Notes under the pieces: generated by a model
Told to the model about the DNA's origin: nothing
The model's database searches: none
Seen by the model: only the letters and a program-made list of their open reading frames with translations
Program-made: the position numbers and the translations under genes
Virus record (IMG/VR): IMGVR_UViG_3300025030_000067
Location: 1-64,000 of that record
Strand: one strand, 5' to 3'
From: a virus
Length of the DNA: 64,000 nt
Part shown: positions 1 through 64,000 of the stretch, piece after piece
Layout: the number at the start of each line of letters is the position of its first letter
Numbering within the stretch: the stretch's first letter is position 1

Positions 1-204
1 CTACGATTTACCGGAACGCAGCGCACAGGCTGCATGTTCTGCGGTTTCGGGGCACATCTCGAAACCAGTCCAAACAGGTTTGAAGTGATGGAGAAAACGC
101 ATCCCCAGCAGTACCGATATTGCATGGAATCGTTGGGGCTCCGGGAGGTATTGCAGTATTGCGGCATACCTTGGCGGCGTGAGCAGGGGGAGCTGTTTTC
201 GTGA
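1..204 (+). CDS. PAPS reductase-family protein, C-terminal end (partial)
   Basis: The reading frame is open from the left edge and stops at 202-204. The 67 visible residues carry RTGCMFCGFGAHLE, a Cys-x-x-Cys segment followed by KTHPQQYRYCMESLGL and a final GIPW. This is the typical C-terminal end of phage proteins of the phosphoadenosine-phosphosulfate reductase / DndC-like ATP-pyrophosphatase superfamily. The nucleotide-binding PP-loop (SGGxDS) would lie outside the window, so the reaction cannot be stated; phage members are suspected of nucleic acid or nucleotide sulfur chemistry. It is the first of a plus-strand run with an ASCH protein and an SbcC-like ATPase. Confidence 0.8.
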   Translation, partial: LRFTGTQRTGCMFCGFGAHLETSPNRFEVMEKTHPQQYRYCMESLGLREVLQYCGIPWRREQGELFS

Positions 205-299
205 TATATTTGGTTATTTCCTACGTGGTAATTGCACTTATTGGTGGCGGTGATGTTGCAGCTTGTTTGCTTCTTATTCTGATGCTTCGGGCTTTGTGA
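201..299 (+). CDS. small hydrophobic membrane protein
   Basis: A 32-codon frame starts at GTG overlapping the preceding stop (GTGA), with GGGGAG a few bases upstream as a possible ribosome binding site. Nearly the whole product is hydrophobic (MIYLVISYVVIAL, then ACLLLILML), predicting one or two short membrane passes. No family is recognised. The overlap suggests translational coupling to the PAPS-reductase-like gene. Short length makes this a modest call. Confidence 0.45.
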   Translation: MIYLVISYVVIALIGGGDVAACLLLILMLRAL

Positions 300-353
300 T
301 CATTTTGCGGCATAGGCTTCTGTTGAATAAAGGCAGAAGTAATAGGAGGTCCG

Positions 354-704
354 ATGAACCCATCAGAATTTAGAAAAGAATTGGTAAAAATCATGCCTGG
401 TTACGATTGGACGGTCCACAAGTCCAGTAACCCCGAAATGCATTTGTCGGCCACAGGGATACAATCGAGCGGCTTTAATCGGCTGTCAACGCTGAGTGTG
501 GTACGGAGAGACATATTGTCCTCTGGTGGAGTGCAGTATGAGGTCAAAAGCGCTGGTTTCGGTACAAAATCTCCGTGGTTGGCAGAGCGGGGAGGACGGA
601 CGCTTGCACAGGCACTACGCGCCCTTCAGGCCCATTACGAAAATATGGCTCAAACATATAGAGGCCACGCTAATGACCTGCAAAATGCACGCAAAAAAGC
701 ATAA
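354..704 (+). CDS. hypothetical protein
   Basis: A 116-residue frame preceded by AGGAGGTCCG directly before ATG, a strong ribosome binding site. The product is soluble-looking and basic near its end, with no membrane segment, signal peptide or motif that I recognise. It sits between the PAPS-reductase end and the ASCH gene on the same strand, so it is probably co-transcribed with them. Function unknown. Confidence 0.65.
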   Translation: MNPSEFRKELVKIMPGYDWTVHKSSNPEMHLSATGIQSSGFNRLSTLSVVRRDILSSGGVQYEVKSAGFGTKSPWLAERGGRTLAQALRALQAHYENMAQTYRGHANDLQNARKKA

Positions 705-730
705 CCACTGAAAAGAACTGGAGGACGAAG

Positions 731-1087
731 ATGTTAGCTTTATCGATACAGCAGCCATGGGCGTGGTTAATTGTGAACGGTCACAAGGATATTGAAAACC
801 GCACTTGGCCTACGCGAATAAGGGGGCTGATTCACGTCCATGCTGGGCAGAAGTTTGACAAGGAAAGCCATGAATGGATACGGCGCGAGTTCCCTGGGAT
901 CGCCATGCCTGCCCCTTCCGAGTTTGATCGGGGCGGGATCGTTGGGCAGGCAAGGATTACCGGATGCGTCGAGGTATCGGATTCGCCGTGGTTTTTCGGG
1001 CCATTCGGGTTTGGGCTGGCAGATGGCCGGCCAAGTATATTCTTACCATGCCGAGGGAAGCTTGGCTTCTTTAAGGTAGAGGGCTAA
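731..1087 (+). CDS. ASCH domain protein
   Basis: 118 residues, essentially one domain. The start (MLALSIQQPWAWLIVNGHKDIENR) matches the ASCH/PUA-like signature: a strand, a QPW turn, then the IENR-type motif with Lys and Glu. GLIHVHAGQK is the following strand with a conserved HA-x-x. ASCH proteins have a beta-barrel related to PUA domains and are linked to RNA or modified-nucleoside binding; some bacterial members hydrolyse modified cytidines. Phages commonly carry them near DNA-metabolism genes, as here upstream of an SbcC-like ATPase. GGAGGACGAAG precedes the ATG. The family is clear; the ligand is unknown. Confidence 0.85.
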   Translation: MLALSIQQPWAWLIVNGHKDIENRTWPTRIRGLIHVHAGQKFDKESHEWIRREFPGIAMPAPSEFDRGGIVGQARITGCVEVSDSPWFFGPFGFGLADGRPSIFLPCRGKLGFFKVEG

Positions 1088-1110
1088 ACAATTAACTCAC
1101 AGGAGGTTTT

Positions 1111-3561
1111 ATGATTCTCAGATCAATTCGACTGAGGGGTTTTAGGGGATTCAGTGCTGGCATCGGTGTTGATGAAGTGTTTCTCGATCTGTCGGTTCTG
1201 CCTGACGGATTGGTTGCTGTCTGCGGTCCTAACGGTGCAGGGAAAACAACGCTGCTCGACAATCTGCATCCGTACCGAATCCAGCCGTACAAGATTCGCA
1301 AAGCCAAGGACTGGTCGCCTGGTGCGTTCTCATATTATGACCAGTGCTCCGGATCCGATGCGTGCAAAGAGCTGGTGTTCGAGATGGGCGGTGTCGCGTA
1401 CCGTGCTCTGATCCTGATCGATGCCGAGCGGCGCAAGCAGGAAGCGTATCTTTATCAGGCGTCTTCTGTCTGCGCCACAGTTCCGGTCTGGACTCCGCTG
1501 AATGATGGCAAGGTAAAGACCTACGACGAGGCCGTGGAGAAGGTCTGCGGTTCTCCGTCACTGTTCTTTACGTCCGTGTTTCGCTGCCAGGGCGCCAAGA
1601 ATCTTTCGGATTATACTCGTGGCGACATCATGCAGATTATCTCCGAGCTTTTGAATATTGATCATATTCGCGAGCAGTCAGAGAAATGCCGCACCGTTGT
1701 CTCTGGCTTGTCCGCTGGGCTGCTTCTGGCTCGTGACCGCATGGTTGGCCTGGCTGCCGAGTCAGAGGCCGCTGCGGGGCTTGAATTGGAGATATCGCGT
1801 GTCTCCATAAACAAGACCACCGACCAACTCGGGTTAGATAGCGGTCAAAGCGTTCTTGATGGAGTGCGAACGGAAATCATAAAAGTCCGGGAGCAGCAGG
1901 CCGCGCAGGAGTCGGAGGGCGTTCGCCTAACGATGCTTAAAACGCAGCTTTCTGAGGAGGAGCAGCGCCTCACCGAGGGGGGCGCCGCCGCTGTCAAGGC
2001 GATTGCCGACATCGATAAACGTATTGCTGATGTCGTGCTATCCCGTGATCGGGCCAAGGCTGGGCTGCAAGGCCAGATCACTAACGCTCTTACGTCCCGC
2101 GACAATGCAAAAACTGGTCTTCAGGAGCGCATTGCTCGAGCAGAAAAGATTATTTCGGGTGGCGCCGGTATTCGTGGTGCAGTGGCGAAAGAGTCTGGGC
2201 TTTTGGAAGATATCAACCGGGAGAAGTCAAGCCTTGCTCGGCTCACCAAGGAGCGGGATGAACGACGTGGCCACCTGTCTAAATGGGGAGCGGAATTGTC
2301 TGGCTTGAACGCTGAAATAAAGGCGCTTGAGCAGGCAGCGGCGAAGCTGGATGGCCTGGATTGTCATGGTGACGCCTCGGGCTGGCTAAATCCGAGCTGC
2401 CGGTTCATAGCAGATGCTGTTGCTGGGCGTGACTCGTTACCGGAATCAATTGCTCACCGGGATGCGCTGCAGGCGGATTTCTTGAAAATGCAGGGCTTAT
2501 TGTCGGAATCGGATAGTGCTGTTGGGGATTGCAACCGTGCCTTAGTCTCCGCAGAGGATGCGCTGAAAGAGTGCCAGAAGTTCACTCGTTTGCTCCCGGA
2601 GTTGGACCAGGCCGAGGCTAATCTTGTTGTTTGGAATAATGATCTGACCGACCTGGACAAACAGGCTGATGCCAGCATTGCTGCATGGCGCGATGATATG
2701 GCTGGTCTGGATAAGCGTGCCGAGGACGATCTGAAGGCTTTGGGCGGAGACAAGTGGCTGGCCGAGTCTGAGTGGGATTTGGCCCGTATCAGGATAAGCG
2801 ACCGCATCACGGAATTGCGCCGGGATATCGAAGCGTTTCCGGTCTTCGGAGATTTGGCCGGCCAGTTGCGGGAACTGATCATTCGTGAGGGTATCTCTCT
2901 GGCTGCAGTTACCAGTTTCGAGAAGCGGATTCATGATGCTGATATCGAAATTGCTGCGCTACGCACAAAGATGGAGGCAGCGCAGGCCAAATGCGGTGAG
3001 CTGGCTCTGCTAAAAGATAAAGAGGGTAAGCTCGCTGCTGAAATCGCGAAGTTCACTCTGCTAATGAAGGCATGCTCCAATGACGGCATTGTGGCGCTTG
3101 AACTCGATGATGCGGCTCCTTCTATTGCCTCCATCGTTAACGACCTGCTACGGGCGTGTTATGGCTCACGCTTTACGGTTCGCCTGGACACTCAGGCTGC
3201 AAAAGTAAATGGCGACATGAAGGAGACTTTCGACATCATAATTTTTGATGCGGATGCCGGAGACGAGAAGTCGATCACGGAGTGTTCCGGAGGGCAGGTC
3301 ACCGTTCTCGAGGACGCGATCACCCGGGGGATTTGTCTTTACAACATCCATCGTTCTGATCGTGTGTATGGGACGCTCTACAGTGATGAAAAAGACGGGG
3401 CTCTTGATGAAGCTCGCAAGCTTGAATTCATGCGAGTGAAGCGGGAGGCATTGCGGGTAGGCACTCACCGTCATGAGTTTTTTATTACCCAGACGCAGGA
3501 TCTCGTCGATATGGCTGATGCCCGTATTGTGCTGGCTCCGGGCGGTATCGTGATTCAGTAA
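1111..3561 (+). CDS. SbcC/Rad50-like ATPase (recombination nuclease subunit)
   Basis: 816 residues with the SMC/Rad50 layout. A Walker A GPNGAGKTT lies at residues 39-47, followed by a long Glu/Lys/Arg-rich coiled coil (about 200-700). The C-terminal half of the ATPase has the signature loop ECSGGQ near residue 725 and a final segment with HEFFITQTQ before ARIVLAPGG. At the presumed hinge (about 410-435) there is Cys-x10-Cys rather than a classic C-x-x-C zinc hook. Phage homologues (T4 gp46 type) work with a Mre11-like nuclease on DNA ends for recombination and repair. The nuclease partner would be outside the window. AGGAGG precedes the ATG, and a terminator follows. Confidence 0.85.
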   Translation: MILRSIRLRGFRGFSAGIGVDEVFLDLSVLPDGLVAVCGPNGAGKTTLLDNLHPYRIQPYKIRKAKDWSPGAFSYYDQCSGSDACKELVFEMGGVAYRALILIDAERRKQEAYLYQASSVCATVPVWTPLNDGKVKTYDEAVEKVCGSPSLFFTSVFRCQGAKNLSDYTRGDIMQIISELLNIDHIREQSEKCRTVVSGLSAGLLLARDRMVGLAAESEAAAGLELEISRVSINKTTDQLGLDSGQSVLDGVRTEIIKVREQQAAQESEGVRLTMLKTQLSEEEQRLTEGGAAAVKAIADIDKRIADVVLSRDRAKAGLQGQITNALTSRDNAKTGLQERIARAEKIISGGAGIRGAVAKESGLLEDINREKSSLARLTKERDERRGHLSKWGAELSGLNAEIKALEQAAAKLDGLDCHGDASGWLNPSCRFIADAVAGRDSLPESIAHRDALQADFLKMQGLLSESDSAVGDCNRALVSAEDALKECQKFTRLLPELDQAEANLVVWNNDLTDLDKQADASIAAWRDDMAGLDKRAEDDLKALGGDKWLAESEWDLARIRISDRITELRRDIEAFPVFGDLAGQLRELIIREGISLAAVTSFEKRIHDADIEIAALRTKMEAAQAKCGELALLKDKEGKLAAEIAKFTLLMKACSNDGIVALELDDAAPSIASIVNDLLRACYGSRFTVRLDTQAAKVNGDMKETFDIIIFDADAGDEKSITECSGGQVTVLEDAITRGICLYNIHRSDRVYGTLYSDEKDGALDEARKLEFMRVKREALRVGTHRHEFFITQTQDLVDMADARIVLAPGGIVIQ

Positions 3562-3575
3562 AAAGCTATCTTGGA

Positions 3576-3597
3576 TTTGTGGCAAATCTGCCACAAA
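3576..3597. other. inverted repeat after the SbcC-like gene
   Basis: TTTGTGGC and GCCACAAA form a perfect 8-bp stem with a 6-nt loop, just after the stop codon and before the stronger terminator. It may be a first weak terminator (ATTTT follows) or a protein-binding site. No further evidence. Confidence 0.4.
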
Positions 3598-3622
3598 ATT
3601 TTAGTTGACTTGCGCAGGTTGG

Positions 3623-3651
3623 AGGCCAGGGCATACACCCTGGCCTTTTTC
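3623..3651 (+). terminator. Rho-independent terminator
   Basis: AGGCCAGGG pairs with CCCTGGCCT (9 bp, loop CATACA) and is followed by TTTTTC. It ends the plus-strand run just before the convergent lysis genes. Confidence 0.85.
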
Positions 3652-3672
3652 TATGGAGTATTGCTGGATGGG

Positions 3673-4095
3673 TTATTTTGCTGCGAACGCTGCGGCTATG
3701 CCGGTCACCAGTGCCGCCACAAATCCTGCCGCGAACCAGCGAAGCCGGGACGGTGCATTGCTTGTCGCTTCGACTCGTGCTTTATCTGTGGTGACGTAGA
3801 GAGTTTGAAACCGGTCTGATTCGGTTCGGTACGCTTCTTTATCCGCCTGCAGCCCTGTCGCCTTCTTATCCAGTAGTGTGACCTGATTTTCGAGCAACGA
3901 TCGGTCTTTGTCGCATAGAGTCAATCGCTTGATCTTATCTGCGGACTCCTTTTTTGCGAAGGCCAGGTCCACATATAATCGGTTGGCTGTGGTGTAGTTG
4001 AAGAATATCTCAGCGCACTGAGCAGGAATAGCCTGCAAGTACAAACAGGCGAGCAAGAGCGTGGATATCACCCTGAGTCTTGTTTTGGACTTCAT
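3673..4095 (-). CDS. unimolecular-spanin-like lipoprotein
   Basis: 140 residues. The N-terminus is basic, then hydrophobic, ending in LLAC (Cys near residue 17), compatible with a lipoprotein signal. The middle is a charged coiled-coil-like region, and the C-terminus is a clear membrane segment (WFAAGFVAALVTGIAAAF). An outer-membrane lipid anchor at one end and an inner-membrane segment at the other is the design of u-spanins, which fuse the two membranes in the last step of Gram-negative lysis. It lies at the end of the lysis cluster and overlaps the next gene by about 85 bp in another frame. A plain signal peptide cutting after QCA is the alternative. Inference from topology only. Confidence 0.55.
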   Translation of the reverse strand: MKSKTRLRVISTLLLACLYLQAIPAQCAEIFFNYTTANRLYVDLAFAKKESADKIKRLTLCDKDRSLLENQVTLLDKKATGLQADKEAYRTESDRFQTLYVTTDKARVEATSNAPSRLRWFAAGFVAALVTGIAAAFAAK

Positions 4096-4375
4096 CTGCT
4101 ACTTCCTTTCTGCCGGGAGCCGGTTTCCGTTCCTCGGTTTTGATTTTTGCTCTATGGGTCTTGATGTCGGAGATGCCCCTGTCTATGTCTGGGTACAGAT
4201 TTGTTTCGCGCTCCTTGACTGCACCCCGGCCTGCCTGGGCTGAACTGATCTGCTGTTGTCGAACACCTCCGGCGTCGATTGTCCGTAGCTTTCCTTTGTT
4301 GCGATCGCATTGGTAGGTGGCGAGGCAGAGCGCCAATATCAGTGCTGCAATTATGATTTCTCTTATATATGTCAT
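4010..4375 (-). CDS. membrane-anchored lysis-region protein
   Basis: 121 residues from the ATG preceded by CAGGAGTAACAAA. One N-terminal membrane segment (IIIAALILALCLATY) is followed by a charged soluble tail. This resembles the inner-membrane member of a spanin pair or an Rz-like protein, and its 3' end is embedded in the next gene as Rz/Rz1 pairs often are. The tail is short and lacks a strong heptad pattern. It overlaps the upstream zinc-ribbon gene by ATGA. Confidence 0.55.
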   Translation of the reverse strand: MTYIREIIIAALILALCLATYQCDRNKGKLRTIDAGGVRQQQISSAQAGRGAVKERETNLYPDIDRGISDIKTHRAKIKTEERKPAPGRKEVADEVQNKTQGDIHALARLFVLAGYSCSVR

Positions 4376-4497
4376 TTTGTTACTCCTGGGATCAGGCCAT
4401 ATCCGCATTTACTGCACCACGTTTTGTGTCCGTTGGACGCCATCGGCCCTTTGCATTCCGGACAATTGTCTCCTGTCGGTAATACTATCAGTGGCAT
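4372..4497 (-). CDS. 41-residue zinc-ribbon protein
   Basis: A short frame starting MPLIVLPTGDNCPECKGPM and ending WCSKCGYGLIPGVTK. Two C-x-x-C knuckles 18 residues apart predict one zinc ribbon. Its stop overlaps the next start (ATGA). No specific role is known; it is one of several very small metal-binding proteins in this genome. Confidence 0.6.
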   Translation of the reverse strand: MPLIVLPTGDNCPECKGPMASNGHKTWCSKCGYGLIPGVTK

Positions 4498-4500
4498 TTT

Positions 4501-5121
4501 CTACCTCACTCTGATGAATCCTACGACTTCAAATGCCGAACCAATGTCGAGCCTTCGATTTCGATCAAATACGCCGCCACCCTCGCGCTGGTTGCCAGTG
4601 CTGCCTGGTTGAGTGTTTCCTTCTCTGCTGCGGAAAGTAGTGCGTCCGGTCTGAGCAAGAGCAATACCGGCATGTCCATTGAAGTTCGATGTTGTTCCAC
4701 GGCCATGCCTCCAAATTATTCCATCTGCTGGTCGGATCTTCTCGATACCCATCGAGACGGCTTCCGCGTCAAAAATCTTGTACGTCAGCTCTCTTGCTCT
4801 GCATGTTTGCCACAACAGCGAACATCTGCCGATCCTTGGCAGGTTGTGCCCCTGCTCGTGGTAGTTGTACACGTAGAATGCTGCGCAGTATGGTTGCCCC
4901 ATTGGTAGCCCGAGGTATTTGAGCCAGGTATCTATCTCTGGTGACCGGTTATCGTTGTGGCGCTCTCTGACGTGCAGATATTTTGCGCTATTCTCTACCA
5001 CCCGCTCCTGGAGGGTTGCCCCATGTGCTTGCGTGCAGAAAATAACCGTCAACACGATCAGGAACAAAAATGCCAGGTCGCCGTGTGGGGCGTTTCGGAA
5101 TTTATTATCGTAGCAACTCAT
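4501..5121 (-). CDS. secreted CHAP/NlpC-type endolysin
   Basis: 206 residues. A hydrophobic segment (about 15-33, ending QAHGA) is a signal or signal-arrest sequence. The rest fits a CHAP-like amidase or peptidase: Cys79 in GQPYCAAF at the start of a helix, His150 in GHAGIAL on a strand, and an acidic/polar residue in EGNT (167-170). CHAP enzymes cut peptidoglycan peptide bonds. The signal sequence suggests sec export, so lysis timing would not rely only on a large-hole holin. Flanked by small membrane proteins and spanin-like genes. Confidence 0.8.
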   Translation of the reverse strand: MSCYDNKFRNAPHGDLAFLFLIVLTVIFCTQAHGATLQERVVENSAKYLHVRERHNDNRSPEIDTWLKYLGLPMGQPYCAAFYVYNYHEQGHNLPRIGRCSLLWQTCRARELTYKIFDAEAVSMGIEKIRPADGIIWRHGRGTTSNFNGHAGIALAQTGRTTFRSREGNTQPGSTGNQREGGGVFDRNRRLDIGSAFEVVGFIRVR

Positions 5122-5264
5122 AGCGCCAGTCCCGGTATTGCACCCAAAAAGAGTTTGACGACTTCACCCGAATACACTCTGGCCTCTGGGACAAATGCGC
5201 CGATCAAGGCGATTACCACCACTGCTACAGCAAAGATGATTGAGATAATTCGTTTGGTGTCCAT
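5118..5264 (-). CDS. small two-helix membrane protein
   Basis: 48 residues, starting MDTKRIISIIFAVAVVVIAL, with a second hydrophobic stretch near the end (VVKLFLGAIPGLAL). Its stop overlaps the endolysin start (ATGA). Size, topology and position make it a candidate holin or holin partner, but no family match is apparent. Confidence 0.55.
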   Translation of the reverse strand: MDTKRIISIIFAVAVVVIALIGAFVPEARVYSGEVVKLFLGAIPGLAL

Positions 5265-5265
5265 G

Positions 5266-5568
5266 TTATTTTCCTACGACCGCAGCGACAGACAGCAAAA
5301 GTGCCGCCACCAGTATTGCTGCCGCGATGTTGTTCTCTCCGAATATCTCCTGGTAAACGTCAAACTTCGTACCGCGCAGAAAGAAAAGGAGGCCTACCGC
5401 CACAGTCAGCAGCACTGCCACGTAGATCATCTTGAGGACCACGATCTCGACGATGGCCGCTCCGTTCCCTGGTGCAAGAAAATATACCGCTGCTACGGTT
5501 GCGAACAGCCACACCAGCGCAAAGAGTTTTTCGTCTACTGCTGCCCAGATCTTCTTGATTGTTTCCAT
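5266..5568 (-). CDS. holin candidate, three membrane segments
   Basis: 100 residues with three hydrophobic stretches (about 15-32, 36-65 and 82-98) separated by short charged loops, and a charged N-terminus. This resembles class I holins, which form membrane holes that release or trigger the endolysin. It lies two genes upstream of the endolysin. GGAGGATGAACC precedes the ATG. Functional assignment is by size, topology and neighbourhood only. Confidence 0.55.
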   Translation of the reverse strand: METIKKIWAAVDEKLFALVWLFATVAAVYFLAPGNGAAIVEIVVLKMIYVAVLLTVAVGLLFFLRGTKFDVYQEIFGENNIAAAILVAALLLSVAAVVGK

Positions 5569-5588
5569 GGTTCATCCTCCAGTTGGTT

Positions 5589-5936
5589 TTAGGTTGGTGT
5601 GTTTTTACCGCCGTGTTGTTTGGCGCAACCGACTTCGAATTCATGAAAATCGGATTTCAGGTGATTTAGCTCTTTCCATATCTCTTCGAATTCATCACCC
5701 GAGTTATCCTCTTTTTCGGATAGCTTCTTTACGATCTCTTCCAGCCGGACGATCATTTTTCCGATATTCTCGAATGTAGTTCTGCCGTTTTCGAGTTGGG
5801 TGTCGTGTGCCTTGATATCGGAATTCAACCTGTTGTACAGCATGGTTACCAGTCCACATATCACTGTGAAGCAAGCAATCAGGGCTGCCCATGTTTCGGC
5901 TGGGAATGATTGCGCCAGTGTTTTAGGGTCTGACAT
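5589..5936 (-). CDS. membrane-anchored coiled-coil protein (XhlA-like layout)
   Basis: From the ATG at 5936 the product has 115 residues: a membrane segment at about 20-38 (WAALIACFTVICGLVTMLY), then a long Glu/Lys-rich coiled coil. A GAGGTG sequence precedes this start. The layout resembles haemolysin XhlA-type proteins that accompany phage lysis genes. It overlaps the 3' end of the next small gene. Function inferred from layout only. Confidence 0.5.
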   Translation of the reverse strand: MSDPKTLAQSFPAETWAALIACFTVICGLVTMLYNRLNSDIKAHDTQLENGRTTFENIGKMIVRLEEIVKKLSEKEDNSGDEFEEIWKELNHLKSDFHEFEVGCAKQHGGKNTPT

Positions 5937-6078
5937 TGCGCACCTCGGCAATGCGTTGGCGGCGGTCTTTGCGGCGTCGGCAATCTCTAAGTATTTTGTA
6001 GACGTCAATGCCGCACATGATAAGCGTCAGGAGACAAAGAGCTATAAGTGCTATTAAAACCAAGTAGTGGATATCCAT
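5923..6078 (-). CDS. small membrane protein
   Basis: 51 residues from an ATG preceded by GGAGCG. An N-terminal hydrophobic helix (LVLIALIALCLLTLIMCG) is followed by a strongly basic tail (CRRRKDRRQR). Topology is holin- or antiholin-like. It belongs to the lysis cluster. Confidence 0.55.
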   Translation of the reverse strand: MDIHYLVLIALIALCLLTLIMCGIDVYKILRDCRRRKDRRQRIAEVRNVRP

Positions 6079-6107
6079 TAGATCGCTCCGGCTTTGAGAT
6101 GTTGGTT

Positions 6108-6476
6108 TTACCAGGCGATCGCCAGAACTTCTTCCTCGGTTTCTGCTGCCGCAAGTGTCTGCTCCAGCTCCCATTTACGGGCAAATAATCCCAGACCAAA
6201 ATCGACCAATTCTCCGACAATCTCGGAAAGTTCGGCTACAGTCACGGTGTGGAACTGATTGTCGTAGTCACGGATGGTGGTGGTTGTGCTGGTAGTGCCT
6301 GTCTCAACCAGTCGGTCGCGAAGTCTGGACAGATTGTCGATGTCTTCGCGCTTGGCGTCCATTTTGAAACCACCTGCAGTCAAATATCCGTTAAGTGGTG
6401 CTTGTACGAATCCGTCCCTGATGCGTGATGCCTGCACTGCTTTCAGTCCGTCGAGAGGGTTGCTGTTTGATTCCAT
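6108..6476 (-). CDS. DUF4376-like tail-associated protein
   Basis: 122 residues. It resembles DUF4376 proteins found beside phage tail fibre genes: an R-D/G-F-x-APLNGYLTAGGFKMD start, a helical stretch with DNLSRLRDRL, then YDNQFHTVTVAELSEI and a C-terminal helix. Members are thought to be tail fibre assembly factors or small tail components. It sits between the lysis cluster and the DGR reverse transcriptase. GGAGAAAATC precedes the ATG. Confidence 0.6.
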   Translation of the reverse strand: MESNSNPLDGLKAVQASRIRDGFVQAPLNGYLTAGGFKMDAKREDIDNLSRLRDRLVETGTTSTTTTIRDYDNQFHTVTVAELSEIVGELVDFGLGLFARKWELEQTLAAAETEEEVLAIAW

Positions 6477-6488
6477 GATTTTCTCCTT

Positions 6489-7541
6489 TTAAAGTAGTGC
6501 CGGGACGCTGCCCTTTGAAAATATGAGCTGATTTAAAATTGACTCTACCGACCGCTTGCCGTCGCAATGCTTCATGTATCCCAGAAAGCTTGCGACTCTG
6601 ACCCGTATCTGCTCCAAGCTCATTAATCCTTCGCGGTAGAGTTCGACGAACTTCTTGAACCGTTTCCTGGCACCTTTCACTGTTCTGATGCGGGGCTTGG
6701 TGTAGTCCGGCCACATGCGGTATCCGCAGAAGTCGATCGGGTGGCATGTGCCGTTGCCGGATTTGAATATTGTGGTTTTGGGATTGAATGTCAGGTGCAG
6801 GCGTTCGGTGATGAAAACTTCAATGTCTGCATGCAGCTTTTTGAGGTAATCTTTGTCTGGATGAACCACAACAAAGTCGTCCATGTATCGGGCGTACATC
6901 TTTACGCCGAGATCGTCCTTGACGTAGTGGTCCAGTGCGTCCAGATAAATGTTGGCGAATAGCTGGCTGGTTAACGCTCCGATTGGTACTCCGCGCTTGT
7001 CGCCGTCGCAGTCTATTATCTGCCCTATCAGCCACAGTGTATCTTTATCGGATATCGTTCTTTTGATCAGTTCGAAGAGCACGTTTCTGTCGATGCTGGG
7101 GAAGTAGCCTTTGATATCTGCTTTCAGCACATAGTAATCGCCCCATTTTTTGTCGGCAGCGACGGCAAACGGTTCGACGCGCATCTTTGCTGCATGGGTT
7201 CCTTTGCCGGTGCGGCAGGCGAACGAATCCGGAATGAATCTCCGCTCGAAAAGCGGCTCTATGATTTGGACAAGGGCGTGGTGGACTACCCGGTCTTTAA
7301 ATGGTGGTGCGTGGATTGTTCTCTTCTTTGGTTCGTAAACGAAGAATTCACGATATCTTGATGGCTTCCATTGCTTCCACGTCAGCTGGTTTAGCGCATT
7401 AATAAGGTTCTCTTCCAGATTTTGCCCATAACGCAGGACCGAACCACGGAAGCGTTTTGCTCGTGAGGCTCCACGGAATGCTTCGTACATGTTCTCGAAG
7501 TTCACTATCTGGTCCCATATGTTGTTGTGGGTTACGGGCAT
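6489..7541 (-). CDS. DGR reverse transcriptase
   Basis: 350 residues. The RT core shows the catalytic Asp in VLKADIKGYFPSIDR (Asp142), the motif IGALTSQ at 187-193 with SQ where retroviral and group II enzymes have QG (a DGR hallmark), and YMDD at 219-222. There is no maturase or endonuclease domain; the C-terminus is the short thumb-like region usual in DGR enzymes. It copies template-repeat RNA into cDNA with errors at adenines, and the cDNA then replaces a variable repeat. The order target, avd, TR, RT is that of the Bordetella phage BPP-1 element. Confidence 0.96.
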   Translation of the reverse strand: MPVTHNNIWDQIVNFENMYEAFRGASRAKRFRGSVLRYGQNLEENLINALNQLTWKQWKPSRYREFFVYEPKKRTIHAPPFKDRVVHHALVQIIEPLFERRFIPDSFACRTGKGTHAAKMRVEPFAVAADKKWGDYYVLKADIKGYFPSIDRNVLFELIKRTISDKDTLWLIGQIIDCDGDKRGVPIGALTSQLFANIYLDALDHYVKDDLGVKMYARYMDDFVVVHPDKDYLKKLHADIEVFITERLHLTFNPKTTIFKSGNGTCHPIDFCGYRMWPDYTKPRIRTVKGARKRFKKFVELYREGLMSLEQIRVRVASFLGYMKHCDGKRSVESILNQLIFSKGSVPALL

Positions 7542-7711
7542 GCTATCCTCGGGGTTCTAAGTAGAAAAGCGGCCATGTTCTCTTGCGATACTTACCGCAA
7601 CTTTTCAGCTAAACATTGTTTGTGCCCACCACTGCGACACAGGAGTAAGGCTCCTTTTGCCTGTGCGCTGAAAGCTCTCCCATGGGAACGCTTTATCTAG
7701 CAACAGGCGAG
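7542..7711 (-). ncRNA. DGR RNA spacer between template repeat and RT
   Basis: About 170 bases with no convincing frame lie between the end of TR and the RT start. In BPP-1 the corresponding spacer is part of the DGR RNA, folds with the avd-TR segment and provides the cDNA priming site. The position and size match. The fold and priming base cannot be determined by eye. Confidence 0.6.
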
Positions 7712-7822
7712 AGCGGGACGGAAGCCGATGTTGCTGTTCACGTTGGAGCGCTGATTGTTCAAGTTCAAGGCAGCCAGGCCAGCATTCGAGGTGTTGTTCC
7801 AATTGCCACCCCGGATCGGCAG
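7712..7822 (-). repeat. DGR template repeat (TR)
   Basis: A non-coding copy of the 3' ends of the two target genes. Read on the minus strand it would encode the core RGGNWNNTSNAGLAAL and has many AAC/AAT codons at the varied positions. Compared with VR1 and VR2, all differences inside the core fall at template adenines: six in VR1 and ten in VR2. The GC-rich block GGCTTCCGTCCCGCT at the downstream end is shared with the VRs, and the sequences part right after it (CTCGCC in TR, TTTATAGG in both VRs), as expected for the IMH/IMH* boundary. Confidence 0.95.
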
Positions 7823-7830
7823 AGATAGCC

Positions 7831-8166
7831 TTACCCCTTTATTGATTTCACCCACCCACCGATCATCCTGCCAAGTTCGGCAAGATTTCCTCCCCACACT
7901 TCGTACTTCGCGAACGGCAGGAACTGCAGCTCCATCGCAAGGCGCACTTGAGTGCGGAGGATTTCAAGCTCGGTGTCTATTGCATATATCGTTTCTCTTT
8001 TATCTCTGCTCCGGTTCGCCCGGATGATCTGCTCGAGCAATCCGAACATGGTTCTTTTGATATCTTGTGCCAGCGAGAATTTCTCTGACTTCGGGAACTG
8101 CCGCAAGGCGATGTATCCGTACTTGATCATGTCTTCGCATTTTTGTTTGATCTTTAAGTTTTCCAA
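7831..8166 (-). CDS. avd: DGR accessory variability determinant (Avd)
   Basis: 111 residues, all-helical and basic, with the pattern of Avd/S23-type four-helix bundles (IKQKCEDMIKYGY, then ALRQFPKSEKFSLAQDIKR and a long helix with RQ/EI-rich stretches). Avd forms a pentameric barrel that binds the DGR reverse transcriptase and RNA and is needed for mutagenic retrohoming. It lies between target 1 and TR, the standard position. Its end is 9 bp from TR, so the avd tail may also be part of the DGR RNA, as in BPP-1. Confidence 0.9.
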   Translation of the reverse strand: MENLKIKQKCEDMIKYGYIALRQFPKSEKFSLAQDIKRTMFGLLEQIIRANRSRDKRETIYAIDTELEILRTQVRLAMELQFLPFAKYEVWGGNLAELGRMIGGWVKSIKG

Positions 8167-8183
8167 AGCCTTGCCCTTCGGGC

Positions 8184-8208
8184 AGCAGGGGCAGAAACCG
8201 CCCCTGCT
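8184..8208. promoter_or_regulatory. inverted repeat downstream of VR1
   Basis: AGCAGGGGC pairs with GCCCCTGCT (9 bp, 7-nt loop) about 46 bp past VR1 in the sense of the gene. An inverted repeat at this place is required for efficient target recognition in BPP-1, probably as a cruciform. A matching repeat follows VR2. Confidence 0.8.
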
Positions 8209-8254
8209 AACCCATCAGATACCCAGAGAGTCAGATTGCAGATTATCCTATAAA
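8209..8254 (-). repeat. shared initiation-of-homing flank, copy 1
   Basis: This stretch, which includes the end of target 1 and its stop codon, is identical except for one base to the same segment after VR2 (59055-59102). TR lacks it. With the GC-rich VR end and the inverted repeat it forms the site that marks a VR as recipient. Confidence 0.8.
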
Positions 8255-9307
8255 AGCGGGACGGAAGCCGAGGATGCTGGCCACGTAGGAGCGCTGATTG
8301 TTCAAGTACAAGGCAGCCAGGCCAGCATTCGAGGTGTTGTTCCAATTGCCACCCCGGAGCGGCAGGGCCTCGAACGATGGCGCGTTGGTGTTGTTGGCGT
8401 AAATCTGCCCGAGTACGCTACCCATGTTGGCTGCTGTGTCGTAAGGGGCAAGGAGTGCCTGCTTCATTTTGAGCGCAACGGCTGGAGTCGTGAGCCCTGT
8501 TGCCACGGTAGAGCTCCATGCTGCTTGGTTCAGTGACGGTCCACGGTTTACATCGGCTACTGCTGTTTCGGTCAGCACCAATGCCCCTGTGGCGGCGTTG
8601 GCTGTACCTGCTGTTGCGGATGCGATACGTGCCAGTGAGTCCGGCCAGCTGGCTTCTGCGAGGGTGTAGTTGTTGTCGGACGGCATCTTGATCACGCCGT
8701 CGACGAGTTTCATGCCATCCTGCCATTCCCATACATTGCCGACGAGATCAGAAATGCCGGTAAAGTCACCGGAGTGTCGCCACGATGCGGGACCGGAACC
8801 GGTAAGGGTGTGAGCGCTGCCGGACGCAGTGCCCGGCGCCAGGCCGTCAGTTCGGCGGCCTGTTTCAAATGGGCTTGCATGAGACTGACCATAATATGTG
8901 TTGCCTCGAACAAGCGGCAGACCGTTCTTGATACACCAGAGCGCGATAGCTGCCCACTCCCAGTTGGTCATCATGTGCCATCCGGCGCCTTTATTGGTGC
9001 AGGCGAGTTTGGCGTTGTCGAAGTTGATAGACACATACGGAGCCATGCCTGGCTGGGAAACCCCAAGACCGTTCATATTGACAGCGTTATATTGCCCAAG
9101 GAATATTTCGTTCTTCTCGACTCCGCCTACTATGAACGCTGGATGGACTCCGGTTCCGAGGTTGGCACTGATGTCCTCGCAACGGAACTTGGGAATAATT
9201 CGCATGTAGTTAGCGAAACCCTGGCTGTCATAAAGCACTGTACACTGGCCGCCTGTGGCCGCTTCAACCGACTGTCTTAACGCATCTTTGGTAATGATTG
9301 TTGGCAT
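8243..9307 (-). CDS. DGR target 1: C-type-lectin/FGE-fold variable protein
   Basis: 354 residues. The C-terminal part has the formylglycine-generating-enzyme-like C-type lectin fold used by many DGR targets: WHMMTNWEWAAIALW, a central LVGNVWEWQDG, and the final RGGNWNNTSNAGLAAL ... GFRPAFIG. The last about 37 residues are VR1. Varied residues cluster in the ligand-binding face (at template Asn codons there are Y, A, I and L). It is likely a receptor-binding tip protein, as it lies next to a tail fibre gene. A homologous second target is encoded at 59091-60065. AGGAGAGAGAACG precedes the ATG. Confidence 0.9.
   Translation of the reverse strand: MPTIITKDALRQSVEAATGGQCTVLYDSQGFANYMRIIPKFRCEDISANLGTGVHPAFIVGGVEKNEIFLGQYNAVNMNGLGVSQPGMAPYVSINFDNAKLACTNKGAGWHMMTNWEWAAIALWCIKNGLPLVRGNTYYGQSHASPFETGRRTDGLAPGTASGSAHTLTGSGPASWRHSGDFTGISDLVGNVWEWQDGMKLVDGVIKMPSDNNYTLAEASWPDSLARIASATAGTANAATGALVLTETAVADVNRGPSLNQAAWSSTVATGLTTPAVALKMKQALLAPYDTAANMGSVLGQIYANNTNAPSFEALPLRGGNWNNTSNAGLAALYLNNQRSYVASILGFRPAFIG
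8255..8365 (-). repeat. DGR variable repeat 1 (VR1)
   Basis: Aligns without gaps to TR. The six core differences are all at TR adenines (coding strand). They change template Asn codons to Tyr, Ala and other residues and Ile to Leu. One further difference near the upstream edge (CGATCC in TR, CGCTCC here) is also at an adenine. Confidence 0.95.
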
Positions 9308-9331
9308 CGTTCTCTCTCCTTTTTAATTTAA

Positions 9332-10228
9332 CTACAGGTTGTATTTGGTCATTGACCAGCGCACTGCGATATTGTCCGCTGTTCCGTTGGTAACGATGTC
9401 AAAGCCGGTGGTTGTCTTGTTTGTTGCGAATACGTCACCAAGTTGTGTGGCTCCACCGCTGTATCCGGTAACTTCCAGGTCAACGGTGTAATCGTTGTTT
9501 GGCATTGCGAAAGGCAGAACAATGGACACCTTCGGGTATGCTGTGTAGTAGACTGGGTACGCTGCCTGAATAGACGCGGTTTTGGTGAGTGTGCATCCAG
9601 TCAAGTCTTCGGCAGTGTTACTGGCTGGTACGGTTACCCGGTAAAGCACCATTGTGTTTGCCGGCGAAGTGCCGCCCAAGTTGGTCGCTTTCAGGTCTCC
9701 GGTGCTGTCCAGATACAATTCCACATAATCTGTGGCACTACCTGTATTCTGTGCAATTGATGCTGTACTTGTTTGTGCGGATATCGGCACTCTTTGGCCA
9801 TTCACATAGGCCTGTCCTGCCGACAGGTTAACGAGCCGACCGGTGCCGCCTGCAGTCGCGTCGCACCCAGAAACGACTCCGGTATTTCGTAGTATTGCGG
9901 CTCCCTTCTGTGTGCGCTTTGTCAAAAGCGTCTGCAATTCACGGTTTGCGATGCCTGCTTCTGAAATGGCAGCAATCACCATCTGACCGATGTTTGTCTG
10001 CATCTCCGGGTCAAGCAGGTCGTAGGTATCGAGCCGTGCGTCCAGGCTTGCTTTCCCTCCGCGTGCTGCTGCTACTTCGTCAGCAAACTGCTTCAAAAAC
10101 GCTGTGCGGTTTGCAAGCTGTTTTGCCTGCACATTTGCTATACCGCTTGCTCCGCCGACTACCGGGTCAGTTGTTTCGATCTGGTAGATTCCGGAATCGT
10201 ATTGTACGACCTCTGCTACGTTTGCCAT
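9332..10228 (-). CDS. tail fibre protein
   Basis: 298 residues. The N-terminal part (VVQYDSGIYQIETTDPVVGG ... NRTAFLKQ) resembles the virion-attachment start of phage tail fibres: a short beta segment, then a helix with KQLANRTAFLK. The rest is Gly/Thr/Ser/Asn-rich with a receptor-distal beta-rich end (FVATNK-like repeats are absent). It lies directly upstream of DGR target 1 in the same direction and probably carries or neighbours it in the tail tip. AGGAGTAAACA precedes the ATG. Confidence 0.75.
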   Translation of the reverse strand: MANVAEVVQYDSGIYQIETTDPVVGGASGIANVQAKQLANRTAFLKQFADEVAAARGGKASLDARLDTYDLLDPEMQTNIGQMVIAAISEAGIANRELQTLLTKRTQKGAAILRNTGVVSGCDATAGGTGRLVNLSAGQAYVNGQRVPISAQTSTASIAQNTGSATDYVELYLDSTGDLKATNLGGTSPANTMVLYRVTVPASNTAEDLTGCTLTKTASIQAAYPVYYTAYPKVSIVLPFAMPNNDYTVDLEVTGYSGGATQLGDVFATNKTTTGFDIVTNGTADNIAVRWSMTKYNL

Positions 10229-10241
10229 TGTTTACTCCTTC

Positions 10242-10679
10242 CTAAAAAATAATCGTCCAGCTGCCGTCGAGTGAAATATCGTCCTGTTTTTCTATTGCGC
10301 CTCGGGTCTTGCGTGCGAAGAGGGTGGTGTCTCCGCAGATAAGACCGAATTCCTTGATGCTCATGCCGTTAGCCTCGGTGGTGGCCAGCAGCCAATTGAA
10401 TTGCACTTGTCCGGTTGCGGGATAGCTGACGCTGGCAACGTTTTTGCTGTAGCTACTGGTTAGTCCGGTGTCCGCTGGTGATGGGCCATTACCGTTTGTT
10501 CCAAATCCAATCTTGGTGATGGTTTTGCCGCTACCGGCTCCACCGATCAGGTGAGCCATGGCGTCTTTCGCCACGTTCATGATCATGTTGCTGTCTTCGT
10601 ACTCTTCGATCACCACGCCGTTTTTTATGACCTTTAAACGCAAGGTGCCGCGCATCGCTATTGTGTCTGTCTGAATCAT
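10242..10679 (-). CDS. tail-tip/fibre-associated structural protein
   Basis: 145 residues, beta-rich. It has LRLKVIKNGVVIEEYEDSNMI, then KITKIGFGTNG and a late IKEFGLICGDTTLFARK. This pattern recurs in small phage tail proteins encoded between the gpI-like baseplate protein and the fibres. Its start overlaps the stop of the gpI-like gene (ATGA-type overlap), indicating coupling. The exact place in the virion is not known. Confidence 0.55.
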   Translation of the reverse strand: MIQTDTIAMRGTLRLKVIKNGVVIEEYEDSNMIMNVAKDAMAHLIGGAGSGKTITKIGFGTNGNGPSPADTGLTSSYSKNVASVSYPATGQVQFNWLLATTEANGMSIKEFGLICGDTTLFARKTRGAIEKQDDISLDGSWTIIF

Positions 10680-11980
10680 ATGCGTATCTCCTGGATGGTA
10701 TGAATTCCTTGATGCAGCATATCTACTGCGTAGCCAGTTGAGCCGTCGTAACGTAGTGCGCCGGTATATGCCTTGCTCCCGCCGTATGTCCGTTTTCCGT
10801 CGTACAGGTAGTGCTTTTTGACCGACAGTTCGATTCTGCCATCCCGTATCGGTGAGTCCGTGGCGCCGAAGTCCTCGAATCCGTCAAAGTCGGCCAATCC
10901 GTCGTAACAGATCTGCACGGCCTGGCGATCGCTTGCGGTCACATGGGCTGCTTGGGTGTCGCTCTCCCATGAGTTGTTGTGTAATGTTCTTGTAGCTGCC
11001 CACCCGCTCCACATCCGTGTTCCGCCGTAAGTCATGGAGCCATTGAATGCCTGAATGTCGGCATTGTTGTAGCTCAGTGACCCGTCATATCGTATCCCCC
11101 ATGGCAGGATATCGGAGGCTATGGCATGAGCAGAGGTTGTCTGGGTGTCGTTGATATCGGCTTTATCGGATAGTTCTTGCCGCATCAGGAATGATTTGAA
11201 TTTCGTGCCGGCTGCCCGACGCTTGTTTATGACGCCTCGAGCGTGCTGCAGGATTGTTGATAGCGGGGTTGAAGTCTCTGCGAGCGTGATATTGCACTCG
11301 AATTGGGCTGGTTGTTCGAGGCCACTGTATGTGGCCCCAGCGTCATAGAGTAGCGCAGCATTGTACATTTCGGTGATGTCTGCCGTGGCGTCAACGATCG
11401 ATGCGTCGGTGATTCCGGACAGTGCCCGTATTGCATTCGCTATCGCTGTGTTGTTGCACGAGCCAGCATTGATTGAAGCAATCACCAGATCGCGGTATTC
11501 TTCATCCGTTACTCCGCCACGTCCGATTCCGAAATAACCTTCTCCCCACACATCCAACCAATCCTCGTCTGCCGAATGGAGATAGAGTTGCTTCTCTGCG
11601 CCGTCGATTCTTGATGACTGCTGTTCAAGAGCCCATGCATATGTGAGCATCTCGGCAAAGAATACCGAACTGGGCATATACAGCTTATTGTCCGCTGCTA
11701 TTTCCTGTTGCGTGCTTGAAAGAATACCTTTAGCCAACAACGGAGAGTATTCGGAGCTGGTGGGGGTGGCCGTGATCGGAGTGGTAGTGCTAATCTCGGT
11801 GGCCAGTTGCAGGACGGTCTTGTTTGCCTTCAAGATTCTGGTTACGCTTGTTCCTGATGTGACAATTATCGACTCACTGTCGATGGTCAGGACGGCGTTG
11901 CCGGAAAGACTCAAAACCGCAACAGGCTTTGGGTCTTTATTGAATACCCGGTGTAGTCTATTTATGATCCGATTGATCAT
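10676..11980 (-). CDS. baseplate protein, gpI-like position
   Basis: 434 residues, encoded immediately after the baseplate J-like gene with a 4-bp overlap, where P2-type phages have gpI. The middle part (TYAWALEQQSSRIDGAEKQL ... GRGGVTDEEYRDLVIASI) is the usual tail-protein I region that joins baseplate to fibres. The C-terminal third has repeated short beta motifs (YDGSLSYN, YGGTRMW, YDGKRTYGG, YDGSTGY), resembling a carbohydrate-binding or fibre-docking repeat domain. Assignment by order and layout. Confidence 0.65.
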   Translation of the reverse strand: MINRIINRLHRVFNKDPKPVAVLSLSGNAVLTIDSESIIVTSGTSVTRILKANKTVLQLATEISTTTPITATPTSSEYSPLLAKGILSSTQQEIAADNKLYMPSSVFFAEMLTYAWALEQQSSRIDGAEKQLYLHSADEDWLDVWGEGYFGIGRGGVTDEEYRDLVIASINAGSCNNTAIANAIRALSGITDASIVDATADITEMYNAALLYDAGATYSGLEQPAQFECNITLAETSTPLSTILQHARGVINKRRAAGTKFKSFLMRQELSDKADINDTQTTSAHAIASDILPWGIRYDGSLSYNNADIQAFNGSMTYGGTRMWSGWAATRTLHNNSWESDTQAAHVTASDRQAVQICYDGLADFDGFEDFGATDSPIRDGRIELSVKKHYLYDGKRTYGGSKAYTGALRYDGSTGYAVDMLHQGIHTIQEIRI

Positions 11981-13128
11981 AGTATACCCACCGTTATAGT
12001 TTTGGTGCCTTTGGTGTAGACCTGATTAAATGTTGGTGTCAGGTCTCCACTTGGTGCGCTGATTGCCACGTTATAGACTCCCGGCAATCCCATGAGACGT
12101 TCCACAATCACATTAAAAATCAGTTTTTCACCAATTTCCAGAGAAGCGATATAGCTGTCGATCACCTCTTCTGCGACTGTCTTTGTGGCAACTACATCGC
12201 CGCCAGACAGTAACGTGATTGTGGCTGTGGTCGCCACCGGGGTTGTTACTGCTTTTTTTACGACGCAAATTACTCCTGCAGCTTTCCACCCAGGTACAAG
12301 CACGTTGTCTGCCGTGCGGTATCCATCGATGATCTTTTGTGCTTCTGCCACCAGCTCGTCGCTGGCTCCGGTTTCTCCGTTATAGACGTAGCACTCGAAC
12401 TTCCCGACTGGCTCTATCAAGCTGTGCAGAAACGGCTCATATATAACTGCCGACTGGACTCGCTCTGTGATTACCCCGTTTGCACTTGCCAGATATGTAG
12501 TCTTCGCGCCATAAATCACAGCATCGGCGGTGCCTTTTGAGAGTGTTTTGACGTATTCGATGAAGCGCAAGCGTCGTTCATCCTCAGTCTCTCGTTCCGA
12601 ACCACCGGTAACAGCACTTTCGTTGATGACTGTCAGTGAGGATGCGCCGGTCACGGCGGATTTGACGGCTATTATGGTGCCGAGTGCCACGTTTCCGATC
12701 GTGCCGGCCACTGTGCATTGGACGGGAATGTCTACGGTCGCTGTCTGTCCGATATCGATGGATGCGTCGGCAACCGTCTTGAAGAGAACTTCTCCAGCGG
12801 AGAGTGACGCAATGGTGCCAACTATCGTATTTGCCGGAATTGTTATGCTGACACTTACCGGGGCTGGAATAGAAAAAACAGCGGATCCGATGGCTGCCTG
12901 GGCTGGCTGCAACTCAAAATCGAAAGCTCTGTACAGTGCGATCGGAATTGCCTTTTTTAGCGACTGGTACCAGGCGTAGTCCTGGGCTTCCAACTCAACG
13001 GCGATAGTCTCAAACTTGCTTCTGATTTTTGAGCCGACTACGAAGTCAGTGATGGTTTTACAGACACCTGTAAACCAATCGATCATGCTTGCGACGCGGT
13101 CTTCTGCCCTGATGATCTTGTATCCCAT
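11977..13128 (-). CDS. baseplate J-like protein
   Basis: 383 residues. Typical features of the Baseplate_J family (P2 gpJ, T4 gp6): an N-terminal helical part, a beta region with repeated TVDIPVQCTVAGTIGNVALG-type strands, GGSERETEDERRLRF, and a C-terminal region ending in strands with PGVYNVAISAPSGDL. The protein forms the baseplate wedge ring that triggers sheath contraction. The ATG lies only 6 bases after a good -10 box, and there is no closely spaced ribosome binding site, so the message may be leaderless. Confidence 0.88.
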   Translation of the reverse strand: MGYKIIRAEDRVASMIDWFTGVCKTITDFVVGSKIRSKFETIAVELEAQDYAWYQSLKKAIPIALYRAFDFELQPAQAAIGSAVFSIPAPVSVSITIPANTIVGTIASLSAGEVLFKTVADASIDIGQTATVDIPVQCTVAGTIGNVALGTIIAVKSAVTGASSLTVINESAVTGGSERETEDERRLRFIEYVKTLSKGTADAVIYGAKTTYLASANGVITERVQSAVIYEPFLHSLIEPVGKFECYVYNGETGASDELVAEAQKIIDGYRTADNVLVPGWKAAGVICVVKKAVTTPVATTATITLLSGGDVVATKTVAEEVIDSYIASLEIGEKLIFNVIVERLMGLPGVYNVAISAPSGDLTPTFNQVYTKGTKTITVGIL

Positions 13129-13134
13129 GTGGCT

Positions 13135-13162
13135 ATATTATTCCTTGTGTAGCGTATGTCAA
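13135..13162 (-). promoter_or_regulatory. sigma70-like promoter built on the shared element
   Basis: On the minus strand: TTGACA, 16-bp spacer, TAATAT. The -35 box is part of the dispersed element (TTTGACATACGCTACA), extended upstream by CGGCAAAC. It faces the baseplate J and downstream tail genes. Confidence 0.7.
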
Positions 13163-13181
13163 ATCGTTTGCCGACAAAAAG

Positions 13182-15206
13182 TCACGCGATTGGTATCGTG
13201 ACAACCACCGGGTCTTGGTTGTTGATGGGATAAACGTCGGCCTCGAATAAGAGTGCGGTCCCTTCATTATAGAGTCGGACATTGTCCAAGTATTGCACCC
13301 TGGGGTCTGCTTCTGCTGCCAGTCTGCACTCCAGCAGTATGCGTTCCCGCCATACCGGAGTCATTGGTTTGCCTATAAACGTCGGCACAAGGGATCCGTA
13401 TTCAGGGTGTCCCAGCTGTGAGAGCTCTCCTTTCAGCGTATTAATTCGGTGGTAGATCTGCATCGAAAGGTTTTTGTTCCCAGCGGCCACGACAATGTCG
13501 GTGTTGTAGTCCGGCATCAGGCCGTTGTTGTCAAGCATCTCGTCTACTCCGAACAGCATCTCGTCGAATGTTTCAGATGAACCGGAAATCTGGCCGATGC
13601 CGGGGCTGCTGCCTGGTATCGACAGCTTCTGCCCTGGCACTGCGATTGACATTTGCTTCTCGTGCACTGTGACTGCGCTGCCTTTCGGTATGCCTGCCGG
13701 AGCCGAGGTCGTTACGGTGATGGACCACCCGTCGTAGCTCTTAACTACGAGCGTTATGTTGCCGGAGTCAAACGCCAGAATATTGCCTGGCGACGGTGCC
13801 AATCCTTCGATTCTGAACTCTGATGCTGCTTCGGTTATTTCAGGGGCGATCCCAGATGCTATTGACGGAGAAAGAGCGTCCATCGGGTTTGAGGATATGA
13901 ACGGGTAATCCAGGTTGTTGAGGGAGGCGATCTGTTTCCAATCGACGCCGGTTCTGGCTGCTATGGTCTGGATGGTGTCGTTACCGAGCACCGATTCTTG
14001 TGATGCGGCCACTAGTGCAAGTGTCTCGGTATCCCCATCGTAGATTGTTTCTTCCGGGATCTGCATGCCGGTTGCGCCGGCCTGTTGCATTGCCGGTGTC
14101 ACTGGGCCTGTAAGTATCTCTGTGCCGGTTGGCGTCTGTATAGCAGTGCTTGCGGATGGCGTTGTTATGCTCGTAGTCGCATTGGTGGCTGTCCCAAGTG
14201 CTGCTCTTGCGGAGGTGCTTGTCCTTAATGCAGTTGGTGGTGCCACGAACATCTGAGGCTGTTTCCCCATCCCCTGCAGCAGCCGCTGGATTTGTCGCAT
14301 GTCGTTGATGAATTCGTGCGGCAGGTTCGCCAGGTTCTTTGCGGAGGCCATGATGCTGTTCACGGTAGCCAGTGCCGATTTAACCAGGTCGAGCGGGGCA
14401 TGTACCAGGCTGGTGACTCCGTTGGTAAAGTTGGCGACGGCGGTTGATATGGCGGTCATCTGGCTCTGTAGATCGCCTACCAGCGATTGAATCTTCTGAA
14501 TGCCCTGCATTGTGGATTTGTAAGCGTCCAGCAGCTTGCTCCATGTACTGACGTTGGCTGCCGCTGCATCGGTTTGAAGTTTGGTGAGAGGGGTTATACT
14601 GCCTTGAGCCGCATCCGTAAGTACTGCGCTCGCTGGAACCTTATCTTCGGATACTCGCTTGAGCCCGGTCATTTGGATATCGTACTGGTAGAGGTGTCGT
14701 CTTTGTGTGTTTCGGACCAGTGTAAACACGTTGATTTGAACCACCCAGTATTCTTCGTCGTAGAAATTATAGAAATTCAGCGCGGGGAGTTTTTCTGGGT
14801 CTACTTTGTTGCTGTCGAGCCCGTCCATATTGTATGTGCCGAACCGCTCGTAAAGGGAAAGCAGGTTCTGTTCCATCTCTTGATATAATTCCAGACCAGT
14901 CATGTTTTTATGTTCACTCAACGACTTTTGTGGTGCGTTTGCGTCAAAAGTGCCCATGACTCCGAAAACTCCTGACATGGCAAATTTTGGCGGCGCCAGT
15001 CCAATGTTGTCCTCAAATACCCCGCCTTGAGTTACTGTGGTGCTCACTCTTGGCTGATAGGTCATTTTGTAGTTTTCGGGGTTGACCGGCAGCAACATTT
15101 GCCAAGGCTTGTTCGTCTCGAGGTTGGTAACCTCGAACATGAATGGCAGACCTGGTGTCAATACGCTGCTTTTACCTTTCTTTTTCCACGATCCCTTGTT
15201 GGCCAT
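13182..15206 (-). CDS. LysM-containing baseplate/tail protein with gp25-like C-terminus
   Basis: 674 residues. The N-terminal part (MLLPVNPENYKMTYQPRV) resembles phage baseplate proteins that bind the tape measure or hub. A helical region (about 200-330) and a low-complexity Ala/Thr/Pro region follow. A LysM-like segment has NDTIQTIAARTGVDWKQIA (about 405-430). The C-terminal about 130 residues (IVVAAGNKNLSMQIYHRINT ... WRERILLECRLAAEADPRV) match the gp25/gpW-like wedge or DUF2634 pattern. This looks like a fusion of two proteins that are separate in other phages. Domain assignments are by motif reading. Confidence 0.65.
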   Translation of the reverse strand: MANKGSWKKKGKSSVLTPGLPFMFEVTNLETNKPWQMLLPVNPENYKMTYQPRVSTTVTQGGVFEDNIGLAPPKFAMSGVFGVMGTFDANAPQKSLSEHKNMTGLELYQEMEQNLLSLYERFGTYNMDGLDSNKVDPEKLPALNFYNFYDEEYWVVQINVFTLVRNTQRRHLYQYDIQMTGLKRVSEDKVPASAVLTDAAQGSITPLTKLQTDAAAANVSTWSKLLDAYKSTMQGIQKIQSLVGDLQSQMTAISTAVANFTNGVTSLVHAPLDLVKSALATVNSIMASAKNLANLPHEFINDMRQIQRLLQGMGKQPQMFVAPPTALRTSTSARAALGTATNATTSITTPSASTAIQTPTGTEILTGPVTPAMQQAGATGMQIPEETIYDGDTETLALVAASQESVLGNDTIQTIAARTGVDWKQIASLNNLDYPFISSNPMDALSPSIASGIAPEITEAASEFRIEGLAPSPGNILAFDSGNITLVVKSYDGWSITVTTSAPAGIPKGSAVTVHEKQMSIAVPGQKLSIPGSSPGIGQISGSSETFDEMLFGVDEMLDNNGLMPDYNTDIVVAAGNKNLSMQIYHRINTLKGELSQLGHPEYGSLVPTFIGKPMTPVWRERILLECRLAAEADPRVQYLDNVRLYNEGTALLFEADVYPINNQDPVVVTIPIA

Positions 15207-15433
15207 TATTTCACCTTCCCGGTAATGATCCCGGAACCGGCTGTCCCGGAATCTTTCGAGACTGGCACCAGTTCGCTATTTGCGACTATCTCGTCAATAA
15301 TGCCTTTGCTCATTGCCGTATAAAGGCTCAGGCGGTATGCTGCCATCCCTGCCGCATCGGTTGTCTGTTGTCCTCCGATTGCGTCCACTGCTGCTTGTAT
15401 CTTGGCGGCCATGCCGCTTGCTGTCATCGCCAT
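15206..15433 (-). CDS. small tail protein
   Basis: 75 residues with a helical N-terminus (SGMAAKIQAAVDAIGG) and a short Gly/Ser tail ending GSGIITGKVK. Small proteins of this style are found in many phages between the baseplate spike and hub genes, where they are annotated as unknown tail proteins. Its stop touches the start of the LysM gene. No more specific role. Confidence 0.6.
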   Translation of the reverse strand: MAMTASGMAAKIQAAVDAIGGQQTTDAAGMAAYRLSLYTAMSKGIIDEIVANSELVPVSKDSGTAGSGIITGKVK

Positions 15434-15434
15434 G

Positions 15435-16130
15435 TCATTTACTCGCTTTCACGGTGGCTGAAATATGCGCATGCGGTTTCCCTGTGTAGGCGCAGACACT
15501 GTCTCCCTGCACCACACCCTTCGGGCTGCCGCTCCCGCCATCCCATTCTATAGTTCCGTCCGAAGTCCATGCTGTTTTGCCCTTTATATGCACCGTGCAT
15601 TTCCCTTGGGCTACTTCGACGGTAATGTCTCCCGTTTCAACGATTACAATCTCGCTATTCTTGATTTTGACCGTTTCGTTGCCGTTGACGTATGTCGTCC
15701 GATTCCCGTCTTTGTCGATCACGATGTCCGTCTTGTTGCATTTCATGTGATACCGGCGCTTGCCTTTGGGAACTTCAGTTTCTTTAGCCATGATCTCGTT
15801 TGATGGCGGGTTGCAGTACCCGGTAACGATCGGCGATGTCCACATGCCGTTGATGAACATGACAATTACGAAGTCGCCTTCTTCCGGCGTCCATTCCACG
15901 CCGGCGTTCATGTTTACTTTTTGCGCCATCATCGGGACTCTGCTCAGTTCGGAATATCCGCCGAATAGGATGATATCTACCACCGTTTGCAGCAGTGGAT
16001 TTCCGGTTGAGTCTTGAAAATAGACTTTTTTGATAGTGCCCTGGAGGGGATAGGGGAATGACCGCATTTCCTGCATTGCAGGTTTATCGCGTAGGCTTTC
16101 TTGTCGGCGTGCGCCGATCTCACTCAACAT
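15435..16130 (-). CDS. baseplate spike protein (gpV-like)
   Basis: 231 residues. An N-terminal OB-fold-like part (FPYPLQGTIKKVYF ... PEEGDFVIVMFINGMWTSPIV) is followed by a repetitive beta region with short DxDGN, NGNETVKIK and EIVIVETGDITVEV motifs, typical of the triple-stranded beta-helix needle of P2 gpV. It ends in GKPHAHISATV, with a His-x-His like the iron-binding tip of these spikes. The protein pierces the outer membrane. It overlaps the hub gene start by 11 bp. Confidence 0.85.
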   Translation of the reverse strand: MLSEIGARRQESLRDKPAMQEMRSFPYPLQGTIKKVYFQDSTGNPLLQTVVDIILFGGYSELSRVPMMAQKVNMNAGVEWTPEEGDFVIVMFINGMWTSPIVTGYCNPPSNEIMAKETEVPKGKRRYHMKCNKTDIVIDKDGNRTTYVNGNETVKIKNSEIVIVETGDITVEVAQGKCTVHIKGKTAWTSDGTIEWDGGSGSPKGVVQGDSVCAYTGKPHAHISATVKASK

Positions 16131-17451
16131 ACTTTTGCCCTCGGGTTACTTGTAGGCTTGTAACGAATTGTAATTGTGGCCAGACAATATACTGGTGAGT
16201 AACCTGTTCGATAAGGTAGGACATCTTCTTATTGTTTCCGAGATCGTGTATCAGTTCGTGTCCTGCTTTAATTTCTGGCCGTAAATGAGTTTGAATTGTT
16301 CCTGACCAATAGTCTTGGTTAAGCCTGTACCAGTTCCAAAGCTTTGATTTCGCTTCTTTGGCACTTTCGAGCCAGACTGACGGAGGTGGCAGCACAAACG
16401 GAATGCGCCACTTTGACTCGGGTGGAACAAACTCGTCTTTTATGGTTTTAGAACAATACCCGTGCGATTCAATAGATGCTTCAGACCATTCGACCAGGTC
16501 ACGGTGTGCCATTGCTATTGGGATGTTCATGCCAGCAGCAGTCAAATAAAACGTAGGCTGATAAAACAGAAAATTGATGCGCTCGGTGTCGCATATTCCT
16601 ACGTCGTCGCTGATAATATCTGAATCGAATATGATGTGCTGTCGATCTGGATTTTGTATAATCCGCCCATAGTCGTCCAATGGCCGATCTTCAAGGGTTA
16701 TTGTGAATAATTTTTTCCCTACGTCGTCTGTTTCTGCCGTTAGTACATTGAATGGACCGTGTGCACATTTCGTCAGCATGTCCCATACGCTACATCCTTG
16801 CAGGTTGATAATTGCCGGGTTCCATAACACCCAGTCATCTTTTGCGTTGCTGGTGTCTACCTTGAAGAATGGGTCCCATTTTGGTAACACTTGAGAAAAT
16901 ACTTTTTTGAAAAGTTTCTCTACCATCACCGGTGGAGTGCCGGTAATAAGGCTGACGTCAAACTGGCGGTTGAGTTGGGCATCTATTTTTTGTACATCGC
17001 TATCGCCGTTTTCCGTTGTAATTAAATTAAATGCGACTATGTCCCAGCCTATATCGTGTTTTAGTAAAAGCTTCCCCATATCTTGGCCGCTTATCTTTAC
17101 TTGGCGCTGTGGGGTGTTCCCGCCTGGCCGTGTGAACGAAACTCTGTCTACTAGGCCCATCATAACGGGTTTGTACCCGTTACCGTCGCCTGCATCGAGT
17201 TCGATTGTGACGATGTCGTCGGTAGTGATGTGCTTGTCGTAGGTATCAATTACCCCGAGGTTGTTCGACACAGCCTTGTACGTCAGCATCATCTGCCACG
17301 TCCCGGCTGCTCGTTCGTAGACCTTGTTAGTTGTCAGGCTTATAAGGTCGTTGCTTACGTCAAAGAGATCTTCTCCGGTGTCGTTGCGGATGAACTTGAC
17401 GCGGTGTTTCGGCGAGTAGCTTCTGAAATATTGAGGTGTGTGTTCTGGCAT
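16120..17451 (-). CDS. baseplate hub protein (gpD/gp27-like)
   Basis: 443 residues. Upstream of the gpV-like spike, as gpD-type hubs usually are. The sequence has beta-rich hub features: VKFIRNDTGEDLFDVSNDL near the start, a PVMMGLVDRVSFTRPGG strand pair, VKISGQDMGKLLL, and a late HELIHDLGNNKKMSYLIEQV. The hub joins tube, spike and wedges. The ATG is 6 bases from a -10-like TACCAT and has no visible ribosome binding site, so leaderless translation is possible. Confidence 0.75.
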   Translation of the reverse strand: MPEHTPQYFRSYSPKHRVKFIRNDTGEDLFDVSNDLISLTTNKVYERAAGTWQMMLTYKAVSNNLGVIDTYDKHITTDDIVTIELDAGDGNGYKPVMMGLVDRVSFTRPGGNTPQRQVKISGQDMGKLLLKHDIGWDIVAFNLITTENGDSDVQKIDAQLNRQFDVSLITGTPPVMVEKLFKKVFSQVLPKWDPFFKVDTSNAKDDWVLWNPAIINLQGCSVWDMLTKCAHGPFNVLTAETDDVGKKLFTITLEDRPLDDYGRIIQNPDRQHIIFDSDIISDDVGICDTERINFLFYQPTFYLTAAGMNIPIAMAHRDLVEWSEASIESHGYCSKTIKDEFVPPESKWRIPFVLPPPSVWLESAKEAKSKLWNWYRLNQDYWSGTIQTHLRPEIKAGHELIHDLGNNKKMSYLIEQVTHQYIVWPQLQFVTSLQVTRGQKYVE

Positions 17452-17457
17452 GTGCTT

Positions 17458-17485
17458 ATGGTAGCAAATCCGTAGCGCATATCAA
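17458..17485 (-). promoter_or_regulatory. sigma70-like promoter built on the shared element
   Basis: On the minus strand: TTGATA, 16-bp spacer, TACCAT, with CGGCAAAC just upstream of the -35 region. It faces the hub-to-lysis gene run. Confidence 0.6.
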
Positions 17486-17548
17486 ACTGTTTGCCGTTAT
17501 GTCATTCTATGGGCTTGTCTTTTGGTTGGTGTGGTGGTATCTGTTCGG

Positions 17549-17564
17549 TGTAGCGTATACCTAA
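17549..17564. promoter_or_regulatory. dispersed element copy (TGTAGCGTATACCTAA)
   Basis: A copy of the recurring element directly upstream of the ribosome binding site of the plus-strand gene at 17583. With the copy at 17478 it marks the divergent boundary between tail genes and the accessory island. Confidence 0.6.
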
Positions 17565-17582
17565 ATAACAGGGAGGTTTGTG

Positions 17583-18167
17583 ATGAAAATGGTTAGTGAT
17601 GTAGTTAAAGTTCTGGAGGGTTTGGCCGTAGAGGACGCTCTGATTATTCTGGACAATGCAAAAAGCGTTGTCCAGAGCGCATCTGGCTTGGCGGTGTCTT
17701 TCGAGTGTAACCGCGAGATGTTCAAAACCAACTATCCCGAACAGGTACTCGCTGCAACTGTCGATTTTGACAAGGAAAGCCTGGAGGCATTCAAAGAACA
17801 AATCCTCAAGGAAGTTGGCGGTATGAAACTGCGCGAAACTCCAAACGGCATGTTATTTGATGCAATGATTAAGCTGGCAAAAGAGCAGAAAACTACTGAT
17901 TCCGCAGAACCCGCCAAGGCAGACGCACCGATAGCGGAGACTCAGCGCGACACGAAATGCATTGTGGCACCTAAATATGGGACGCAAGAATACCGTGACC
18001 GCGAGAATTACAAAAATTCTGTTGTGGTTGAGGTGTGCAACCTACTGTCGCAACGGAGTCTATCTGTTGCTGATGGGACGAGAGTTCTTGAGGTTGCTAT
18101 TGCTCATCTTGTTTTTTCGCCTGTTGCGCCTTTAGATCGGTTAAATGATGAATATAAGCCGCTCTGA
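17583..18167 (+). CDS. protein containing a fragment of the phage's own portal
   Basis: 194 residues from the ATG after GGGAGGTTTGTG. Residues about 40-105 are a near copy of a portal segment: NREMFKTNYPEQVL is identical, followed by DFDKESLEAFKEQIL (portal DYDKEGLAAFKQQIL) and VKLRESPKDMLF-like KLRETPNGMLF. About 23 portal residues between the last two parts are missing. Nucleotide identity is also high at NREMFKTNYPEQ, so it was captured from a portal gene. The N- and C-terminal parts are unrelated to the portal. It is followed by an antirepressor and a second structural-gene paralogue. It may act as a decoy that interferes with portal assembly. That role is inference. Confidence 0.75.
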   Translation: MKMVSDVVKVLEGLAVEDALIILDNAKSVVQSASGLAVSFECNREMFKTNYPEQVLAATVDFDKESLEAFKEQILKEVGGMKLRETPNGMLFDAMIKLAKEQKTTDSAEPAKADAPIAETQRDTKCIVAPKYGTQEYRDRENYKNSVVVEVCNLLSQRSLSVADGTRVLEVAIAHLVFSPVAPLDRLNDEYKPL

Positions 18168-18267
18168 TTTTTTGCCTGGCATCTTCGGTTGAGTGTGGTT
18201 TTGGTGATATTAAACCAAGCTCAACAGCCGTTAATTGTGCCGCTACCAGCATGATTGTCTTGTCCAT
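18097..18267 (-). CDS. small helical protein
   Basis: 56 residues, MDKTIMLVAAQLTAVELGLI at the start, then a basic/polar helix ending KAQQAKKQDEQ. AAGGAGAGAACG precedes the ATG, a strong ribosome binding site. It is convergent with the portal-fragment gene and overlaps its last 71 bp. No family recognised. Confidence 0.55.
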   Translation of the reverse strand: MDKTIMLVAAQLTAVELGLISPKPHSTEDARQKIRAAYIHHLTDLKAQQAKKQDEQ

Positions 18268-18373
18268 CGTTCTCTCCTTGTGGTGTCTGTTTTGATTGGC
18301 GTCGGCACGATACCACGAGAGAACGGTGGACATCATTTTTTTCTTGCAATTCCTTTCCATGGTATCGTACAGT

Positions 18374-18406
18374 CGCTCACATGAGGCATCGCAACCTCTG
18401 TGAGCG
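18374..18406. other. long inverted repeat
   Basis: CGCTCACA pairs with TGTGAGCG and GAGG with CCTC inside it, with one bulged T and an 8-nt loop: 12 pairs in all. It lies in the non-coding stretch of about 330 bases between the small minus gene and the BRO gene. It could be an operator or cruciform. No T-run follows directly. The rest of the stretch holds a run of seven T at about 18430 and no frame. Confidence 0.5.
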
Positions 18407-18532
18407 GCCCACGCTCCCGACAGTACGTGTTTTTTTGTGCCTGCAATCTGAAATCTGAACATCTGTATAGTACGTCGGGGAGTGGGCTAATAAAATACCA
18501 GTAATGGAAATAACCCAGCCGTCTCACAGCGG

Positions 18533-18587
18533 TGCGATCCCCCGGCCTACTCTTAGCCGAGTACGCTTAAGTCAGCAAACTGTGAGG
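18533..18587 (+). promoter_or_regulatory. 5' leader hairpin over the BRO ribosome binding site
   Basis: CTCACAG (18533-18539) is complementary to CTGTGAG (18580-18586). The second arm includes the GAGG that serves as ribosome binding site for the ATG at 18595. Pairing would block initiation, so the antirepressor may be translationally controlled. Confidence 0.45.
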
Positions 18588-18594
18588 TAACACC

Positions 18595-19326
18595 ATGCAA
18601 AAACCCGCCTGTAGTCCCGTCCCGGCAGTATTCAGTTTTGAATCCCACGATGTACGAACAATTGTAGTTGGCGAAGAGGTCTGGTTTGTGGCCAGGGACG
18701 TTGCCGCTGTATTGGGCTATGCCAAACCGGAAAAAGCCATTTCATCACATTGTAAGCATGCCAAATCGTTAGCCTCCCCCGAATTGGGGGGGCAGGTTCC
18801 AGCCGGTTGGCCTCGGAATATGATGATCATCCCCGAGCGTGACGTCTACCGCCTGATTATGCGCTCCACTCTTCCCGCCGCCGAAAAGTTTGAAGACTGG
18901 ATTGTCTCCGAGGTCATCCCTTCCATCCGCAAGCACGGCCACTACGGCCAGCCGGTTGTTCTCCCTGCCGATCCGATGCAGATTCTCAAAGTTACTTATG
19001 ACGCCCTGGTGCAGGTGAATACCCGAGTGGACGAGGTACAGGAAACTGTTACCCGTTTGCTCGACACCGTCCGGCTCCAGCAATGGCAATGTTACGAACT
19101 GAAAGCCGCCGTCACGCAGAAGGCGCAGGAGTTCCGTGATACCTATAATTGCACTTATGCGTTGCTCTTTCCCGCCGTCTGGGGCTTTGTCAAAAAACAC
19201 TTCCGGGTTGCTACTTATTCCGCCATTCCGACTGTCCGTTTCGACGAGGCGCTTGCGCTTGTCAAGGCTATCACTTTTGGCGACATGCCCGACTATGTGC
19301 GCGAGAGCGCAGGGGGTGCCAAATGA
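18595..19326 (+). CDS. BRO-N antirepressor-like protein
   Basis: 243 residues. The N-terminal 110 residues are a BRO/Ant domain: VRTIVVGEEVWFVARDVAAVLGY followed by KAISSHCK, then MMIIPERDVYRLIMRS and ... AEKFEDWIVSEVIPSIRKHG, the usual end of the domain. A helical linker and a C-terminal domain of unknown type follow (about 150-243). BRO-N proteins bind DNA or repressors and act as antirepressors or phage-phage regulators. It is coupled by an ATGA overlap to the next gene. No cI-type repressor is visible nearby. Confidence 0.88.
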   Translation: MQKPACSPVPAVFSFESHDVRTIVVGEEVWFVARDVAAVLGYAKPEKAISSHCKHAKSLASPELGGQVPAGWPRNMMIIPERDVYRLIMRSTLPAAEKFEDWIVSEVIPSIRKHGHYGQPVVLPADPMQILKVTYDALVQVNTRVDEVQETVTRLLDTVRLQQWQCYELKAAVTQKAQEFRDTYNCTYALLFPAVWGFVKKHFRVATYSAIPTVRFDEALALVKAITFGDMPDYVRESAGGAK

Positions 19327-20357
19327 GAATCGAACCCACCCTCAACGAAAAAGTTTACTATCGCACTCCGGAGATGAACCGTAAAAAGAAAGGCTTCATC
19401 GTCGCCGGCAGTATCGAAACCGGCTTTGAAATTAAACCGGTGCGTGAAGGCTATACGCTCAACCCACCGAACATTAACGGAGTTTTCCGCGACAGCATCT
19501 GGACGGCAGCAGAACATGCCGCTGGCAGATTACCGAAAGGCACAGGACGGGGCGTGGCCGCAAAAGAAAGCAAGCGCAGGGGGCAGGTTGGCATGGAGCG
19601 CATCGGCGTGTCTGAGGCTGAAATCATGCGACACCCTGGCATTGTGAGTATCATGGGAAAAATATTGTCAGGTCTGGCAGCACGGAACGGATTTAATCCG
19701 CATTTCGTGCTTGCCGATGGCGTTATGCACAACGACGATCTTGCCGCGAATGAATTGTACAGCGAGTACGTCACGGCAGCTCTCGGGGCTCTGCGCACGT
19801 CCGGCAACAATGCCAGTGATGCCGACATCGAGCAGTTCAAAGCGTACTTGTCCGGTGCATCCCTTGAAAGCAACATCGCGCTTACGATTGCCCGTACCGG
19901 CAAGACCGCAGCCATGCGGCACCTGATCTCGGATAATGACCGGCTGAAAGCGTCCGTTTCCTACGATACCCAGGGTGAAGACGACTACGAGACCGGCATG
20001 CGAGCGATTGCGGCCAAGGTTGCCGTCAATCCAGAACGTGGCTCTGGCGCTGCCAAGCAGGAAGCCCTGACGTTCGGCATTGCGGAACAGCTGGAAGCTC
20101 TGGACGACACGGCGGCAGCGGTCATCATTAAAATGAAGTTCGGCCTGGAGCAGTTCGAGCATGCCTACAAGGAACAGGACATCGCAGCCGCTCTCAACCG
20201 GGCGAAGGTTCCGGCTCCGAATGGCTTGTGGGATGCGGTGAAGGTGAAGATCAAGATGTTGGCTGCGCTTGCGATTCTGGCGCATACCCGAGGGATGCAG
20301 AACCTGCGCGACTTCATAAGCGGTTGCGACTACTCTTTTGTTGGAGGTGCAGCATGA
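19323..20357 (+). CDS. paralogue of the N-terminal part of the giant head protein
   Basis: 344 residues starting at the ATG that overlaps the BRO stop. It aligns over nearly its whole length with residues about 70-400 of the giant minus-strand protein at 37742-42244: both have VYYRTPEMNRKKKG / IYYRTPEMNRKKRG, KPVREGYTLNPP, ARTGKTAAMRHLI, QGEDDYETGM and FGLEQFEHAYKEQDIAAALN (or close variants). The LRKS motif and the tag at the start of the giant protein are missing. The C-terminal part looks like a sigma-like helix-turn-helix (AYKEQDIAAALN). It may compete with the head protein. Role unknown. Confidence 0.8.
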   Translation: MRIEPTLNEKVYYRTPEMNRKKKGFIVAGSIETGFEIKPVREGYTLNPPNINGVFRDSIWTAAEHAAGRLPKGTGRGVAAKESKRRGQVGMERIGVSEAEIMRHPGIVSIMGKILSGLAARNGFNPHFVLADGVMHNDDLAANELYSEYVTAALGALRTSGNNASDADIEQFKAYLSGASLESNIALTIARTGKTAAMRHLISDNDRLKASVSYDTQGEDDYETGMRAIAAKVAVNPERGSGAAKQEALTFGIAEQLEALDDTAAAVIIKMKFGLEQFEHAYKEQDIAAALNRAKVPAPNGLWDAVKVKIKMLAALAILAHTRGMQNLRDFISGCDYSFVGGAA

Positions 20358-20533
20358 GCCCGAATAAAAAAGCTACCATGATGCGTGACCTGGATGTCGC
20401 CCTGTCCCTTTTTGATGTTCTTGAAAACCTGCTGGAGAATAATGCCGGTGTGACTGATCTGCACTATCTGGCTTCTCTGGCCGGGGAGGGTAAGCGTAAG
20501 CTCAATGGTGTTGTCGATGTCTTGGCCGGGTGA
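20354..20533 (+). CDS. small hypothetical protein
   Basis: 59 residues, helical and charged (KKATMMRDLDVALSLFDVLENLLENN). Start overlaps the previous stop (ATGA) with GGAGGTGCAGC in front. Co-translated with the antirepressor run. No family recognised. Confidence 0.65.
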   Translation: MSPNKKATMMRDLDVALSLFDVLENLLENNAGVTDLHYLASLAGEGKRKLNGVVDVLAG

Positions 20534-20578
20534 TCATTCTGTTTTACTGTCTTTTACCTGTTGAAGTGGAGGTGTGCC

Positions 20579-20713
20579 ATGCTTTGTATTCGCGTTTCCG
20601 TGAAGGGTTCTTTTGTTGGTCTGGTTCATGATTCTGATCGCGCCATAATTCGCAGTCTGGTCAAGCGATTCGGTCTTGAATCACTGGCTCTTGTTCCGGT
20701 GGTTGTACTGTGA
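20579..20713 (+). CDS. small hypothetical protein
   Basis: 44 residues (MLCIRVSVKGSFVGLVHDSD ...). GTGGAGGTGTGCC precedes the ATG. The beta-strand-like start and helix with RSLVKRFGLES suggest a small alpha-beta fold. It is the last gene before a strong terminator. Confidence 0.55.
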   Translation: MLCIRVSVKGSFVGLVHDSDRAIIRSLVKRFGLESLALVPVVVL

Positions 20714-20719
20714 TATACG

Positions 20720-20753
20720 AAAGGGGTGTCCGTTAGAGGGCACCCCTTTTTCT
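20720..20753 (+). terminator. Rho-independent terminator
   Basis: AAAGGGGTG pairs with CACCCCTTT around a short loop, extended by further pairs inside, and followed by TTTTTCTG. It ends the antirepressor run. Confidence 0.85.
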
Positions 20754-20781
20754 GTTGGAGGGATCTTGCAATTTGGAGGCT

Positions 20782-21144
20782 TTATGCGTTCGTTTCTTGT
20801 TGTGCTGGACCAGCCAGGGGACAATCTTTCTTATGCACAGGTACTGGTGGAGCTTGCTGACAATGAAGGTAAACAAGAAGGAATTGAACAGCTTGCAAAA
20901 AATGTCTACATGATTCCAGAAGGTAGGTTTTTGTGGTTCGTTTCTGCCATTGCCGTGCGTTTGGAGCCATTCTCTCGCCGCGCAGGACAGCCCCATGGTC
21001 AAACGTGTGCAGCTTACGGCTATAAGTGTCTACTTTTTGATGAAGCCCTTCAATGGCTTCGCTTTGACGGTTCCCAACAATAACCGGTGTCATGCTTTGG
21101 GTTATACCGTTTCCGTACCATCTTAAATCTTCGGATGCTGACAT
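20782..21144 (-). CDS. possible antisense gene with strong start signals
   Basis: A minus-strand frame starting MSASEDLRWYGNGITQSM at 21144, with AAAGGAGGAACAC in front and a promoter-like TTGATA-17-TACTGT farther upstream. The first about 45 residues look natural; the rest overlaps the plus-strand gene 20784-21083 entirely and looks less like a protein. It may be real but shorter in evolution, or only its leader may be used. Listed because the start signals are unusually good. Confidence 0.3.
   Translation of the reverse strand: MSASEDLRWYGNGITQSMTPVIVGNRQSEAIEGLHQKVDTYSRKLHTFDHGAVLRGERMAPNARQWQKRTTKTYLLESCRHFLQAVQFLLVYLHCQQAPPVPVHKKDCPLAGPAQQETNA
20784..21083 (+). CDS. hypothetical protein
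   Basis: 99 residues: MRSFLVVLDQPGDNLSYAQV, a helix, then IEQLAKNVYMIPEGRFLWFV. The alternation of strand, helix and strand resembles small alpha-beta proteins seen scattered in proteobacterial and phage genomes. GGAGGCTTT precedes the ATG. Function unknown. Confidence 0.6.
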   Translation: MRSFLVVLDQPGDNLSYAQVLVELADNEGKQEGIEQLAKNVYMIPEGRFLWFVSAIAVRLEPFSRRAGQPHGQTCAAYGYKCLLFDEALQWLRFDGSQQ

Positions 21145-21147
21145 GTG

Positions 21148-21202
21148 TTCCTCCTTTCGGACAGTTTTACGGACAGTATCACACCTTGTGGCGTATATCA
21201 AA
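21148..21202. promoter_or_regulatory. divergent control region with element and direct repeats
   Basis: It holds a copy of the dispersed element (21187-21202) and two direct copies of CGGACAGT 11 bp apart (about 21157-21177). On the minus strand the element gives TTGATA-17-TACTGT. The direct repeats lie between that -10 and the minus-strand start, an operator-like place. On the plus strand the element ends just before the ribosome binding site of 21218. Confidence 0.5.
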
Positions 21203-21217
21203 TAAATGGAGGTCGTT

Positions 21218-21943
21218 ATGAAACTGTTTCTCGTTGTTGTTATGTTGCTGCTCCCCGTGGCAGGGTGGGGGGAAGGTGTTAGAGGTGTACAGTCAAAAAA
21301 AACACGCACGGTTGCGACAAAAAACAAAACTGATGGTTTTCAGGGTATCCTCTTTGGCACCAAAGAAGCCGAAGTGACGGATCTGTTAAAAAAGAAGTAT
21401 CCTGGTGCTTATAATGATGCCGATAATAGAGTTTTTTTAGGTGATCCCAGATCTGTTTTTCTGGGTGATTTAAAATCACAACACGGCATTGTTTTAAATG
21501 AGAATTACAATGAGTATGGGTATAAATATGTGCCAACTATTTATCAAGTGGAATTCATTTTTAAAGACAATAAGTTTTCTGCTTATCAGATTTACAAGCG
21601 CTTAAATATGGCTGGAATTAACGAACAATCAATCTACTTAACCCAAATACAAAAAATGATGTTTGACAAATATGGCTATGCTCAATACCAAACTAATTTA
21701 AGCAATTTATATGATATCGTGGCACACACTACACGCTTAGAATGGAAAAGTTATATAATTAACGCTTGGACTCCAAAAACAAACGCCAATGTTTTTGTCG
21801 GTACTCTTGTGTCGTCAGCCGATAACAATATGTACTTATTTGCGAGAGTTTGTATTGCAAAAGACGACCCTGTTGCCGCAAGATTTTCGGGTCAATACAA
21901 GTCCGAAAAAGACAGGACTGGAAAAGAGTTTCCTAATTTTTAG
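21218..21943 (+). CDS. secreted protein, AT-rich moron
   Basis: 241 residues from the ATG after ATGGAGGTCGTT. A signal peptide (MKLFLVVVMLLLPVAGWGEG) is followed by a soluble, Tyr/Asn/Lys-rich domain with GFQGILFGTKEAEV near the start. This start is typical of small periplasmic proteins with a beta-alpha repeat (e.g. beginning F-x-G-I-x-F-G). The gene is clearly richer in A and T than its neighbours and lies alone between the accessory island and the tape measure. It was probably acquired from a bacterium. It may alter the lysogen's or infected cell's envelope, but that is a guess. Confidence 0.75.
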   Translation: MKLFLVVVMLLLPVAGWGEGVRGVQSKKTRTVATKNKTDGFQGILFGTKEAEVTDLLKKKYPGAYNDADNRVFLGDPRSVFLGDLKSQHGIVLNENYNEYGYKYVPTIYQVEFIFKDNKFSAYQIYKRLNMAGINEQSIYLTQIQKMMFDKYGYAQYQTNLSNLYDIVAHTTRLEWKSYIINAWTPKTNANVFVGTLVSSADNNMYLFARVCIAKDDPVAARFSGQYKSEKDRTGKEFPNF

Positions 21944-21969
21944 CTTATTCTTGGCAGAATAACACCATC

Positions 21970-24585
21970 CTATTGTCCTTTCGGAGCGCTGATTATTGCT
22001 GATGTAATGTCCCTCACTGGCTTTACCACAATCCCATTGGTGGTGATGTAGTCAAATAATTTCTTCGTATAATCTTCCGAATACGGTGCATTTGTTGCCG
22101 GGTTGGCTGCCGAGTTTGGCCGCTCTCCCGGCTTCTTTGTTTTTTCTACCCTCTCTTCCACTTCATCGGTATATTTTGGTCCCAGTACCGTTTGCATCAC
22201 TGGGCTACGGTCGATGTCCTCTTGCCTGTATGCTCCGTCATAGATATTCGCGTATTTTTCTACAGTGTCTACATACCCGCTTGTGACTTTCGATTGTGGC
22301 AGATGTTTCTTCCAGTTTTTGGGATCTTTCTTCACCGCCTTGTCAACATTCCCTGGCCCTGCGTTATATGCCGCGAGCGCCTTTTCCTCGTCACCTTTGT
22401 ATCTGTCGAGCATTTGCTTGAGGTATTTTACCCCGCCGATCATATTTTGCGTTTCGTTGAATGGATCTCTTACCCCCATGTCTCTTGCCGTTTCGGGCAT
22501 GAGCTGCATAAGCCCTTTTGCCCCTTTGTCGGACACTGCATTGGGGTCGCCGCCGCTTTCTGCCTTGATGACAGCTTTTACCAGTGAAGGCCGGACTTTG
22601 TACTGCCGTGCAATCCTTTCGGCCTCAGACATCCGTTGCGCTTGTGGTCGGGTCGGTGTAGTGCCGGTGTCCTTTCCATAGGTGCCATCCGTAAAGTAGT
22701 CGAGTGCAAACTTGGTGCCCTCGTATGCTGCAAGCCCCGTTAATGCAGGTAGCACCATGCGTCCCATGATTGCTTTACCTGCTGCTCCGCCTGGGATCAT
22801 GTTGCTGATGGACGATGCGAACATGAGGGTTGCGGCTCCCATCATGAGCTTTCCTGCTGGTCCCGCTTCTTTCATGGCTCCTGCGATCGAATCAAAGGCA
22901 CCTTTCCAGTTCTGGTCGGTCAGTGCGCTTGCGAACGTCAATGCGCCGTCCTCGAACTTCCCAAACAGCTTGTTCAGCTGCTCTCCGGCCTCTATTTTTA
23001 CCATCTGCCGTTTTGCTTCCAGAGCTTCTTTGTTGATTGCCGGGTTTTTACCGATCTCCTTTTGCCATTCAGCGTATATCCGCTTGTCCTCCGCGCTGCC
23101 TTTGGACAGGTCACCTATTTTCTTCTTGCCGCCGTCGAGTGCCACTGAAAGCCTGTCAAAAAAGCTCGTTCCTGTTTTTTCATCCTTCTTTGACATAGCG
23201 ATCAATTTTTCGGCTGGCGCACCCTTTATGCCGGCTGCTTCCAAGAGTGTTTCAAGTTCTCCGGCTTTCCCTTTGTCTGTTGTTGAACGGAGACCGCCAA
23301 TCAGCTGAGACAGCAGCTTGGGATTCTCCATGAATCCGCCCTGCTTCATCACGTTCATGTCGTGGATCTTCTCAAAGTTCATTGGTCCTTTGAATCCACC
23401 CATCAGCTGGAATAACCGAATGTCTCCCGCTGCAGTCCCGGCACCTTGCAGGCCGTTCTGCATGAAGTTCTGAAAGTTTCCGCTCTTGGCGTACTGTGCA
23501 TAATCTGCCTTGCTCTGCGTGGCTTTCATCGCCTCTATCGCGAGAGCGGTGGCTTGCCCTGCCTGCTTATCGCTCCCGGCTCCACCCATGGCCTGTGCGG
23601 TCGCCTGCGTGTTCCGGCTGACCAGCTGCAGCAGTTCGGATGCTCGGGACTTGTCCATCCCTTTCTTGATCGCCTCGCCCATCATGGACAGTGCGCCGGT
23701 ACCGGCCTGTTGGTTACCGGTCGCCTGGTACATCGTGCCGTACATGCCTGCTACTTGGCTGGGGTCAGTTCCGGTGTACTTCGCGAACCTGCCGGACATA
23801 TTCGCTGCAGAATTGGCCTTCTTGCCGAACATGCCGGTTGACTGGCTGATTCCTTCCAGCATCTGCATCTGTTCGAGCGGGTCTATACCTGCGCTGACAC
23901 CGTCGTTATATCCGCTCTTGATGCCTCTGGCGTAGAGTCTGCCTTCATGGCCGACCGCCTGTTGGTACTGTGCTCTGGATGATCCAAGAAAGCCGAGTAG
24001 CGAGAAGCCACCTGCTGCCGCTAATCCCCACCCGACGGCCTTTTTGATGGTGTTGCCCATGGTGCTGGCTTGGCTCCCACCACCAGACGCTTCTTCATCA
24101 ACACGGCTTGTTACTGTACGGCCATAGTTCCCGTGTTCTTTAAAATAGCGGTCTGCCGCTGTCTCTCGCTTACGTGGTTCGTTGGCATCTTTCCAGAAAG
24201 CGTCTGCGGCTCTCTGTGACTCCTTATGCATTCTGGCTGATTCGGCAGATGACACCGTGCCTACGCCTGGTGCCGCTGTTGCCGCTGCGCCTCTGAACGA
24301 TGTCATTGTTTTTATCAGCTTGTCGTAGTCTTTGGCTATGTCCGATACGACTCTTCGTGTGCCTTCCATCTCCTTGCGATATGCAATTGCACTCTTGGCG
24401 GTACGATCCATTGCTCCGGCATTTACCGTTGCGTCAGTCCCAGGTGGACCTCCAGAATTGACACCTCCGACGATAGTGAATTCTTTATCGTTAAGCTTAC
24501 TGGCTTTGTCCGCAAGCAGTTCAACTTCCCTTTTAGCGTCTGTTACCTGCTGGCGGTTTACCCTGATATCAATGCCGATTCCCAT
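21970..24585 (-). CDS. tape measure protein with lytic transglycosylase domain
   Basis: 871 residues, encoded after the chaperone genes as tape measures are. The N-terminal half is helical and Gly/Ala/Gln-rich. Membrane-like Gly/Ala segments lie near 190-210 and 580-620. An SLT (goose-lysozyme-like) domain lies at about 655-780: PSLVKAVIKAESGGDPNAVS with the catalytic Glu in the AESGG motif, GLMQLMPETA, and ALAAYNAGPGNV. The protein sets tail length and cuts peptidoglycan during DNA entry. GGAGGATACGCAG precedes the ATG. Confidence 0.92.
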   Translation of the reverse strand: MGIGIDIRVNRQQVTDAKREVELLADKASKLNDKEFTIVGGVNSGGPPGTDATVNAGAMDRTAKSAIAYRKEMEGTRRVVSDIAKDYDKLIKTMTSFRGAAATAAPGVGTVSSAESARMHKESQRAADAFWKDANEPRKRETAADRYFKEHGNYGRTVTSRVDEEASGGGSQASTMGNTIKKAVGWGLAAAGGFSLLGFLGSSRAQYQQAVGHEGRLYARGIKSGYNDGVSAGIDPLEQMQMLEGISQSTGMFGKKANSAANMSGRFAKYTGTDPSQVAGMYGTMYQATGNQQAGTGALSMMGEAIKKGMDKSRASELLQLVSRNTQATAQAMGGAGSDKQAGQATALAIEAMKATQSKADYAQYAKSGNFQNFMQNGLQGAGTAAGDIRLFQLMGGFKGPMNFEKIHDMNVMKQGGFMENPKLLSQLIGGLRSTTDKGKAGELETLLEAAGIKGAPAEKLIAMSKKDEKTGTSFFDRLSVALDGGKKKIGDLSKGSAEDKRIYAEWQKEIGKNPAINKEALEAKRQMVKIEAGEQLNKLFGKFEDGALTFASALTDQNWKGAFDSIAGAMKEAGPAGKLMMGAATLMFASSISNMIPGGAAGKAIMGRMVLPALTGLAAYEGTKFALDYFTDGTYGKDTGTTPTRPQAQRMSEAERIARQYKVRPSLVKAVIKAESGGDPNAVSDKGAKGLMQLMPETARDMGVRDPFNETQNMIGGVKYLKQMLDRYKGDEEKALAAYNAGPGNVDKAVKKDPKNWKKHLPQSKVTSGYVDTVEKYANIYDGAYRQEDIDRSPVMQTVLGPKYTDEVEERVEKTKKPGERPNSAANPATNAPYSEDYTKKLFDYITTNGIVVKPVRDITSAIISAPKGQ

Positions 24586-24606
24586 CTGCGTATCCTCCGT
24601 GCCTTC

Positions 24607-24634
24607 ATCCTATCAAATCCGTAGCGTATGTCGA
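24607..24634 (-). promoter_or_regulatory. sigma70-like promoter built on the shared element
   Basis: On the minus strand: TCGACA, 16-bp spacer, TAGGAT, in the shared element. It follows the terminator at 24653-24671 and faces the tape measure gene. Confidence 0.6.
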
Positions 24635-24652
24635 ACGCTTTGCCAATAGAAA

Positions 24653-24672
24653 AGGGAGCCGTTAAGCTCCCT
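24653..24672 (-). terminator. Rho-independent terminator
   Basis: GGGAGC and GCTCCC (loop TTAACG, which contains the stop codon of the chaperone frame) followed by TTTTC on the minus strand. It separates the tail tube/chaperone genes from the tape measure, which has its own promoter-like site. Confidence 0.75.
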
Positions 24673-25003
24673 CATCTTTTGATTCAATCACTACTGGCTC
24701 CCATTTGTCTCCGTATAACTCTTTGTTTAAATCGATCTTTTCTCCTGCTTCAATCCTAGCGAATATGTCATCTACTCCCGCATCTCCCGACAACTCTATG
24801 TCGCAGGTCGGGCACTTGTCGCGGTGAGTCGTCATTTCGCATGTGAAGCATGTTTTGAGCGATTTACCTTCCGCTGCCAGGGACATCTCATATTCAAGAG
24901 AGATTTCCTCGTCGGTGATGCTGGTGTATCTAACGTCATTGACCGGCAGGTTGTACTTTGTCCGGTACCAATAACGCAGGCTGTTTATCTCCCTCGCTGC
25001 CAT
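24662..25003 (-). CDS. tail assembly chaperone, second frame
   Basis: 113 residues. It overlaps the end of the preceding chaperone frame by 68 bp in the +1 (or -2) frame, directly upstream of the tape measure, the classical place for a tail chaperone made by frameshift (lambda G/GT, Mu-like). It has C-F-T-C and C-P-T-C, a zinc knuckle pair, near residues 52-70, and an acidic end. An ATG with GGGAG in front would allow separate initiation as well. Confidence 0.7.
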   Translation of the reverse strand: MAAREINSLRYWYRTKYNLPVNDVRYTSITDEEISLEYEMSLAAEGKSLKTCFTCEMTTHRDKCPTCDIELSGDAGVDDIFARIEAGEKIDLNKELYGDKWEPVVIESKDEGA

Positions 25004-25376
25004 CGCTCCCAGTTGCTTTGGGTCGAAAGGAGTTTAGGTGCTTTTGGACCTCGTGCCATACGGCCAGTATTGCGTCTTCGTCTTCGTCTTCGTGCATCTC
25101 CGCCAAGTCGAACCATTTCGGCAGCGGCACGGTCGAAGTCGTCTCTACGAATGTGACGATGTACGACAGCAGTTTAAGGCCTTCCCCGATCAGTTCTGGA
25201 TTAACGGCACCGAATTCCGACATGGTGACGGCGTCACGTAGAGCTATTGTGCGCTTGTCCAGCAGAGATGGTCTGCGAATGGAAAAAGACCCAGCGTATT
25301 TGCTACCAAATGGCTTTCCCGTGGTGGGGCAGAGTGCGCTTTCAATGTTGAATTCTGTTATCAGTGGTATTGACAT
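24936..25376 (-). CDS. tail assembly chaperone, first frame
   Basis: 146 residues between tail tube and tape measure. It begins MSIPLITEFNIESALCPTTG and contains helical, acidic stretches (EMHEDEDEDAILAVWHEV). Such proteins bind the tape measure and recruit tube subunits. The last about 22 residues overlap the second chaperone frame. AAGGAGCC precedes the ATG. Confidence 0.75.
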   Translation of the reverse strand: MSIPLITEFNIESALCPTTGKPFGSKYAGSFSIRRPSLLDKRTIALRDAVTMSEFGAVNPELIGEGLKLLSYIVTFVETTSTVPLPKWFDLAEMHEDEDEDAILAVWHEVQKHLNSFRPKATGSDGSEGDKQPALLVPDKVQPAGQ

Positions 25377-25397
25377 AATGGCTCCTTGGATGGGGTG

Positions 25398-25435
25398 GGG
25401 GAGGCAATGACGCCTCCCCTTTGATATGCGCTACA
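25398..25435. promoter_or_regulatory. element plus hairpin after the tail tube gene
   Basis: The dispersed element (25420-25435) follows the tail tube stop codon, and a perfect 8-bp stem GGGGAGGC/GCCTCCCC (25398-25419) follows it, before the chaperone ribosome binding site. The same arrangement occurs after the major capsid gene. It may be a weak terminator with a reinitiating promoter, or an RNA processing site. Confidence 0.5.
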
Positions 25436-25437
25436 GT

Positions 25438-25851
25438 TTATCGCTGGGAAACGCGGTGTCTTGCCAAAATTTGAAAATTTTCGCCGGTCACTTGATGCTT
25501 GGTGTATCTGCGGCTGTGGGTGTTGAACTTGCAGCCGGTGTAGTTCTCGATGGTGGTGCCGGAGACGGTGTCAATGACTTCTACCGAGAGTTCCGGAGCG
25601 GTCAGCCATTCGTCGCTGTTGGGTACGAACCCGAGCTTTTCCAGCGTTTCCGCTGCCACCAGGTATTTCTCGCCGCTGATGCGGTGGGTGAGTTTGCCAA
25701 CAACGTGCTCCACGACTTCTACGTCGCCGAGCCCGTCCACTTCCTGGAGATTGAAATCGTCTTCAAAACTTACGTTCTGGCAGGTTCCGATTGCCTCTCC
25801 CTTCATCTTCAGTATAACCCTGTTGCCGGTTGCGGTATTCTTAACAGCCAT
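25438..25851 (-). CDS. tail tube protein
   Basis: 137 residues directly after the sheath gene, the normal position of the tube (P2 FII, T4 gp19 type). It is beta-rich (NRVILKMKGEAIGTCQNVSF, then VEVVEHVVGKLTHRISGEKYLVAAETL and LSVEVIDTVSGTTIENYTGC) as expected for a hexamer-forming barrel. Tube rings stack on the tape measure inside the sheath. Confidence 0.85.
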   Translation of the reverse strand: MAVKNTATGNRVILKMKGEAIGTCQNVSFEDDFNLQEVDGLGDVEVVEHVVGKLTHRISGEKYLVAAETLEKLGFVPNSDEWLTAPELSVEVIDTVSGTTIENYTGCKFNTHSRRYTKHQVTGENFQILARHRVSQR

Positions 25852-25865
25852 GATTTATGCCCTCC

Positions 25866-27629
25866 TTACAGGCCGATACTGAACTTTGTGGGTTGCAGGT
25901 GGTAGGTCGAGAAGATCCAGTTTACTGGCAGGATCGGCTCGGCGAAGTAGTCCACGTAGCGGATGGTTCCATCCACTCGCAGTTGGGTTTTTTTCGGGTC
26001 GAAGTAACGGATGTATTCTTCCCGTTTTGCAGCCTCGAGGACGGCATTGGTCAGGTTGACGATGGTGATGTCCAGGCTTTCTGTGCCTGGCTTGCCCACC
26101 AACAGCTCGTGACGGTTGCGGATCTCTCTGGCGATGTAGTCGGCGCCACGGCCAACCGAGAACTCGATACGGTACAGATCGTCGTTCTGGTTCCAGGTGG
26201 TGAGCTGGCGGCTGATTACATATCCTGCTCCTTGCACTGCATCGGGGATCGGGATTGCCACGGCGCTTTCGAGCAGGGTTTCGATCTCGGAGATGCGGAG
26301 CTCCACTTCGAGCCCGAGGCAGCGCAGGTATTTGCGGGTAAGCGGCTCAACCGGAGAGCTGCCGCCTGCAAGTCCGGCATACATGCATGCCGTGATGTAT
26401 CCCGGATAAAGCTTGATATTACCATCGTGGTCATAAAACTTGGCACCGAGGCCGACGTGCATTGTCCGGTCGCTGTTAAGATTCTTGACTGCGGTCTGTA
26501 ATGCGGCGATTGCCGTGAGACGGGCTGCTTCGCTAACCCAGCTCTGGAGTGCTCCGCCAACGAAGCAACGACGCTCTGATTTGCCGCTTGGACCACTCAT
26601 ATAGGCGCAATGCGCGTCTGCCATGGAATGGATTGCCGCTGCAGACGTGATCGGCACAATCAGGTCTATCTTCATGGTTTTCAGCAGGTCGAAGGCTGCC
26701 TGCCAATCGTTGTTGGTGGTCGTGCCATTCGAGCCACCATTCAGGAAAGTCCAGCCAACATTTGCCGGGATCGTGCCGGCGTCAGTGTTGCGTGAGGCAA
26801 GCACGTATCCTGACAGTTTGTTGATGCCATCCACGATCGCCTGCAGGTCGGATTTGGCTGTGAACGCTGCTGTCTTGACGTCCTGTGTGGTTACCGTATC
26901 AAGCTGAATGGATAGGTCAGTCTTTGGCTGTTTTGTGGTTGCAACAGCTGTGTACTTCGCCACTCCGGCAACGTTGAAGCTGTTGATGGCGTCTACCAGT
27001 GCCTGAATGGTTGTGAAGGAGTTCAGGTCGAGATTCAGGTTGTCAGCGGCCACGGCTGTTGCATTGGTGGTCAGCAGGTGCGTGGCGGCAGAGATGTTTA
27101 CGGTCATGGTGCAGGACGCGGCGGCTCCGGTGTACTGGATGCTGAACGAGTCCTTGGTCAGGTTGTCGAAAATTTCAGCATTGTCGACGTACTGAATTGT
27201 GACCTTCTTGCCTGTGGTCCCGGCTTCGATTTTGGCTTTCACCTGGTTGGCTGTCTGGCCGAATAGGTAGCTGGTCAGCGTGAGCACGTCAGCAACCGCA
27301 GCATCTTTGAATGTCTTGCTCGATGCTGTCGCAGGGTTTACCGGAATCAGATAGACTTCGCTGGCTCCCTGTGCGCCTGGCGATGGATCGAACAGCAACT
27401 GTGCGCCCAGCCGTGCCTCTGCCGAGTCGGGATGAACCAGCTGGTTCACCAGCGATGGGCTGTTGATTTTGATGGCGGTTCCTGGCGGGATAAGCCCGAC
27501 CATTTCCGCGAGAATCGCTACCTTGTTTGCCCCACCAAGTGGACTGTTGGCCAGTGCCGACGAATCGATGCGGCTGGCAGCCTGGGGGATCAGGTAGTAT
27601 TTACCGTTCCAGAGAACTCCTTTGCCCAT
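25866..27629 (-). CDS. tail sheath protein
   Basis: 587 residues. Sheath features: an early PLGGANKVAILAEM strand-helix, a middle domain that varies between phages (about 120-330), then GWTFLNGGSNG, MKIDLIVPITS, AHCAYMSGPSGKSERR, and a C-terminal domain with TTWNQNDDLYRIEFSVGRGADYIAREI. This last part is the conserved inner domain. Contraction of the sheath drives the tube through the envelope. The middle insert has repeated Ala/Thr strands. Confidence 0.92.
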   Translation of the reverse strand: MGKGVLWNGKYYLIPQAASRIDSSALANSPLGGANKVAILAEMVGLIPPGTAIKINSPSLVNQLVHPDSAEARLGAQLLFDPSPGAQGASEVYLIPVNPATASSKTFKDAAVADVLTLTSYLFGQTANQVKAKIEAGTTGKKVTIQYVDNAEIFDNLTKDSFSIQYTGAAASCTMTVNISAATHLLTTNATAVAADNLNLDLNSFTTIQALVDAINSFNVAGVAKYTAVATTKQPKTDLSIQLDTVTTQDVKTAAFTAKSDLQAIVDGINKLSGYVLASRNTDAGTIPANVGWTFLNGGSNGTTTNNDWQAAFDLLKTMKIDLIVPITSAAAIHSMADAHCAYMSGPSGKSERRCFVGGALQSWVSEAARLTAIAALQTAVKNLNSDRTMHVGLGAKFYDHDGNIKLYPGYITACMYAGLAGGSSPVEPLTRKYLRCLGLEVELRISEIETLLESAVAIPIPDAVQGAGYVISRQLTTWNQNDDLYRIEFSVGRGADYIAREIRNRHELLVGKPGTESLDITIVNLTNAVLEAAKREEYIRYFDPKKTQLRVDGTIRYVDYFAEPILPVNWIFSTYHLQPTKFSIGL

Positions 27630-27631
27630 TG

Positions 27632-27898
27632 TTACTTACCTCCTTTTATTTGCCATTCGGCCCATGTCAATGCTGTCGGCATGGTCTCGAACAGTCCGAG
27701 TAATGTTGCCCATTCGCTTCTGTATTTCCTGCCGTTGATCTTCTCTGCTTGGCACAGGTGGGTGAATGCCGCTTTTGTCTCGACCCGGGCTTTCGGTATT
27801 TCACTCAAAAACTCTTCCAGGGTTACCGGGAACTCAGATACTTCCGTGGCTGGTTCTTGCGTTGGAGCAGATTCTGTTGTTGCATCGGCTTTTGCCAT
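27632..27898 (-). CDS. small tail-region protein
   Basis: 88 residues immediately before the sheath gene (2-bp gap). The start is acidic/Thr-Pro-rich and flexible; the rest is a helical domain (EFLSEIPKARVETKAAFTHL). AAGGAGGAAACATC precedes the ATG. Small proteins between neck and sheath are common and mostly of unknown function. Confidence 0.65.
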   Translation of the reverse strand: MAKADATTESAPTQEPATEVSEFPVTLEEFLSEIPKARVETKAAFTHLCQAEKINGRKYRSEWATLLGLFETMPTALTWAEWQIKGGK

Positions 27899-27916
27899 GA
27901 TGTTTCCTCCTTGATG

Positions 27917-27931
27917 TTGATATACGCTACA
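27917..27931. promoter_or_regulatory. dispersed element copy
   Basis: TTGATATACGCTACA lies between the stop of the tail terminator-like gene and the ribosome binding site at 27905. In the sense of the genes it reads TGTAGCGTATATCAA. Confidence 0.5.
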
Positions 27932-27937
27932 GTTAAT

Positions 27938-28582
27938 TTAAATCTGAACGTTGGTGCCGGTTGCGTAATTACCGATTGGCACACGCTTGGTCCACGAATT
28001 CTGTACTTTGCAGCTGATCTGCACTGCTCGGTTGAAGACTGTCTGAGGCAGGTGCTCCTGTTCCGGCTTGAGGTCTGCGACTGTGATATCAATCTCATAT
28101 GCCCCTATGCCGGCCAGTGAATCTTGGGCTTCGCAGATGAATCTCTGTACCAATCGTGCCAGCCAAATCGCTTCGTCTATTGTTGCGGTCACCACATCGA
28201 CCCGGTATATTGCTGATGCGACATATCCTTTCGGGATGTCCCAGTGGGTTTGAGTTCCGGTTGCAGGGTATGGCTGTGACTCGCCCAATAGATCGTTCAG
28301 AAACTTATCTGCTGTGTTCTCTTGACCAAGGCTGATTCCGATCTGCGGGAGCGGCATATCCAGCAGCGGGAAGTGTGGAAGGATGTATACCTGTCCGTCG
28401 TCTCTTTTGCGGAGATCACCCGTAAAAGTCTTACGGGTGATGTAGGCGGTTATTTCCGCAATCTCTCCTGCGTCCAAATCGTCGAAAGTGTCATTGATCG
28501 CAAACCCGCCATCCGCTTTCGCTGCCGCAAACTTTTCGAAGAACAGTTTCACCAGATATTTATCTACGTTCGGGAATCCCAT
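27938..28582 (-). CDS. tail terminator/neck protein
   Basis: 214 residues upstream of the sheath gene, the usual place of the tail terminator or tail completion protein. It has an alternating strand-helix pattern (YVASAIYRVDVVTATIDEAIW, AGIGAYEIDITVADLKPE) as in ring-forming neck proteins. The assignment is by position and style; no diagnostic motif. Confidence 0.55.
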   Translation of the reverse strand: MGFPNVDKYLVKLFFEKFAAAKADGGFAINDTFDDLDAGEIAEITAYITRKTFTGDLRKRDDGQVYILPHFPLLDMPLPQIGISLGQENTADKFLNDLLGESQPYPATGTQTHWDIPKGYVASAIYRVDVVTATIDEAIWLARLVQRFICEAQDSLAGIGAYEIDITVADLKPEQEHLPQTVFNRAVQISCKVQNSWTKRVPIGNYATGTNVQI

Positions 28583-29349
28583 TATATTGTTCCCATGCTT
28601 ACTGTTGCGGTCTGGAGGTCAAGTACCGCTGCCTGCTGCACCATGGCTTCTACTGCTGGCTTGCAAAAAGCAGATACCGCTCCGGCAATATTATGCGGCT
28701 TGTATCCGGGGTGTATCCATGACCCGGGAGCTGACTTGTCGCTGACAATTCGGAAAGTCATATACTTGTTTTGAGTGGCCTTGGCGTAGGTCTTCTCGAT
28801 CCTTACCATCCCCTCGAATCTGCCGTTCTTGTGCTGATAACCGCTTGTCGGGTTCTTCCCTGGTGCGTGTTGAGTCTCGGTACCCGTGAGCCTGCCGCCC
28901 CACTTGATGGCGTTGCCCTGCTTGACGCTCGCTTTGAGTGCTCTTGCCTGTTTGTAGACGTCCTTCGGCATTGCCGGGAAGTTGCTGTTTGGCGAACTTC
29001 CGTTGCCTGTGCCTTGCCGAAACGGGATGATGTTGTATCTGCCGTTCTTCCCGATTCGTGCCTTTGGTCCGTTCAGGAGTGCCGGCTTCATGTCGAATGG
29101 AGCGCAACCGTTTTCCAGCTGCTCCGCAACTTTTGATGTCGCGACGACCTGCTGGCTGATGCTGTTGCCTTGGGTCAACTGATCTCTGGTGACGATGCTG
29201 TCGGAATAGATGCGTCGCAGACCGATATTATTTTGAACCGGGAGCATACCGGGGATGGTTTGTATCCCCATCACAGCCTGCTGCCATTGAGCCTGGACGA
29301 ATCCTGCTGCTCTCTCAACGGCTGCTTCTATGTTTGGGGTATCGTTCAT
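28582..29349 (-). CDS. neck / tail completion protein
   Basis: 255 residues. An N-terminal helical part is followed by a basic, Gly/Asn-rich part, then beta segments (FEGMVRIEKTYAKA, TFRIVSDKSAPGSWIHPGY) and a C-terminal helix. The late SAPGSWIHPGYKPHNI resembles the end of HK97 gp10-like or Mu-type tail completion proteins. It overlaps both neighbours by one to four bases. Confidence 0.55.
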   Translation of the reverse strand: MNDTPNIEAAVERAAGFVQAQWQQAVMGIQTIPGMLPVQNNIGLRRIYSDSIVTRDQLTQGNSISQQVVATSKVAEQLENGCAPFDMKPALLNGPKARIGKNGRYNIIPFRQGTGNGSSPNSNFPAMPKDVYKQARALKASVKQGNAIKWGGRLTGTETQHAPGKNPTSGYQHKNGRFEGMVRIEKTYAKATQNKYMTFRIVSDKSAPGSWIHPGYKPHNIAGAVSAFCKPAVEAMVQQAAVLDLQTATVSMGTI

Positions 29350-29978
29350 CTCGACTCCATGAGGTGTTTCTTGCGCAACATGACCTTGCTGCCGAGGTCG
29401 TCTCCGTGGGTAATTCTCTCAATTGGTGGCACAAATACCAGCCATTCGATGTATGCCCGGTACTTGATCGTATATCTGATGGCGGTTGCTGGTTTGATGC
29501 CGGTTTTGCCGGACCAGTCCCAGGCAATATTCTTGCCTGATAGTCTAAAGTCGGTTCCTTCAACGTACTTCTGTTTGTTTTCGTCAATACAGAATATGCC
29601 GCTGACTCCCTCGTAATAGAGTTTGTCGGATATTCCTGCTCCTCTTACCAGTGGATCGCCCTGGCCGTATGGCAGTGGCCACATAAAAATTATCTTGTCT
29701 CCCTCGCTCACGGTGTCTGATGTGAGTGGGGAAAAGACGCAATCTCCCGGCATGAATACTCCGGTTTCCATCAGCTCTCGCCGCTGGCTGATATCGGTCA
29801 CCAATCCCGTGATAATCTTTTCTTCTGCATACAGCCAACCGCCTGTTTCGTGTTCCATGCAGTTCGGGTTTGGTTGGCCACTGGCATCATGGCAGAAACA
29901 GCGCAGGCCAATCAGGTGCCGGACCTGCTCTCCTTCTTCGGCTACAAAGTTATCAACGGCGTCGATTGGAATTGGCAT
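29346..29978 (-). CDS. head-tail connector-region protein
   Basis: 210 residues from the ATG that overlaps the preceding stop (TGATG). Cys/His are present early (RCFCHDASGQPNPNC ... H). The rest is beta-rich (GDKIIFMWPLPYGQGDPL, RYTIKYRAYIEWLVFVPP). In position it is a head-tail connector or stopper. A zinc site in the N-terminal part is possible. Confidence 0.5.
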   Translation of the reverse strand: MPIPIDAVDNFVAEEGEQVRHLIGLRCFCHDASGQPNPNCMEHETGGWLYAEEKIITGLVTDISQRRELMETGVFMPGDCVFSPLTSDTVSEGDKIIFMWPLPYGQGDPLVRGAGISDKLYYEGVSGIFCIDENKQKYVEGTDFRLSGKNIAWDWSGKTGIKPATAIRYTIKYRAYIEWLVFVPPIERITHGDDLGSKVMLRKKHLMESR

Positions 29979-31333
29979 CACAGCACCACGCACGAGATAC
30001 CGCGATACAGGTTGCGCAGTCGCGGCAGATTGGTTTTGTTCCAGTCTTTGTATTCCTGGATGGCGGTGTCGTAGACGCCTTTTGCGTTGTAGCTCTGGCT
30101 TCTACTGACACCGTCCTTGCTGATGCTTTCGCTGGTCATTCCTGATCGCCACGCTTGCTCTGCGGTAGTCAGGATCGATATGGCCGAGGTGTAGCCGACC
30201 ATCTTGATTATCTCTGCCGGGATCTTCTCGTCTATGCCGAGAATGGCTTTGTACCGCCAGAAATCGGCGATGAATTCGCGCACGCCCCAGAAGTTTATGC
30301 CCATGAAGAATGTCCAGTATTGTGCGTACTGGCTGTTGTACGGCAGGACATCCACGTTCCCGCTCTTGCGGTTGACGGTCAGTGCGCCTGATTTCAGTTC
30401 CATGGCCCTGGTGTTACCGATGTAACCCACGAGGTCTGTCACTTTGCCTACCTGATGATATGGAAGGTCGAGGTGCCACCCCATGCCGCGTTTGTTAAAA
30501 TCCTTCTCGTAAAAAGTGAGCGGTACCGCTTTCGAGTCGAAATATTCCCCCTGTTCCGGATTGGAATAGTACGGCTCGGTTGCTACTCGGGTTGGCTCCA
30601 AGAATATCTTGAGCATGCTCTCGACTTCCTGAGTGGCCTTTTCAATTTCGCTCTGCAGGAAGCCATCGGCCAGTTCTTCTTGGTCGAGCAGGATCCCTTC
30701 GGCGGCATCAGCGGATGGTAGCGAGAAGAAATCCACGTCCACCTCGCAATAATTGCCGGTGGCGTCCAACAGGATCTCGCTGGTGCTGTTTTTGGTGATA
30801 GGGATTGGTGTACCCTTGCCCCAAGTCAGTGTGTTGCCTGTGGCTTTATATTCAAGGCCAACGACGCCCTTCTTGGTGCCCTTGGATACGCCCGTGATGG
30901 TTACTCCGGTCACGACGGCAGGCTGCCGCTTCGGCATCAGTTTGTATCCGGACACCAGATGTAAACCCTGGCAGTAGGTCCGCCGCATTTCGTCTGCCGT
31001 GATGATGGACACTTTGAACGCAGCGACCGAAGTCAGATCGCCTTGTGTCGCTGTGATCTTGTAGTCGCCTCGGTTGATATGCGTTGTCCCGTCTGCATCA
31101 TTGATGTTGGCCAGATCGAACTCTACGACAATCCCCTTGGCTGCGCTTCCGCTGAATACGATGGCCTGGGTAGCCAGCGGGACGCCTTTCTTTTCCAGGG
31201 AAATAACTACTGGCTCCGAGGCCAGGTCGATGGCGGGAGAGGGTACGATCCTCGCCTTCACCACCGACCTTGGAGCCTCGTATCGGGAATATTCATCTCG
31301 GTTGAGATATATGCCGACCCCGGTAAGTGCCAT
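29978..31333 (-). CDS. head-neck structural protein
   Basis: 451 residues. The N-terminal 200 residues are beta-rich and look like one or two immunoglobulin-like domains (GVTITGVSKGTKKGVVGLEY). The C-terminal half is helical with Trp/Tyr-rich parts (YWTFFMGINFWGVREFIADFW) and resembles a connector protein. It lies between the capsid and neck genes. No family certain. Confidence 0.5.
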   Translation of the reverse strand: MALTGVGIYLNRDEYSRYEAPRSVVKARIVPSPAIDLASEPVVISLEKKGVPLATQAIVFSGSAAKGIVVEFDLANINDADGTTHINRGDYKITATQGDLTSVAAFKVSIITADEMRRTYCQGLHLVSGYKLMPKRQPAVVTGVTITGVSKGTKKGVVGLEYKATGNTLTWGKGTPIPITKNSTSEILLDATGNYCEVDVDFFSLPSADAAEGILLDQEELADGFLQSEIEKATQEVESMLKIFLEPTRVATEPYYSNPEQGEYFDSKAVPLTFYEKDFNKRGMGWHLDLPYHQVGKVTDLVGYIGNTRAMELKSGALTVNRKSGNVDVLPYNSQYAQYWTFFMGINFWGVREFIADFWRYKAILGIDEKIPAEIIKMVGYTSAISILTTAEQAWRSGMTSESISKDGVSRSQSYNAKGVYDTAIQEYKDWNKTNLPRLRNLYRGISCVVL

Positions 31334-31561
31334 TTATGCGATCTTCTTGGCGTCAACAGCGACAAACGCTGGCGTGAAACCTGTACCAGAAGAACCGTCC
31401 GGGGCTTTTGTGGCGACAGCACTGTGTGTGTGGACTGAATATGCTGCTTTCAGTTCTTCGACTTCATCCACCAGCTTGTTGAACTCTTCGCGCATAGCGA
31501 CCAGTTCTGCTCCATATGCTGCCTTGTTTGATCCGAATGTCCGTGTTGTTCGTGTTGCCAT
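31334..31561 (-). CDS. small head protein
   Basis: 75 residues: a basic start (MATRTTRTFGSNKAAYG), a helix (MREEFNKLVDEVEELKAAY), then THSAVATKAPDGSSGTG and FTPAFVAVDAKKIA. The HTH-x-A and Gly-rich linker recall small decoration or fibre-attachment proteins. GGAGGTGTCGCA precedes the ATG. Role unknown. Confidence 0.55.
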   Translation of the reverse strand: MATRTTRTFGSNKAAYGAELVAMREEFNKLVDEVEELKAAYSVHTHSAVATKAPDGSSGTGFTPAFVAVDAKKIA

Positions 31562-31594
31562 TGCGACACCTCCTGGTTATATGGGTTACTTCAG

Positions 31595-31969
31595 TTACTT
31601 CGCGAGTGCTTTGCTGCGTTTTGCGGCTTCGTCCATGACGCTCTTGCGAGGGTTTTCACTGATGCGTGCTTCTTCCGCAATCAGCTCTTCAATCTCTTCG
31701 ACCGTGATGGCTGCCCTGATCTTCTCAATCATCTCGGCTGCTGTTGCGATTTTGGCATCTGATTCTTTGCCGCCGTCTGCATCGACCTTTGGCTTCCAAT
31801 AGTCGGGCAGGCCGATTGAGAGAAATGCGCCGGCTTCGTCGTTGTCGCACATGGCCAGAAACACGTCGGGTGTGTCAGTCTCTTTGAATTCGACCGTTAC
31901 GGATTCGCCTTTTACCTTTGTGGCAATTTTGCCTTTGTGGCGGGATGCTATTTCGATGGTCTTTGACAT
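31595..31969 (-). CDS. head-region protein
   Basis: 124 residues, acidic and Lys-rich. It begins with a beta-rich part (IEIASRHKGKIATKVKGESVTVEF) and has a helical second half (KIRAAITVEEIEELIAEE). It directly follows the major capsid gene, where decoration proteins are often encoded. AAGGAGC precedes the ATG. Confidence 0.5.
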   Translation of the reverse strand: MSKTIEIASRHKGKIATKVKGESVTVEFKETDTPDVFLAMCDNDEAGAFLSIGLPDYWKPKVDADGGKESDAKIATAAEMIEKIRAAITVEEIEELIAEEARISENPRKSVMDEAAKRSKALAK

Positions 31970-31995
31970 AAAAGCTCCTTGGAGTGATTTGATAA

Positions 31996-32038
31996 GCGGG
32001 AGGCCGTTAAGCCTCCCGCCTTGTTACATATACGCTAC
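31996..32038. promoter_or_regulatory. element plus hairpin after the major capsid gene
   Basis: A copy of the element (TGTAGCGTATATG on the minus strand) directly follows the capsid stop codon. A 9-bp perfect stem GCGGGAGGC/GCCTCCCGC (31996-32019) comes next. Its loop TTAACG equals the loop of the terminator at 24653. Confidence 0.55.
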
Positions 32039-32040
32039 AC

Positions 32041-33480
32041 TTATGGCGCAGTGTATGTACCGCAGTTTTTGTAGATCATCACTCGTTCAGGAGCTTTGAT
32101 CACGGAAACGATGTACAGCAGCAGCATGAACGGGAAGGTTGTGCCTACCTGTGGCAGCGGCATTTTGATAAGCGGTGTCATCTGAGCGATGGCGATGTCG
32201 CGTGCGTCCGGCTTGATCACCAGTGCGATGCCGTCAGAAGGTTTACCGGCTGCATCCACAGTGCTCCATTCGCCCTTGTCAACGAAGGTCAGGTCGCCGG
32301 AAGCGGTCTGCGCAACCTTGGCAATCCATTTCGCGTCAGAACCGTTTGCCAGCTTACCGCGATAGATGCGGTATCCAGTAGCGCCGGCCAGGCGGGTAAC
32401 TACGATGGTCACCTTTGTGGTGGCATCAGGTACTGCAATGGCACTGGTAATGGTCCCGAGGGATTCGCCAGTGTCGTTGAACGCGGCCACTGTGTAGTAA
32501 TATGTGGCGGCGAGGTGCTGACCGGCAGCGTCGTCGGCTGCTGCTGGCTGGGTTGTGATTGCTGGTGCGGCAGGAACGCCAGCCGGTGCGGCAGCCAAAG
32601 GTGCGGCAGCTTCGACTTCCTGGAGCAGAATGGAGTAGTCGAAATTGAACCGACCGAACTGCGTATCGTATCCGTCAAGGTTTTGTCCCAAGGAATACGT
32701 CGGCTGCTGTCCGCCGTCCTTGTTGAAGCGAACCATGTTGCGGGATGCGAACTGCTGGTTCAATCCTGCGGTTACGTGTGCCGACTGCAGCACGTTGTAC
32801 CCGTTGACACTGGCCTGCTTGCCGGTGGTTACCAGGGACTGGGCGGCAACGTCCAGTTCATTGAAAGTCAGGGGAGCGCCCTTCATATCAATTACGTTCG
32901 CCGAGTTGGCAGCGGTCAGTGCAGCCAAGAGCCCGTCGAAGTTTACTTCTTCGCCGTTCTCGTCCTTGATTGCAGACTGGCCGAACACCAATTCACGCTC
33001 TACTTTTTCGAGAAGCTCCAGCGTGCGGTCACGGTTCTCGCGGACGGTGGGGTCTTCGAAAGCGCCGCCATTCTGTCCAGTGATCAGCATCTGGTGAGTG
33101 ATCCCGCCGAGTACGCCGAGGAACTTGTTGTAGATACCTTTACGCTCAAACGTAGAGGTTCCGCCCTTTGGTGCCCCGCCCTGACGGAAGCCAGCGCCAC
33201 CGCTGCGGTTGGAACCGAAGCCTTTGTGGACGTTGTACTCGTAGTAAGGCTGCGCACTGGGAACCTTGGGGAGCATGTTGAACAGCTTGAAGTGCTGCTC
33301 GGTGATGAGTACTTCTGTCATCACTGCATCCAGGTTTTCCAGCATGAGTGGTCCGGACTGAATGCCTCCGGGACCGCTGTTGGTGGTTGCGAGTGCTTTG
33401 CGCAGGTCGTCGACGATACCGTCACCGGTCTGGTTGTAGCCACCGCTTTTCAACATCTGATCGTAACTTTGTACTTCCAT
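32041..33480 (-). CDS. major capsid protein with an inserted FN3-like domain
   Basis: 479 residues, after the scaffold gene. The N-terminal about 50 residues have MLKS, LRKA and SGPLMLENLD, shared with the protease. Then comes an HK97/T4-like capsid core (FERKGIYNKFLGVLGGITHQM, KDENGEEVNFDGLLAAL). At about 300-420 a Pro/Ala linker leads to a fibronectin-III-like domain (YYYTVAAFNDTGESLGTITS, GATGYRIYRGKL), probably surface-exposed. The C-terminal 55 residues (MPLIKMPLPQVGTTFPFML) close the core. The N-terminal part is likely removed by the prohead protease at an L-x-K-S/A site. Confidence 0.88.
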   Translation of the reverse strand: MEVQSYDQMLKSGGYNQTGDGIVDDLRKALATTNSGPGGIQSGPLMLENLDAVMTEVLITEQHFKLFNMLPKVPSAQPYYEYNVHKGFGSNRSGGAGFRQGGAPKGGTSTFERKGIYNKFLGVLGGITHQMLITGQNGGAFEDPTVRENRDRTLELLEKVERELVFGQSAIKDENGEEVNFDGLLAALTAANSANVIDMKGAPLTFNELDVAAQSLVTTGKQASVNGYNVLQSAHVTAGLNQQFASRNMVRFNKDGGQQPTYSLGQNLDGYDTQFGRFNFDYSILLQEVEAAAPLAAAPAGVPAAPAITTQPAAADDAAGQHLAATYYYTVAAFNDTGESLGTITSAIAVPDATTKVTIVVTRLAGATGYRIYRGKLANGSDAKWIAKVAQTASGDLTFVDKGEWSTVDAAGKPSDGIALVIKPDARDIAIAQMTPLIKMPLPQVGTTFPFMLLLYIVSVIKAPERVMIYKNCGTYTAP

Positions 33481-33511
33481 TTGGGTGTTCCTCCTTTTGT
33501 TGTACGGTGCT

Positions 33512-34198
33512 TTACAGACCGATTATTTTTTTGACGTCGTCGGGGAGACGGCCAACGTCTTTGTAAGTGCCGAATATCGACAGGTGACGAGCGTCTACCT
33601 GCCCTGCCTGTACTGCTTTTGTCAGCGATTCTGAAATATCAGATATTGATTTGGTGAGTTCCTCCACCACTTCAACACCGCCGATGCCGAACTTAGCCTG
33701 GCCGGGAGATAGTGGTTTCGCTCCGAGTTCGGTTACCGACTTCTCGATGCGTTCCATATCTTCATGGCGAGATTTGGCAAGGGATGCGATCACCTTGGCC
33801 TGCTTGATGTTCAAATTCAGCAGAGCAGCGACAGACTTTTTCAGCGAGTCAACTTCGCCGGCAAGGCCTACCGTCATCTCCTGGACCGATTTTTCGAGAG
33901 ACGCGAACGCATCGCTGGCTTTTACCAGCTCTTCATCGTAGTTCTCGTCCTGCGTGGATTTGTCGAGGTCGGCTTCACCTTCGCCATCTCCCTCTTCTTC
34001 GCCAACGGGCTCTGCGCCTTTGTCGTCCTCGTCACCGTCCGGCTCTTTGTGGCTTTTGGTCAACTCATCGCCGAGTTCTTCTTCCAGAGACTTGGTCAAC
34101 TCGTCCAGTTCGTCTTTGGGCTCTTCTTTGACGGACTTTTCAAGATCATCAAGCTCTTCCATCGCCTTATCTAAGGCTTCTTGATTCTCTACACTCAT
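33512..34198 (-). CDS. capsid scaffold protein
   Basis: 228 residues, very acidic and helical, located between protease and capsid genes, as scaffolds are. It carries several L-x-K-S/A motifs (LEKS, LTKS twice, LDKS, LVKA, LEKS), consistent with stepwise digestion by the prohead protease. The C-terminal part (about 190-228, HLSIFGTYKDVGRLPDD) may bind the capsid protein. Confidence 0.75.
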   Translation of the reverse strand: MSVENQEALDKAMEELDDLEKSVKEEPKDELDELTKSLEEELGDELTKSHKEPDGDEDDKGAEPVGEEEGDGEGEADLDKSTQDENYDEELVKASDAFASLEKSVQEMTVGLAGEVDSLKKSVAALLNLNIKQAKVIASLAKSRHEDMERIEKSVTELGAKPLSPGQAKFGIGGVEVVEELTKSISDISESLTKAVQAGQVDARHLSIFGTYKDVGRLPDDVKKIIGL

Positions 34199-34225
34199 TC
34201 GCGTTTCCTCCTTTTGATTTGCTGC

Positions 34226-35182
34226 TTACGGTTTATGTAAAATTCCCGCTGCCTTTACTAACGCTGCGAGGTCTGGCCTGTATTGGGCACCATGTATTGC
34301 TTTCCGCAGGAAGTTGATGCTCTGGCCTTTTGAATATCCCTGACATTTTTGCATATGTTCGACGGCCCCGGTCAGACCACCGTTGAACTTCCCGGCTGAG
34401 TTAAAGCATCCGCAGTCCGTGTTGTTGCCGTACAGGATGCCGCTCATGCCTCTGTCGAGGTTTTCCAGCATGAGTGGTCCGGCTGACGTAGTGGACATCG
34501 CTTTATTCAGATCTTCGACGTCTTCTTTGCTCATAGGTGCATGTGCTCCACAGCTGTGCCCTGGGGTATAGAGCGGGTGATCTGGTGAGCATTTGCCGCA
34601 GCAGAACGACTTACGGAAGAGCTCTATGGTGGCATCCTCGTTAACCGGCTTGTGTGTCACTGCGAGATTGCAAACTACCGACCTCACGATCTTGTTGCCT
34701 TTGCGCTGCAGCACTCCGCCTTCTACCGAATACGCCAGTGCTCGTTTGCCTCCGGACTTTTGAAACGCGAGCCCCAGCTCCCACATCTCGTCGGCCAGCT
34801 TGGTCTGCTCGCTGGTGGTTTCTCCGGTGGGTTTGAGCAGTTCTCCTTCTACCCATAGGCCTTTGTCTCTGATCTCAGCTCTTGTGGGATAGCCGATGAT
34901 GATCGGCATCTTGGCGCCTTTGACTACTCCGCAGCTCGGGCACTTGGACAGTGCATGGATGTGTCCGCATTTGAGGCACTTGGCGTAGTGGTCATAGTTC
35001 AGGTATCCGGATTTCATAAGCGGTCCGAAGTCGATTCCGGATTGCAAGATAACTTCACCGTCCTGGTCCATGCTTTCGGTGGATGCGTATCCGCGAACGA
35101 TACGGCGATCTCCACCTGCGCTCTTGCGTAGCTCCATCTCGATCGGTAACTCAAACAGGACTTGGTTGTCGGTTTCTTCCAT
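34226..35182 (-). CDS. prohead protease
   Basis: 318 residues. The first half fits phage prohead proteases of the assemblin/HK97 type: RIVRGYASTESMDQDGEVI, His65 in LNYDH, a central strand, and Ser152 in ALAYSVEGG. A zinc ribbon (C69-x2-C72, C81-x2-C84) is inserted just after the catalytic His, which is unusual. More Cys and His lie at about 197-215. The C-terminal half has L-x-K-S/A sites and SAGPLMLENLD, whose DNA has a 25-bp identity with the capsid gene. It probably cleaves scaffold, capsid N-terminus, cargo and itself. Confidence 0.82.
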   Translation of the reverse strand: MEETDNQVLFELPIEMELRKSAGGDRRIVRGYASTESMDQDGEVILQSGIDFGPLMKSGYLNYDHYAKCLKCGHIHALSKCPSCGVVKGAKMPIIIGYPTRAEIRDKGLWVEGELLKPTGETTSEQTKLADEMWELGLAFQKSGGKRALAYSVEGGVLQRKGNKIVRSVVCNLAVTHKPVNEDATIELFRKSFCCGKCSPDHPLYTPGHSCGAHAPMSKEDVEDLNKAMSTTSAGPLMLENLDRGMSGILYGNNTDCGCFNSAGKFNGGLTGAVEHMQKCQGYSKGQSINFLRKAIHGAQYRPDLAALVKAAGILHKP

Positions 35183-35259
35183 CTGCTGCCCCTAGAACAC
35201 AAAAAGACGGCTCCGGGTTTACCCAGATGCCGCCTATAACTGCGCTGACTCGTAGTTGC

Positions 35260-35454
35260 CTATTCGCCGTTTGCGCCTGTCAAGCGTTGTTTCGTAACTT
35301 CGATGTTGCCTTTTGGTGTTACCGTTATGTTTATTTCCTGCCCTTTGAAGTAAAAACAGAGCGGGAAATCATCTCTTTTAAGCACTGGTATTGCCGCCGT
35401 TTCTGCCTGTTTGCTCTTTCGGAGCAGATATATCAGCTTCGGGGCTTTGTTCAT
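35260..35454 (-). CDS. small hypothetical protein
   Basis: 64 residues. A basic helical start (KAPKLIYLLRKSKQA) with an L-R-K-S motif, then short strands (PLCFYFKGQEINITVTPKGN). The ATG lies 8 bases from a TAGAAT -10 box, with no ribosome binding site, so it may be translated as a leaderless message. Confidence 0.5.
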   Translation of the reverse strand: MNKAPKLIYLLRKSKQAETAAIPVLKRDDFPLCFYFKGQEINITVTPKGNIEVTKQRLTGANGE

Positions 35455-35462
35455 TTGTTCTG

Positions 35463-35491
35463 ATTCTAAATATCGCTGTAGCGTATGTCAA
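35463..35491 (-). promoter_or_regulatory. sigma70-like promoter built on the shared element
   Basis: On the minus strand: TTGACA, 17-bp spacer, TAGAAT. It would drive the small gene, protease, scaffold and capsid genes. Confidence 0.7.
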
Positions 35492-35500
35492 ACATTTTGC

Positions 35501-35821
35501 TTACGGTTTTCCACCATATCGCTTTTTGTCTTTAATCCTTCTGTTTGGTCGCTTGCTGGTCATGTACGGTCGCTCGACTGTCATGATCTTTGTCACATCC
35601 TCGTCCGTGACGAACCGCCAGTACTCAGCGACGAAGTATCGGGCTGGCGTAAACCCGTTCTTGATGGTTCTGATGGCTGCTCCGTAGCCAAGGTCTACCT
35701 CTTCTGCTGTAGCTATGAGGCGGTCAAGTTCGGTCCGGTAGCATGGCGGTGGTTCGCTTTCCCATCTCTTCAGGAAGCGCAGCCAGGCATGCCTGGTGAT
35801 TTCTGCTTTGCGTAGTGGCAT
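35501..35821 (-). CDS. hypothetical protein with nuclease/toxin-like helix
   Basis: 106 residues, basic. The start ITRHAWLRFLKRW resembles the BrnT/HicA-like H-A-x-x-R-F/L helix found in several small phage proteins, and KIMTVERPYMTSKRPNRR is a basic end. It overlaps its upstream neighbour by one base. Function not assigned. Confidence 0.5.
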   Translation of the reverse strand: MPLRKAEITRHAWLRFLKRWESEPPPCYRTELDRLIATAEEVDLGYGAAIRTIKNGFTPARYFVAEYWRFVTDEDVTKIMTVERPYMTSKRPNRRIKDKKRYGGKP

Positions 35822-36729
35822 TAGTAACGGATCCCGGCTCTAGCTTTGAGTAGGCCCATCTTCTTGACCTCTGCCATCTTGGAGTAGTAGTGCGGATCCT
35901 CGTCGAGATGTACCAATACGATTTTGGCGATCTTGGTCTCATCATGGTCCACAACGTCGGCATGCTCTTGCTCGTCGAACATGCCGTCACAGAATTCGTC
36001 CAGGTTGTACCGTTTCCAGTCAATGCCCATGCTGTCGCCCAACTGCTTACACATAGCTTCACCGGACTTTTTAAGTTCCTGCGGCATTCCTCGCCTTGCG
36101 GCAGCCAGCAGGTCTTCTGCCGTCAGAGGACGTCCGGCCTTCACCGATGCCTCGTCAATGGCTCGCTGGGCTCTGTCTCGGAGTTCGTCTTCTCTGAAAA
36201 GCCGTCCCGGACCTGTTTTGATGCCGTTGTCGGATTCTGTAGGCGGAATATACTGGTTCCCACTCTGCAACTTTTTACCCTTCATGCTGGTCAGTGCTTC
36301 TTTGAATTCACCGAACGGCCAGATACTCATGCTGCCAAAGAACCGTGGCTCGCTGTAGGATGCGTGGAAGGCCCGGACAGCTTCTCCAGGCGTGTTCAGG
36401 CCGACGAAACACTTGTCTTCGTCGTACTCAGTGAAATCCGGGGCTCTGGTTGTATGGACTACATAGACCTCGGAATTTGCGGAGGGATCTGGCCCAACAA
36501 AGACGTCTACTGCATCTCCGTCTGTGGCCAGCGTGCCTCTTATGTAACCGTATGGTAGCGACATTCTGCTCATGCCCTGGCTGCCGTCCTGCGGATTGTG
36601 CCATTCGCGACATCGGCTGCGTCCGGTCTCGATGCTGATCGGGAGACCATTGAAGTTGACCCTGCCATGGAGCTGGCGGGATTTGATCAGTGATGGTAGG
36701 TGCTTGATACTTTTTTTGTCTTCTATCAT
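35821..36729 (-). CDS. phage head-region protein with pyrophosphatase-like and DUF5661-like domains
   Basis: 302 residues. The first half has the pattern of the inorganic-pyrophosphatase-like domain seen in phage head clusters: LPYGYIRGTLATDGDAVDVF, VGPDP, DKCFVGLNTPGEAVRAF and SIWPFGEFKEAL. The second half has a helix-rich DUF5661-like domain (YNLDEFCDGMFDEQEHADVV, then VLVHLDEDPHYYSKM with KMAEVKK). An LIKS motif lies near residue 15. Such proteins are probably packaged in the head; the actual reaction is unknown. Confidence 0.6.
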   Translation of the reverse strand: MIEDKKSIKHLPSLIKSRQLHGRVNFNGLPISIETGRSRCREWHNPQDGSQGMSRMSLPYGYIRGTLATDGDAVDVFVGPDPSANSEVYVVHTTRAPDFTEYDEDKCFVGLNTPGEAVRAFHASYSEPRFFGSMSIWPFGEFKEALTSMKGKKLQSGNQYIPPTESDNGIKTGPGRLFREDELRDRAQRAIDEASVKAGRPLTAEDLLAAARRGMPQELKKSGEAMCKQLGDSMGIDWKRYNLDEFCDGMFDEQEHADVVDHDETKIAKIVLVHLDEDPHYYSKMAEVKKMGLLKARAGIRY

Positions 36730-37127
36730 GCGATGTCTCCGCTTACCTTGCTGTAAAGTTCCCCTGGCGATACCTGTCTTGGGCTTAAGCCCATTGCTGC
36801 GGCTGCCAGCTCAGAGCAGTACCAGCGACTGGGGTCGTCGAATCCAAGCGTAATAAGTCCAAGGATTCCCAGCCAGTCGTAACCCTTGCCGACTTGATTG
36901 AGAAGCCATGGCGCATCTTTCTGTAATTCAACTTCAACCACATCCCAGTTGTCCCGGTTAAAAGTCGTTACTGGAGCGGTTCGGACTTTTCCTGACCAGG
37001 CGTCGGCGGCACAGGCTATCCCACCCACTACAATCTCGACGTGGCTGTACCGGCTTTTCGTCCACCACCTGATCACCTTGTCAAAAAACTTGCCCGGAGC
37101 TTTATAAAACCAGAGCTGTGCTTCCAT
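36726..37127 (-). CDS. NlpC/P60-like (YiiX-type) papain-fold protein
   Basis: 133 residues. A permuted papain fold is suggested by His in YSHVEIVVGG (about residue 29) and Cys in SRWYCSELAAAAMGL (about 104), with a strand-rich middle. Such enzymes act as amidases or peptidases on cell-wall peptides or lipids. In a head gene run it may be an injected enzyme or a peptidoglycan hydrolase. GGAGGCGACGC precedes the ATG. Confidence 0.65.
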   Translation of the reverse strand: MEAQLWFYKAPGKFFDKVIRWWTKSRYSHVEIVVGGIACAADAWSGKVRTAPVTTFNRDNWDVVEVELQKDAPWLLNQVGKGYDWLGILGLITLGFDDPSRWYCSELAAAAMGLSPRQVSPGELYSKVSGDIA

Positions 37128-37145
37128 GCGTCGCCTCCGTTATTT

Positions 37146-37268
37146 TCAGTCCCAGCATCCAACAGGGAAATGTTCGGGGCAGCAAAAGAAATCCTTGCAG
37201 CCTCGGCATTGTTCTCCGAAGCATGGGTTCTCACTTACTTCGGTTGTCTCTTCCGTATCGCGTACCAA
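37146..37268 (-). CDS. Cys-rich mini-protein
   Basis: A 40-codon frame from TTG at 37268, with GCGGAG about 10 bases upstream. The second half has ENPCFGEQCRGCKDFFCC and then a Cys near the end (GCWD): six Cys in 23 residues, plus a His. It overlaps the 3' end of the papain-like gene by 34 bp. Metal binding is likely if it is made. Start codon uncertain. Confidence 0.4.
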   Translation of the reverse strand: MVRDTEETTEVSENPCFGEQCRGCKDFFCCPEHFPVGCWD

Positions 37269-37645
37269 TATTTTAATTCTCCGCTTTCCAATACGTTAAT
37301 TCCCTGCCACAGCTTGTTCGGGTTTGGGTCGTGGACCACTACGCCATTCTGGTCGATGATTATCGCGTGAGTGGCGTTCTCAAACGTCTTGCTTGCCACG
37401 CAGGCCTCGAAGTAACCGTCTACGCTGTCTGTCAGCTCCAACCGATCTTTGTCCGGCATTAAGCACCCGATGTATTCGTATCCCATGGCGTAGAGGAAGT
37501 ACCAGTACACGTCAAACCAGCCGCGTTCCGGAAACTTGCGGAAGTTCGGCACCTGGTCAATTTCGAGATCAAATAAGCTGGCAACTACCGCTCGCTGGCA
37601 GTCTCCGGTACCAACGCAGACGATTGTCTGGTATATGGGTGTCAT
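37235..37645 (-). CDS. papain-like cysteine peptidase-type protein
   Basis: 136 residues from the ATG with AGGAGAAAAGAAAC in front. It has Cys in GTGDCQRAVVASL (near residue 16), His in THAIIIDQNG and Asp/Asn in VVHDPNPNK, the triad order and spacing of small papain-like (C39/transglutaminase-like) proteins in phages. It overlaps a Cys-rich mini-gene by ATGA. It may process or protect head components, or act after injection. Confidence 0.65.
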   Translation of the reverse strand: MTPIYQTIVCVGTGDCQRAVVASLFDLEIDQVPNFRKFPERGWFDVYWYFLYAMGYEYIGCLMPDKDRLELTDSVDGYFEACVASKTFENATHAIIIDQNGVVVHDPNPNKLWQGINVLESGELKYWYAIRKRQPK

Positions 37646-37740
37646 TGTTTCTTTTCTCCTGGGCAATTATTGCATCCGAGTCCGCAGGATCCGTCGCAAC
37701 GCTTCTCTTTTGTAACTGGGCACCGAAAGCAGGTTGCCAT
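37642..37740 (-). CDS. 32-residue Cys-rich protein
   Basis: MATCFRCPVTKEKRCDGSCG followed by LGCNNCPGEKKQ: seven Cys, mostly in pairs, predicting a zinc or other metal site. TTGGAGGCATAGC precedes the ATG, and its stop overlaps the next start (ATGA). It lies directly after the giant head gene. Confidence 0.6.
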   Translation of the reverse strand: MATCFRCPVTKEKRCDGSCGLGCNNCPGEKKQ

Positions 37741-37741
37741 G

Positions 37742-40700
37742 CTATGCCTCCAACTGTTTAATGTGGCGTTCGAGCATGGCGCCGACTTCTGCCGAGCCTT
37801 GCTTGCCGAGCCGTTCATGACCTTTGTATTTAAGGATGTTTTTAGCTGTTTTGGCGTATTTTTCGGGGGTCGAATAATCCGGGTGGTCGGTGTTTATCCC
37901 CATGCCGCCGCGACCTTTTTTATCGTGCCGCTCGAATGCGTCGTGAAGTTCCTTGACCATCTCATGGTGAGGTTGCCCTTTTTGCGCGACATTCGCTGTT
38001 GCTCCGGATGCTGTGGTGCGAGTGTATGCAGCATGATCGGAGTGCTGTGACTTGCGTAAGATATGCGCTACAGAGAGGGCACAACTTTTCCTGACTGGCT
38101 CCTGTACTGTTTTGGGGCTTCCGTCGCCCTTTGGTCGTTTCGACTTGATCAGGTACATTTCACGTCTCCTTCCCTTAAATAACCTCACTTGCAGTAGTCC
38201 TGAGTGATCACCCGGGAGATGATCGGCCATGGGCTCTTTGTTTTCTTTGGCCGGCATGTTTTCTTCTTTCCATTTTTCCCAATGGGTGTGGGCTCCGTGG
38301 ACCTCTTCTTCTGCATCGAGTATCCGCTGCTTGGTGTGATCATCCAGTGTGCCCCAGTGGGGGAGGTGGGCGAACCGTTCCTGTCGCAGTTTATGGAGCT
38401 GGTGGCTGCTCTCGGTACGTGCCAGCTTGATTGCGTAACGCTTCACTCGGCTGTCTTCGTGGGCATCGATGTGTGCAAGTGCCCCGGATGCAGTCGTGCG
38501 GTCGTAGGCTGTGACGTGCGATTTCAGGAGCCGAACGGCTGCGGTTTCGCTGCTGACTCGTCCTTGCCTGCCTGCTCTCGTTTGTTCTTGGGTTTCTTCT
38601 TTTTGGACTTTGCAGCTGCAGCTTTCTTCTTGTCCGCAACATCCATTGTGTCCGCATCCGCAAGAGCTTTTTTCAAGAGTTCCGACTTCTTCTTGTACTT
38701 TTCCTCGTCGCTTAATTCCGCCATTGCTTCCTCCGTGCGATTTTATCAGGTGTGTTAAGGCTGGCCGCTGTAATGACTTTTTCACACCATCATCGGAACT
38801 ATTCACCTTGTCAAGAGCCTGCTTTACGACCTGCTCTTTGTTCTTTGGCTCCGCTGGTCCCGAGAACATGTCCACCTCGGGGTTTTCCCGGCTGGCAACC
38901 TCGTTTTTGATGCCGTTGCTGATGGCTCGGAAGACGTTTTCCAACCTGTTGCGAGATCCGGCTCGGTCGCTGATCGCCAGTATCATGTCAACGGAGTGAT
39001 CAGTTTTGAACTTCGGGGTGTCTCCGGTGAAGTCCAGCGAGCCAGCGTTTTTAAGAGTGTGCTCCAGCTCTGCCTTACTCTGGTTCTGGTGTGCCAGTGT
39101 GTACTCGATCGCTTCCATCATGTCCGGCACCACGTCCAGGTCGTCATGGCCTTTGATCTGGGCGAAGTCGCCGACGCACCCGTTCAGCGCCTTGAGTATG
39201 TTCCTGATCTTCGGCTTGGCGCTCTCGGCTTGCAGCTCGGTCAGCATGGAGCTGCCGTATACTTTCGTGAAGACCGCGTTCTGGATCCGCTCGATGCATT
39301 TCTTGTTCGGGTCGCCGTCAGCATCGCGCAGGCCGGCTGATTCGTTCTTGCCCAGCTTGTCGAGGAATCCATTGATGAAGTCCATATTTTCGTCGTTGTA
39401 GATTTCACCGTCTTCGTCGACCGCGAACTTCTTGAGCAGGCTGTCGTCGATTCTGGCCGAGTCATTCCATGCCTGTTCTGCTGGCGAAGAGCCGAGGTTG
39501 CCGGTGTCGTTGGCTTCTCTGGCAAACTCTGCCCGGTCGGTATTTTTGTCGTCATCGCTGCGGACTCTGACCAGTACCGGGTTTTTCATCTTCTCGACAT
39601 CTTCCGGCTTTATGCCGAACGTGTCCGCTTCGCCTTTCAGCCATTCCTTGTAGTGATCCGCCAGTCCGCGCTTGTACGCTTCCGTCAGGGCGATGGTGCG
39701 ACCATTGCCGCTTTCGACAGCTCCATCCTTGCCGACGATTGGAGCGCCATGAGCAGCCATTGAACCGGCACCGAAAAGTTCCGGCTTGATATCGTTCATC
39801 ATGTTTGCCATTTGCATCTGGCTCGATAGGCGTTCCCGTTCTCGGGGCTGTATCTCTTGAGGGTAAGCTCTGTTGATATGTCCCTGGATGGTGTGGGAGG
39901 TCGTCAAGTCGTCGGATTCCACCAGCGCATACTTACTGCTGACCTCGTTCATCTTGGCCGTGTAGGCTTTGTTCTCTTTGCCCATGACGAACTTAGGCTC
40001 TTTCTTGCCGGTGTCCACGCTCTGGACTTCCTTCTTGCCCTGGAGGCTGGATATCTGCTCTTTGTCCTTGCTCGGGTCGCCACCGGCGAAGTGTACCGTG
40101 TGGCCGTCGCTATCCTTCGACATGATTATGGAGTGGCCGTCTTTCTCGTATTTCGTCGCGGTGCTGTCGCGATCGACCTGGTGACCGTAGTGCTTCAACA
40201 GCTTCTCGCGGTAGTCGTCAATGGCCGCCGTGTAGGTGTTGCTCCGGCTGGTGTTTATGTTCTTGAGTACTGAGACTGGGTCGTCGCTGGCTGCTGCGGC
40301 TTCGCGCATCTTCTTCATGCCGCGTTCGGCTGTCTGTAGAGCTCCGTTCTCCCGGTTCTTCGCCTTGATCTCTTCATGCTCCGGCATGTCTTCTTTTTTG
40401 CCGCCCTTGTGCCCTTCGATTGGCTTCACCTGATGGACTTCGCGCTCTTTCCAGCCTCGGCTCTTGAGGTGTTCGGCCAGCTGATCGCCGTGTTTCAGTT
40501 TGGCTCCCGAGTGTATCTCTTCTCCATGCTCATTTTGGTGCTTGAGCACGTCCTGGTGCTTCTTGACACGTTTGTCGTCGTGCTCTTGCACTACCGAGCC
40601 GTCCTGCCTGGTATATTGCTTTACGTGGGACTTGATCAGCATGGACCGATCCATGAGATTGTCGGCTCTCAGGCTCTTGGTGAATATGTCGATATCCATC

Positions 40701-42244
40701 AGCGCCTGTTCCCAATTATTGAACCGGATGGCCCGGTCGTCGAGATACACGTCCGCGATTGGCTTTCCGTCGTTGCTGTCTTCTGGTTGATCGGTTTTTT
40801 TGTTGATCTCGTCATATGGGATGTCGTTAAATCCGAGATAGCCTCGCAGTGCCGGTGTTTCCTGCCGAGTGGTGAAAATGATGATTTTCCATCCCGCTTG
40901 CTTAAGTGCCTGCATGGCTGCCGAGACTTGCGGCAACGGTTCTCCGAACGTCTCGGCCCCTTGCCATCCCTGCGAGTAATCGGCAATTACTCCGTCGAAG
41001 TCCACACAGATGGTCTTCTGGTGGATGCTTGCCGACTTTCTGAGCGTGGTCTCTTCCCGCAGGCTTTTGAGGAAGCCGAGCAGCTCCTTGGCTCCCTTGG
41101 TCCTGGCTAGTCGTACCAGCGCCGTTTGCATATGCGACTTGACCGCCGCTGCGTCCCATCTGTCTACTGCTTCTGATCGAACACCTGTCCGGTTGAGCGC
41201 TGCCGCGATATCCTGTTCTTTGTATCCGTGGTCGAACCGACCAAGGCCGAATTTCATTTTGATTATGGCGGATGCAATCGGGTCGTCGAGTGCGTCCAGC
41301 TGCTCTGCGATACCGTTTGCGAGTCCTTCTTGTTTAGCTGCGTTCGATTCGTTGGCTGGTCCTACTGCGGCTTTTGCTGCGATATCGCGCATGCCTGTTT
41401 CGTAATCGTCTTCACCCTGGGTGTCGTATGACTGTTCTTCCTTCAGTCGGTCGTTGTTGGTGATCAGGTGGCGCATGGCCGCCGTCTTGCCGGTACGGGC
41501 TATCGTTTTGGCGACGTTGCTCTCTGATGCGGTGCCGGCCAGATAATTCTTGAACTCCTGTATGTCGGCATCGCTGGCGTTGGTTCCGGATGTTCTCAGG
41601 GCTCCGATCGCCGCCGTGATGTATTCGCTGTACAGTTCGTTCGCTGCCGGGTCATCGTTGTGGAGCACTCCGTTGGCGACAACGTAGTTCGGGTTATATC
41701 CGTTTCTGCTGGCCAGGTGTTTGAGCGTCCCTTTCATTCTGTCAACTATGGCCGGGTGCTGCAATATCTCCGCCTCTGGCATGCCAATGCGTTCCATCCC
41801 GACCAGCGCCCTGCGTGTGCTTTCCTCTGCCGTCACACGGCCACCTGTGCCCTTTGGTGCTTTCTCCGCCGTATGCTCTTCTTCTGTCCAGATGTGGTCT
41901 CGGCTAATATCTTTTATATGCGGAGGGTTTAGTGTGTATCCTTCGCGTACTGGTTTAACTTCGTATCCGGTCTCGTGGCTGCCACCGACGATATGTCCGC
42001 GCTTTTTGCGGTTCATCTCCGGGGTGCGGTAGTAGATCTTTTCGCCATGTTTCGGCTCGGAGCTTTCTTTGCCTCGTACCTTCACCTTGCGTTGGTGTTC
42101 TGCGACTTGTGCGATGGCCCCTGACGCGAGGTGTCGTGTGCCTGCGTGTACCGTATGGACTTCTTCATGCTTGGGCGGCTGGTAGTCGAACAGGCTCATT
42201 TGTGATTTTCTGAGGTAGAAGAATTGCGTGATGTGTTTGATCAT
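37742..42244 (-). CDS. giant multidomain head/internal protein (polyprotein-like)
   Basis: 1500 residues from the ATG after GGAGGCAAGG. In order: LRKSQMSLFDY and a tag-like HLASGA; a domain of about 330 residues shared with the plus-strand gene at 19323; a HAD-like phosphatase with DFDGVIADY (about 420-530); a second tag (HVKQYTRQDGSVV); a helical region; a ParB/DdrB-like domain with ESGNGRTIALTEAYKRG (about 790-1000), related to the injected antirestriction proteins of P1; a Cys-rich knot (SSCGCGHNGCCG); two more RTTASGA tags, one at LLKSHVTAYD and one at ILRKSQHSD. About ten L-x-K-S sites separate the parts. It is probably cut by the prohead protease into injected proteins. Confidence 0.75.
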   Translation of the reverse strand: MIKHITQFFYLRKSQMSLFDYQPPKHEEVHTVHAGTRHLASGAIAQVAEHQRKVKVRGKESSEPKHGEKIYYRTPEMNRKKRGHIVGGSHETGYEVKPVREGYTLNPPHIKDISRDHIWTEEEHTAEKAPKGTGGRVTAEESTRRALVGMERIGMPEAEILQHPAIVDRMKGTLKHLASRNGYNPNYVVANGVLHNDDPAANELYSEYITAAIGALRTSGTNASDADIQEFKNYLAGTASESNVAKTIARTGKTAAMRHLITNNDRLKEEQSYDTQGEDDYETGMRDIAAKAAVGPANESNAAKQEGLANGIAEQLDALDDPIASAIIKMKFGLGRFDHGYKEQDIAAALNRTGVRSEAVDRWDAAAVKSHMQTALVRLARTKGAKELLGFLKSLREETTLRKSASIHQKTICVDFDGVIADYSQGWQGAETFGEPLPQVSAAMQALKQAGWKIIIFTTRQETPALRGYLGFNDIPYDEINKKTDQPEDSNDGKPIADVYLDDRAIRFNNWEQALMDIDIFTKSLRADNLMDRSMLIKSHVKQYTRQDGSVVQEHDDKRVKKHQDVLKHQNEHGEEIHSGAKLKHGDQLAEHLKSRGWKEREVHQVKPIEGHKGGKKEDMPEHEEIKAKNRENGALQTAERGMKKMREAAAASDDPVSVLKNINTSRSNTYTAAIDDYREKLLKHYGHQVDRDSTATKYEKDGHSIIMSKDSDGHTVHFAGGDPSKDKEQISSLQGKKEVQSVDTGKKEPKFVMGKENKAYTAKMNEVSSKYALVESDDLTTSHTIQGHINRAYPQEIQPRERERLSSQMQMANMMNDIKPELFGAGSMAAHGAPIVGKDGAVESGNGRTIALTEAYKRGLADHYKEWLKGEADTFGIKPEDVEKMKNPVLVRVRSDDDKNTDRAEFAREANDTGNLGSSPAEQAWNDSARIDDSLLKKFAVDEDGEIYNDENMDFINGFLDKLGKNESAGLRDADGDPNKKCIERIQNAVFTKVYGSSMLTELQAESAKPKIRNILKALNGCVGDFAQIKGHDDLDVVPDMMEAIEYTLAHQNQSKAELEHTLKNAGSLDFTGDTPKFKTDHSVDMILAISDRAGSRNRLENVFRAISNGIKNEVASRENPEVDMFSGPAEPKNKEQVVKQALDKVNSSDDGVKKSLQRPALTHLIKSHGGSNGGIKRRGKVQEEVGTLEKSSCGCGHNGCCGQEESCSCKVQKEETQEQTRAGRQGRVSSETAAVRLLKSHVTAYDRTTASGALAHIDAHEDSRVKRYAIKLARTESSHQLHKLRQERFAHLPHWGTLDDHTKQRILDAEEEVHGAHTHWEKWKEENMPAKENKEPMADHLPGDHSGLLQVRLFKGRRREMYLIKSKRPKGDGSPKTVQEPVRKSCALSVAHILRKSQHSDHAAYTRTTASGATANVAQKGQPHHEMVKELHDAFERHDKKGRGGMGINTDHPDYSTPEKYAKTAKNILKYKGHERLGKQGSAEVGAMLERHIKQLEA

Positions 42245-42272
42245 CCTTGCCTCCACTGTGGTCGTAGCAATA

Positions 42273-42301
42273 ATACTATGCTATGCTGTGGCGTATATCA
42301 A
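42273..42301 (-). promoter_or_regulatory. sigma70-like promoter built on the shared element
   Basis: On the minus strand: TTGATA, 17-bp spacer, TAGTAT, with CGGCAAAC upstream. It faces the giant head gene, whose ATG has a good ribosome binding site. Confidence 0.72.
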
Positions 42302-42362
42302 ATTGTTTGCCGTATCATTTCAGGTTTAACCCTTTGGGTATGTGTATTCTGATGGTTCTTTG

Positions 42363-42695
42363 AAAACTGCATAGGGAAGATGATGGTCGGAGCGGTATCT
42401 ACGCGCAAAGAGTATATGTGACGAATCTGACGGTAGCTGGTCCCGAGAGGTGTAAAAACTCCAGCGGAAAACAGAATTGATCGAGAGCACAGCCACAAAC
42501 TACATGATCAGGTGAAAGTCCGGTGGTAAGGGTAGATCTTGGGCAGTCCGGGTAAGGGTGGCGTTGAGGGTATGTGCTACATGGGGTATCGGGATGATCA
42601 TCGGAGTCAGAAATGGAGGCCGACCAAGGCGACTTGGTTGGGTGCCCAACACTCATTGCGATGAGGGCTATGTGTAGCGATCCCTATGCAGTTTT
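42363..42695 (+). ncRNA. large structured RNA candidate
   Basis: A stretch of about 330 bases without a convincing gene, closed by a 15-bp perfect pairing: AAAACTGCATAGGGA (42363-42377) with TCCCTATGCAGTTTT (42681-42695). Inside are a 9-bp stem with a GCGA (GNRA) loop (42620-42641), a 5-bp stem with a TGCG (UNCG) loop (42652-42665), GGTCCCGAGAGG, and self-complementary TGATCA segments that could pair over distance. It lies just after the divergent point between giant head gene and plus-strand accessory genes. Phage-encoded ornate RNAs (GOLLD, ROOL) are similar in size and position; family not determined. Strand inferred from GNRA/UNCG loops and the downstream genes. Confidence 0.65.
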
Positions 42696-42727
42696 GAATC
42701 AACCATCACAGGTAAACGGGGGCATTT

Positions 42728-42952
42728 GTGGCTAAATCAACGGTAAATATTGGCAAGCGAACGGCAGAACAGCAGTTCTATGCCGAGGCAGAAATTTTGG
42801 TATCGACTCCTGCTGGAGAGGGTGTCTTTTATGGCATGACTCATAGTCGCAATTCCTCACAGGAAGTTCTGGCGAAGGTCTGTTACGTCGATAGCATTGT
42901 GCTGGTCCCGCTTTCTGATGTGAAGATCGTACGGTCTGGAGGTGTCGCATGA
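42728..42952 (+). CDS. small hypothetical protein
   Basis: 74 residues starting at GTG after a GGGGGCATTT stretch. The product begins AKSTVNIGKRTAEQQFYAEA and has beta strands in VCYVDSIVLVPLSDVKIV. Its stop overlaps the next start (ATGA). It is the first coding gene after the structured RNA. Confidence 0.6.
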   Translation: MAKSTVNIGKRTAEQQFYAEAEILVSTPAGEGVFYGMTHSRNSSQEVLAKVCYVDSIVLVPLSDVKIVRSGGVA

Positions 42953-43257
42953 AAGGCTTGCGTTGTTCGATCTACCAGAATCCATCTGGTAATTTTTCTG
43001 CTGGTGGCATCTCGTCGCGGGTTCGTCAGGTTACTTTGGTTGGAGAAGACATCGATGGTGTCTTTGAACCGTCTGACGATGCGCCTGCCGTGCATCTCTG
43101 CAAGCGTCAGCTTACCGAAGATCGGGAACATGTCTTCGCAAAGCCGGTGGAGTTTGGTGCCTCGCATTCTATGATGGGCGGTTGTTTCATCTGGACGTCC
43201 GATGGCCGTTTCCCGGCAAACTATCCCATCCCTTTGCATGATCGCGTTGAGTCGTAA
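42949..43257 (+). CDS. hypothetical protein
   Basis: 102 residues, beginning MKGLRCSIYQNPSGNFSAGG. It is beta-rich with VRQVTLVGEDIDGVFEPSDD and GGCFIWTSDGRFP. GGAGGTGTCGC precedes the ATG. Small proteins of this style, linked to SAM-dependent or DNA-modification genes in phages, are uncharacterised. Confidence 0.65.
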   Translation: MKGLRCSIYQNPSGNFSAGGISSRVRQVTLVGEDIDGVFEPSDDAPAVHLCKRQLTEDREHVFAKPVEFGASHSMMGGCFIWTSDGRFPANYPIPLHDRVES

Positions 43258-43262
43258 TTGTA

Positions 43263-43278
43263 CTGTAGCGCATATCTA
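43263..43278 (+). promoter_or_regulatory. dispersed element copy
   Basis: TGTAGCGCATATCTAA immediately before TTTGGAGG and the ATG of the methyltransferase. TTGAGT lies 18 bp before CATATC, a possible weak promoter in the plus direction. Confidence 0.5.
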
Positions 43279-43295
43279 ATTTTGGAGGTTTTTTG

Positions 43296-44888
43296 ATGTT
43301 GTCTAACAAAAGTTTCTATCCTACACCGGCTGCACTCGTACAGAAGATGGTTTTCAAGATTAAGGGCCATCCGCGCAAGGTGTTGGAGCCGTCTGCCGGC
43401 AAAGGAGACCTGGCGGAAGGCGTTTCTTCCCGCTGGAAATACTCCGGCAGTCATGCCGCCGAACTGTCTGTGATCGAGATCAATCCGGACTTACAGGCGA
43501 CCCTCCGGGGTAAGGGGCTCAGTCTGATCGACTCCGATTTTCTAGCCTACTCGGGTGCTGACCAGTTTGATCTGATCATCGCCAATCCTCCGTTCGACGA
43601 CGGCGACAAGCACTTGCTCAAGGCTCTCGATATTATGTATCGAGGCCAGATCATCTTCCTTCTAAACGCCGAGACGCTCCGTAATCCTCACACCAATGAC
43701 CGCAAGCTGCTCGTGCGCCGACTGGAAGAGTCTGGAGCCGAGATTGAATTTATTCAGAATGCCTTTCTTGCTGCCGAGCGTAAGACCTCTGTTGAGGTTG
43801 CCCTGATAAACATCGTAATCGACCGCAAGGTTGAGGATGATCTGTTTGCTGGCTGCGACGATCACTCGGCTCGGGCTCATCAGACGGTTGCGGATAAGCA
43901 TGAGGTGTCCACGGGCAAAACGATCGCCGAGCTGGTCCTTGAGTACGACGATATCATCCGGGTTGGCACTGACACCGTAGTCGGGTTCTATCGCAATTAC
44001 CGGAAGGTTGGCCAGTATCTCTCGCTAAACGATTGTGGCAAAAACGACAAGTCATATTCTTCGGACGACCTCACCACTCTCATGCAAAACCAGGTCAATG
44101 CTCTTCTAAAATCTGTCCGCACCTGCTTCTGGCGTCGGACGTTGGAACTTAAAGACTTCAAGGCCAAGTTGACTGAGAAAAAACGCCGAGAGTTTGAGGA
44201 TGCTCTGGTGTCGCATTGCCATATGGACTTCACCGAGTCGAATATCCGCCAGTTCATGCTTAACCTGGTCGGCTCTTACGAGCAGACGCTGACGGACGCC
44301 GTCCTGGACCTATTCGATATGTTCACCGTTCGGCACTGCTACGAGCGGGGTGTTCACGAGAAAAATGTTCATATGTTCAACGGCTGGAAGACGAACAGCG
44401 CCTTCAAGGTTGGGCGCCGAGTAGTTATCCCGGTCCGGTCCGGCTATGGGTCTCCGTTCCTCGGGTACCGGGGCTGGGAGTTGAATTATTCCGCTGCCTC
44501 TTTCCTGGACGACGTTGACAAGGTCATGAATTACTTTGATGGCGGTACTCCGTATCGCTCTCTTTCCAATGCCATCACGGGTTCCTTTGCCAATGGCGAC
44601 AGTTCGGGGCAGTCCACCTATTTCAAATTCATTTGTCACAAGAAGGGCACCATCCATCTCACGTTCATAAGCGAGGACATCCTGCGGCGCTTCAACGTTG
44701 TTGCCTGTCGCGGCAAGGGCTGGCTGCCGGGTGACTTCGGGGCGAAGGGCTACGGCCAGCTGTCGGCTCCCGAGCGTGCCGTGGTGGATTCGTTCGAGGG
44801 CGAGAAGTCCTACGATGCCAACCGTACCGTTGCTTTGTTCGGCGGATCCGCTCTGCCGCAGATAGAATTGTTTCAGGAGGCCGCATGA
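43296..44888 (+). CDS. adenine-N6 DNA methyltransferase with DUF4942
   Basis: 530 residues from the ATG. The N-terminal part is a SAM-dependent methyltransferase: SFYPTPAALVQKM, VLEPSAGKGDLA (SAM-binding motif I) and IIANPPFDDG (NPPF, motif IV of adenine-N6 enzymes). The C-terminal part (about 230-520) matches the DUF4942 pattern with RVGTDTVVGFYRNYRKV at its start and GYRGWELNYS in the middle. No endonuclease partner is visible. It may protect phage DNA from host restriction. Confidence 0.85.
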   Translation: MLSNKSFYPTPAALVQKMVFKIKGHPRKVLEPSAGKGDLAEGVSSRWKYSGSHAAELSVIEINPDLQATLRGKGLSLIDSDFLAYSGADQFDLIIANPPFDDGDKHLLKALDIMYRGQIIFLLNAETLRNPHTNDRKLLVRRLEESGAEIEFIQNAFLAAERKTSVEVALINIVIDRKVEDDLFAGCDDHSARAHQTVADKHEVSTGKTIAELVLEYDDIIRVGTDTVVGFYRNYRKVGQYLSLNDCGKNDKSYSSDDLTTLMQNQVNALLKSVRTCFWRRTLELKDFKAKLTEKKRREFEDALVSHCHMDFTESNIRQFMLNLVGSYEQTLTDAVLDLFDMFTVRHCYERGVHEKNVHMFNGWKTNSAFKVGRRVVIPVRSGYGSPFLGYRGWELNYSAASFLDDVDKVMNYFDGGTPYRSLSNAITGSFANGDSSGQSTYFKFICHKKGTIHLTFISEDILRRFNVVACRGKGWLPGDFGAKGYGQLSAPERAVVDSFEGEKSYDANRTVALFGGSALPQIELFQEAA

Positions 44889-45091
44889 AACCGCAAGAGG
44901 TAGTCACTCGTCTGATGGAGATGCGCACGGAAGTCCTGCGCACGATGCCGCATGTTGGCTGTAGCCCGTTATTCAATCCGGAGACCGACCCTTTTTCTCC
45001 GTTTTGTAATTGCTACAAGCGTGACCTGCTTCGTGCTCTTTTGGCTGCCGAGGGCGATGTCCGTGTTGCTCTTGGCCTGGAGCCGTTCTGA
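44885..45091 (+). CDS. small hypothetical protein
   Basis: 68 residues, starting at an ATG overlapping the methyltransferase stop (ATGA), with CAGGAGGCCGC in front. Helical, with Cys at positions in VGCSPLF and FCNCYKRD. No family recognised. Confidence 0.6.
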   Translation: MKPQEVVTRLMEMRTEVLRTMPHVGCSPLFNPETDPFSPFCNCYKRDLLRALLAAEGDVRVALGLEPF

Positions 45092-45142
45092 TGTCATTCC
45101 ACCGTCCCGGCTTTTACCCGGTGAATGAAGGAGGTAATTGTA

Positions 45143-45322
45143 ATGGTTGATCCGCGCATAAAACTGATGGTCGATAAGCTCTGGCTGGAGTGTGAGTATG
45201 GCCGTATCGATGATGATTGGACGTGTGGCTTCCTCATGGACATGAAGGCCCGTATCAAGCTTGACCGTCCCTTTTCTGACAAACAGATTGAGAAAATTGA
45301 GCAGCTCTTCGAGAGGTACTAA
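45143..45322 (+). CDS. small hypothetical protein
   Basis: 59 residues from the ATG after GGAGGTAATTGTA (chosen over the upstream ATG at 45125, which has no ribosome binding site). It starts MVDPRIKLMVDKLWLECEYG and has DKQIEKIEQLFERY at the end, a helical protein resembling small phage proteins that begin with a D-x-L-x-x-K-W helix. Unknown role. Confidence 0.6.
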   Translation: MVDPRIKLMVDKLWLECEYGRIDDDWTCGFLMDMKARIKLDRPFSDKQIEKIEQLFERY

Positions 45323-45324
45323 AA

Positions 45325-45561
45325 ATGAGCAATTCACTTATTGAATATGATCATGCGGTAAAAGAGGCACGGGCTGGGCGTGGTCGGTCGGTTTCAGATG
45401 AAGAGCTGTATAACCACATGCTGAAAAACTATCCCGAGTTTTCCCGCCTACCGTCGCTGCAGGACGTTATAAAACAGGCAATTGGTGGTGGGTACGCCGT
45501 GCGCCATGATTCTGGTCGGCTGTTCCTACTGCCTGACCATACCAAGGGGGTTTTGATATGA
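45325..45561 (+). CDS. hypothetical protein
   Basis: 78 residues (MSNSLIEYDHAVKEARAGRG ...). GAGAGGTACTAAAA precedes the ATG, and its end overlaps the next gene (ATGA). Mixed helix and strand with a GGGYAVRHDSGRLFLLPDHT end. Unknown. Confidence 0.55.
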   Translation: MSNSLIEYDHAVKEARAGRGRSVSDEELYNHMLKNYPEFSRLPSLQDVIKQAIGGGYAVRHDSGRLFLLPDHTKGVLI

Positions 45562-46037
45562 GTCGCACACCTGGCTCGTGGTCTGTTCGTGAAGCTTATT
45601 CCAATGGAGAGCCATGTGGCTTTGTAGTCCATTCCGGAGCCATTGATATCTGTGAAGTTGCATCTCGGGATGATGCTGATTTATTGGCTGCTGCTCCAGA
45701 TCTTTATGCGGCTTGTGACGAAGCTGACACTGCTTTGGCGGTTATCGGTATTTCCGAACTTACTCCGCAGGCTCGGGGCTGCGTTCGTGAGGCTTGGCCG
45801 ATGGTCCAGGCTGCGAGAGCGAAGGCTAGGCCGGGGAGCGTTTACGCCGAGGTCATTGACGAGGCTCACAAGTCGGAGATATCGCGGCTCGATGCTGTCA
45901 ATTCCGATCTGCAGGCGGCACTGAAAATGATGCTGGATTATGTCAATGGCCTTCCAACAATGCCTTGCATCAGTAAGGCTATGGTGGTAGTGGGGGCTGC
46001 GCGTAGCGCCTTGTCCAAGGCCGGGGGTTCCGTATGA
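45558..46037 (+). CDS. hypothetical protein
   Basis: 159 residues. It begins MSRTPGSWSVREAYSNGEPC and has ICEVASRDDADLLAAAPDLYAACDEA. The TPGSW ... VASRDDADLLAAAPDLY pattern recurs in small phage proteins of unknown function (with NA-x-LIAAAPDLLEA motif). The neighbouring gene begins with the same HSPGPWEY-type pattern, so the two are relatives. Start overlaps the previous stop. Confidence 0.7.
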   Translation: MSRTPGSWSVREAYSNGEPCGFVVHSGAIDICEVASRDDADLLAAAPDLYAACDEADTALAVIGISELTPQARGCVREAWPMVQAARAKARPGSVYAEVIDEAHKSEISRLDAVNSDLQAALKMMLDYVNGLPTMPCISKAMVVVGAARSALSKAGGSV

Positions 46038-46330
46038 GCAAGCATAGTCCTGGACCGTGGGAGTATCGCCATTTTGCCGCATGTTCGACCGGGAACCATA
46101 TTGAATCGGCGTCCGACATGGTGAAAATTGGCAGCAAAATGATTCATATTTACAACAAGCACGATGCCGTCCTTATCTCCGAGGCACCAAATATGCTTGG
46201 CATGCTGGAGCTTGCCTTGAAGTATCTGGAACATCCAGACGTGCAGGCCATTCCTTTTGCTGCTCCAGCCGAGTGTGTTGCTGACCGTATGCGTGCTCTC
46301 ATTGCAAAGGCAAAAGGCGGAAAGTCATGA
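46034..46330 (+). CDS. hypothetical protein, relative of the preceding gene
   Basis: 98 residues: MSKHSPGPWEYRHFAACSTG ... DAVLISEAPNMLGMLELALK. The H-S/T-P-G-P-W start and the DA-x-LI-x-EAP-x-ML helix are the common phage pattern, also present in the preceding gene. It overlaps both neighbours by ATGA. Function unknown. Confidence 0.7.
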   Translation: MSKHSPGPWEYRHFAACSTGNHIESASDMVKIGSKMIHIYNKHDAVLISEAPNMLGMLELALKYLEHPDVQAIPFAAPAECVADRMRALIAKAKGGKS

Positions 46331-46515
46331 TTGCCGCACGCTTCCGCAATGGTCGACTGTCGTTGGCAGTGCCTTCTCGTGGTGAGTTTGGTGATTGCAT
46401 TTGCGAGCACATGCTGACTTATGACGAATTATTAGATATCCAGCAGAGTATAGATTCGGCTTTGTCGGAATATTTGGTTTATAAACTCTCTGATGGCGAC
46501 GCCGATGTTGCCTGA
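46327..46515 (+). CDS. small hypothetical protein
   Basis: 62 residues (MIAARFRNGRLSLAVPSRGE ...). Coupled to the previous gene by ATGA. A beta-strand start and helix with YDELLDIQQSIDSAL. Unknown. Confidence 0.55.
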   Translation: MIAARFRNGRLSLAVPSRGEFGDCICEHMLTYDELLDIQQSIDSALSEYLVYKLSDGDADVA

Positions 46516-46684
46516 TCCTTTTGATCCGTTTGTCAACGTTGCCGGCTTCGTCAGAGAGTGTTGGCGGTGTGGTCATGTCTTGACCCGGGAGAATGACCAT
46601 CTGCACAAGTGTCCTGTATGTGATGATTCTCGGCTTGTCCCGTACGGCAGTAGATTTGAGCTAACGGCGGATTTCCTTTATTGA
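46493..46684 (+). CDS. zinc-ribbon protein
   Basis: 63 residues, overlapping the previous gene by 23 bp. A C-W-R-C-G-H ... C-P-V-C-D pair predicts a rubredoxin-like or zinc ribbon knuckle (about 23-43). The start is uncertain: no ribosome binding site is seen before either in-frame ATG (46493, 46505). Confidence 0.55.
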   Translation: MATPMLPDPFDPFVNVAGFVRECWRCGHVLTRENDHLHKCPVCDDSRLVPYGSRFELTADFLY

Positions 46685-46689
46685 TCTGA

Positions 46690-46718
46690 TAGACAGCAGT
46701 AAATAGTCCTGATATAAT
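46690..46718 (+). promoter_or_regulatory. sigma70 promoter
   Basis: TAGACA, 17-bp spacer, TATAAT. The best consensus host-type promoter in the window, lying 25 bp before the ATG at 46743. The gene is thus probably transcribed early and independently of the upstream run. Confidence 0.8.
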
Positions 46719-46742
46719 TGCGGCATATTCCCTGGAGGGTGT

Positions 46743-47123
46743 ATGCCGCTTTTGTGTCCGGACTGTGCATATTCTGCTGACGAAGACGAACCTTACTGCT
46801 CCCGCTGCGGTCATGATCTTGTGCGTTCGCTCCGGCAGCGCAGTGTCCCTGTTGTGGTTCCTCGACAGGAGGTGGTAGTTGATCGCTTCAAGGTCAACTG
46901 CGTCTGCTATGGAGAGGTTCTTCGGTTTGATCCGGTTGACGAAGCGATGTCGTCTGTATTTCGCTGCGCCAAGTTCCAGCAGCGTGTTGATTGCATCGGT
47001 TGCCCGATCTGCACCAAGTGTGGGCAGCTCAAGTGTACTTGCGGTTTTGTCGGCATATCCATCGATGTGAAAATAAAAGGCACCGTCATCGAGACAGTGC
47101 CTTTGCGTGATCGGCTGGAATAG
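46743..47123 (+). CDS. multi-zinc-knuckle protein
   Basis: 126 residues. Two zinc ribbon halves at the start (LCPDCAYS ... YCSRCGHDL), a basic linker, a beta segment, then a dense Cys cluster (DCIGCPICTKCGQLKCTCG). The first part resembles zinc-ribbon domains of the double-ribbon type. GGAGGGTGT precedes the ATG and a strong promoter lies upstream. It may bind nucleic acid or a host protein. Role unknown. Confidence 0.75.
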   Translation: MPLLCPDCAYSADEDEPYCSRCGHDLVRSLRQRSVPVVVPRQEVVVDRFKVNCVCYGEVLRFDPVDEAMSSVFRCAKFQQRVDCIGCPICTKCGQLKCTCGFVGISIDVKIKGTVIETVPLRDRLE

Positions 47124-47129
47124 CTTTAG

Positions 47130-47690
47130 TTATGCGTTTTTCTTTGCTGCCCATTCCCTGTGGTATTTATTGTAACAATCCGCATGATAATAATTTTTCT
47201 TGTGTTTTTTCATATTAGCAACGTCATCGTACTCGTGACACCCACTACATTTTCTCCAGTCTTCGTTTCCGCACTCTTTTAATGCAATCATCTTTCGATG
47301 TATCGTTTGATGTTCTGCCCGGTTCTTGCAAATCACTATTCCATACTTGTCGGTTCTTCCTTTGTTGTTATCCGTATGGTGAACCACTGCTCCAGGAGGC
47401 AATGGGCCACCTATCATTTTTTCTGCGATAACAATATGTTCAAGCACATATCCATTGGAGCACGAACGCGGATGTTCTGGCATCAGGATCGTATTGTAAC
47501 CTTTTGCTGTTTTGCGGTTGCCGCCTTTCCATTGGCTATGTTTTTCTCCATGTTGAGGTGGATTGTGCCCTGGACAATACTTGTTTGGGTCTCCTTTTTT
47601 GATGCCGAGCCTGGCATTGCTTCTGCTTTGGAATTTCGTCTTTCCTCCGCATCCACAGTGACACTCTCCGTATGAAATATCTTTTTCCAT
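47130..47690 (-). CDS. HNH homing-type endonuclease
   Basis: 186 residues from the ATG after AGAGGTGGTTAATAAG. It has a Cys-rich start (ECHCGCGGKTKF), then an HNH core: GYVLEHIVIAEKMIGGPLPP, VVHHTDNNKGRTDKYGIVIC and EHQTIHRKM. A second Cys motif (CSGCHEYD ... H-A-D-C) lies near the end. Free-standing HNH genes are mobile and usually inserted between phage structural genes, as here after the gpF-like gene. It is convergent with the zinc-knuckle gene. Confidence 0.85.
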   Translation of the reverse strand: MEKDISYGECHCGCGGKTKFQSRSNARLGIKKGDPNKYCPGHNPPQHGEKHSQWKGGNRKTAKGYNTILMPEHPRSCSNGYVLEHIVIAEKMIGGPLPPGAVVHHTDNNKGRTDKYGIVICKNRAEHQTIHRKMIALKECGNEDWRKCSGCHEYDDVANMKKHKKNYYHADCYNKYHREWAAKKNA

Positions 47691-47694
47691 CTTA

Positions 47695-48927
47695 TTAACC
47701 ACCTCTGTTTCTGTGTTTTGCCCACGTCTCATGCCCGGTGTACTCATACGGCCCAGCACAGGCACACCAAGGGTGGACAAGTCCAGCAACGGCCTTGAGT
47801 GTTTCGGCACCATCGCTTCTCCCGCCTGGTACTGTTTTGCCCCCACGGACGGGGTGCGGCTTACGACCTATATTTGTTCCGTTATTGATCAGGCGCGACA
47901 GCTTAAACAGCCGGGGTGTTTTCCCGTCTTTCTGTAAAAAAAGGTGTTTGCATTGAGCGCAGGCATCCGGCATCGGTCTCTTGTAGACCAGTTTATCAAT
48001 GTTGCCGTCCTGCAGCAGCTTGTGCGCCATGCCTTGTTTCTGTGCGTCCGTCAGCTCATAAAACGCCACTCGGTCCCAGTCTCTTGCCTTGTCGGTCATG
48101 GTATGGTGCAGCTCGCTCGAAAACTGTCGCCACGTCTCGACCGGCCTGTCTGGTGTCGCTATCCCCTGCATCTGCTTCTCGTCGCGGTCCAGCACCTTCC
48201 TGTTGAGTTTCCTCGCGTGGAAGTCGATTGCCATACTGCGCACTGTTTCGGCCTGCTTCTTCGCCCACAGTTTCCCGGCTTCCGTCGCAAGATCGGCTGC
48301 ATTGTTGGTGATGAAGTTCGCTGTCTGTTGTTCGGCCACGGCGATCGCGTGTAGGTCGGGTGCCAGTATCGGCGCATGAAGTGCCAGCTGCATGACCTCC
48401 TGGTATGTCTTGCCGGCTTCCACCGCCTCGATAAATTTACCCATCAAGAAAGCGTTGCGAACGAAGTACATCTCTGCCGGTACCGAGGCAGCGAAGGTTT
48501 CCGGGGTAATCCCGGCATCCACGAGTCCGAGTTGCTTCCATCGTTCGAGCAGATCGGGTGCTGGCTGATAATCCACCGACTGGATCTGGCCGGCGACGAA
48601 TGCGAACCGGTCGTTGATTGCCTGTTGTAATTGTCTCAACTGATCGGCGGTCAGCGGGGAATGGGAGACCGCCTTTTCCAGCTCTCCCTTGTTGATCATC
48701 CTGGCGTACCGTTCGATATCCCTTGCCGCCTGCCAGTACTCCTGCTGCATCATGTGGAACAGGATTCTCATGGCCTTGGTCCGGGGCTCCTTCGGGGTGT
48801 TGTCACAGGCGCAGGCCTTGGTCAGTGTATCGATTACTTCTGGTTCGATACCGCTGGCCACTGCCATGCCTGAGAGCGCCTTACGGAGCTGGTCGTCGGT
48901 GAGGTTGTGTTCGACGGTCAGGTTCAT
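47695..48927 (-). CDS. minor head protein (Mu gpF / SPP1 gp7-like)
   Basis: 410 residues. The C-terminal part carries the phage head morphogenesis motif: YKRPMPDACAQCKHLFL with paired Cys, IGRKPHPVRGG, then AVAGLVHPWCACAGPYEY (H-P-W-C-x-C). The N-terminal part is helical. Such proteins sit on or near the portal and may leave with the DNA. It lies downstream of the portal and two cargo genes. Confidence 0.85.
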   Translation of the reverse strand: MNLTVEHNLTDDQLRKALSGMAVASGIEPEVIDTLTKACACDNTPKEPRTKAMRILFHMMQQEYWQAARDIERYARMINKGELEKAVSHSPLTADQLRQLQQAINDRFAFVAGQIQSVDYQPAPDLLERWKQLGLVDAGITPETFAASVPAEMYFVRNAFLMGKFIEAVEAGKTYQEVMQLALHAPILAPDLHAIAVAEQQTANFITNNAADLATEAGKLWAKKQAETVRSMAIDFHARKLNRKVLDRDEKQMQGIATPDRPVETWRQFSSELHHTMTDKARDWDRVAFYELTDAQKQGMAHKLLQDGNIDKLVYKRPMPDACAQCKHLFLQKDGKTPRLFKLSRLINNGTNIGRKPHPVRGGKTVPGGRSDGAETLKAVAGLVHPWCACAGPYEYTGHETWAKHRNRGG

Positions 48928-50285
48928 TATTTCGCCGATCTGTTGTGCTCTTTGACCATATTCATGTGCAGGTCTTCGTCGGCTGAGTCTTTTTCGGCGT
49001 GCCCTGCGGCTTTCAGGTGGAGTGCCGCCGCTTTTGCGTGGTCCTCTTTTGTTTTCGCCTTGTCGCCGACCTCGAACGCCTCTTTATCGGCTGCCTGGTA
49101 TTCTGCGGATCCAGATCGGAACTTGCTGCCTGCTGGCTTCTCGGGTGCTTTGGCTTTTTTATCATGCTCTGCAGCCAACTCGTGCTTAACTGCAATCTTG
49201 GAGTGGACATCGAAAGCCGCATCGTCATGTTCGTTTTTAGCCATTTCCATGGCTTTGTTGTTGAGTTTGGCGGCTTCTTGGTGGTCTTCTTTGTTCCCGG
49301 ATGCAGTCGCTTTTTTACTGGCAGAGAGTGCAACCTGTCGCATGCCGTCTTTGCCACCTTTTTTGTAATAGTGTTCCGGTTCTGACGATTTGTTTGACTC
49401 TGTCGCCTTTTTCTCGTGCTCTGCAGCCTTGGCTTCATGCTCGGCACTTCCCTCGCTGTCGTAGTCCAATTTTGCCGCTTCCTTGTGGGCATCGGCTGCG
49501 GCCTTGTGGTCGTCGGTTGTACCGCTCTTCTTGGCTTTGTCGCTGGCTGCGTATGCCTTATCGGTGGCGCTGATGGCAATACCAGACAGTCTCTGAACTT
49601 CCTTTCCGTGGGTTCTGGCTTCACCCGTGTGAAAATCAGCCTTTTTCTGGGCTTCTTTCTCTCCTGGCTTACCGTAATGCTTATTTGCAAGCGCCATGTA
49701 TGCGGTTGACGCTCTCATGTGCTGTTCCATCGCCAGCATATGCAGGCTGCTGCGTTTATTCAGCGTTGCGCTGTCGTGTGATGGCAGTTCGTTCCCTTTA
49801 TCGTCATGGGACTCGCTGAATGCATGCCTGGTGATTTCGTTTGCGTGGTTGCCAGAGTTTTCTGCATGATTTTCTTCATTGCCGCGATGGTAGCTCGCCA
49901 TGCTGTGATTGGCCTGCAGGTGTCGGCTGGCTGCGTGCATGTGTTCGTTGATCTGTTCGTTGGTTGATGCGTGTCGAAGTGCCTCTACGTGAGCGTGAGC
50001 AGCGTCTGCATGGTTGGCGGCGACTACCTTCGTATCTCTTGGGTCGTCCCAGTTATGTTTTGCCTGAGTTTCTTCAGCAAGTTTGCTGGCTTTCTGTGCT
50101 GCCTGCCGCTTGTCGTCATGTTCTTTTACCTGGACGCTGGCCCCCGACGCCGTCGTGCGGGTGTATTCCTTGACGTGGCTTTTTCGGAGTGCCTCGGTAT
50201 GGATGCTTCCGCCGACTTCGCTCTTTTTCAATTGTTCCACGGCTTCTGATGCCTGATCGATGGCTTGTTTAAGTTCGGTGTTCAT
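48927..50285 (-). CDS. helical Ala/Lys/His-rich head cargo protein
   Basis: 452 residues. The start has LKKSEVGGS and LRKSHVKEYTRTTASGASVQV, the L-x-K-S site and tag seen in the giant head protein. The rest is a long series of Ala/Lys/Glu/His-rich helices with repeats (AADAHKEAAKLD, AAEHEKKAT, KNEHDDAAF), reminiscent of histone-like or phage internal proteins. It likely enters the head and binds DNA. It overlaps the start of the gpF-like gene by one base. Confidence 0.65.
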   Translation of the reverse strand: MNTELKQAIDQASEAVEQLKKSEVGGSIHTEALRKSHVKEYTRTTASGASVQVKEHDDKRQAAQKASKLAEETQAKHNWDDPRDTKVVAANHADAAHAHVEALRHASTNEQINEHMHAASRHLQANHSMASYHRGNEENHAENSGNHANEITRHAFSESHDDKGNELPSHDSATLNKRSSLHMLAMEQHMRASTAYMALANKHYGKPGEKEAQKKADFHTGEARTHGKEVQRLSGIAISATDKAYAASDKAKKSGTTDDHKAAADAHKEAAKLDYDSEGSAEHEAKAAEHEKKATESNKSSEPEHYYKKGGKDGMRQVALSASKKATASGNKEDHQEAAKLNNKAMEMAKNEHDDAAFDVHSKIAVKHELAAEHDKKAKAPEKPAGSKFRSGSAEYQAADKEAFEVGDKAKTKEDHAKAAALHLKAAGHAEKDSADEDLHMNMVKEHNRSAK

Positions 50286-50298
50286 TGAGTATCTCTCC

Positions 50299-51609
50299 TT
50301 ATGGCATAGTCCAGATTAGGCCGTGGCCTTTTGATGCTGCCCATTGCTTGGCGTGTTTCTTGGCTTCGGCATATGGCATGTTCGGTGTCACGATGTAGTC
50401 TTCGCCTTCCTTGTGGTTTGCGAAGTCAATCTTTCTATTCTGGCTGAACATCCATCTGCCTGTTCCCTTCGGTGTCTTACCGTGGGACATTTCGTGTTCA
50501 GTAGTTTCTACCGTTACTCGCGAGGTTGGAATGGCTGGTTTGCTCTGCGTTGCGGAGGGAGCCGGGGTTTCTGCTTTCGGTTCTTCCTTGATCTTGGAGA
50601 TGTACCGTGCGTAGTCGTATCCTTGCGAGTCCACCAGATACCGGTTGCCGTTCGTATGCTTCAGGATGAATGATTTGTGGCCGTTGGCTTCTTGCTTCTT
50701 CATGAACTCTTTGCTGAATGAGGTTCCGCCTGGCACGATCTCACCTTTGTATGTTCTCGGGTGTGTACCGTATACTTCGCCCATGGTGTGATGCCTGGCC
50801 TCGGTGCCTTCGACTTCTTTGGCTGGTATATGTGGCGGGTGCCCGTTTCTGGCATCGTCGCTGTCGGCATGACTAAATTTTTCCAGTTTTGAGTGCATCC
50901 TTTTCACGTACCGGTTTGACACCTGCTGCAGGTGCTCGCTTGCTTCCGTTTCGGTCATGTCGGCTTTCGGAGCTGCTGCTTTCTCTGCCATCATCTTCAC
51001 ATCGGACAGGACATCGTGAGCTGCTTTGGCTGTTGGGTTGGCTTTGAGGGCTTCCAGCTTGTGGTCGATGAATGGTTTGTATTCGGCCATCTTCGGGTCG
51101 GCGGCTATCTTGGCTACCGCTTCGTGGGTCATACTCACCAGTTTGGCGACGTGCTGTTCATGCTCGGTTTGCTCTGGATTGGCTGCGAGCTTGTCTTGGC
51201 GATTTTGCTCACGCTCGTGCTCTAAAGACGTTTCAAAGTGGTGTTGGTTTTTTCGCATGTGGTATGTGTATGGCGATGAATCTTCTTTATAAAGTTTTGC
51301 TGCTTGATGGTGGAGGTTCATGGCGTGCTGATGGGCTGCAGCAGCCTCGGCGTGCGTGTGGGTGCTGAGTCCATTAGTGGCAAGATCGTAGCTGATATTG
51401 TCGGCGTGGTGGCTGGCTTCCATGTGGTGTTCGGGAAGCCCTTGCGCTCCCTTTGCCTGAATGTGGCTCACGGTGCCGCTGGCATTCGTTCTTTCGTACC
51501 CGACGTGGTGCGGATCCCCAAACAAGCTCATTTGGCTCTTCTTGAGGATTTCTGCCATCTGCTGGCCGAGGTCGATCGCTTTCGCGAGGTCTTCAATTTC
51601 TTTACTCAT
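50299..51609 (-). CDS. head cargo protein with tag
   Basis: 436 residues from the ATG after GGAGCCAGCCACC. LKKSQMSLFGDPHHVGYERT followed by NASGTVSHIQAKG is the L-x-K-S site and tag. Then come helices rich in His and Ala (AAAAHQHAMNLHHQAAK), a middle region, and a C-terminal part with GTHPRTYKGEIVPGGTSFSK and KGTGRWMFSQNRKIDF. The role is unknown; it is encoded between portal and gpF-like gene, where injected proteins are often found. Confidence 0.65.
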   Translation of the reverse strand: MSKEIEDLAKAIDLGQQMAEILKKSQMSLFGDPHHVGYERTNASGTVSHIQAKGAQGLPEHHMEASHHADNISYDLATNGLSTHTHAEAAAAHQHAMNLHHQAAKLYKEDSSPYTYHMRKNQHHFETSLEHEREQNRQDKLAANPEQTEHEQHVAKLVSMTHEAVAKIAADPKMAEYKPFIDHKLEALKANPTAKAAHDVLSDVKMMAEKAAAPKADMTETEASEHLQQVSNRYVKRMHSKLEKFSHADSDDARNGHPPHIPAKEVEGTEARHHTMGEVYGTHPRTYKGEIVPGGTSFSKEFMKKQEANGHKSFILKHTNGNRYLVDSQGYDYARYISKIKEEPKAETPAPSATQSKPAIPTSRVTVETTEHEMSHGKTPKGTGRWMFSQNRKIDFANHKEGEDYIVTPNMPYAEAKKHAKQWAASKGHGLIWTMP

Positions 51610-51665
51610 GGTGGCTGGCTCCTTCATCGTTTCGTTATATTGGTTAAGCCATGTGTCTTGAATGA

Positions 51666-53399
51666 TCAGTCGAGTGTGATCTTGAGGAACTTCGTCTCGG
51701 GCTGTGACTTCCGCATTGACTTGTAATACTGGTCACTGTCGCCGCCCTGTTGATCGTCTCCCTGGTCTTCGTCCTGATCCGGTTCTTCTTCTGCCTGTTG
51801 CTGCTGTGCGAATGTGTTCAGGTAGTTCGGGATCGGCACGTCTGCAGGGTAATTCCATGGGTTCTTGTCGTACTTCTCTTTGTTCTCGTCGCCCTCCTGG
51901 AGCTTGCTGTACTGCTCTGGCGGCAGGTAGAATCCGATGGGGGCTCCGCCTTCTTCCATGCGACATTCGTTCTTGGTGATCCATTTGGAGACTCGGCTGG
52001 TGCGGATATCGACCGCCTGTTTCTCGTCTTCCGGGTTCAGGCCAACAACTATCAGCTTGAGGTCGTCATATCTAGGTTTAATGAGTGCGTCGGTGAGCCA
52101 TTCCGCCATGTCGGTGATGGAAGGGATGAGTCCGTGTTCTTTCGAGAACTCAATTTCTCCGGAGGCATTACCGGCAAAGATGCTACCGCCGCCTGCGCCA
52201 CTGTCGGTCTCCATGTTCAGTGTGCTGGGGTGGGCTCCGTAGGCCGAGCATTTGAACATGACCATCATCCTGATCATCTGGTCGAACAGCATGTCCTTTG
52301 GAGACTCGCGGAGCTTCACGCTTTCGATCTTGAAGTTCTCCATGTCGCCGGCAGGGATTACCGGCAGGCGCCAGTTGTTGCCGACTCCACCAGCCTCGCC
52401 AAGTATCTGCTGCTTGAACGCGGCCAAGCCTTCTTTGTCGTAGTCGCCGGAGACCGTCAGCACCTGCTCGGGATAGTTGGTCTTGAACATCTCGCGGTTG
52501 TATGTGAATGCCATGAGCAGGCTGGTGGTGATGTCCAGTGACTCTTCCAAGCGGGATGTACCGTATCCCCATCGGTTGAGCCGGTCGCTCGGGTTACTGA
52601 TGTGGACGCTGATTTCGTCGTCGGTGAATGCAGCTGTGATCATACCGTCGATCATCTGGACATAGCTGGCACGGGCGAGGTCAAACCCGGTGGAGTACGA
52701 CATCTTGTTTATCGTGTCTCGGCCTACCTTGCCGTTGCTCTCGTTCTTTTGAGCCCATGCCCGAATTGACTCATCCACGTTCTTGATCGTCTCTCCTGGC
52801 AGCCAGTGGAATGCTGCGTAGCCTTGGCCGTCTCGGCGTTTGTATCGGAGGATGCATTTGCGGTCGATGATCAGCTCCGTGCGGGTCAGAACGCCGACGA
52901 GGTCTTTCAATCGGGTATGTGGCCGGACGTTGTGCGGGTAGAGGTAGATGTGTTCGGTGGGCGTCGGGTCGCTGATGAATTTCTCCATCTCGTGGCAGCG
53001 TTCTTTATCCTGTCTGGTGACCTTGTAGTCGGGATCATCTGCGCGGTCGTGAACAACTCTGAATCCAATCTCCTTGTTCTTGCCCTCATTGGCCTTCTGC
53101 CAGATGCGTTTCTGCTGGTCGGTCCGGGCTCTGATCAGGATGCGGTCGAGGGTGGATTTTTCTGCGGCTTCGTACAGGATGGAAAACTGCGGGGTGCCTA
53201 TTGGCTTTTCTCGGGCTCCCATTACTATTGAGTTGTTTAATGCGAATTTGGAGAAGAAAGACGCTTTATTTTCGTCTCTTCGCATTTTATTAGCTTCTGA
53301 TTTTATCAGGTCGTCCGCTGAATGTTTTGGCACCAATAATCCTGATGAAAGTTGCACTGACTCTTCAAACACTCTGTTCAGGAATAATTTGTTATGCAT
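51666..53399 (-). CDS. portal protein
   Basis: 577 residues. Portal features: an early part with FSILYEAAEKSTLDRILIRA, a stem/wing part with DGQGYAAFHWLPGETIKNVD, YVQMIDGMITAAFTDDEISV, the segment NREMFKTNYPEQVL (copied in the plus-strand gene at 17583), and a clip/crown part with MLFDQMIRMMVMF. The C-terminus is acidic and Gln-rich (QGDDQQGGDSDQ) with a last MRKS site. It forms the 12-fold ring for DNA packaging. The HNH gene overlaps its start by 8 bp. Confidence 0.85.
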   Translation of the reverse strand: MHNKLFLNRVFEESVQLSSGLLVPKHSADDLIKSEANKMRRDENKASFFSKFALNNSIVMGAREKPIGTPQFSILYEAAEKSTLDRILIRARTDQQKRIWQKANEGKNKEIGFRVVHDRADDPDYKVTRQDKERCHEMEKFISDPTPTEHIYLYPHNVRPHTRLKDLVGVLTRTELIIDRKCILRYKRRDGQGYAAFHWLPGETIKNVDESIRAWAQKNESNGKVGRDTINKMSYSTGFDLARASYVQMIDGMITAAFTDDEISVHISNPSDRLNRWGYGTSRLEESLDITTSLLMAFTYNREMFKTNYPEQVLTVSGDYDKEGLAAFKQQILGEAGGVGNNWRLPVIPAGDMENFKIESVKLRESPKDMLFDQMIRMMVMFKCSAYGAHPSTLNMETDSGAGGGSIFAGNASGEIEFSKEHGLIPSITDMAEWLTDALIKPRYDDLKLIVVGLNPEDEKQAVDIRTSRVSKWITKNECRMEEGGAPIGFYLPPEQYSKLQEGDENKEKYDKNPWNYPADVPIPNYLNTFAQQQQAEEEPDQDEDQGDDQQGGDSDQYYKSMRKSQPETKFLKITLD

Positions 53400-53868
53400 T
53401 GGCCGTCTCCTGATAATTCTTCCAAGACTGGTTGTTTAATATTTTAGCGGTCTGAGCGATTGATAGTCCGTATCTCTGGCCGATTGATTTATATGTTCCG
53501 GTTTTCCCGTTTCGTCGCATTTCCTGCACTTGCTTGAGTGTTACCTTTGCTTCGTTGTGACGTTCTCCGTCTGGTTGACGCCGCTTCTTGGTCCTGTCTG
53601 CTACGTTTTCTATGTTTGTTCCGACGAACAGGTGGTCGGGTCGGATGCATCTGGGGTTGTCGCATTTATGCAGGACTTGCAATCCTTCTGGTATCGGGCC
53701 GTTGTGCATCTCCCAAGAGAATCGGTGCGCTTTCCCCATTTTCCCGTGGTGGTGAAAGAACCCGTATCCGTCTTTATCTCTTGCTGCCTGCCACTCCCAG
53801 CACTCTTTGCTCTTGTCTACTTTCTCCCAGAAGTTTTCTTCCGGCGTTCTGACTGGCCATCTTGGCAT
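53392..53868 (-). CDS. HNH endonuclease with NUMOD-type helix
   Basis: 158 residues. ECWEWQAARDKDGYGFF and KAHRFSWEMHNGPIPEGLQV lead to an HNH_3 core: LHKCDNPRCIRPDHLFVGTN. The C-terminal part has VTLKQVQEMRRNGKTG ... IGQRYGLSIAQTAKILN, a helix-turn-helix of homing endonucleases. It abuts the portal and is not fused to the neighbouring IS110-like protein. Probably an independent homing gene. Confidence 0.88.
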   Translation of the reverse strand: MPRWPVRTPEENFWEKVDKSKECWEWQAARDKDGYGFFHHHGKMGKAHRFSWEMHNGPIPEGLQVLHKCDNPRCIRPDHLFVGTNIENVADRTKKRRQPDGERHNEAKVTLKQVQEMRRNGKTGTYKSIGQRYGLSIAQTAKILNNQSWKNYQETANA

Positions 53869-53944
53869 TTCACATCTCCGTGTGCGTCCCGATTATTCTC
53901 TGTGCCCAGGACGGTCGGAGTTCCGTCTTTTCTCCCGCTAAAGA

Positions 53945-54001
53945 TAGGGCACAGCATGTCTTGTTAGACAATACTGTGCCCTAATTTGTAGCGTATATCA
54001 A
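53945..54001. promoter_or_regulatory. element copy with 10-bp inverted repeat
   Basis: TAGGGCACAG pairs with CTGTGCCCTA (53945-53983). Next to it is a copy of the element with the extended CGGCAAAC part (53986-54013). No good -10 box at 16-17 bp is seen. It lies upstream of the HNH-portal run and may combine termination and restart. Confidence 0.5.
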
Positions 54002-54016
54002 ACTGTTTGCCGCTGG

Positions 54017-54259
54017 TTAGCCTTTAACCATATACAGAGTTTTACCTCTTATAATTGCAAGAAGTTCTGCATCTGTCTTCTCTTGGACCGGTCCATATAC
54101 CGTCTCTGCAACACCGTGAATCCAATTAAGGAGCTTCTCTGCATCCGCGATCACGTCATCGCTATTTATCCCTCGTCCATGGCTGTCCGCACTTTCCAAT
54201 ATTTCTTTACTCATCTTCAAACACGTTAATCTTAATTTTCGTTGGTTCATTGGTTTCAT
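54017..54259 (-). CDS. small helical protein
   Basis: 80 residues; the likely real start is the MSKEILESADSHGRGINSDD or the upstream ATG. A helix-rich protein with DDVIADAEKLLNWIHGVAET, resembling small phage proteins of unknown function. It lies next to the left repeat array. Confidence 0.55.
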   Translation of the reverse strand: MKPMNQRKLRLTCLKMSKEILESADSHGRGINSDDVIADAEKLLNWIHGVAETVYGPVQEKTDAELLAIIRGKTLYMVKG

Positions 54260-54297
54260 CTCCCTTTTGGGTTTAATGTTTGGGCGCTTTGTAGATC

Positions 54298-54405
54298 TGG
54301 TTTTCTAATTATGCTTGGCACGCTTCCTTGTATTGGTGTTCTTATGTGGAGTGGCTCGCTACGTCAACGTGGTTTTCTTTTGCACCTTGGCTATGCTGCT
54401 TGCTT
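54298..54405. repeat. TIGR-like array, left part (3 units)
   Basis: Three 36-nt units in exact phase (54298, 54334, 54370), each TGGTTTTCT-N9-TGGCWCGCT-N9 on the plus strand, with a degenerate half unit before (GGGCGCT near 54281). The last overlaps the 3' end of the IS110/Nop-like gene, whose stop codon lies inside it. The consensus is that of the larger array at 55440. Confidence 0.8.
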
Positions 54406-55398
54406 CTCCCCGCCATGGACGTATCCCAGCTTCGCCTCGTGGTAGGGTAGCGACACCGGCAGACCCTCAATGGTCCTCCAAGCTGTGTAGAGGTCGATCA
54501 GGAACATCTTGACCATGTAGCGCATCGCGGCGTTGTGTCGGTGCCCCTTCTCGCTCACGGTTTTCTCTTTGCCCTTGTCGTTGGTTTCGGTTCGGTCCTT
54601 CCAGTTGGTGTGATTTTCCAGACGGTTCTTGTAGTCGTCATATATCGTCCGGTATTTGCTCTCACCGGCTCTCAGGAAGCTGCTGGCGAGCACTCCCATC
54701 AGTTTTGTTTTGAGGAATGGGTTGAATGTGATTCCGTTCCTGATCGCTGAGTTACCTTCTTTGTCGATATACGCTACAGTCTGGAGATGCTCTTTCCTTC
54801 GTGATCGGCCTTTGCCATCATCTGCGCAGTCGAGTCCTGCATACTTCCAGATGCTGCTCGGGTGTCTGGACTTGGTGATGTCGATCTCGCTGATGATCAC
54901 TCCTGCCATGGCTGGGCCTATGCCTCTGACGCCTTCGAGGAATTCGACGTATATCGGGTAATCTTCGAGTATCTTGCCGAGCATCCGGAAGTGCCGGTTC
55001 TCTTGGGATTCGAGGTCTTTGTATTGCGATATCAGGCAGAGCTCCGTGTAGTCACTGATCACTGGATTTCCCTTGAATTTCTTTTTGCTGGGCAGGCCGT
55101 CTGCCGTCAGTAGTGAGTAGTGTTTATCGAGCAGTTGGGACACAAGCCCTGCGATCTTCTTTTCTTCTTTTTCCGTCTGTTCCAGCTCCGCGACTGCTCC
55201 GGTGGTGACCAGTTTGTTGGCATTCCGTATCCGTGCCAGCAGTTGCTGCGATTCGGCGTCGAGTCCTTCTTCTGGTTCGCTTGGTGCCTGGCCGAGTTTG
55301 GCCTTGAAGTTGCCGACTATCCTGTTTCCGGTTTGGATGCGGAGCTTCTGGATGTCGTAGCTCCCTCTTACGATGGTTTTCAGATTTCCTGCTGACAT
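54391..55398 (-). CDS. IS110/Nop-like protein, probable Tas protein of a TIGR system
   Basis: 335 residues with GGAGGCATC before the ATG. A basic start, a long coiled coil (about 45-145), then a Transposase_20/Nop-like domain: FLEGVRGIGPAMAGVIISEI (153-172, helix-hairpin-helix like), SSIWKYAGLD, then KEGNSAIRNGI. The last helix is YMVKMFLIDLYTAWRT. The RuvC-like DEDD domain of IS110 transposases is missing, and no HNH is attached. Tas proteins of TIGR systems combine a Nop/IS110-type RNA-binding domain with optional RuvC or HNH nucleases; this would be a nuclease-less one. The two 36-nt arrays beside it support this. No transposon ends are visible. Confidence 0.8.
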   Translation of the reverse strand: MSAGNLKTIVRGSYDIQKLRIQTGNRIVGNFKAKLGQAPSEPEEGLDAESQQLLARIRNANKLVTTGAVAELEQTEKEEKKIAGLVSQLLDKHYSLLTADGLPSKKKFKGNPVISDYTELCLISQYKDLESQENRHFRMLGKILEDYPIYVEFLEGVRGIGPAMAGVIISEIDITKSRHPSSIWKYAGLDCADDGKGRSRRKEHLQTVAYIDKEGNSAIRNGITFNPFLKTKLMGVLASSFLRAGESKYRTIYDDYKNRLENHTNWKDRTETNDKGKEKTVSEKGHRHNAAMRYMVKMFLIDLYTAWRTIEGLPVSLPYHEAKLGYVHGGEKQAA

Positions 55399-55439
55399 GA
55401 TGCCTCCTTGGTTGGTTTGGTGGTTCCTCTCTTTAGTAG

Positions 55440-55835
55440 TGGTTTTCTTAAACCGAATGGCTCGCTATTGTCTGTTGGTTTTCTTAATGTTAATGACTCG
55501 CTCTACGTATCTGTGTTTCTTTTGATGAATGGCTCGCTTCGTTATGCTGGTTTTATCTTCTTTATCGGCTCGCTCACTACATTTGGGTTTCTTTTCTGGA
55601 ATGACTCGCTTCGGTCGTTTGGGTTTCTCCCATTTCTTGGCACGCTCAATATTGCTGGGTATCTCTTTTTTTCTGGCTCACTTCGTCAGGATGGGTTTCT
55701 TCTGCGTTTTGGTTCGCTCTTTCATCATGGTGTTATTACAAGTGCTGGCTCGCTGTCTTCACTTGGGTTTCTTTTTGAATTTGGCTCGCTATGAAAAGAT
55801 GGTTTCCTTTCTCATTATGGCTTCTCTTTCTATAA
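55440..55835. repeat. TIGR-like array, right part (10 units plus a decayed one)
   Basis: Ten units of exactly 36 nt at 55440, 55476, 55512 and so on to 55764, and a decayed eleventh at 55800. Each is TGGKTTTCT-N9-TGGCTCGCT-N9 on the plus strand. The two 9-nt repeats are conserved, with a few changes per unit; both 9-nt spacers differ in every unit. On the minus strand it precedes the IS110/Nop-like gene, so it may be co-transcribed with it. Dual 9-nt spacers in a 36-nt guide unit are the hallmark of TIGR arrays (tigRNA). This fills the gap between 55399 and 55862. Confidence 0.85.
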
Positions 55836-55861
55836 GTCTCCGTCACAGAATGATGCCGATG

Positions 55862-56602
55862 CTACGGAATCGTTATTTTGTGCTTGCCAAATACCGGGTT
55901 GATCTTAATCGCGCACCATGCGATTGCGTATAGCAGCTTCGATGTAATCCACCAGCAGCGGTCAGTAGTGTCGTTCAAGTTGATTGCCCATTGTTGGTAT
56001 TCTTCCCGATTGACGATGCCGTTGTATCCGCCGCCATTGTTGTTTATCCCTGGGCCTTGCCAAATGAAAACGGCGTGATCGTCGGAACGGAAGTATGACC
56101 GAAACTTTCTGGCGAATGGCTGTATCTCCGGGGTGTAGACGAATGGGCTTGTGTCGTCGTATAGGCCGATGATCGGGAGTATCTTCTTGCCCTTGTACAG
56201 CACTTTGATGAAGTGCGACGATATCGCGATGTTCAGGTAATTCTTGAACTTCGTCATTTTATCCGAGTAATAGATGTCCATCATGTACCAGTCGAAGTTG
56301 GTGGAGCACTGCTGTTCTATTTCTTCGATCAGTGCGATCGCCAGCGGCTTGTTTGTTCTGGCTCTGTACCAATTGATCTTGTCGTCCTGGTCGCGTATGG
56401 AAATCTTCTGTACGTCCGGTTCGTCAAAGAGGTAGTAGGCAATGATCGTGCGGTGTTCTTTGTATTCGCTTGAGACCACTGCCATGCCGATCTTCGCCAT
56501 GAGCTCCATTTCTTCCACCGTGAAGTCGCCCAGCACGGTGTTGAAGCCCAGTCTCTTGATTTCCAGAAAATCCGCTCCGGATGATGCGTACACAATTTTC
56601 AT
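55862..56602 (-). CDS. glycosidase-like TIM-barrel protein
   Basis: 246 residues. MKIVYASSGADFLEIKRLGF, MELMAKIGMAVVSSEYKE, AYYLFDEPDVQ, FDWYMMDIYYSD, LPIIGLYDD and AVFIWQGPGINNNGG read like successive strands of a TIM barrel, with DEPD at the place of a glycosidase acid/base segment. Related proteins in phages and bacteria are mostly unannotated. A sugar-cleaving role is plausible but unproven. The gene is cut off from the tail genes, close to the TIGR-like array. Confidence 0.5.
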   Translation of the reverse strand: MKIVYASSGADFLEIKRLGFNTVLGDFTVEEMELMAKIGMAVVSSEYKEHRTIIAYYLFDEPDVQKISIRDQDDKINWYRARTNKPLAIALIEEIEQQCSTNFDWYMMDIYYSDKMTKFKNYLNIAISSHFIKVLYKGKKILPIIGLYDDTSPFVYTPEIQPFARKFRSYFRSDDHAVFIWQGPGINNNGGGYNGIVNREEYQQWAINLNDTTDRCWWITSKLLYAIAWCAIKINPVFGKHKITIP

Positions 56603-56603
56603 G

Positions 56604-56933
56604 TCACTGTTCTCCGTGGTAGAAGATTGGTATGCCGCGAGTGCTTGCGTGCTGATGCTCCATGACGCTGCCGGGGCTGTCTCTCCACCCTGGCACCATC
56701 ACTACGGCGTCGCATTTGTCGAGTAGCGGGATGCAGACCTTGCGCATCCAGTCGCCATGCTGCATGTGGGCGAACTGCGGGTCTTCATCCCAGAAGGCGG
56801 TTATTCTGTGAGGGATGATCGGGGCGAATCCAAGGTGCATCATGTGCTTGCCGACTACTTCGGCGGCGTCAATGTTGGCTTGGACTTCTTCTCTGGTGGG
56901 GGCTGTGTACTTTCCTGCGACGTAGCAAATCAT
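56604..56933 (-). CDS. DUF4406 / nucleoside 2-deoxyribosyltransferase-like protein
   Basis: 109 residues from the ATG after CAGGAGAAAGAA. MICYVAGKYTAPTREEVQAN, then VVGKHMMHLGFAPIIPHRI, CDAVVMVPGWRDSPGSVMEH and GIPIFY. This is the DUF4406 / nucleoside deoxyribosyltransferase fold: P-loop-like start, and a C-D-A-V-V-M-x-P-G-W-x-x-S-x-G motif. It may act on nucleotides in phage DNA synthesis. It overlaps an upstream zinc-knuckle mini-gene. Confidence 0.8.
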   Translation of the reverse strand: MICYVAGKYTAPTREEVQANIDAAEVVGKHMMHLGFAPIIPHRITAFWDEDPQFAHMQHGDWMRKVCIPLLDKCDAVVMVPGWRDSPGSVMEHQHASTRGIPIFYHGEQ

Positions 56934-57079
56934 TTCTTTCTCCTGGATCGTTTTTCGTTGCTGTGGAGTGCTGCGTGGGATTTGTTGCAATGTTCTCGTT
57001 TTTCCCAGTTGTGGTCCAGTTCTTGTTCTCCTTGAACCAGTTCAGTGCCGCACCATAGGCAGACCTTTTGATTGGTCAC
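56930..57079 (-). CDS. zinc-knuckle mini-protein
   Basis: 49 residues from GTG (overlapping the upstream stop, GTGA) after AGGAGAGATAA. VTNQKVCLWCGTELVQGEQE, then HNWEKREHCNKSHAALH: C-x-x-C with a later H-x11-C-type pair, a likely zinc site. Its stop overlaps the DUF4406 start. Confidence 0.55.
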   Translation of the reverse strand: MTNQKVCLWCGTELVQGEQELDHNWEKREHCNKSHAALHSNEKRSRRKK

Positions 57080-57201
57080 TTATCTCTCCTGATGGTTCCG
57101 GTCTTTTTTAGTTTCCGCCGTTCGTGCCGGTTGGCCGGTGCAGTCGGTGCCGGCACAACAAGCAATAGGTTGTTGAATCCTCCAAGGCACACCGTCAGCA
57201 T
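57076..57201 (-). CDS. 41-residue basic protein
   Basis: MLTVCLGGFNNLLLVVPAPT followed by a strongly basic end (RHERRKLKKTGTIRRDK). GGAGGAAATT precedes the ATG. Overlaps both neighbours by a few bases. No family. Confidence 0.45.
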   Translation of the reverse strand: MLTVCLGGFNNLLLVVPAPTAPANRHERRKLKKTGTIRRDK

Positions 57202-57716
57202 AATTTCCTCCGAATGGCACTATGTATTTTTGGGTCGTATGTTTCTCCTATTGCTTCTGCGTATTCGGTCAGAAGGAACCAGCTGCCCAGCGCCTGCCCT
57301 TCGTCTCCCGCCTGAATTATTTCTCCCGGTAAAAGGTAGTGGTGACCATCGGGTTGCAGTCTTCCTACTGAGAATTCCCTGGCCTCTTCTTGTGATTGAT
57401 GCAGATACATCTCCACCTGCTGGCCGATTGGTTTCTCTTCGTCTCTGACCATCCCGAGTATCCCGTAACCGGATATGTCCCGGTATGGCGATTCTCCGAG
57501 CGCATGTTTGTCTGTGGCAATCCGGAACAGCTTGTCGATGATCCTGGTCACTAGCTGCATATCGCCGTACTGCTCCGGCTGGACTCCGTTCGGGTAGAGG
57601 ATGCGGAGGATGTCGCCACTTTTACCGACGCTGTCGCCGTATGCCGTGTTCTTGACGTCCACTTCTTTACCGCTGGCTTGGCCGGCGTTCTCGTATTTAC
57701 CGATTTCTTTCCGCAT
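57195..57716 (-). CDS. hypothetical phage protein
   Basis: 173 residues. The block GDILRILYPNGVQPEQYGDM, then TRIIDKLFRIATDKHALGES and PYRDISGYGILG is a pattern that I associate with phage genes near MazG-like and terminase genes. It may regulate or modify nucleotides, but no function is known. It overlaps the MazG-like gene by 20 bp. Confidence 0.6.
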   Translation of the reverse strand: MRKEIGKYENAGQASGKEVDVKNTAYGDSVGKSGDILRILYPNGVQPEQYGDMQLVTRIIDKLFRIATDKHALGESPYRDISGYGILGMVRDEEKPIGQQVEMYLHQSQEEAREFSVGRLQPDGHHYLLPGEIIQAGDEGQALGSWFLLTEYAEAIGETYDPKIHSAIRRKLC

Positions 57717-57981
57717 TGGTGACCTGCTCCTTTTTCTTTATTCTCCAGCGTCTGCCGGCCACGTTTGCCAGTTGCGGCAGCTCTGCCAGTTCCCCGTGCG
57801 GTCCAGTCACGTCATTCGCTTCTCTAGCTGCATCCCATTCCTCATATTCGCCTCTTACAGCGTCGGCTTGTTCCTGCTCTGTCAATGCTGACCATCTGCC
57901 GTGTTTTGCCCTGCCTCGGTTATATTCCTTGGCGACCTCTTGAAAAAATCCTGTCAGCGGGTGGTTGGTGATGTCGGGCAT
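57697..57981 (-). CDS. MazG-like/nucleotide pyrophosphohydrolase-type protein
   Basis: 94 residues. EYEEWDAAREANDVTGPHGE and LAELPQLANVAGRRW give the E-x-x-x-D...E-L-x-x-L all-helical pattern of small MazG-like proteins (E-E-W, then E-x-x-E/D). The acidic residues would hold magnesium for hydrolysis of nucleotide triphosphates. GGAGAAGCCGC precedes the ATG. Divergent from classic MazG and short. Confidence 0.6.
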   Translation of the reverse strand: MPDITNHPLTGFFQEVAKEYNRGRAKHGRWSALTEQEQADAVRGEYEEWDAAREANDVTGPHGELAELPQLANVAGRRWRIKKKEQVTNAERNR

Positions 57982-58154
57982 GCGGCTTCTCCGGTACTTC
58001 TTGTTGATATTGATATTTCGATGTTGGTGCGACAGTTCGGGCAGATCACGATGGCTGCCAGCTTGGTTTCGTCGGGTCCGCAGACCACGTCCTTATGGGT
58101 GAGGTCGGCGTTGATTGCTTTGTTGCAGTTCGGGCATCCCGTGAACAGTGTCAT
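57954..58154 (-). CDS. zinc-ribbon protein
   Basis: 66 residues from the ATG after AAAGGACCGACT. MTLFTGCPNCNKAINADLTH ... ICPNCRTNIEISIS: two C-P-N-C knuckles 30 residues apart, a zinc ribbon. It overlaps its neighbours. Confidence 0.65.
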   Translation of the reverse strand: MTLFTGCPNCNKAINADLTHKDVVCGPDETKLAAIVICPNCRTNIEISISTRSTGEAACPTSPTTR

Positions 58155-58348
58155 AGTCGGTCCTTTCCGTATCTGATGCCGTTGCTCTTTTTGCATGTGA
58201 TGCGGTGGTAGTATGTTTTCCCGTTAACCTCGATCAGCACATGCTCCTTGCACTTGTCGCATTTTTCCCAACGGCGACCGGTGTTGCCTGCGGTCTTCTT
58301 GAAGTCTGGCACCTGGACTTCTTTGGGTGGCGTGGTGGCTTCTTTCAC
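58151..58348 (-). CDS. small zinc-finger protein
   Basis: 65 residues: basic start, RRWEKCDKCKEHVLIEVNGK, then YYHRITCKKSNG. C-x-x-C and H-x4-C predict a zinc site. It is coupled to both neighbours by ATGA-type overlaps. Confidence 0.65.
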   Translation of the reverse strand: MKEATTPPKEVQVPDFKKTAGNTGRRWEKCDKCKEHVLIEVNGKTYYHRITCKKSNGIRYGKDRL

Positions 58349-58740
58349 TGCTTCCTCCCGTTTGCTTCGAGTAGTGCCGCCTTACACATGGCTTCTGGAA
58401 ATGTTGAGGCGACCACTCGGTATCGTTTGCTGTCAATATCTGTGGCGTGTTGTATGACGACGGTCACGTCCTCGGGAGTCACGAATATATCAACATCGTT
58501 GCCATGCGACTTGATCGCTTCAAGGACTTGCCATGCCTGGCTGTTGTTGGCCGATGGTCGCCAGTCATCTACGTGCGCTGGGCACGAAGTCATGGCCTTG
58601 TTCTTTTCCTCTGCTTGGCAGTAGCAGGCGGTATTCCGAAAGTGTACTGCCCATCCCATGATCTTCTCGGCCACCAGCTTATTCAGGTCTTCGTCTGGCT
58701 CCATCTGGTTGACGTATTGTGGGTATTCGTCGGTGGTCAT
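58345..58740 (-). CDS. phage ABA-sandwich protein (DUF2591-like)
   Basis: 131 residues from the second ATG (MTTDEYPQYVNQMEP). LNKLVAEKIMGWAV, WRPSANNSQAWQVLEAIKSH and ASTFPEAMCKAALLEANG match the phage DUF2591 family: an L-N-x-L-V-A-E-K-x-M-G-W start, W-x-P-S, A-W-x-V-x-E, and a P-E-A-x-C-x-A-A-L-x-A-x-G end. These small proteins are common in phages; function unknown. Confidence 0.8.
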   Translation of the reverse strand: MTTDEYPQYVNQMEPDEDLNKLVAEKIMGWAVHFRNTACYCQAEEKNKAMTSCPAHVDDWRPSANNSQAWQVLEAIKSHGNDVDIFVTPEDVTVVIQHATDIDSKRYRVVASTFPEAMCKAALLEANGRKQ

Positions 58741-58934
58741 GGTTTCTTTGGTCTCCGATAGCTGCCAAGCCTGTCCTCGCATTGGCCGATTATTGATTTC
58801 AGGGTGCGCCGGTATTCCTGGCGTCCTCGTGTTGATTCTTTGCTTCGTGCCAGCCTTATGACGATGGTGTACATCTGGTCAGTGTCCTCGATGGTTTCCA
58901 TCCCTTGGCCGTGTCGATTTGGTGCTTTTTTCAT
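58737..58934 (-). CDS. small basic protein
   Basis: 65 residues (MKKAPNRHGQGMETIEDTDQ ...), mostly helical and basic. Its end overlaps the DUF2591-like start by 4 bases. First gene after the two element copies at 58991-59025. No family recognised. Confidence 0.5.
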   Translation of the reverse strand: MKKAPNRHGQGMETIEDTDQMYTIVIRLARSKESTRGRQEYRRTLKSIIGQCEDRLGSYRRPKKP

Positions 58935-58990
58935 TGGTTGCCTTGTAGCGGAATGTGTCTATTTACTCGACGCTTGTATCACATTATCTG

Positions 58991-59025
58991 TGGTATACGC
59001 TACAGCTTTTTAGATATGCGCTACA
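58991..59025. promoter_or_regulatory. two tandem element copies
   Basis: TGTAGCGTATACCA and TGTAGCGCATATCTA (minus-strand reading) lie 20 bp apart between the DGR target 2 flank and the small-gene run. The closely spaced pair is unique in the window. Confidence 0.55.
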
Positions 59026-59036
59026 CTATAGGCTCA

Positions 59037-59054
59037 CAGGGGCTTTCGCCCCTG
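59037..59054. promoter_or_regulatory. inverted repeat downstream of VR2
   Basis: CAGGGGC pairs with GCCCCTG (7 bp) with a 4-nt loop that reads GAAA on the minus strand. The BPP-1 DGR hairpin has a GRNA tetraloop at the same place; GAAA fits that consensus. It follows the flank shared with VR1. Confidence 0.82.
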
Positions 59055-59102
59055 CTAACCCATCAGATAACCAGAGAGTCAGATTGCAGATTATCCTATA
59101 AA
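59055..59102 (-). repeat. shared initiation-of-homing flank, copy 2
   Basis: One mismatch with 8209-8254 (…GATAACC… here, GATACCC there). It contains the stop codon of target 2 and continues into the inverted repeat. Confidence 0.8.
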
Positions 59103-60065
59103 AGCGGGACGGAAGCCGACGTAGCTGTACACGTTGGAGCGCTGATTGATCAAGCTCAAGGCAGCCAGGCCAGCATTCGAGGAGTAGCTCCAACCGCCAC
59201 CCCGGAGCGGCATGGCCTCGAAGTTTTCGGTGTTATCGGCCCATACGTGGCCTGGTATGCCGAGGCTGCCGTCGCAGGGACACAGCAGCGCCTGGTAGAT
59301 GGATGCCGGGAGGGGTTGATCTGCCTTGGCGGTGATTTCGGCGAATGGCGTGCTCAACCAGTCTCTGTCGGTGATCTTGTTGGAGATCTCAATGTCGCTC
59401 TTTCCGTTGATGACTGCACCGGTTTCCGCCCATGCTGATTCTTTGGCTGTGAATTCGTTGTTTCTCGGCATGATGATCTTGCCACTGGCCAGCTTCAGTC
59501 CGTCCACCCATTCCCAGACGTTGCCCACCAGATCGGCAATCCCGTGCATTGTGCCATCGTGGCGCCATGTATCCGGTCCTGATCCGGTCAGGGTCTTGCC
59601 GCCGTCGCCCGATGGCATGCCGGACTCTTCTTCATTCTTGTGCGACTTGCCATAATCGGTGTTGCCGTGCGCGTCTCCGTATCCGTTTTTTGCCATCCAG
59701 AGTGCGACTGCTGCCCACTCCCAGTTGGTGAGCATGTGGAAGCCTGGGCCAGCGGCTATGCAGGCCGCTCGTGCGTTGTCGAAGTTGATGCCGGTTTTAG
59801 GGGTCTGGTAGGGGAGTGAGATCGCTTGGCCGTTGCTGATGATGGCCTGGTAGGTGCCGATGTGGATCTCGCTCTTTTCGACGCCGTTGACGATGAAGGC
59901 CGGGTGCAGTCCAGTTCCCATGCTTTCGCTGATGTCCTCGCACTTGAACGCTGGTATCACGTTGAAGTATGACGGGTAGCCCTTGGTGGTCCGCCTGACG
60001 GTTTGCTTGCCCTCTGATGCTCTTTCTACCTGTTCCCTCAGTGAATCCTTGATGATGATGTTCAT
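59091..60065 (-). CDS. DGR target 2: C-type-lectin/FGE-fold variable protein
   Basis: 324 residues, homologous over its length to target 1 (8243-9307): both have CEDIS, LHPAFIVNGVEK / VHPAFIVGGVEK, INFDNA, H-M-x-TNWEWAA and DLVGNVWEW. The C-terminal part is VR2 (LRGGGWSYSSNAGLAALSL ... GFRPAFIG). It is not next to any fibre gene, 51 kb from the DGR core. It is likely another receptor-binding or surface protein. GGAGGTTTACAT precedes the ATG. Confidence 0.9.
   Translation of the reverse strand: MNIIIKDSLREQVERASEGKQTVRRTTKGYPSYFNVIPAFKCEDISESMGTGLHPAFIVNGVEKSEIHIGTYQAIISNGQAISLPYQTPKTGINFDNARAACIAAGPGFHMLTNWEWAAVALWMAKNGYGDAHGNTDYGKSHKNEEESGMPSGDGGKTLTGSGPDTWRHDGTMHGIADLVGNVWEWVDGLKLASGKIIMPRNNEFTAKESAWAETGAVINGKSDIEISNKITDRDWLSTPFAEITAKADQPLPASIYQALLCPCDGSLGIPGHVWADNTENFEAMPLRGGGWSYSSNAGLAALSLINQRSNVYSYVGFRPAFIG
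59103..59212 (-). repeat. DGR variable repeat 2 (VR2, remote)
   Basis: Aligns without gaps to TR. Ten core differences, every one at a TR adenine of the coding strand. They change the NWNN part to GWSY and other template Asn codons to Ser, Ile and Tyr. All non-adenine positions are identical to TR from GGCTTCCGTCCCGCT to CCGGGGTGGC. Confidence 0.95.
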
Positions 60066-60128
60066 GTAAACCTCCTTTTAGTGGTGTTGCTTGGTATAAG
60101 CCTGGTGGCTAAAATGATGCTGGACGCT

Positions 60129-60455
60129 CTATCTGCCTTGCAGCCGTCTCAGGGCGCTTACCAGCATCGCTTGTTCTGCCTGCATATTCTTTTCGGGAAA
60201 ATGGAACTCCTGTTGGCTGCTCCAGATGTTGCCTTTCGGTCCGATCTGCTGTCTCGGCTTCCCGTTTTCCATTATCCAGATCAATCCCCATTTTTCCGGC
60301 AGGTCTTTTGCCGTGATGATTCCAGCGGGGCAGAGGTAGAATCGGTATGTTCCCATTCCCATCCATGGGTTGCGGCGGAACAGTTTTTTTGCGTCGGCCA
60401 GAAAGTCGGAACGGCTTGTCTTGCATTCGATCAGGGTGGAGGTGCCATCGACAAA
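60129..60455 (-). pseudogene. VRR/MmcB-like nuclease fragment, N-terminus missing
   Basis: The frame is open from 60455 and reads VDGTSTLIECKTSRSDFLAD, then KKLFRRNPWMGMGTYRFYL and PEKWGLIWI. The E-x-K (ECK) and R-Y-R-F-Y-L-type pattern is that of restriction-endonuclease-fold phage/bacterial nucleases. The normal first 30-40 residues are absent: the upstream part of the frame runs into a stop inside the preceding gene, and the first ATG (60362) lies after the catalytic Glu/Lys. So either the gene is truncated or it starts at a non-standard codon (CTG). Confidence 0.55.
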
Positions 60456-60772
60456 TCAATTGGCTTGTACCATCCGTCTATTTGCAGTGTGACCGCTACT
60501 CGGCCAAGCGGTTTGTGTTCCGGACCACCAACTCTCCTTGCATTGAGCCCTTTACAGAGGTGGTCTACCAGGGCGGCATTGCCTACTGCACCGTCTGTCC
60601 ATGGTGCGGCAATCAGATCAAAGTCCCGCTTGAGCGAACCATGGACTCCTACGGCGTACCCGACTTCTCGCGCCAGCTTCCAGATAAGTCGAATGTCCGG
60701 CAGCTTTGGGTCTTCCCATCCAGGCGCTGGTTTATCATGCTGTGGTGGTGCTACTAAATCCGGCCATGCCAT
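60431..60772 (-). CDS. nucleotidyltransferase-like phage protein
   Basis: 113 residues. LIWKLAREVGYAVGVHGSLK, then RDFDLIAAPW: G-S with R-D-x-D-L is the signature of the nucleotidyltransferase fold as seen in small phage proteins. The end GWYKPIDLSMAPPP is the usual I-D-L-S end of this group. It overlaps the nuclease fragment. The substrate is unknown. Confidence 0.6.
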   Translation of the reverse strand: MAWPDLVAPPQHDKPAPGWEDPKLPDIRLIWKLAREVGYAVGVHGSLKRDFDLIAAPWTDGAVGNAALVDHLCKGLNARRVGGPEHKPLGRVAVTLQIDGWYKPIDLSMAPPP

Positions 60773-60785
60773 TGTCCTGCCTCCG

Positions 60786-60992
60786 TTATCCGATGCTGTA
60801 CCCGTCCGGCACAGCCGTTGTTCGGGTTTCGATGTTGTCGTATTCCTCTACTTCCCATGAGGCCAAGTTGAGGTCTACGTTGCAGGTGATGTTTTCCTCG
60901 CTACTCAGTAGCTCTTCGACTTCATCGTCTGGCACGTCAATGTGCTGCCGGAACGTGATTGTCATCTTCCCGGTGATGTGGATCCGCTTCAT
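60786..60992 (-). CDS. small hypothetical protein
   Basis: 68 residues, beta-rich and acidic (KRIHITGKMTITFRQHIDVP, DDEVEELLSSEEN). It overlaps the end of the long coiled-coil gene (ATGA-type). Unknown. Confidence 0.55.
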   Translation of the reverse strand: MKRIHITGKMTITFRQHIDVPDDEVEELLSSEENITCNVDLNLASWEVEEYDNIETRTTAVPDGYSIG

Positions 60993-62323
60993 GGTTGCTC
61001 CGGGTCATACTCACTGGGCTCGCCCTTCGCCAGCTTGACTAGTTCGACGATCTGCTTTTCAATATTTGCGTCCGCTAGAGTGGATCCGTCCAGGCTGCCG
61101 TCGTATGGCGGTTCTTGTGTTGGGAAGTACAGTATGGCTTCCCCGTATCCATTTTCCATGTGGATGTGTATCTGGTAGTTTTCCGGCAGCTCGCCGCAGA
61201 CCAGCTGTGTCATGCCGTGGATGGTCATTCCGAGTGGGACTATCTCGATCGGCATCTGTGTGTTCATTGCGGCCTTTAGTCGGACCATGTCTTCCTCGCT
61301 GAGTTCGACTGGCGATACCACGAAGAGGGGGCTGCTGCGCTCTTTGATGTACTGTTCGAGTGCCCTGATCTTGTCCAGATGCTTTTTGCTGATCTCGAAT
61401 TCTTTTTCGAATAGATCTCTGTAATAATTCGCGGAATCGTTGCCCCAATCCGTCGATCGGTTCCAGCGGATTGTCTTTTCCGCAGTTTCGCACCTCAGTT
61501 CGTACTTTTGAATGTTCGTTTCCAGCTCCGCGATGCGGTCCATTTGCCGGTCGATCACCACCGCTGCTTCTTTGAGCTGTGTGTGGGCGCCTTGTACCGC
61601 TTGCGCTTGCACCGCGACCACGTTGGCCTGCTCTGCGATGCGATGCACCAGTATTTCGGAGTCGATCAGCCTTGACACCTCTTCCGGCGTGTACTGGCTG
61701 TTGTTGTCTCGTATCCGGGCGAACATCACGTCGTGCTCGATCTGTAGGTTCTCGTTTTCCGACTCCAGGTCTTCGACGCTTTCCTGCAACTTGTCGTACT
61801 TGTCTGTTACGCACTTGATGATGTCGATGTCTGCTGGATCTGTTGGCGTGTTGTATGCGCCGACGTGGTCCCTTATCGACATGATCATGCCATGCATTCG
61901 CTTATTGGCGTCTTCCAGCTCGGCCATGCGTGCTACTCTCTCCCTACTCCGCGCTGCCCCATTACGAGCCTCGCCTGGCGTTACTCCGAGATCATCCAGG
62001 GCTCTTTTGAAATCGTCACGTTCGGACTCCAGTTCGGTGACCCGTGTCCGCAGCTTCTGGCGTTCCATGGCGGTACAGTTGCAGCCGGCGTGGCCTGCTC
62101 CGTTCAGGAGGTTGCAGTCGCCGTCATGATCGACTGTGGTGCTTTCCAGTAGGATGCTGGCTGGCATGCTCTTTGCCCAATCGAGCGCGGCTTTATGCAG
62201 CTGTTCTTCGCGTTGCAGGTGCGACATTATGGACTCGTGATGCTGGCGTCTGGTTAACAGTCCTCCGCCTTGGCTGTTTGCTGCGTCTTCCAGTAAGGAT
62301 ATTGCTGCTTCTCTCGGCGTCAT
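60989..62323 (-). CDS. long coiled-coil protein
   Basis: 444 residues, helical over about 80-340 with repeated Leu/Glu/Arg heptads (RTRVTELESERDDFKRAL, DLESENENLQIEHDVMF). A Cys-rich part near residue 70 (CNLLNGAGHAGCNC) may bind metal. The last about 100 residues form a small alpha-beta domain with LFVVSPVELSEEDM. No enzyme motif. Position in the small-gene run near terminase; role unknown. Confidence 0.6.
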   Translation of the reverse strand: MTPREAAISLLEDAANSQGGGLLTRRQHHESIMSHLQREEQLHKAALDWAKSMPASILLESTTVDHDGDCNLLNGAGHAGCNCTAMERQKLRTRVTELESERDDFKRALDDLGVTPGEARNGAARSRERVARMAELEDANKRMHGMIMSIRDHVGAYNTPTDPADIDIIKCVTDKYDKLQESVEDLESENENLQIEHDVMFARIRDNNSQYTPEEVSRLIDSEILVHRIAEQANVVAVQAQAVQGAHTQLKEAAVVIDRQMDRIAELETNIQKYELRCETAEKTIRWNRSTDWGNDSANYYRDLFEKEFEISKKHLDKIRALEQYIKERSSPLFVVSPVELSEEDMVRLKAAMNTQMPIEIVPLGMTIHGMTQLVCGELPENYQIHIHMENGYGEAILYFPTQEPPYDGSLDGSTLADANIEKQIVELVKLAKGEPSEYDPEQP

Positions 62324-62345
62324 GATTCCTCCTTTGAGGTTGTGG

Positions 62346-62531
62346 TTAATCTACGTCGATATTGAGTATTGCGACGTCAGCCACAACCTTGTGCTCGTGA
62401 GCGCCGACCCGTTTCCAGACTTGACAGAGTCCGTTTCTATCGTTGCATCCGATTTGCAGCGTCTTCGGCCAGGTCTTAGCCAATTCTTGCAGTGCTGTGA
62501 TGGCCTGTTTTTCCTTTAGTGTTGGCGTCAT
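62346..62531 (-). CDS. small hypothetical protein
   Basis: 61 residues (MTPTLKEKQAITALQELAKT ...), helix then strands (VVADVAILNIDVD). AAGGAGGAATC precedes the ATG. It starts like the coiled-coil gene product (MTP-) and uses the same ribosome binding context. Unknown. Confidence 0.55.
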   Translation of the reverse strand: MTPTLKEKQAITALQELAKTWPKTLQIGCNDRNGLCQVWKRVGAHEHKVVADVAILNIDVD

Positions 62532-62665
62532 GATTCCTCCTTGGGTTTATTGTTGAAGTTTCTGCTTTGGTATTTGTATTCGGCTATCTCGATCATCTGC
62601 TCTTGCTTGGACATCCGCTGGAACTTCCGTGACCGCATAAGTTTGAGCAGCAGCTGATCTTTCAT
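62528..62665 (-). CDS. small basic helical protein
   Basis: 45 residues (MKDQLLLKLMRSRKFQRMSK ...), basic and helical. CCGGAGGAAAATAGCC precedes the ATG and the stop overlaps the next start. Could bind nucleic acid. Unknown. Confidence 0.55.
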   Translation of the reverse strand: MKDQLLLKLMRSRKFQRMSKQEQMIEIAEYKYQSRNFNNKPKEES

Positions 62666-62667
62666 GG

Positions 62668-62907
62668 CTATTTTCCTCCGGTTGCAGGTGCTTCTATGTC
62701 TGCCCAGTGGCTGGGGTGACTATTTCTCATGGCTGGTTTGCCACTCAGCCTGTCCTTGTCGTGTTCCCAGTGCGGCTGCGGTTTTTTGTAGAACTCATCC
62801 TCATCCCATCTTCCAAATACCATGTTTATTCCGTTAAAAATTGGTTCTGGGTAGTAGAGCAGTATCCGTCTATCTTTTGGAGCGGTTTCTATTGGCTGCC
62901 AGTTCAT
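62668..62907 (-). CDS. DUF551-like protein
   Basis: 79 residues starting MNWQPIETAPKDRRILLYYP and ending with SHWADIEAP. The W-Q-P-I-E-T-A-P-K-D start and the T/S-H-W-x-x-I/L end are those of the DUF551 family of small phage proteins. Function unknown. AAGGAGAATTACA precedes the ATG. Confidence 0.8.
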   Translation of the reverse strand: MNWQPIETAPKDRRILLYYPEPIFNGINMVFGRWDEDEFYKKPQPHWEHDKDRLSGKPAMRNSHPSHWADIEAPATGGK

Positions 62908-62919
62908 TGTAATTCTCCT

Positions 62920-62959
62920 TTGTAGTGGCCTTCCCCTGCTGTAAGCCGGTCCACTACAA
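62920..62959 (-). promoter_or_regulatory. inverted repeat between terminase and DUF551 genes
   Basis: TTGTAGTGG and CCACTACAA, a perfect 9-bp stem around a 22-nt loop with smaller pairs inside. One arm abuts the ribosome binding site of the DUF551-like gene, so it may act on translation or as an attenuator after the terminase gene. No T-run follows. Confidence 0.5.
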
Positions 62960-62982
62960 TGACGTTGGTAGGGTTTCGGCGT

Positions 62983-64000
62983 CTATTGCGGTTCGCATTT
63001 CGCCCATCCTCTCTTTTCCGCTACGTGTTGAGCATTGTCGCTTGGTGGTACCTTAACAGTGATGCCGCACTGCTCGCAGCGGTAGTGCTCGGGGTTGGCC
63101 TGCTGCGTCCAGTCGTGGACACCTTTAGCAGTGGCCTTCTTGGCCTCTGTCGCGAAATCTCCGAACGCTATGTTTCTGCCTTCGAGCTTGATGCGAGACA
63201 GTGCCAGCTCGCAGTACAGATCGGCATGCAGGAAGTGAGGGTCGAGACCGATGTTCTCGAAGACCATCCGGAACTTGCCCTGGCTCTCGTCGATCATCTC
63301 TTTGCGCCTGGCTACCTTCTGCAGGTGTACCCAGAACATCTGCTCACACAGAAACATAGTCACCGGGCGTCCGACGTTGTCCTGTACCGTTGCCTCGATG
63401 CCGCGTTCGTGCGGCTGTTCTTTGAGGCGGTGGACATACTTCATCAGGTTCCACTCGATGCCGTGATACCGGGATATTTTCACGGTGTATTTGTTCTTGG
63501 TTTCTTCGCTACTTCTCTTTTCGCTTTGGTTGTCTTTTGGTCGGTCTCCCCAGATACAGATGTCATCGTCTCCCTTCTTGTCGTAGGAGTAGTCGGCCAG
63601 CCATACGCGACCTTTGTGGCGTTTTGCGAATCGTCGGGCTTCATTGATGTTCGGGAGTGCATCGACTACCGCAACATTGACGTCATACTGTTCCATGAGT
63701 TCGTCGCAGCGGTCCCATGGGTCGTCGGCGTAGATCACTTCGATGTGAACGAGACGCGACTTACTCAGGCCGTTGTCGGTCTTCGGACCCCAGCAGCGTA
63801 TGGTCACCACGTTAAATCCCCCCATCTGGTCAACTCCCATGGCGCAGTTGCCTGCTTTGTTCAGCCATTTGAGGTCTGCGTTGACGGTGGCTCGGAGGAT
63901 ATCTTCGTTGACTATCTGGGATTCCGGCGCAAGGTATGCAATGCCGAGCTTGCTGTTGAAAAATTCTTGCAGGTCGGATGCTTCTTGGTATGCAGTCAGT
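62983..64000 (-). CDS. terL: terminase large subunit, C-terminal part (partial)
   Basis: The frame is open to the right edge; 338 codons are visible. The first visible part (EFFNSKLGIAYLAPESQIVN) is a terminase-like region before the nuclease. AMGVDQMGG gives the first Asp of the RNase-H-like nuclease, VAVVDALPNINEARRFA the second acidic motif, and HADLYCELALSRI the late one. C-x-x-C near the end (YRCEQCGI) is an added zinc knuckle. The ATPase would be outside the window. The enzyme cuts and pumps phage DNA into the head. Confidence 0.88.
   Translation of the reverse strand, partial: LTAYQEASDLQEFFNSKLGIAYLAPESQIVNEDILRATVNADLKWLNKAGNCAMGVDQMGGFNVVTIRCWGPKTDNGLSKSRLVHIEVIYADDPWDRCDELMEQYDVNVAVVDALPNINEARRFAKRHKGRVWLADYSYDKKGDDDICIWGDRPKDNQSEKRSSEETKNKYTVKISRYHGIEWNLMKYVHRLKEQPHERGIEATVQDNVGRPVTMFLCEQMFWVHLQKVARRKEMIDESQGKFRMVFENIGLDPHFLHADLYCELALSRIKLEGRNIAFGDFATEAKKATAKGVHDWTQQANPEHYRCEQCGITVKVPPSDNAQHVAEKRGWAKCEPQ

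Follow-up and report, generated by a model that had tools for sequence, protein, structure and literature searches.

A phage accessory gene containing an old segment of the phage's own portal protein, a candidate decoy for portal partners

We describe here a small accessory gene of a virus which contains a piece of the portal protein encoded by the same virus. The window that we have analysed comprises bases 1–64,000 of a 90,534-base IMG/VR record (IMGVR_UViG_3300025030_000067). The features discussed below are collected in Table 1. Judging from the sequences compared, the portal piece is real and old. The gene is not itself a portal: it holds a partial segment, placed between new N- and C-terminal parts. 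The open reading frame is probably a working gene and a role of its product as a decoy for portal partners is plausible, since the piece derives from the clip region. The reading that we prefer, only tentatively, is that of a working accessory gene of a temperate phage in which an old copy of the clip region would act as a clip decoy or adaptor outside the portal ring.

The similarity with the portal is found in protein and in DNA. Pairwise BLASTP aligns amino acids 33–98 of the gene (66 residues) with approximately residues 291–378 of the phage's own portal: 41 of 87 positions are identical, with a gap of 22 residues (E 3e-20). Within the window the DNA of both genes has 66 identical positions out of 86 (E 6e-13). 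The stretch NREMFKTNYPEQVL is identical in gene and portal, and after the gap there is a second portal-like piece (KLRETPNGMLFDAMIKL / KLRESPKDMLFDQMIRM); the pieces on either side of the gap are both recovered by tblastn in the record and its relatives. The original prediction that the gene holds a piece of the phage's own portal is thus confirmed; the gap which it described is also present, with 22 residues instead of about 23. The pattern MFKTNYPE, searched in IMG/VR as degenerate DNA, is found in 19 stretches: 18 of them are portals of the same family and the other one is the copy of the gene in a relative. We reject chance or a general motif as the source of the likeness, given this distribution and the E values. 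Alignment, pattern search and the tree presented below agree in a common descent of the shared segment with portals. Only about one ninth of the portal is present in the gene: wing and crown are absent and the clip strands are missing. The portal profile PF04860 matches the phage's own portal and not this gene, which has no match in Pfam or PHROGs, nor among the PADLOC defence profiles. The AlphaFold model of its product is unusable (pLDDT 39).

Table 1. Position of the features discussed, numbered from the first base of the window
Feature	Position	Strand	Remarks
Accessory gene with portal-derived segment, 194 aa	17583–18167	+	ORF, alternative GTG start possible at 17580
aa 33–80, portal-like part 1 (end of pre-clip helix, NREMFKTNYPEQVL, clip helix)	17679–17822	+	
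aa 81–98, portal-like part 2 (MKLRETPNGMLFDAMIKL)	17823–17876	+	
aa 99–194, linker and C-terminal region, without known relatives	17877–18167	+	
Motif copy TAGGTATACGCTAC (consensus TTGATATACGCTAC)	17550–17563	-	About 20 nt upstream of the portal-piece gene
Small convergent ORF, 56 aa	18097–18267	-	Overlaps 3' end of the portal-piece gene
Antirepressor (Bro-N + ORF6C)	18595–19326	+	
Stand-alone sigma-like protein	19323–20357	+	67% over 330 aa to polyvalent-protein domain 41069–42058
N-terminal sigma-like domain of 1504-aa polyvalent protein (37742–42256)	41069–42058	-	Source of the island copy
Own portal gene, 577 aa	51666–53399	-	PF04860 at 3e-9, phrog_12 at 4e-22
Portal segment homologous to gene aa 33–80	52386–52529	-	
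22 portal residues (VGNNWRLPVIPAGDMENFKIES) missing from the gene	52320–52385	-	
Portal segment homologous to gene aa 81–98	52266–52319	-	

Only one solved structure is matched by a profile of the family portals: the portal of Staphylococcus phage 812 (8q7d; E 2e-19 and 2e-24). By alignment the shared region corresponds to about residues 268–352 of this protein. In the 812 portal Lys334 is found in the clip and residues 375–392 form the tunnel loop (PMC12886913). The segment homologous to the region shared with our gene contains this lysine and precedes the loop; from these positions the region takes in the end of the pre-clip helix, the clip itself and the beginning of the post-clip helix. 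The names of the helices around the clip are those which we take to be general for HK97-type portals. The 22 absent residues are the stretch after the clip helix, ending beside Lys334 in the 812 alignment, and the clip helix is retained. Terminase and tail machinery dock on the clip. In the model of the immune sensor SpbK bound to the portal YonE the contact is made by the clip helix (PMC12847820): the N-terminal domain of SpbK touches it, with mutant support, and clustering requires the dodecameric clip ring. The phage's own portal is too distant from YonE for an alignment by sequence, and the clip cannot be placed in that way.

The only other copy of the gene known is 94% identical and is found in a related phage (IMGVR_UViG_3300002220_000607, L004 or G001), at the same place within a 93% identical tail region. 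A search of 50,697 phage records and IMG/VR gives no other relative, either of the whole gene or of its C-terminal half; in the phage records the gene has no match at E up to 1. We have built a tree on the 66 shared residues with the two gene copies and the family portals. Both copies join the clade of the window's own portal, as expected from the portal derivation originally proposed; the support for separating this group from the remaining portals is modest (79%). The branch of the gene copies is very long (0.46 changes per site) and the portals of their own clade are identical in the same stretch. Compared with the own portal, the gene segment has a dN of 0.22 and almost saturated silent sites; the age of the piece is uncertain because just 12 four-fold sites are usable. 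A 95% DNA identity in the first 38 nt had suggested a recent gene conversion from the portal. We have rejected it, since this stretch is conserved in its codons and silent sites elsewhere are near saturation: the 42-nt core, a window of 14 codons, ranks 5th of 514 for codon conservation across family portals, so that its high DNA identity needs no recent exchange.

In one relative (IMGVR_UViG_3300037384_000118, positions 6705–9563 of L053) the portal is interrupted between GYGT and SRLEES by an intein which contains a LAGLIDADG domain; this position is immediately upstream of the stretch which the portal-piece gene has copied. In the window (53392–55398, minus strand) the portal start is overlapped by an HNH endonuclease gene, with an IS110-like transposase gene (PF02371) nearby; both are in a stretch missing from relative G003. 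A link of the portal piece to the intein of relative G007 or to the portal-adjacent HNH gene was considered and rejected: the intein precedes the homologous segment by about 11 residues and we see no mechanism.

The locus of the gene is accessory. It is found within the tail operon, on the strand opposite to the tail and portal genes, and it adjoins the antirepressor, both as had been noted originally. The overlap with the small convergent ORF is limited to the last 70 nt or so; this ORF is 100% identical in G001 and absent from relative L058 (IMGVR_UViG_3300046710_000341). L058 has the antirepressor and the sigma-like copy, and other ORFs replace the portal-piece gene and the convergent ORF. 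These are unrelated small ORFs (L058:2960–3500). In relative G004 the locus has the antirepressor (52%), without the portal-piece gene and without the sigma-like copy. Therefore the antirepressor is the most widely shared element, followed by the sigma-like copy, and the portal-piece gene behaves as an exchangeable cassette. The presence of the same antirepressor locus without the gene in related phages bears out the accessory island that had been proposed.

The sigma-like gene is translationally coupled to the antirepressor by an ATGA overlap. A ddrB-like ParB domain, as is typical of polyvalent proteins, is found in the 1504-aa protein from which it derives. The island copy has dN/dS values of 0.12–0.16, which indicate purifying selection. 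Its AlphaFold model has a pLDDT of 66, and the best Foldseek matches are sigma-70-family chains, which are weak (E 0.009 and higher); its product is a candidate phage sigma factor. Since this copy of a domain neighbours the portal-piece gene, the locus appears to recruit parts of the phage's own large proteins. The polyvalent proteins of Iyer et al. 2017 (cited in PMC7824862) resemble this neighbour, a detached domain of the phage's own polyvalent protein, and not the portal-piece gene.

The gene has a ribosome site rated good (GGGAGG, 7 nt 5' of the ATG), and a copy of a recurrent 14-nt motif is found upstream. Its consensus is TTGATATACGCTAC. A search of the window for TAGGTATACGCTAC, allowing up to 3 mismatches, gives 19 occurrences, while 1.9 are expected; none of 100 shuffles reaches this number. 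Copies are found, for example, at 13149, 17472, 17550, 24621, 27917, 42288 and 53988. Most of them lie 14–36 nt upstream of genes, in both orientations, and the motif is also present in G004. The copy before the portal-piece gene matches in position and orientation those before several other genes; at the L058 locus the motif has an inverted orientation. It is probably a phage operator (stoperator-like) or a promoter element, and the sigma-like protein might recognise it.

Two further features of the window are worth describing. A diversity-generating retroelement occupies 6489–9307 and 59091–60065 on the minus strand, with a reverse transcriptase (RVT_1, 6489–7541) and a template repeat at 7712–7821. 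Its two variable repeats lie within FGE-sulfatase/lectin-like genes, of which one is 50 kb distant, and all their differences (7 and 11) fall on template adenines. In the head-gene region a gene at 35821–36729 (minus strand) has inorganic-pyrophosphatase-like (PF18823) and DUF5661 domains.

Substitutions were counted between the window and L004 copies, thus on two copies only and with few silent sites. Amino acids 1–80 have 12.5 amino acid and 3.5 silent changes, with dN/dS about 1. Amino acids 81–194 (114 codons) have no amino acid change and 3 silent changes; without selection about 10 amino acid changes would be expected (p 5e-5). The two halves differ significantly in amino acid changes (Fisher p 2e-5) and not in silent changes (p 0.43). 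The C-terminal part is therefore under selection; in the N half constraint may be relaxed, or the sequence may be diversifying. These C-terminal counts, the ribosome site and the upstream motif at its usual distance are the reasons to consider the ORF a probable working gene. It would otherwise be a decaying portal fragment caught by chance in a reading frame, as the lack of relatives outside its own lineage and the poor AlphaFold model might suggest; with the ORF intact in two phages, the unchanged C-terminal part and both upstream signals, we consider this very improbable. In the portal-like segment 7 of the 28 portal-invariant residues are lost and 3 of the 6 recent changes are at such positions, so that portal-like binding may have been lost.

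In the reading that we prefer, the stretch surrounding the clip in the lineage's own portal was copied long ago, minus the clip strands, and placed between the new terminal parts, as the sequence shows. The product would stay out of the portal ring and present the clip helix to a protein which docks on the clip (large terminase, neck adaptor or host portal sensor), acting as a decoy or adaptor, while the conserved C-terminal part would supply a second function or partner. The portal homology, the grouping with the own clade, the clip position, the retained helix, the gene-like selection and the upstream motif are counted in its favour; the low pLDDT, the lost invariant residues, the dN/dS of the first 80 amino acids and the existence of two copies only are counted against it. 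Almost equally likely, and about as good an explanation of the relaxed N half, is an unrelated function on a portal-derived scaffold: the piece would be raw material brought by illegitimate recombination into a small helical protein, in which the conserved C-terminal part functions, probably in regulation, and the portal part drifts. The different rates of both halves agree with it, as do the regulatory nature of the locus and its exchange of cassettes, and the long branch next to portals which are identical in the stretch. Furthermore the recent changes do not avoid portal-invariant sites, with invariance defined from portals alone. However the core NREMFKTNYPEQVL and amino acids 60–71 and 81–98 are unchanged between the two copies, and amino acids 33–81 share 61% of their residues with the portal in spite of silent sites near saturation, measured on few sites.

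The original prediction proposed, beside a decoy, a dominant-negative protein, which would join the portal ring and block or re-time head assembly, limiting copy number or excluding relatives. A piece from the own-clade portal could indeed meet its cognate portal, but 66 residues without wing or crown, with the clip strands deleted, with invariant residues lost and with no match to the Pfam portal profile, lack most ring-building parts; this proposal does not stand up well and we find it very doubtful. Among the decoys, one that would occupy, and not trigger, a host portal sensor (an SpbK-like TIR NADase or similar) is attractive because SpbK needs the clip ring in order to cluster (PMC12847820): a clip helix without ring could bind it without clustering. 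The fast change of the N half would fit an arms race, but it fits a loss of constraint equally well; the own portal cannot be aligned to YonE and the known inhibitor Nip acts otherwise, by binding the TIR domain (PMC11984713). Such counter-defence is rather improbable. A search for the host with the own portal against genome contigs gave no match. The wider idea of self-mimicry, a detached copy of the clip helix as a decoy which either blinds a host portal-sensing immune protein or blocks packaging in competing relatives, is unlikely on present sequence evidence.

Portals are triggers of bacterial immunity and a docking hub for packaging. A detached, fast-changing piece of a phage's own portal would readily allow a test of self-mimicry, either in counter-defence or in the competition between relatives. 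Its closest likeness is with phage portals themselves (PF04860, HK97-type; 8q7d), since amino acids 33–98 are homologous to the surroundings of the clip. CpmB and Rcm of SaPI, TcaP of PLE and Sid of P4 are reportedly satellite proteins which interfere with capsids. The comparison with them holds only as an analogy, a small protein that might act on head assembly (PMC6893505, PMC12409344, PMC10945586). It fails in that the gene is portal-derived and belongs to a phage which has head and tail genes itself: a portal, tail genes, a repressor and an integrase are all present in the record, whereas a satellite has no head genes of its own. Nip of phi3T, an inhibitor of the portal-sensing SpbK, has two SH3-like domains and an HU-like domain and is not portal-derived (PMC11984713); for such domains our gene has no Pfam or PHROGs match and its AlphaFold model is of no use. 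Like the portal-piece gene, Nip is encoded by a phage accessory gene, and portal-triggered immunity would be their common theme.

Follow-up and report, generated by a model that had tools for sequence, protein, structure and literature searches.

A conserved UUU_CGA site points to probable programmed +1 frameshifting in a phage tail assembly chaperone gene pair

The window analysed here, 64,000 nucleotides of a 90,534-base virus record (IMGVR_UViG_3300025030_000067), carries its tail genes on the minus strand. Two overlapping ORFs lie between the tail-tube and tape-measure genes, as G/GT-type chaperone pairs do, and the question raised by this locus is how the second of them is expressed. A sequence-only reading had taken the ORFs for a tail chaperone gene pair with a likely recoding event, a view that we share. 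The 68 bp overlap that it gave on the minus strand (24936-25003, from the first ATG of ORF2 to the stop of ORF1) was correct, as was its +1/-2 frame relation. The ORF starts are 373 nt apart (25376-25003), which places ORF2 in the +1 (equally, -2) frame and not in the -1 frame of canonical tail chaperones. On the sequence evidence set out below, the pair very probably encodes one tail assembly chaperone in two forms by way of a programmed +1 frameshift at UUU_CGA. The features of the locus were assigned as follows.

25866..27629, minus strand: tail sheath protein (PHROG 279).
25438..25851, minus strand: tail tube protein (PHROG 985, labelled virion structural protein); position matches the SPO1 tail tube gene.
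24936..25376, minus strand: ORF1, short tail assembly chaperone (TAC-N), 146 aa, assigned from the ORF, its predicted structure and weak fold matches; residues 1 to ∼119 form the folded domain and the remainder is a poorly conserved post-slip tail.
25023..25031, minus strand: putative shift site TCC_TTT_CGA (E-, P- and A-site codons), with TTT at 25028-25026 and CGA at 25025-25023.
24662..25027, minus strand: ORF2 frame read from TTC onward, a C-terminal extension (T-like domain; core LRYWYRTKYNLPVND) that is probably made as part of a fusion; codon changes after the slip are mostly synonymous in this frame and frame-wise conservation crosses over at the site.
24662..25003, minus strand: ORF2 from ATG 25003, 113 aa; the ATG, shared by only 4 of 11 clade members, is unlikely to be the functional start.
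24662..25376, minus strand: proposed +1 fusion product TAC-NC, 237 aa, with a match to PHROG 25000.
21970..24585, minus strand: probable tape measure protein with an SLT transglycosylase domain (PF01464, E 1.2e-28), directly after the chaperone pair; position matches the SPO1 tape measure gene.

The ORF2 frame is open upstream of its ATG as far as 25033, with a TAA at 25036-25034, and the stretch open in both frames is 25033-24936. An overlap between ORF1 and ORF2 is by itself not unusual; an in-frame TTT_CG inside it exceeds chance. A tRNA scan of the window found none. In L001, a close relative of the window, a 368-aa ORF (2003-3109, minus strand), which we take to resemble a LAGLIDADG-type homing endonuclease, lies just upstream of the tail tube gene and antisense to the tail genes.

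The sequence-only reading had placed the slip at ACCCAAAGC or TGGGAGCGA and had proposed slip-site conservation as the test. The test was sound, and when it was run it pointed elsewhere. Both strings are present in the window but go no further than its closest relatives; each is found in just 3 of 11 aligned clade members. L021, L011 and L013 carry T as the second base of ACCCAAAGC, and in the clade alignment TGGGAGCGA does not extend past the closest relatives. One of three close viral contigs has ATCCAAAGC in place of ACCCAAAGC and GGGGACG in place of GGGAGCG. The element that is conserved is UUU_CGA, just upstream of these candidates: CTTTCGA is constant in the three close contigs despite variable flanks, and across the clade alignment (n = 11) TTTC is invariant and the next G is kept in 10 of 11.

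The spread of the site was determined from 83 loci dereplicated into 63 clusters. These comprised 72 viral loci from an ORF2 profile search (A5), the window, six isolated-phage records (Touem01, Dolphis, Jeremy, ST4, PHB04 and phiT5282EW) and four loci fetched by sheath protein. L001-L003 and L006-L008 (same contigs as L019-L021), L010 (which ends before ORF2) and L004 (identical to the window) were excluded before counting. An in-frame TTT_CG was found within the jointly open stretch of 59 of the 63 clusters against 3.3 expected from codon shuffling of each ORF1, and an in-frame TTT_C in 61. TTT_CG was the top in-frame 5-mer, the runner-up occurring in 24 clusters. In the window the plain TTTCG string is no commoner than expected (160 copies against 168), and the site itself lies in frame in the overlap with the +1 frame open beyond it, as at other UUU_CGN sites.

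Further sets were added to these. TTT_CG was present in Yersinia phage fHe-Yen8-01 (1 of 1) and at all five loci from bacterial genome assemblies (a Desulfobacterales MAG, Rhodovarius, Methylovulum, Microvirga and Geminicoccus). Herelleviridae were reached by a search with the L030 fusion protein, which led to Goe26 and EalM-132, and then with Goe26 ORF1, which led to SPO1 and others; the window family and SPO1 also share PHROG 25000. TTT_CGN stands at the junction in 9 of 10 Herelleviridae (EalM-132, Goe26, SPO1, Adastra, Twort, LysYB1, BM15, LpeD and SPO1L5) and in 12 of 12 further contigs from a scan with SPO1-type ORF1. Pooled over all sets the site occurs in 86 of 91, or in 83 of 88 lineages once three near-duplicates (L093, L117 and L120) were removed. 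It falls inside jointly open stretches as short as 17 nt (Twort, BM15) and 38 nt (L088).

The five lineages without TTT_CG are L028, L031, L032, L082 and phiBsKO1-1 (L113). L028 (2500-2511) has TTT_CAA followed by CCT TAA TGA, with ORF1 stopping right after the slip position; it is the sole lineage in the set with CAA as A-site codon. L031 has TTT_CCC, and L082 has a -1-type pair. The SPO1-type chaperone ORF1 of phiBsKO1-1 (∼1438-1701) is interrupted, possibly by an intron or a sequencing error, in a record that is unannotated. L032 (2447-2932) is an ORF2-family member with an ATG behind SD-like purines and no TTT_C, and may have exchanged frameshifting for separate initiation.

The reading frame under selection switches at the TTT_CG site. 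Codon differences were summed over all pairs of four close relatives, pairs that are not independent of one another. Upstream of the site, differences in the ORF1 frame were synonymous in 249 cases and not in 102. Over the 75 nt after the slip, the counts were 37 synonymous and 20 not in the ORF2 frame, against 8 and 42 in the ORF1 frame. In a wider sample of 84 sites and 3458 diverged pairs, the per-codon BLOSUM62 mean fell past the site from ∼+0.4 to -0.2 in the ORF1 frame and rose from ∼-0.6 to -0.1 in the ORF2 frame. L056, in which the upstream sequence is cut, was left out of this wider sample, of the uncut-alignment counts and of the start-codon and SD counts given below.

A beginning of ORF2-frame homology exactly at the Phe codon was considered and rejected: among uncut ORF2-frame local alignments of 771 pairs, 433 started at least 3 residues upstream of the Phe, only 60 within 2 residues and 278 downstream. 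The upstream starts may be due to overprinting by ORF1. Starts of tblastn matches at the Phe are uninformative, the query having begun one residue before it, and neither the invariance of Phe1 in A5 and A6 nor the ends of the SPO1-type matches, both of which reflect cut points, were used as evidence.

The main alternative is that ORF2 is translated on its own from ATG 25003 into a 113-aa protein, either with GGGAG as ribosome-binding site or through coupling to ORF1. The sequence-only reading had offered this start as another explanation; it exists in the window, 2 nt after GGGAG, but is not supported family-wide. The GGGAG-ATG spacing is short, and the ATG and GGGAG are limited to the closest relatives, the ATG to the minority of clade members given above. 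Some ATG, GTG or TTG precedes the core in the ORF2 frame of 49 of 61 lineages, but the other 12 have none between the upstream stop and the core motif, and if only the post-slip part is counted a start codon is missing from 32 of 62. L032, described above, belongs to the same family, lacks TTT_C and has SD-like purines ahead of its ATG. Against this, the seven codons between the site and the window ATG show 9 synonymous differences and 6 not in the ORF2 frame, compared with 0 and 11 in the ORF1 frame (the numbers are small), and separate initiation leaves the conserved TTT_CG unexplained. We consider it very unlikely.

Profile comparisons are consistent with a single fused protein. The window fusion matched PHROG 25000, ‘tail assembly chaperone’, at E 4.1e-5, with protein residues 26-163 aligned to profile positions 36-168 in one stretch across the junction, and 19 of 20 fusions matched across the junction (E up to 0.01). 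Window ORF1 alone gave no PHROG match and ORF2 alone reached E 0.084 to PHROG 25000; single pieces can match it among relatives (27 of 47 ORF2 proteins, and the ORF1 of L030). PHROG 25000 was found in 11 of 12 related records and was missing from that of L078. The continuity of the profile probably derives from annotated SPO1-type fusions, because both SPO1 pieces fit it strongly (E 2.8e-67 and 2.3e-50), and it is no independent case of a natural single-frame gene.

Pfam gave no match for either window ORF at E up to 1, and five scattered families among 47 relatives at E up to 0.01. Weak matches to a double zinc ribbon were seen in 2 of the 47 relatives. A zinc-ribbon-like CxxC...CxxC stretch occurs in window-clade ORF2 (24665-25003, minus strand) and is absent from the Touem01/PHB04 clade. 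A PDB sequence search returned nothing below E 0.69, and tblastn of the whole window fusion found no match in the phage collection. The AlphaFold model of ORF1 was confident up to residue ∼119, and from residue 122 onward its pLDDT was mostly under 50; the slip codon is residue 117, and the predicted fold ends at the shift site. The top PDB match to the model was the HK97 tail assembly chaperone 2ob9 (Z 4.4, a low score within 1 of several lower-ranked matches), and named viral fold matches, all weak, included the tail assembly chaperones of Bacillus phage JL and Lactobacillus phage 521B.

In the proposed mechanism, most ribosomes would translate ORF1 to its stop and yield the short chaperone form. 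A minority would slip +1 at UCC_UUU_CGA, the P-site tRNA-Phe giving up UUU for UUC, with which it pairs better, as CGA is awaited in the A site. Slipped ribosomes would read ...HLNSF-DPKQLGAM... into ORF2, giving the 237-residue form, the C-terminal domain of which may recruit tail-tube subunits to the tape measure protein by analogy with lambda gpG/gpGT.

The codons at the site fit such a +1 slip. TTT makes up 47% of upstream Phe codons, yet it is the Phe codon at the junction in 85 of 88 lineages and TTC in none; the three lineages lacking a TTT_C site (L032, L082 and L113) were excluded from the codon set, leaving 85 sites. The E-site codon is TCC or TCT at 43 of these 85. CGT, CGA and CGC are all common as A-site codons; CGG stands at 1 of 83 CGN sites, against 72 of 351 CGN codons upstream. 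The window clade has CGA at 10 of 11 sites and CAA at the other; CGA is not extremely rare in the window phage (7.6 per 1000 codons).

A -2 slip in the same overlap, as in phage Mu, would reach the same frame as +1, and had been suggested by the sequence-only reading. Re-pairing after a -2 movement is possible at TTT_TTT_CGT sites (8 of 85), but in the window such a slip would bring tRNA-Phe onto CCU, unlike the re-pairing of the Mu type. The suggestion is not supported by the comparison of sites and is extremely unlikely, because the codon just before UUU, where the tRNA would have to re-pair, takes 17 forms at the 85 sites while UUU_C, including the C needed for +1, is constant. For SPO1 the predicted +1 junction peptide is AYDNWYHSFVNQVNPEK; a -2 slip would give ...HSFFVNQ....

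A +1 slip elsewhere in the overlap, for example at CCC_AAA (25022-25017) or GGG_A (25010-25007), is likewise exceedingly improbable: both strings are in the window and CCC_A could re-pair as CCA, but CCC_AAA is TCC_AAA in L021 and L011 and missing in others, and the in-frame GGG is not retained in most clade members. Least probable of all, despite a Phe-Arg pair near-invariant in 37 aligned ORF1 proteins (all from TTT_C lineages), is that TTT_CG is kept only for Phe-Arg in the ORF1 protein with no frameshift, since Phe would then be TTC about half the time, Arg would be free to use AGA, AGG or CGG, ORF1 is little constrained right after the site, and the open, conserved ORF2 frame and the 12 of 61 lineages with no start codon would go unexplained.

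Possible stimulators of a +1 slip at UUU_CGA were sought on both sides of the site. Of 84 sites, 40 have an SD-like stretch (duplex energy ≤ -6) in the 18 nt before them, compared with 11% of control windows in the same ORF1s; the strong elements are typically AAGGAGG, with pairing that ends 4-5 nt before UUU. The element is absent from the window (anti-SD duplex energy +0.6 kcal/mol) and its clade, and is present in 4 of 19 of the Herelleviridae set. No general 3' RNA structure was detected over 62 sites (mean z -0.17, with 8 below -1.5; window z -1.64), and 3' structure as a stimulator is unsupported. The use of CGA as a compensating slow codon in lineages without an SD found weak support on the full set (17 of 44 against 8 of 40, p 0.09). 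Without Herelleviridae the counts were 15 of 29 against 8 of 36 (p 0.02), and in the first set, in which the contig-edge L056 was counted as SD-less, 16 of 29 against 7 of 33 (p 0.008). With related lineages that are not independent, the association of CGA with a missing SD is suggestive at most.

The closest known counterpart of the window pair is gp10.2/gp10.2-gp11.1 of SPO1. The order sheath, tube, chaperone pair, tape measure is the same, as is the +1 relation, and the SPO1 records (NC_011421, FJ230960) annotate gp10.2-gp11.1 as a +1 slippage product. The Adastra record also annotates a +1 product. The junction is TCC_TTT_CGT in SPO1 and TCC_TTT_CGC in Adastra, and TCC_TTT_CGA in the window. 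By homology, +1 relation and shared junction the window pair is, as far as sequence comparison goes, a SPO1-type +1 tail chaperone. The SPO1-type phages differ in having Bacillus hosts and genomes of ∼130-150 kb, and in sequence they are distant from the window. The announcement of Bacillus phage Moonbeam calls its +1 shift unusual (PMC4299906).

A +1 shift had thus been annotated (SPO1, Adastra) or reported (Moonbeam) in some of these phages, and UUU_CGN was known from influenza PA-X and from amalgaviruses. The window is a new, unannotated member, and it is the conserved site and its spread across phage groups that we have not found described. Outside Herelleviridae, the feature tables of Touem01, Dolphis, Jeremy, ST4, PHB04, phiT5282EW and fHe-Yen8-01 annotate no slippage product here, and in open-licence PubMed Central papers no paper was found that links UUU_CGN sites to phage frameshifting.

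Most accounts of tail chaperone frameshifting describe a -1 shift, and the +1 cases on record appeared exceptional. If the site works as proposed, +1 slipping on a single fixed motif would be the way in which a wide and largely unannotated range of phages produces the tail chaperone, and the second ORF should be annotated in them as part of a fusion. Bacterial reporters would then provide a simple system for the poorly understood UUU_CGN mechanism. UUU_CGN is also a sharp search key for +1 shifts that can be missed by tools built on XXXYYYZ or stop-codon sites.

On balance we favour the view that UUU_CGN is an ancient and widely kept +1 signal in the tail chaperones of a very broad group of contractile-tailed phages with Gram-negative and Gram-positive hosts, and that it is the same site as is used on eukaryotic ribosomes by influenza A virus and by the amalgaviruses, which are double-stranded RNA viruses of plants. 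If so, slipperiness would be intrinsic to tRNA-Phe on UUU_C with CGN waiting, and not a matter of rare tRNAs or of a particular ribosome; some lineages would boost the slip with an SD-like element and others, like that of the window, would not.

Among known systems, PMC5009743 reviews three types of tail chaperone frameshift (-1, -2 and +1) and considers +1 very likely in an archaeal myovirus. The lambda G/GT shift and the usual -1 tail chaperone shift, such as that at GTTTTT in Vandenendeviridae, are treated in PMC5009743 and PMC12846349. By these accounts such systems resemble the window in having a short and an extended isoform of the chaperone encoded ahead of the tape measure gene, and differ in the opposite direction of the shift and in their slip motif. 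Bacterial prfB, as outlined in PMC12421855, shares a P-site slip on a pyrimidine run and an SD-like element upstream, as at the SD-bearing phage sites. In prfB the slip happens at a stop codon and the SD stands 3 nt before the slippery sequence, whereas the phage sites have a sense codon in the A site and an SD that, if present, mostly ends 4-5 nt upstream, with none in the window. For plant amalgaviruses, PMC5052127 proposes UUU_CGN as the +1 motif, with all four CGN codons and overlapping ORFs in +1 relation; they differ in that their ORF1+2 fusion is of another kind and in that the phages are nearly without CGG. The influenza A virus PA-X site, UCC_UUU_CGU, is identical in string to the SPO1 junction; for it PMC3498833 favours UUU to UUC re-pairing and predicts a UUU_C class of sites in which the A- and E-site codons are restricted. 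PA-X has the same kind of E-, P- and A-site string as UCC_UUU_CGA of the window, on a eukaryotic 80S ribosome and in an unrelated gene, a likeness that implies no descent.
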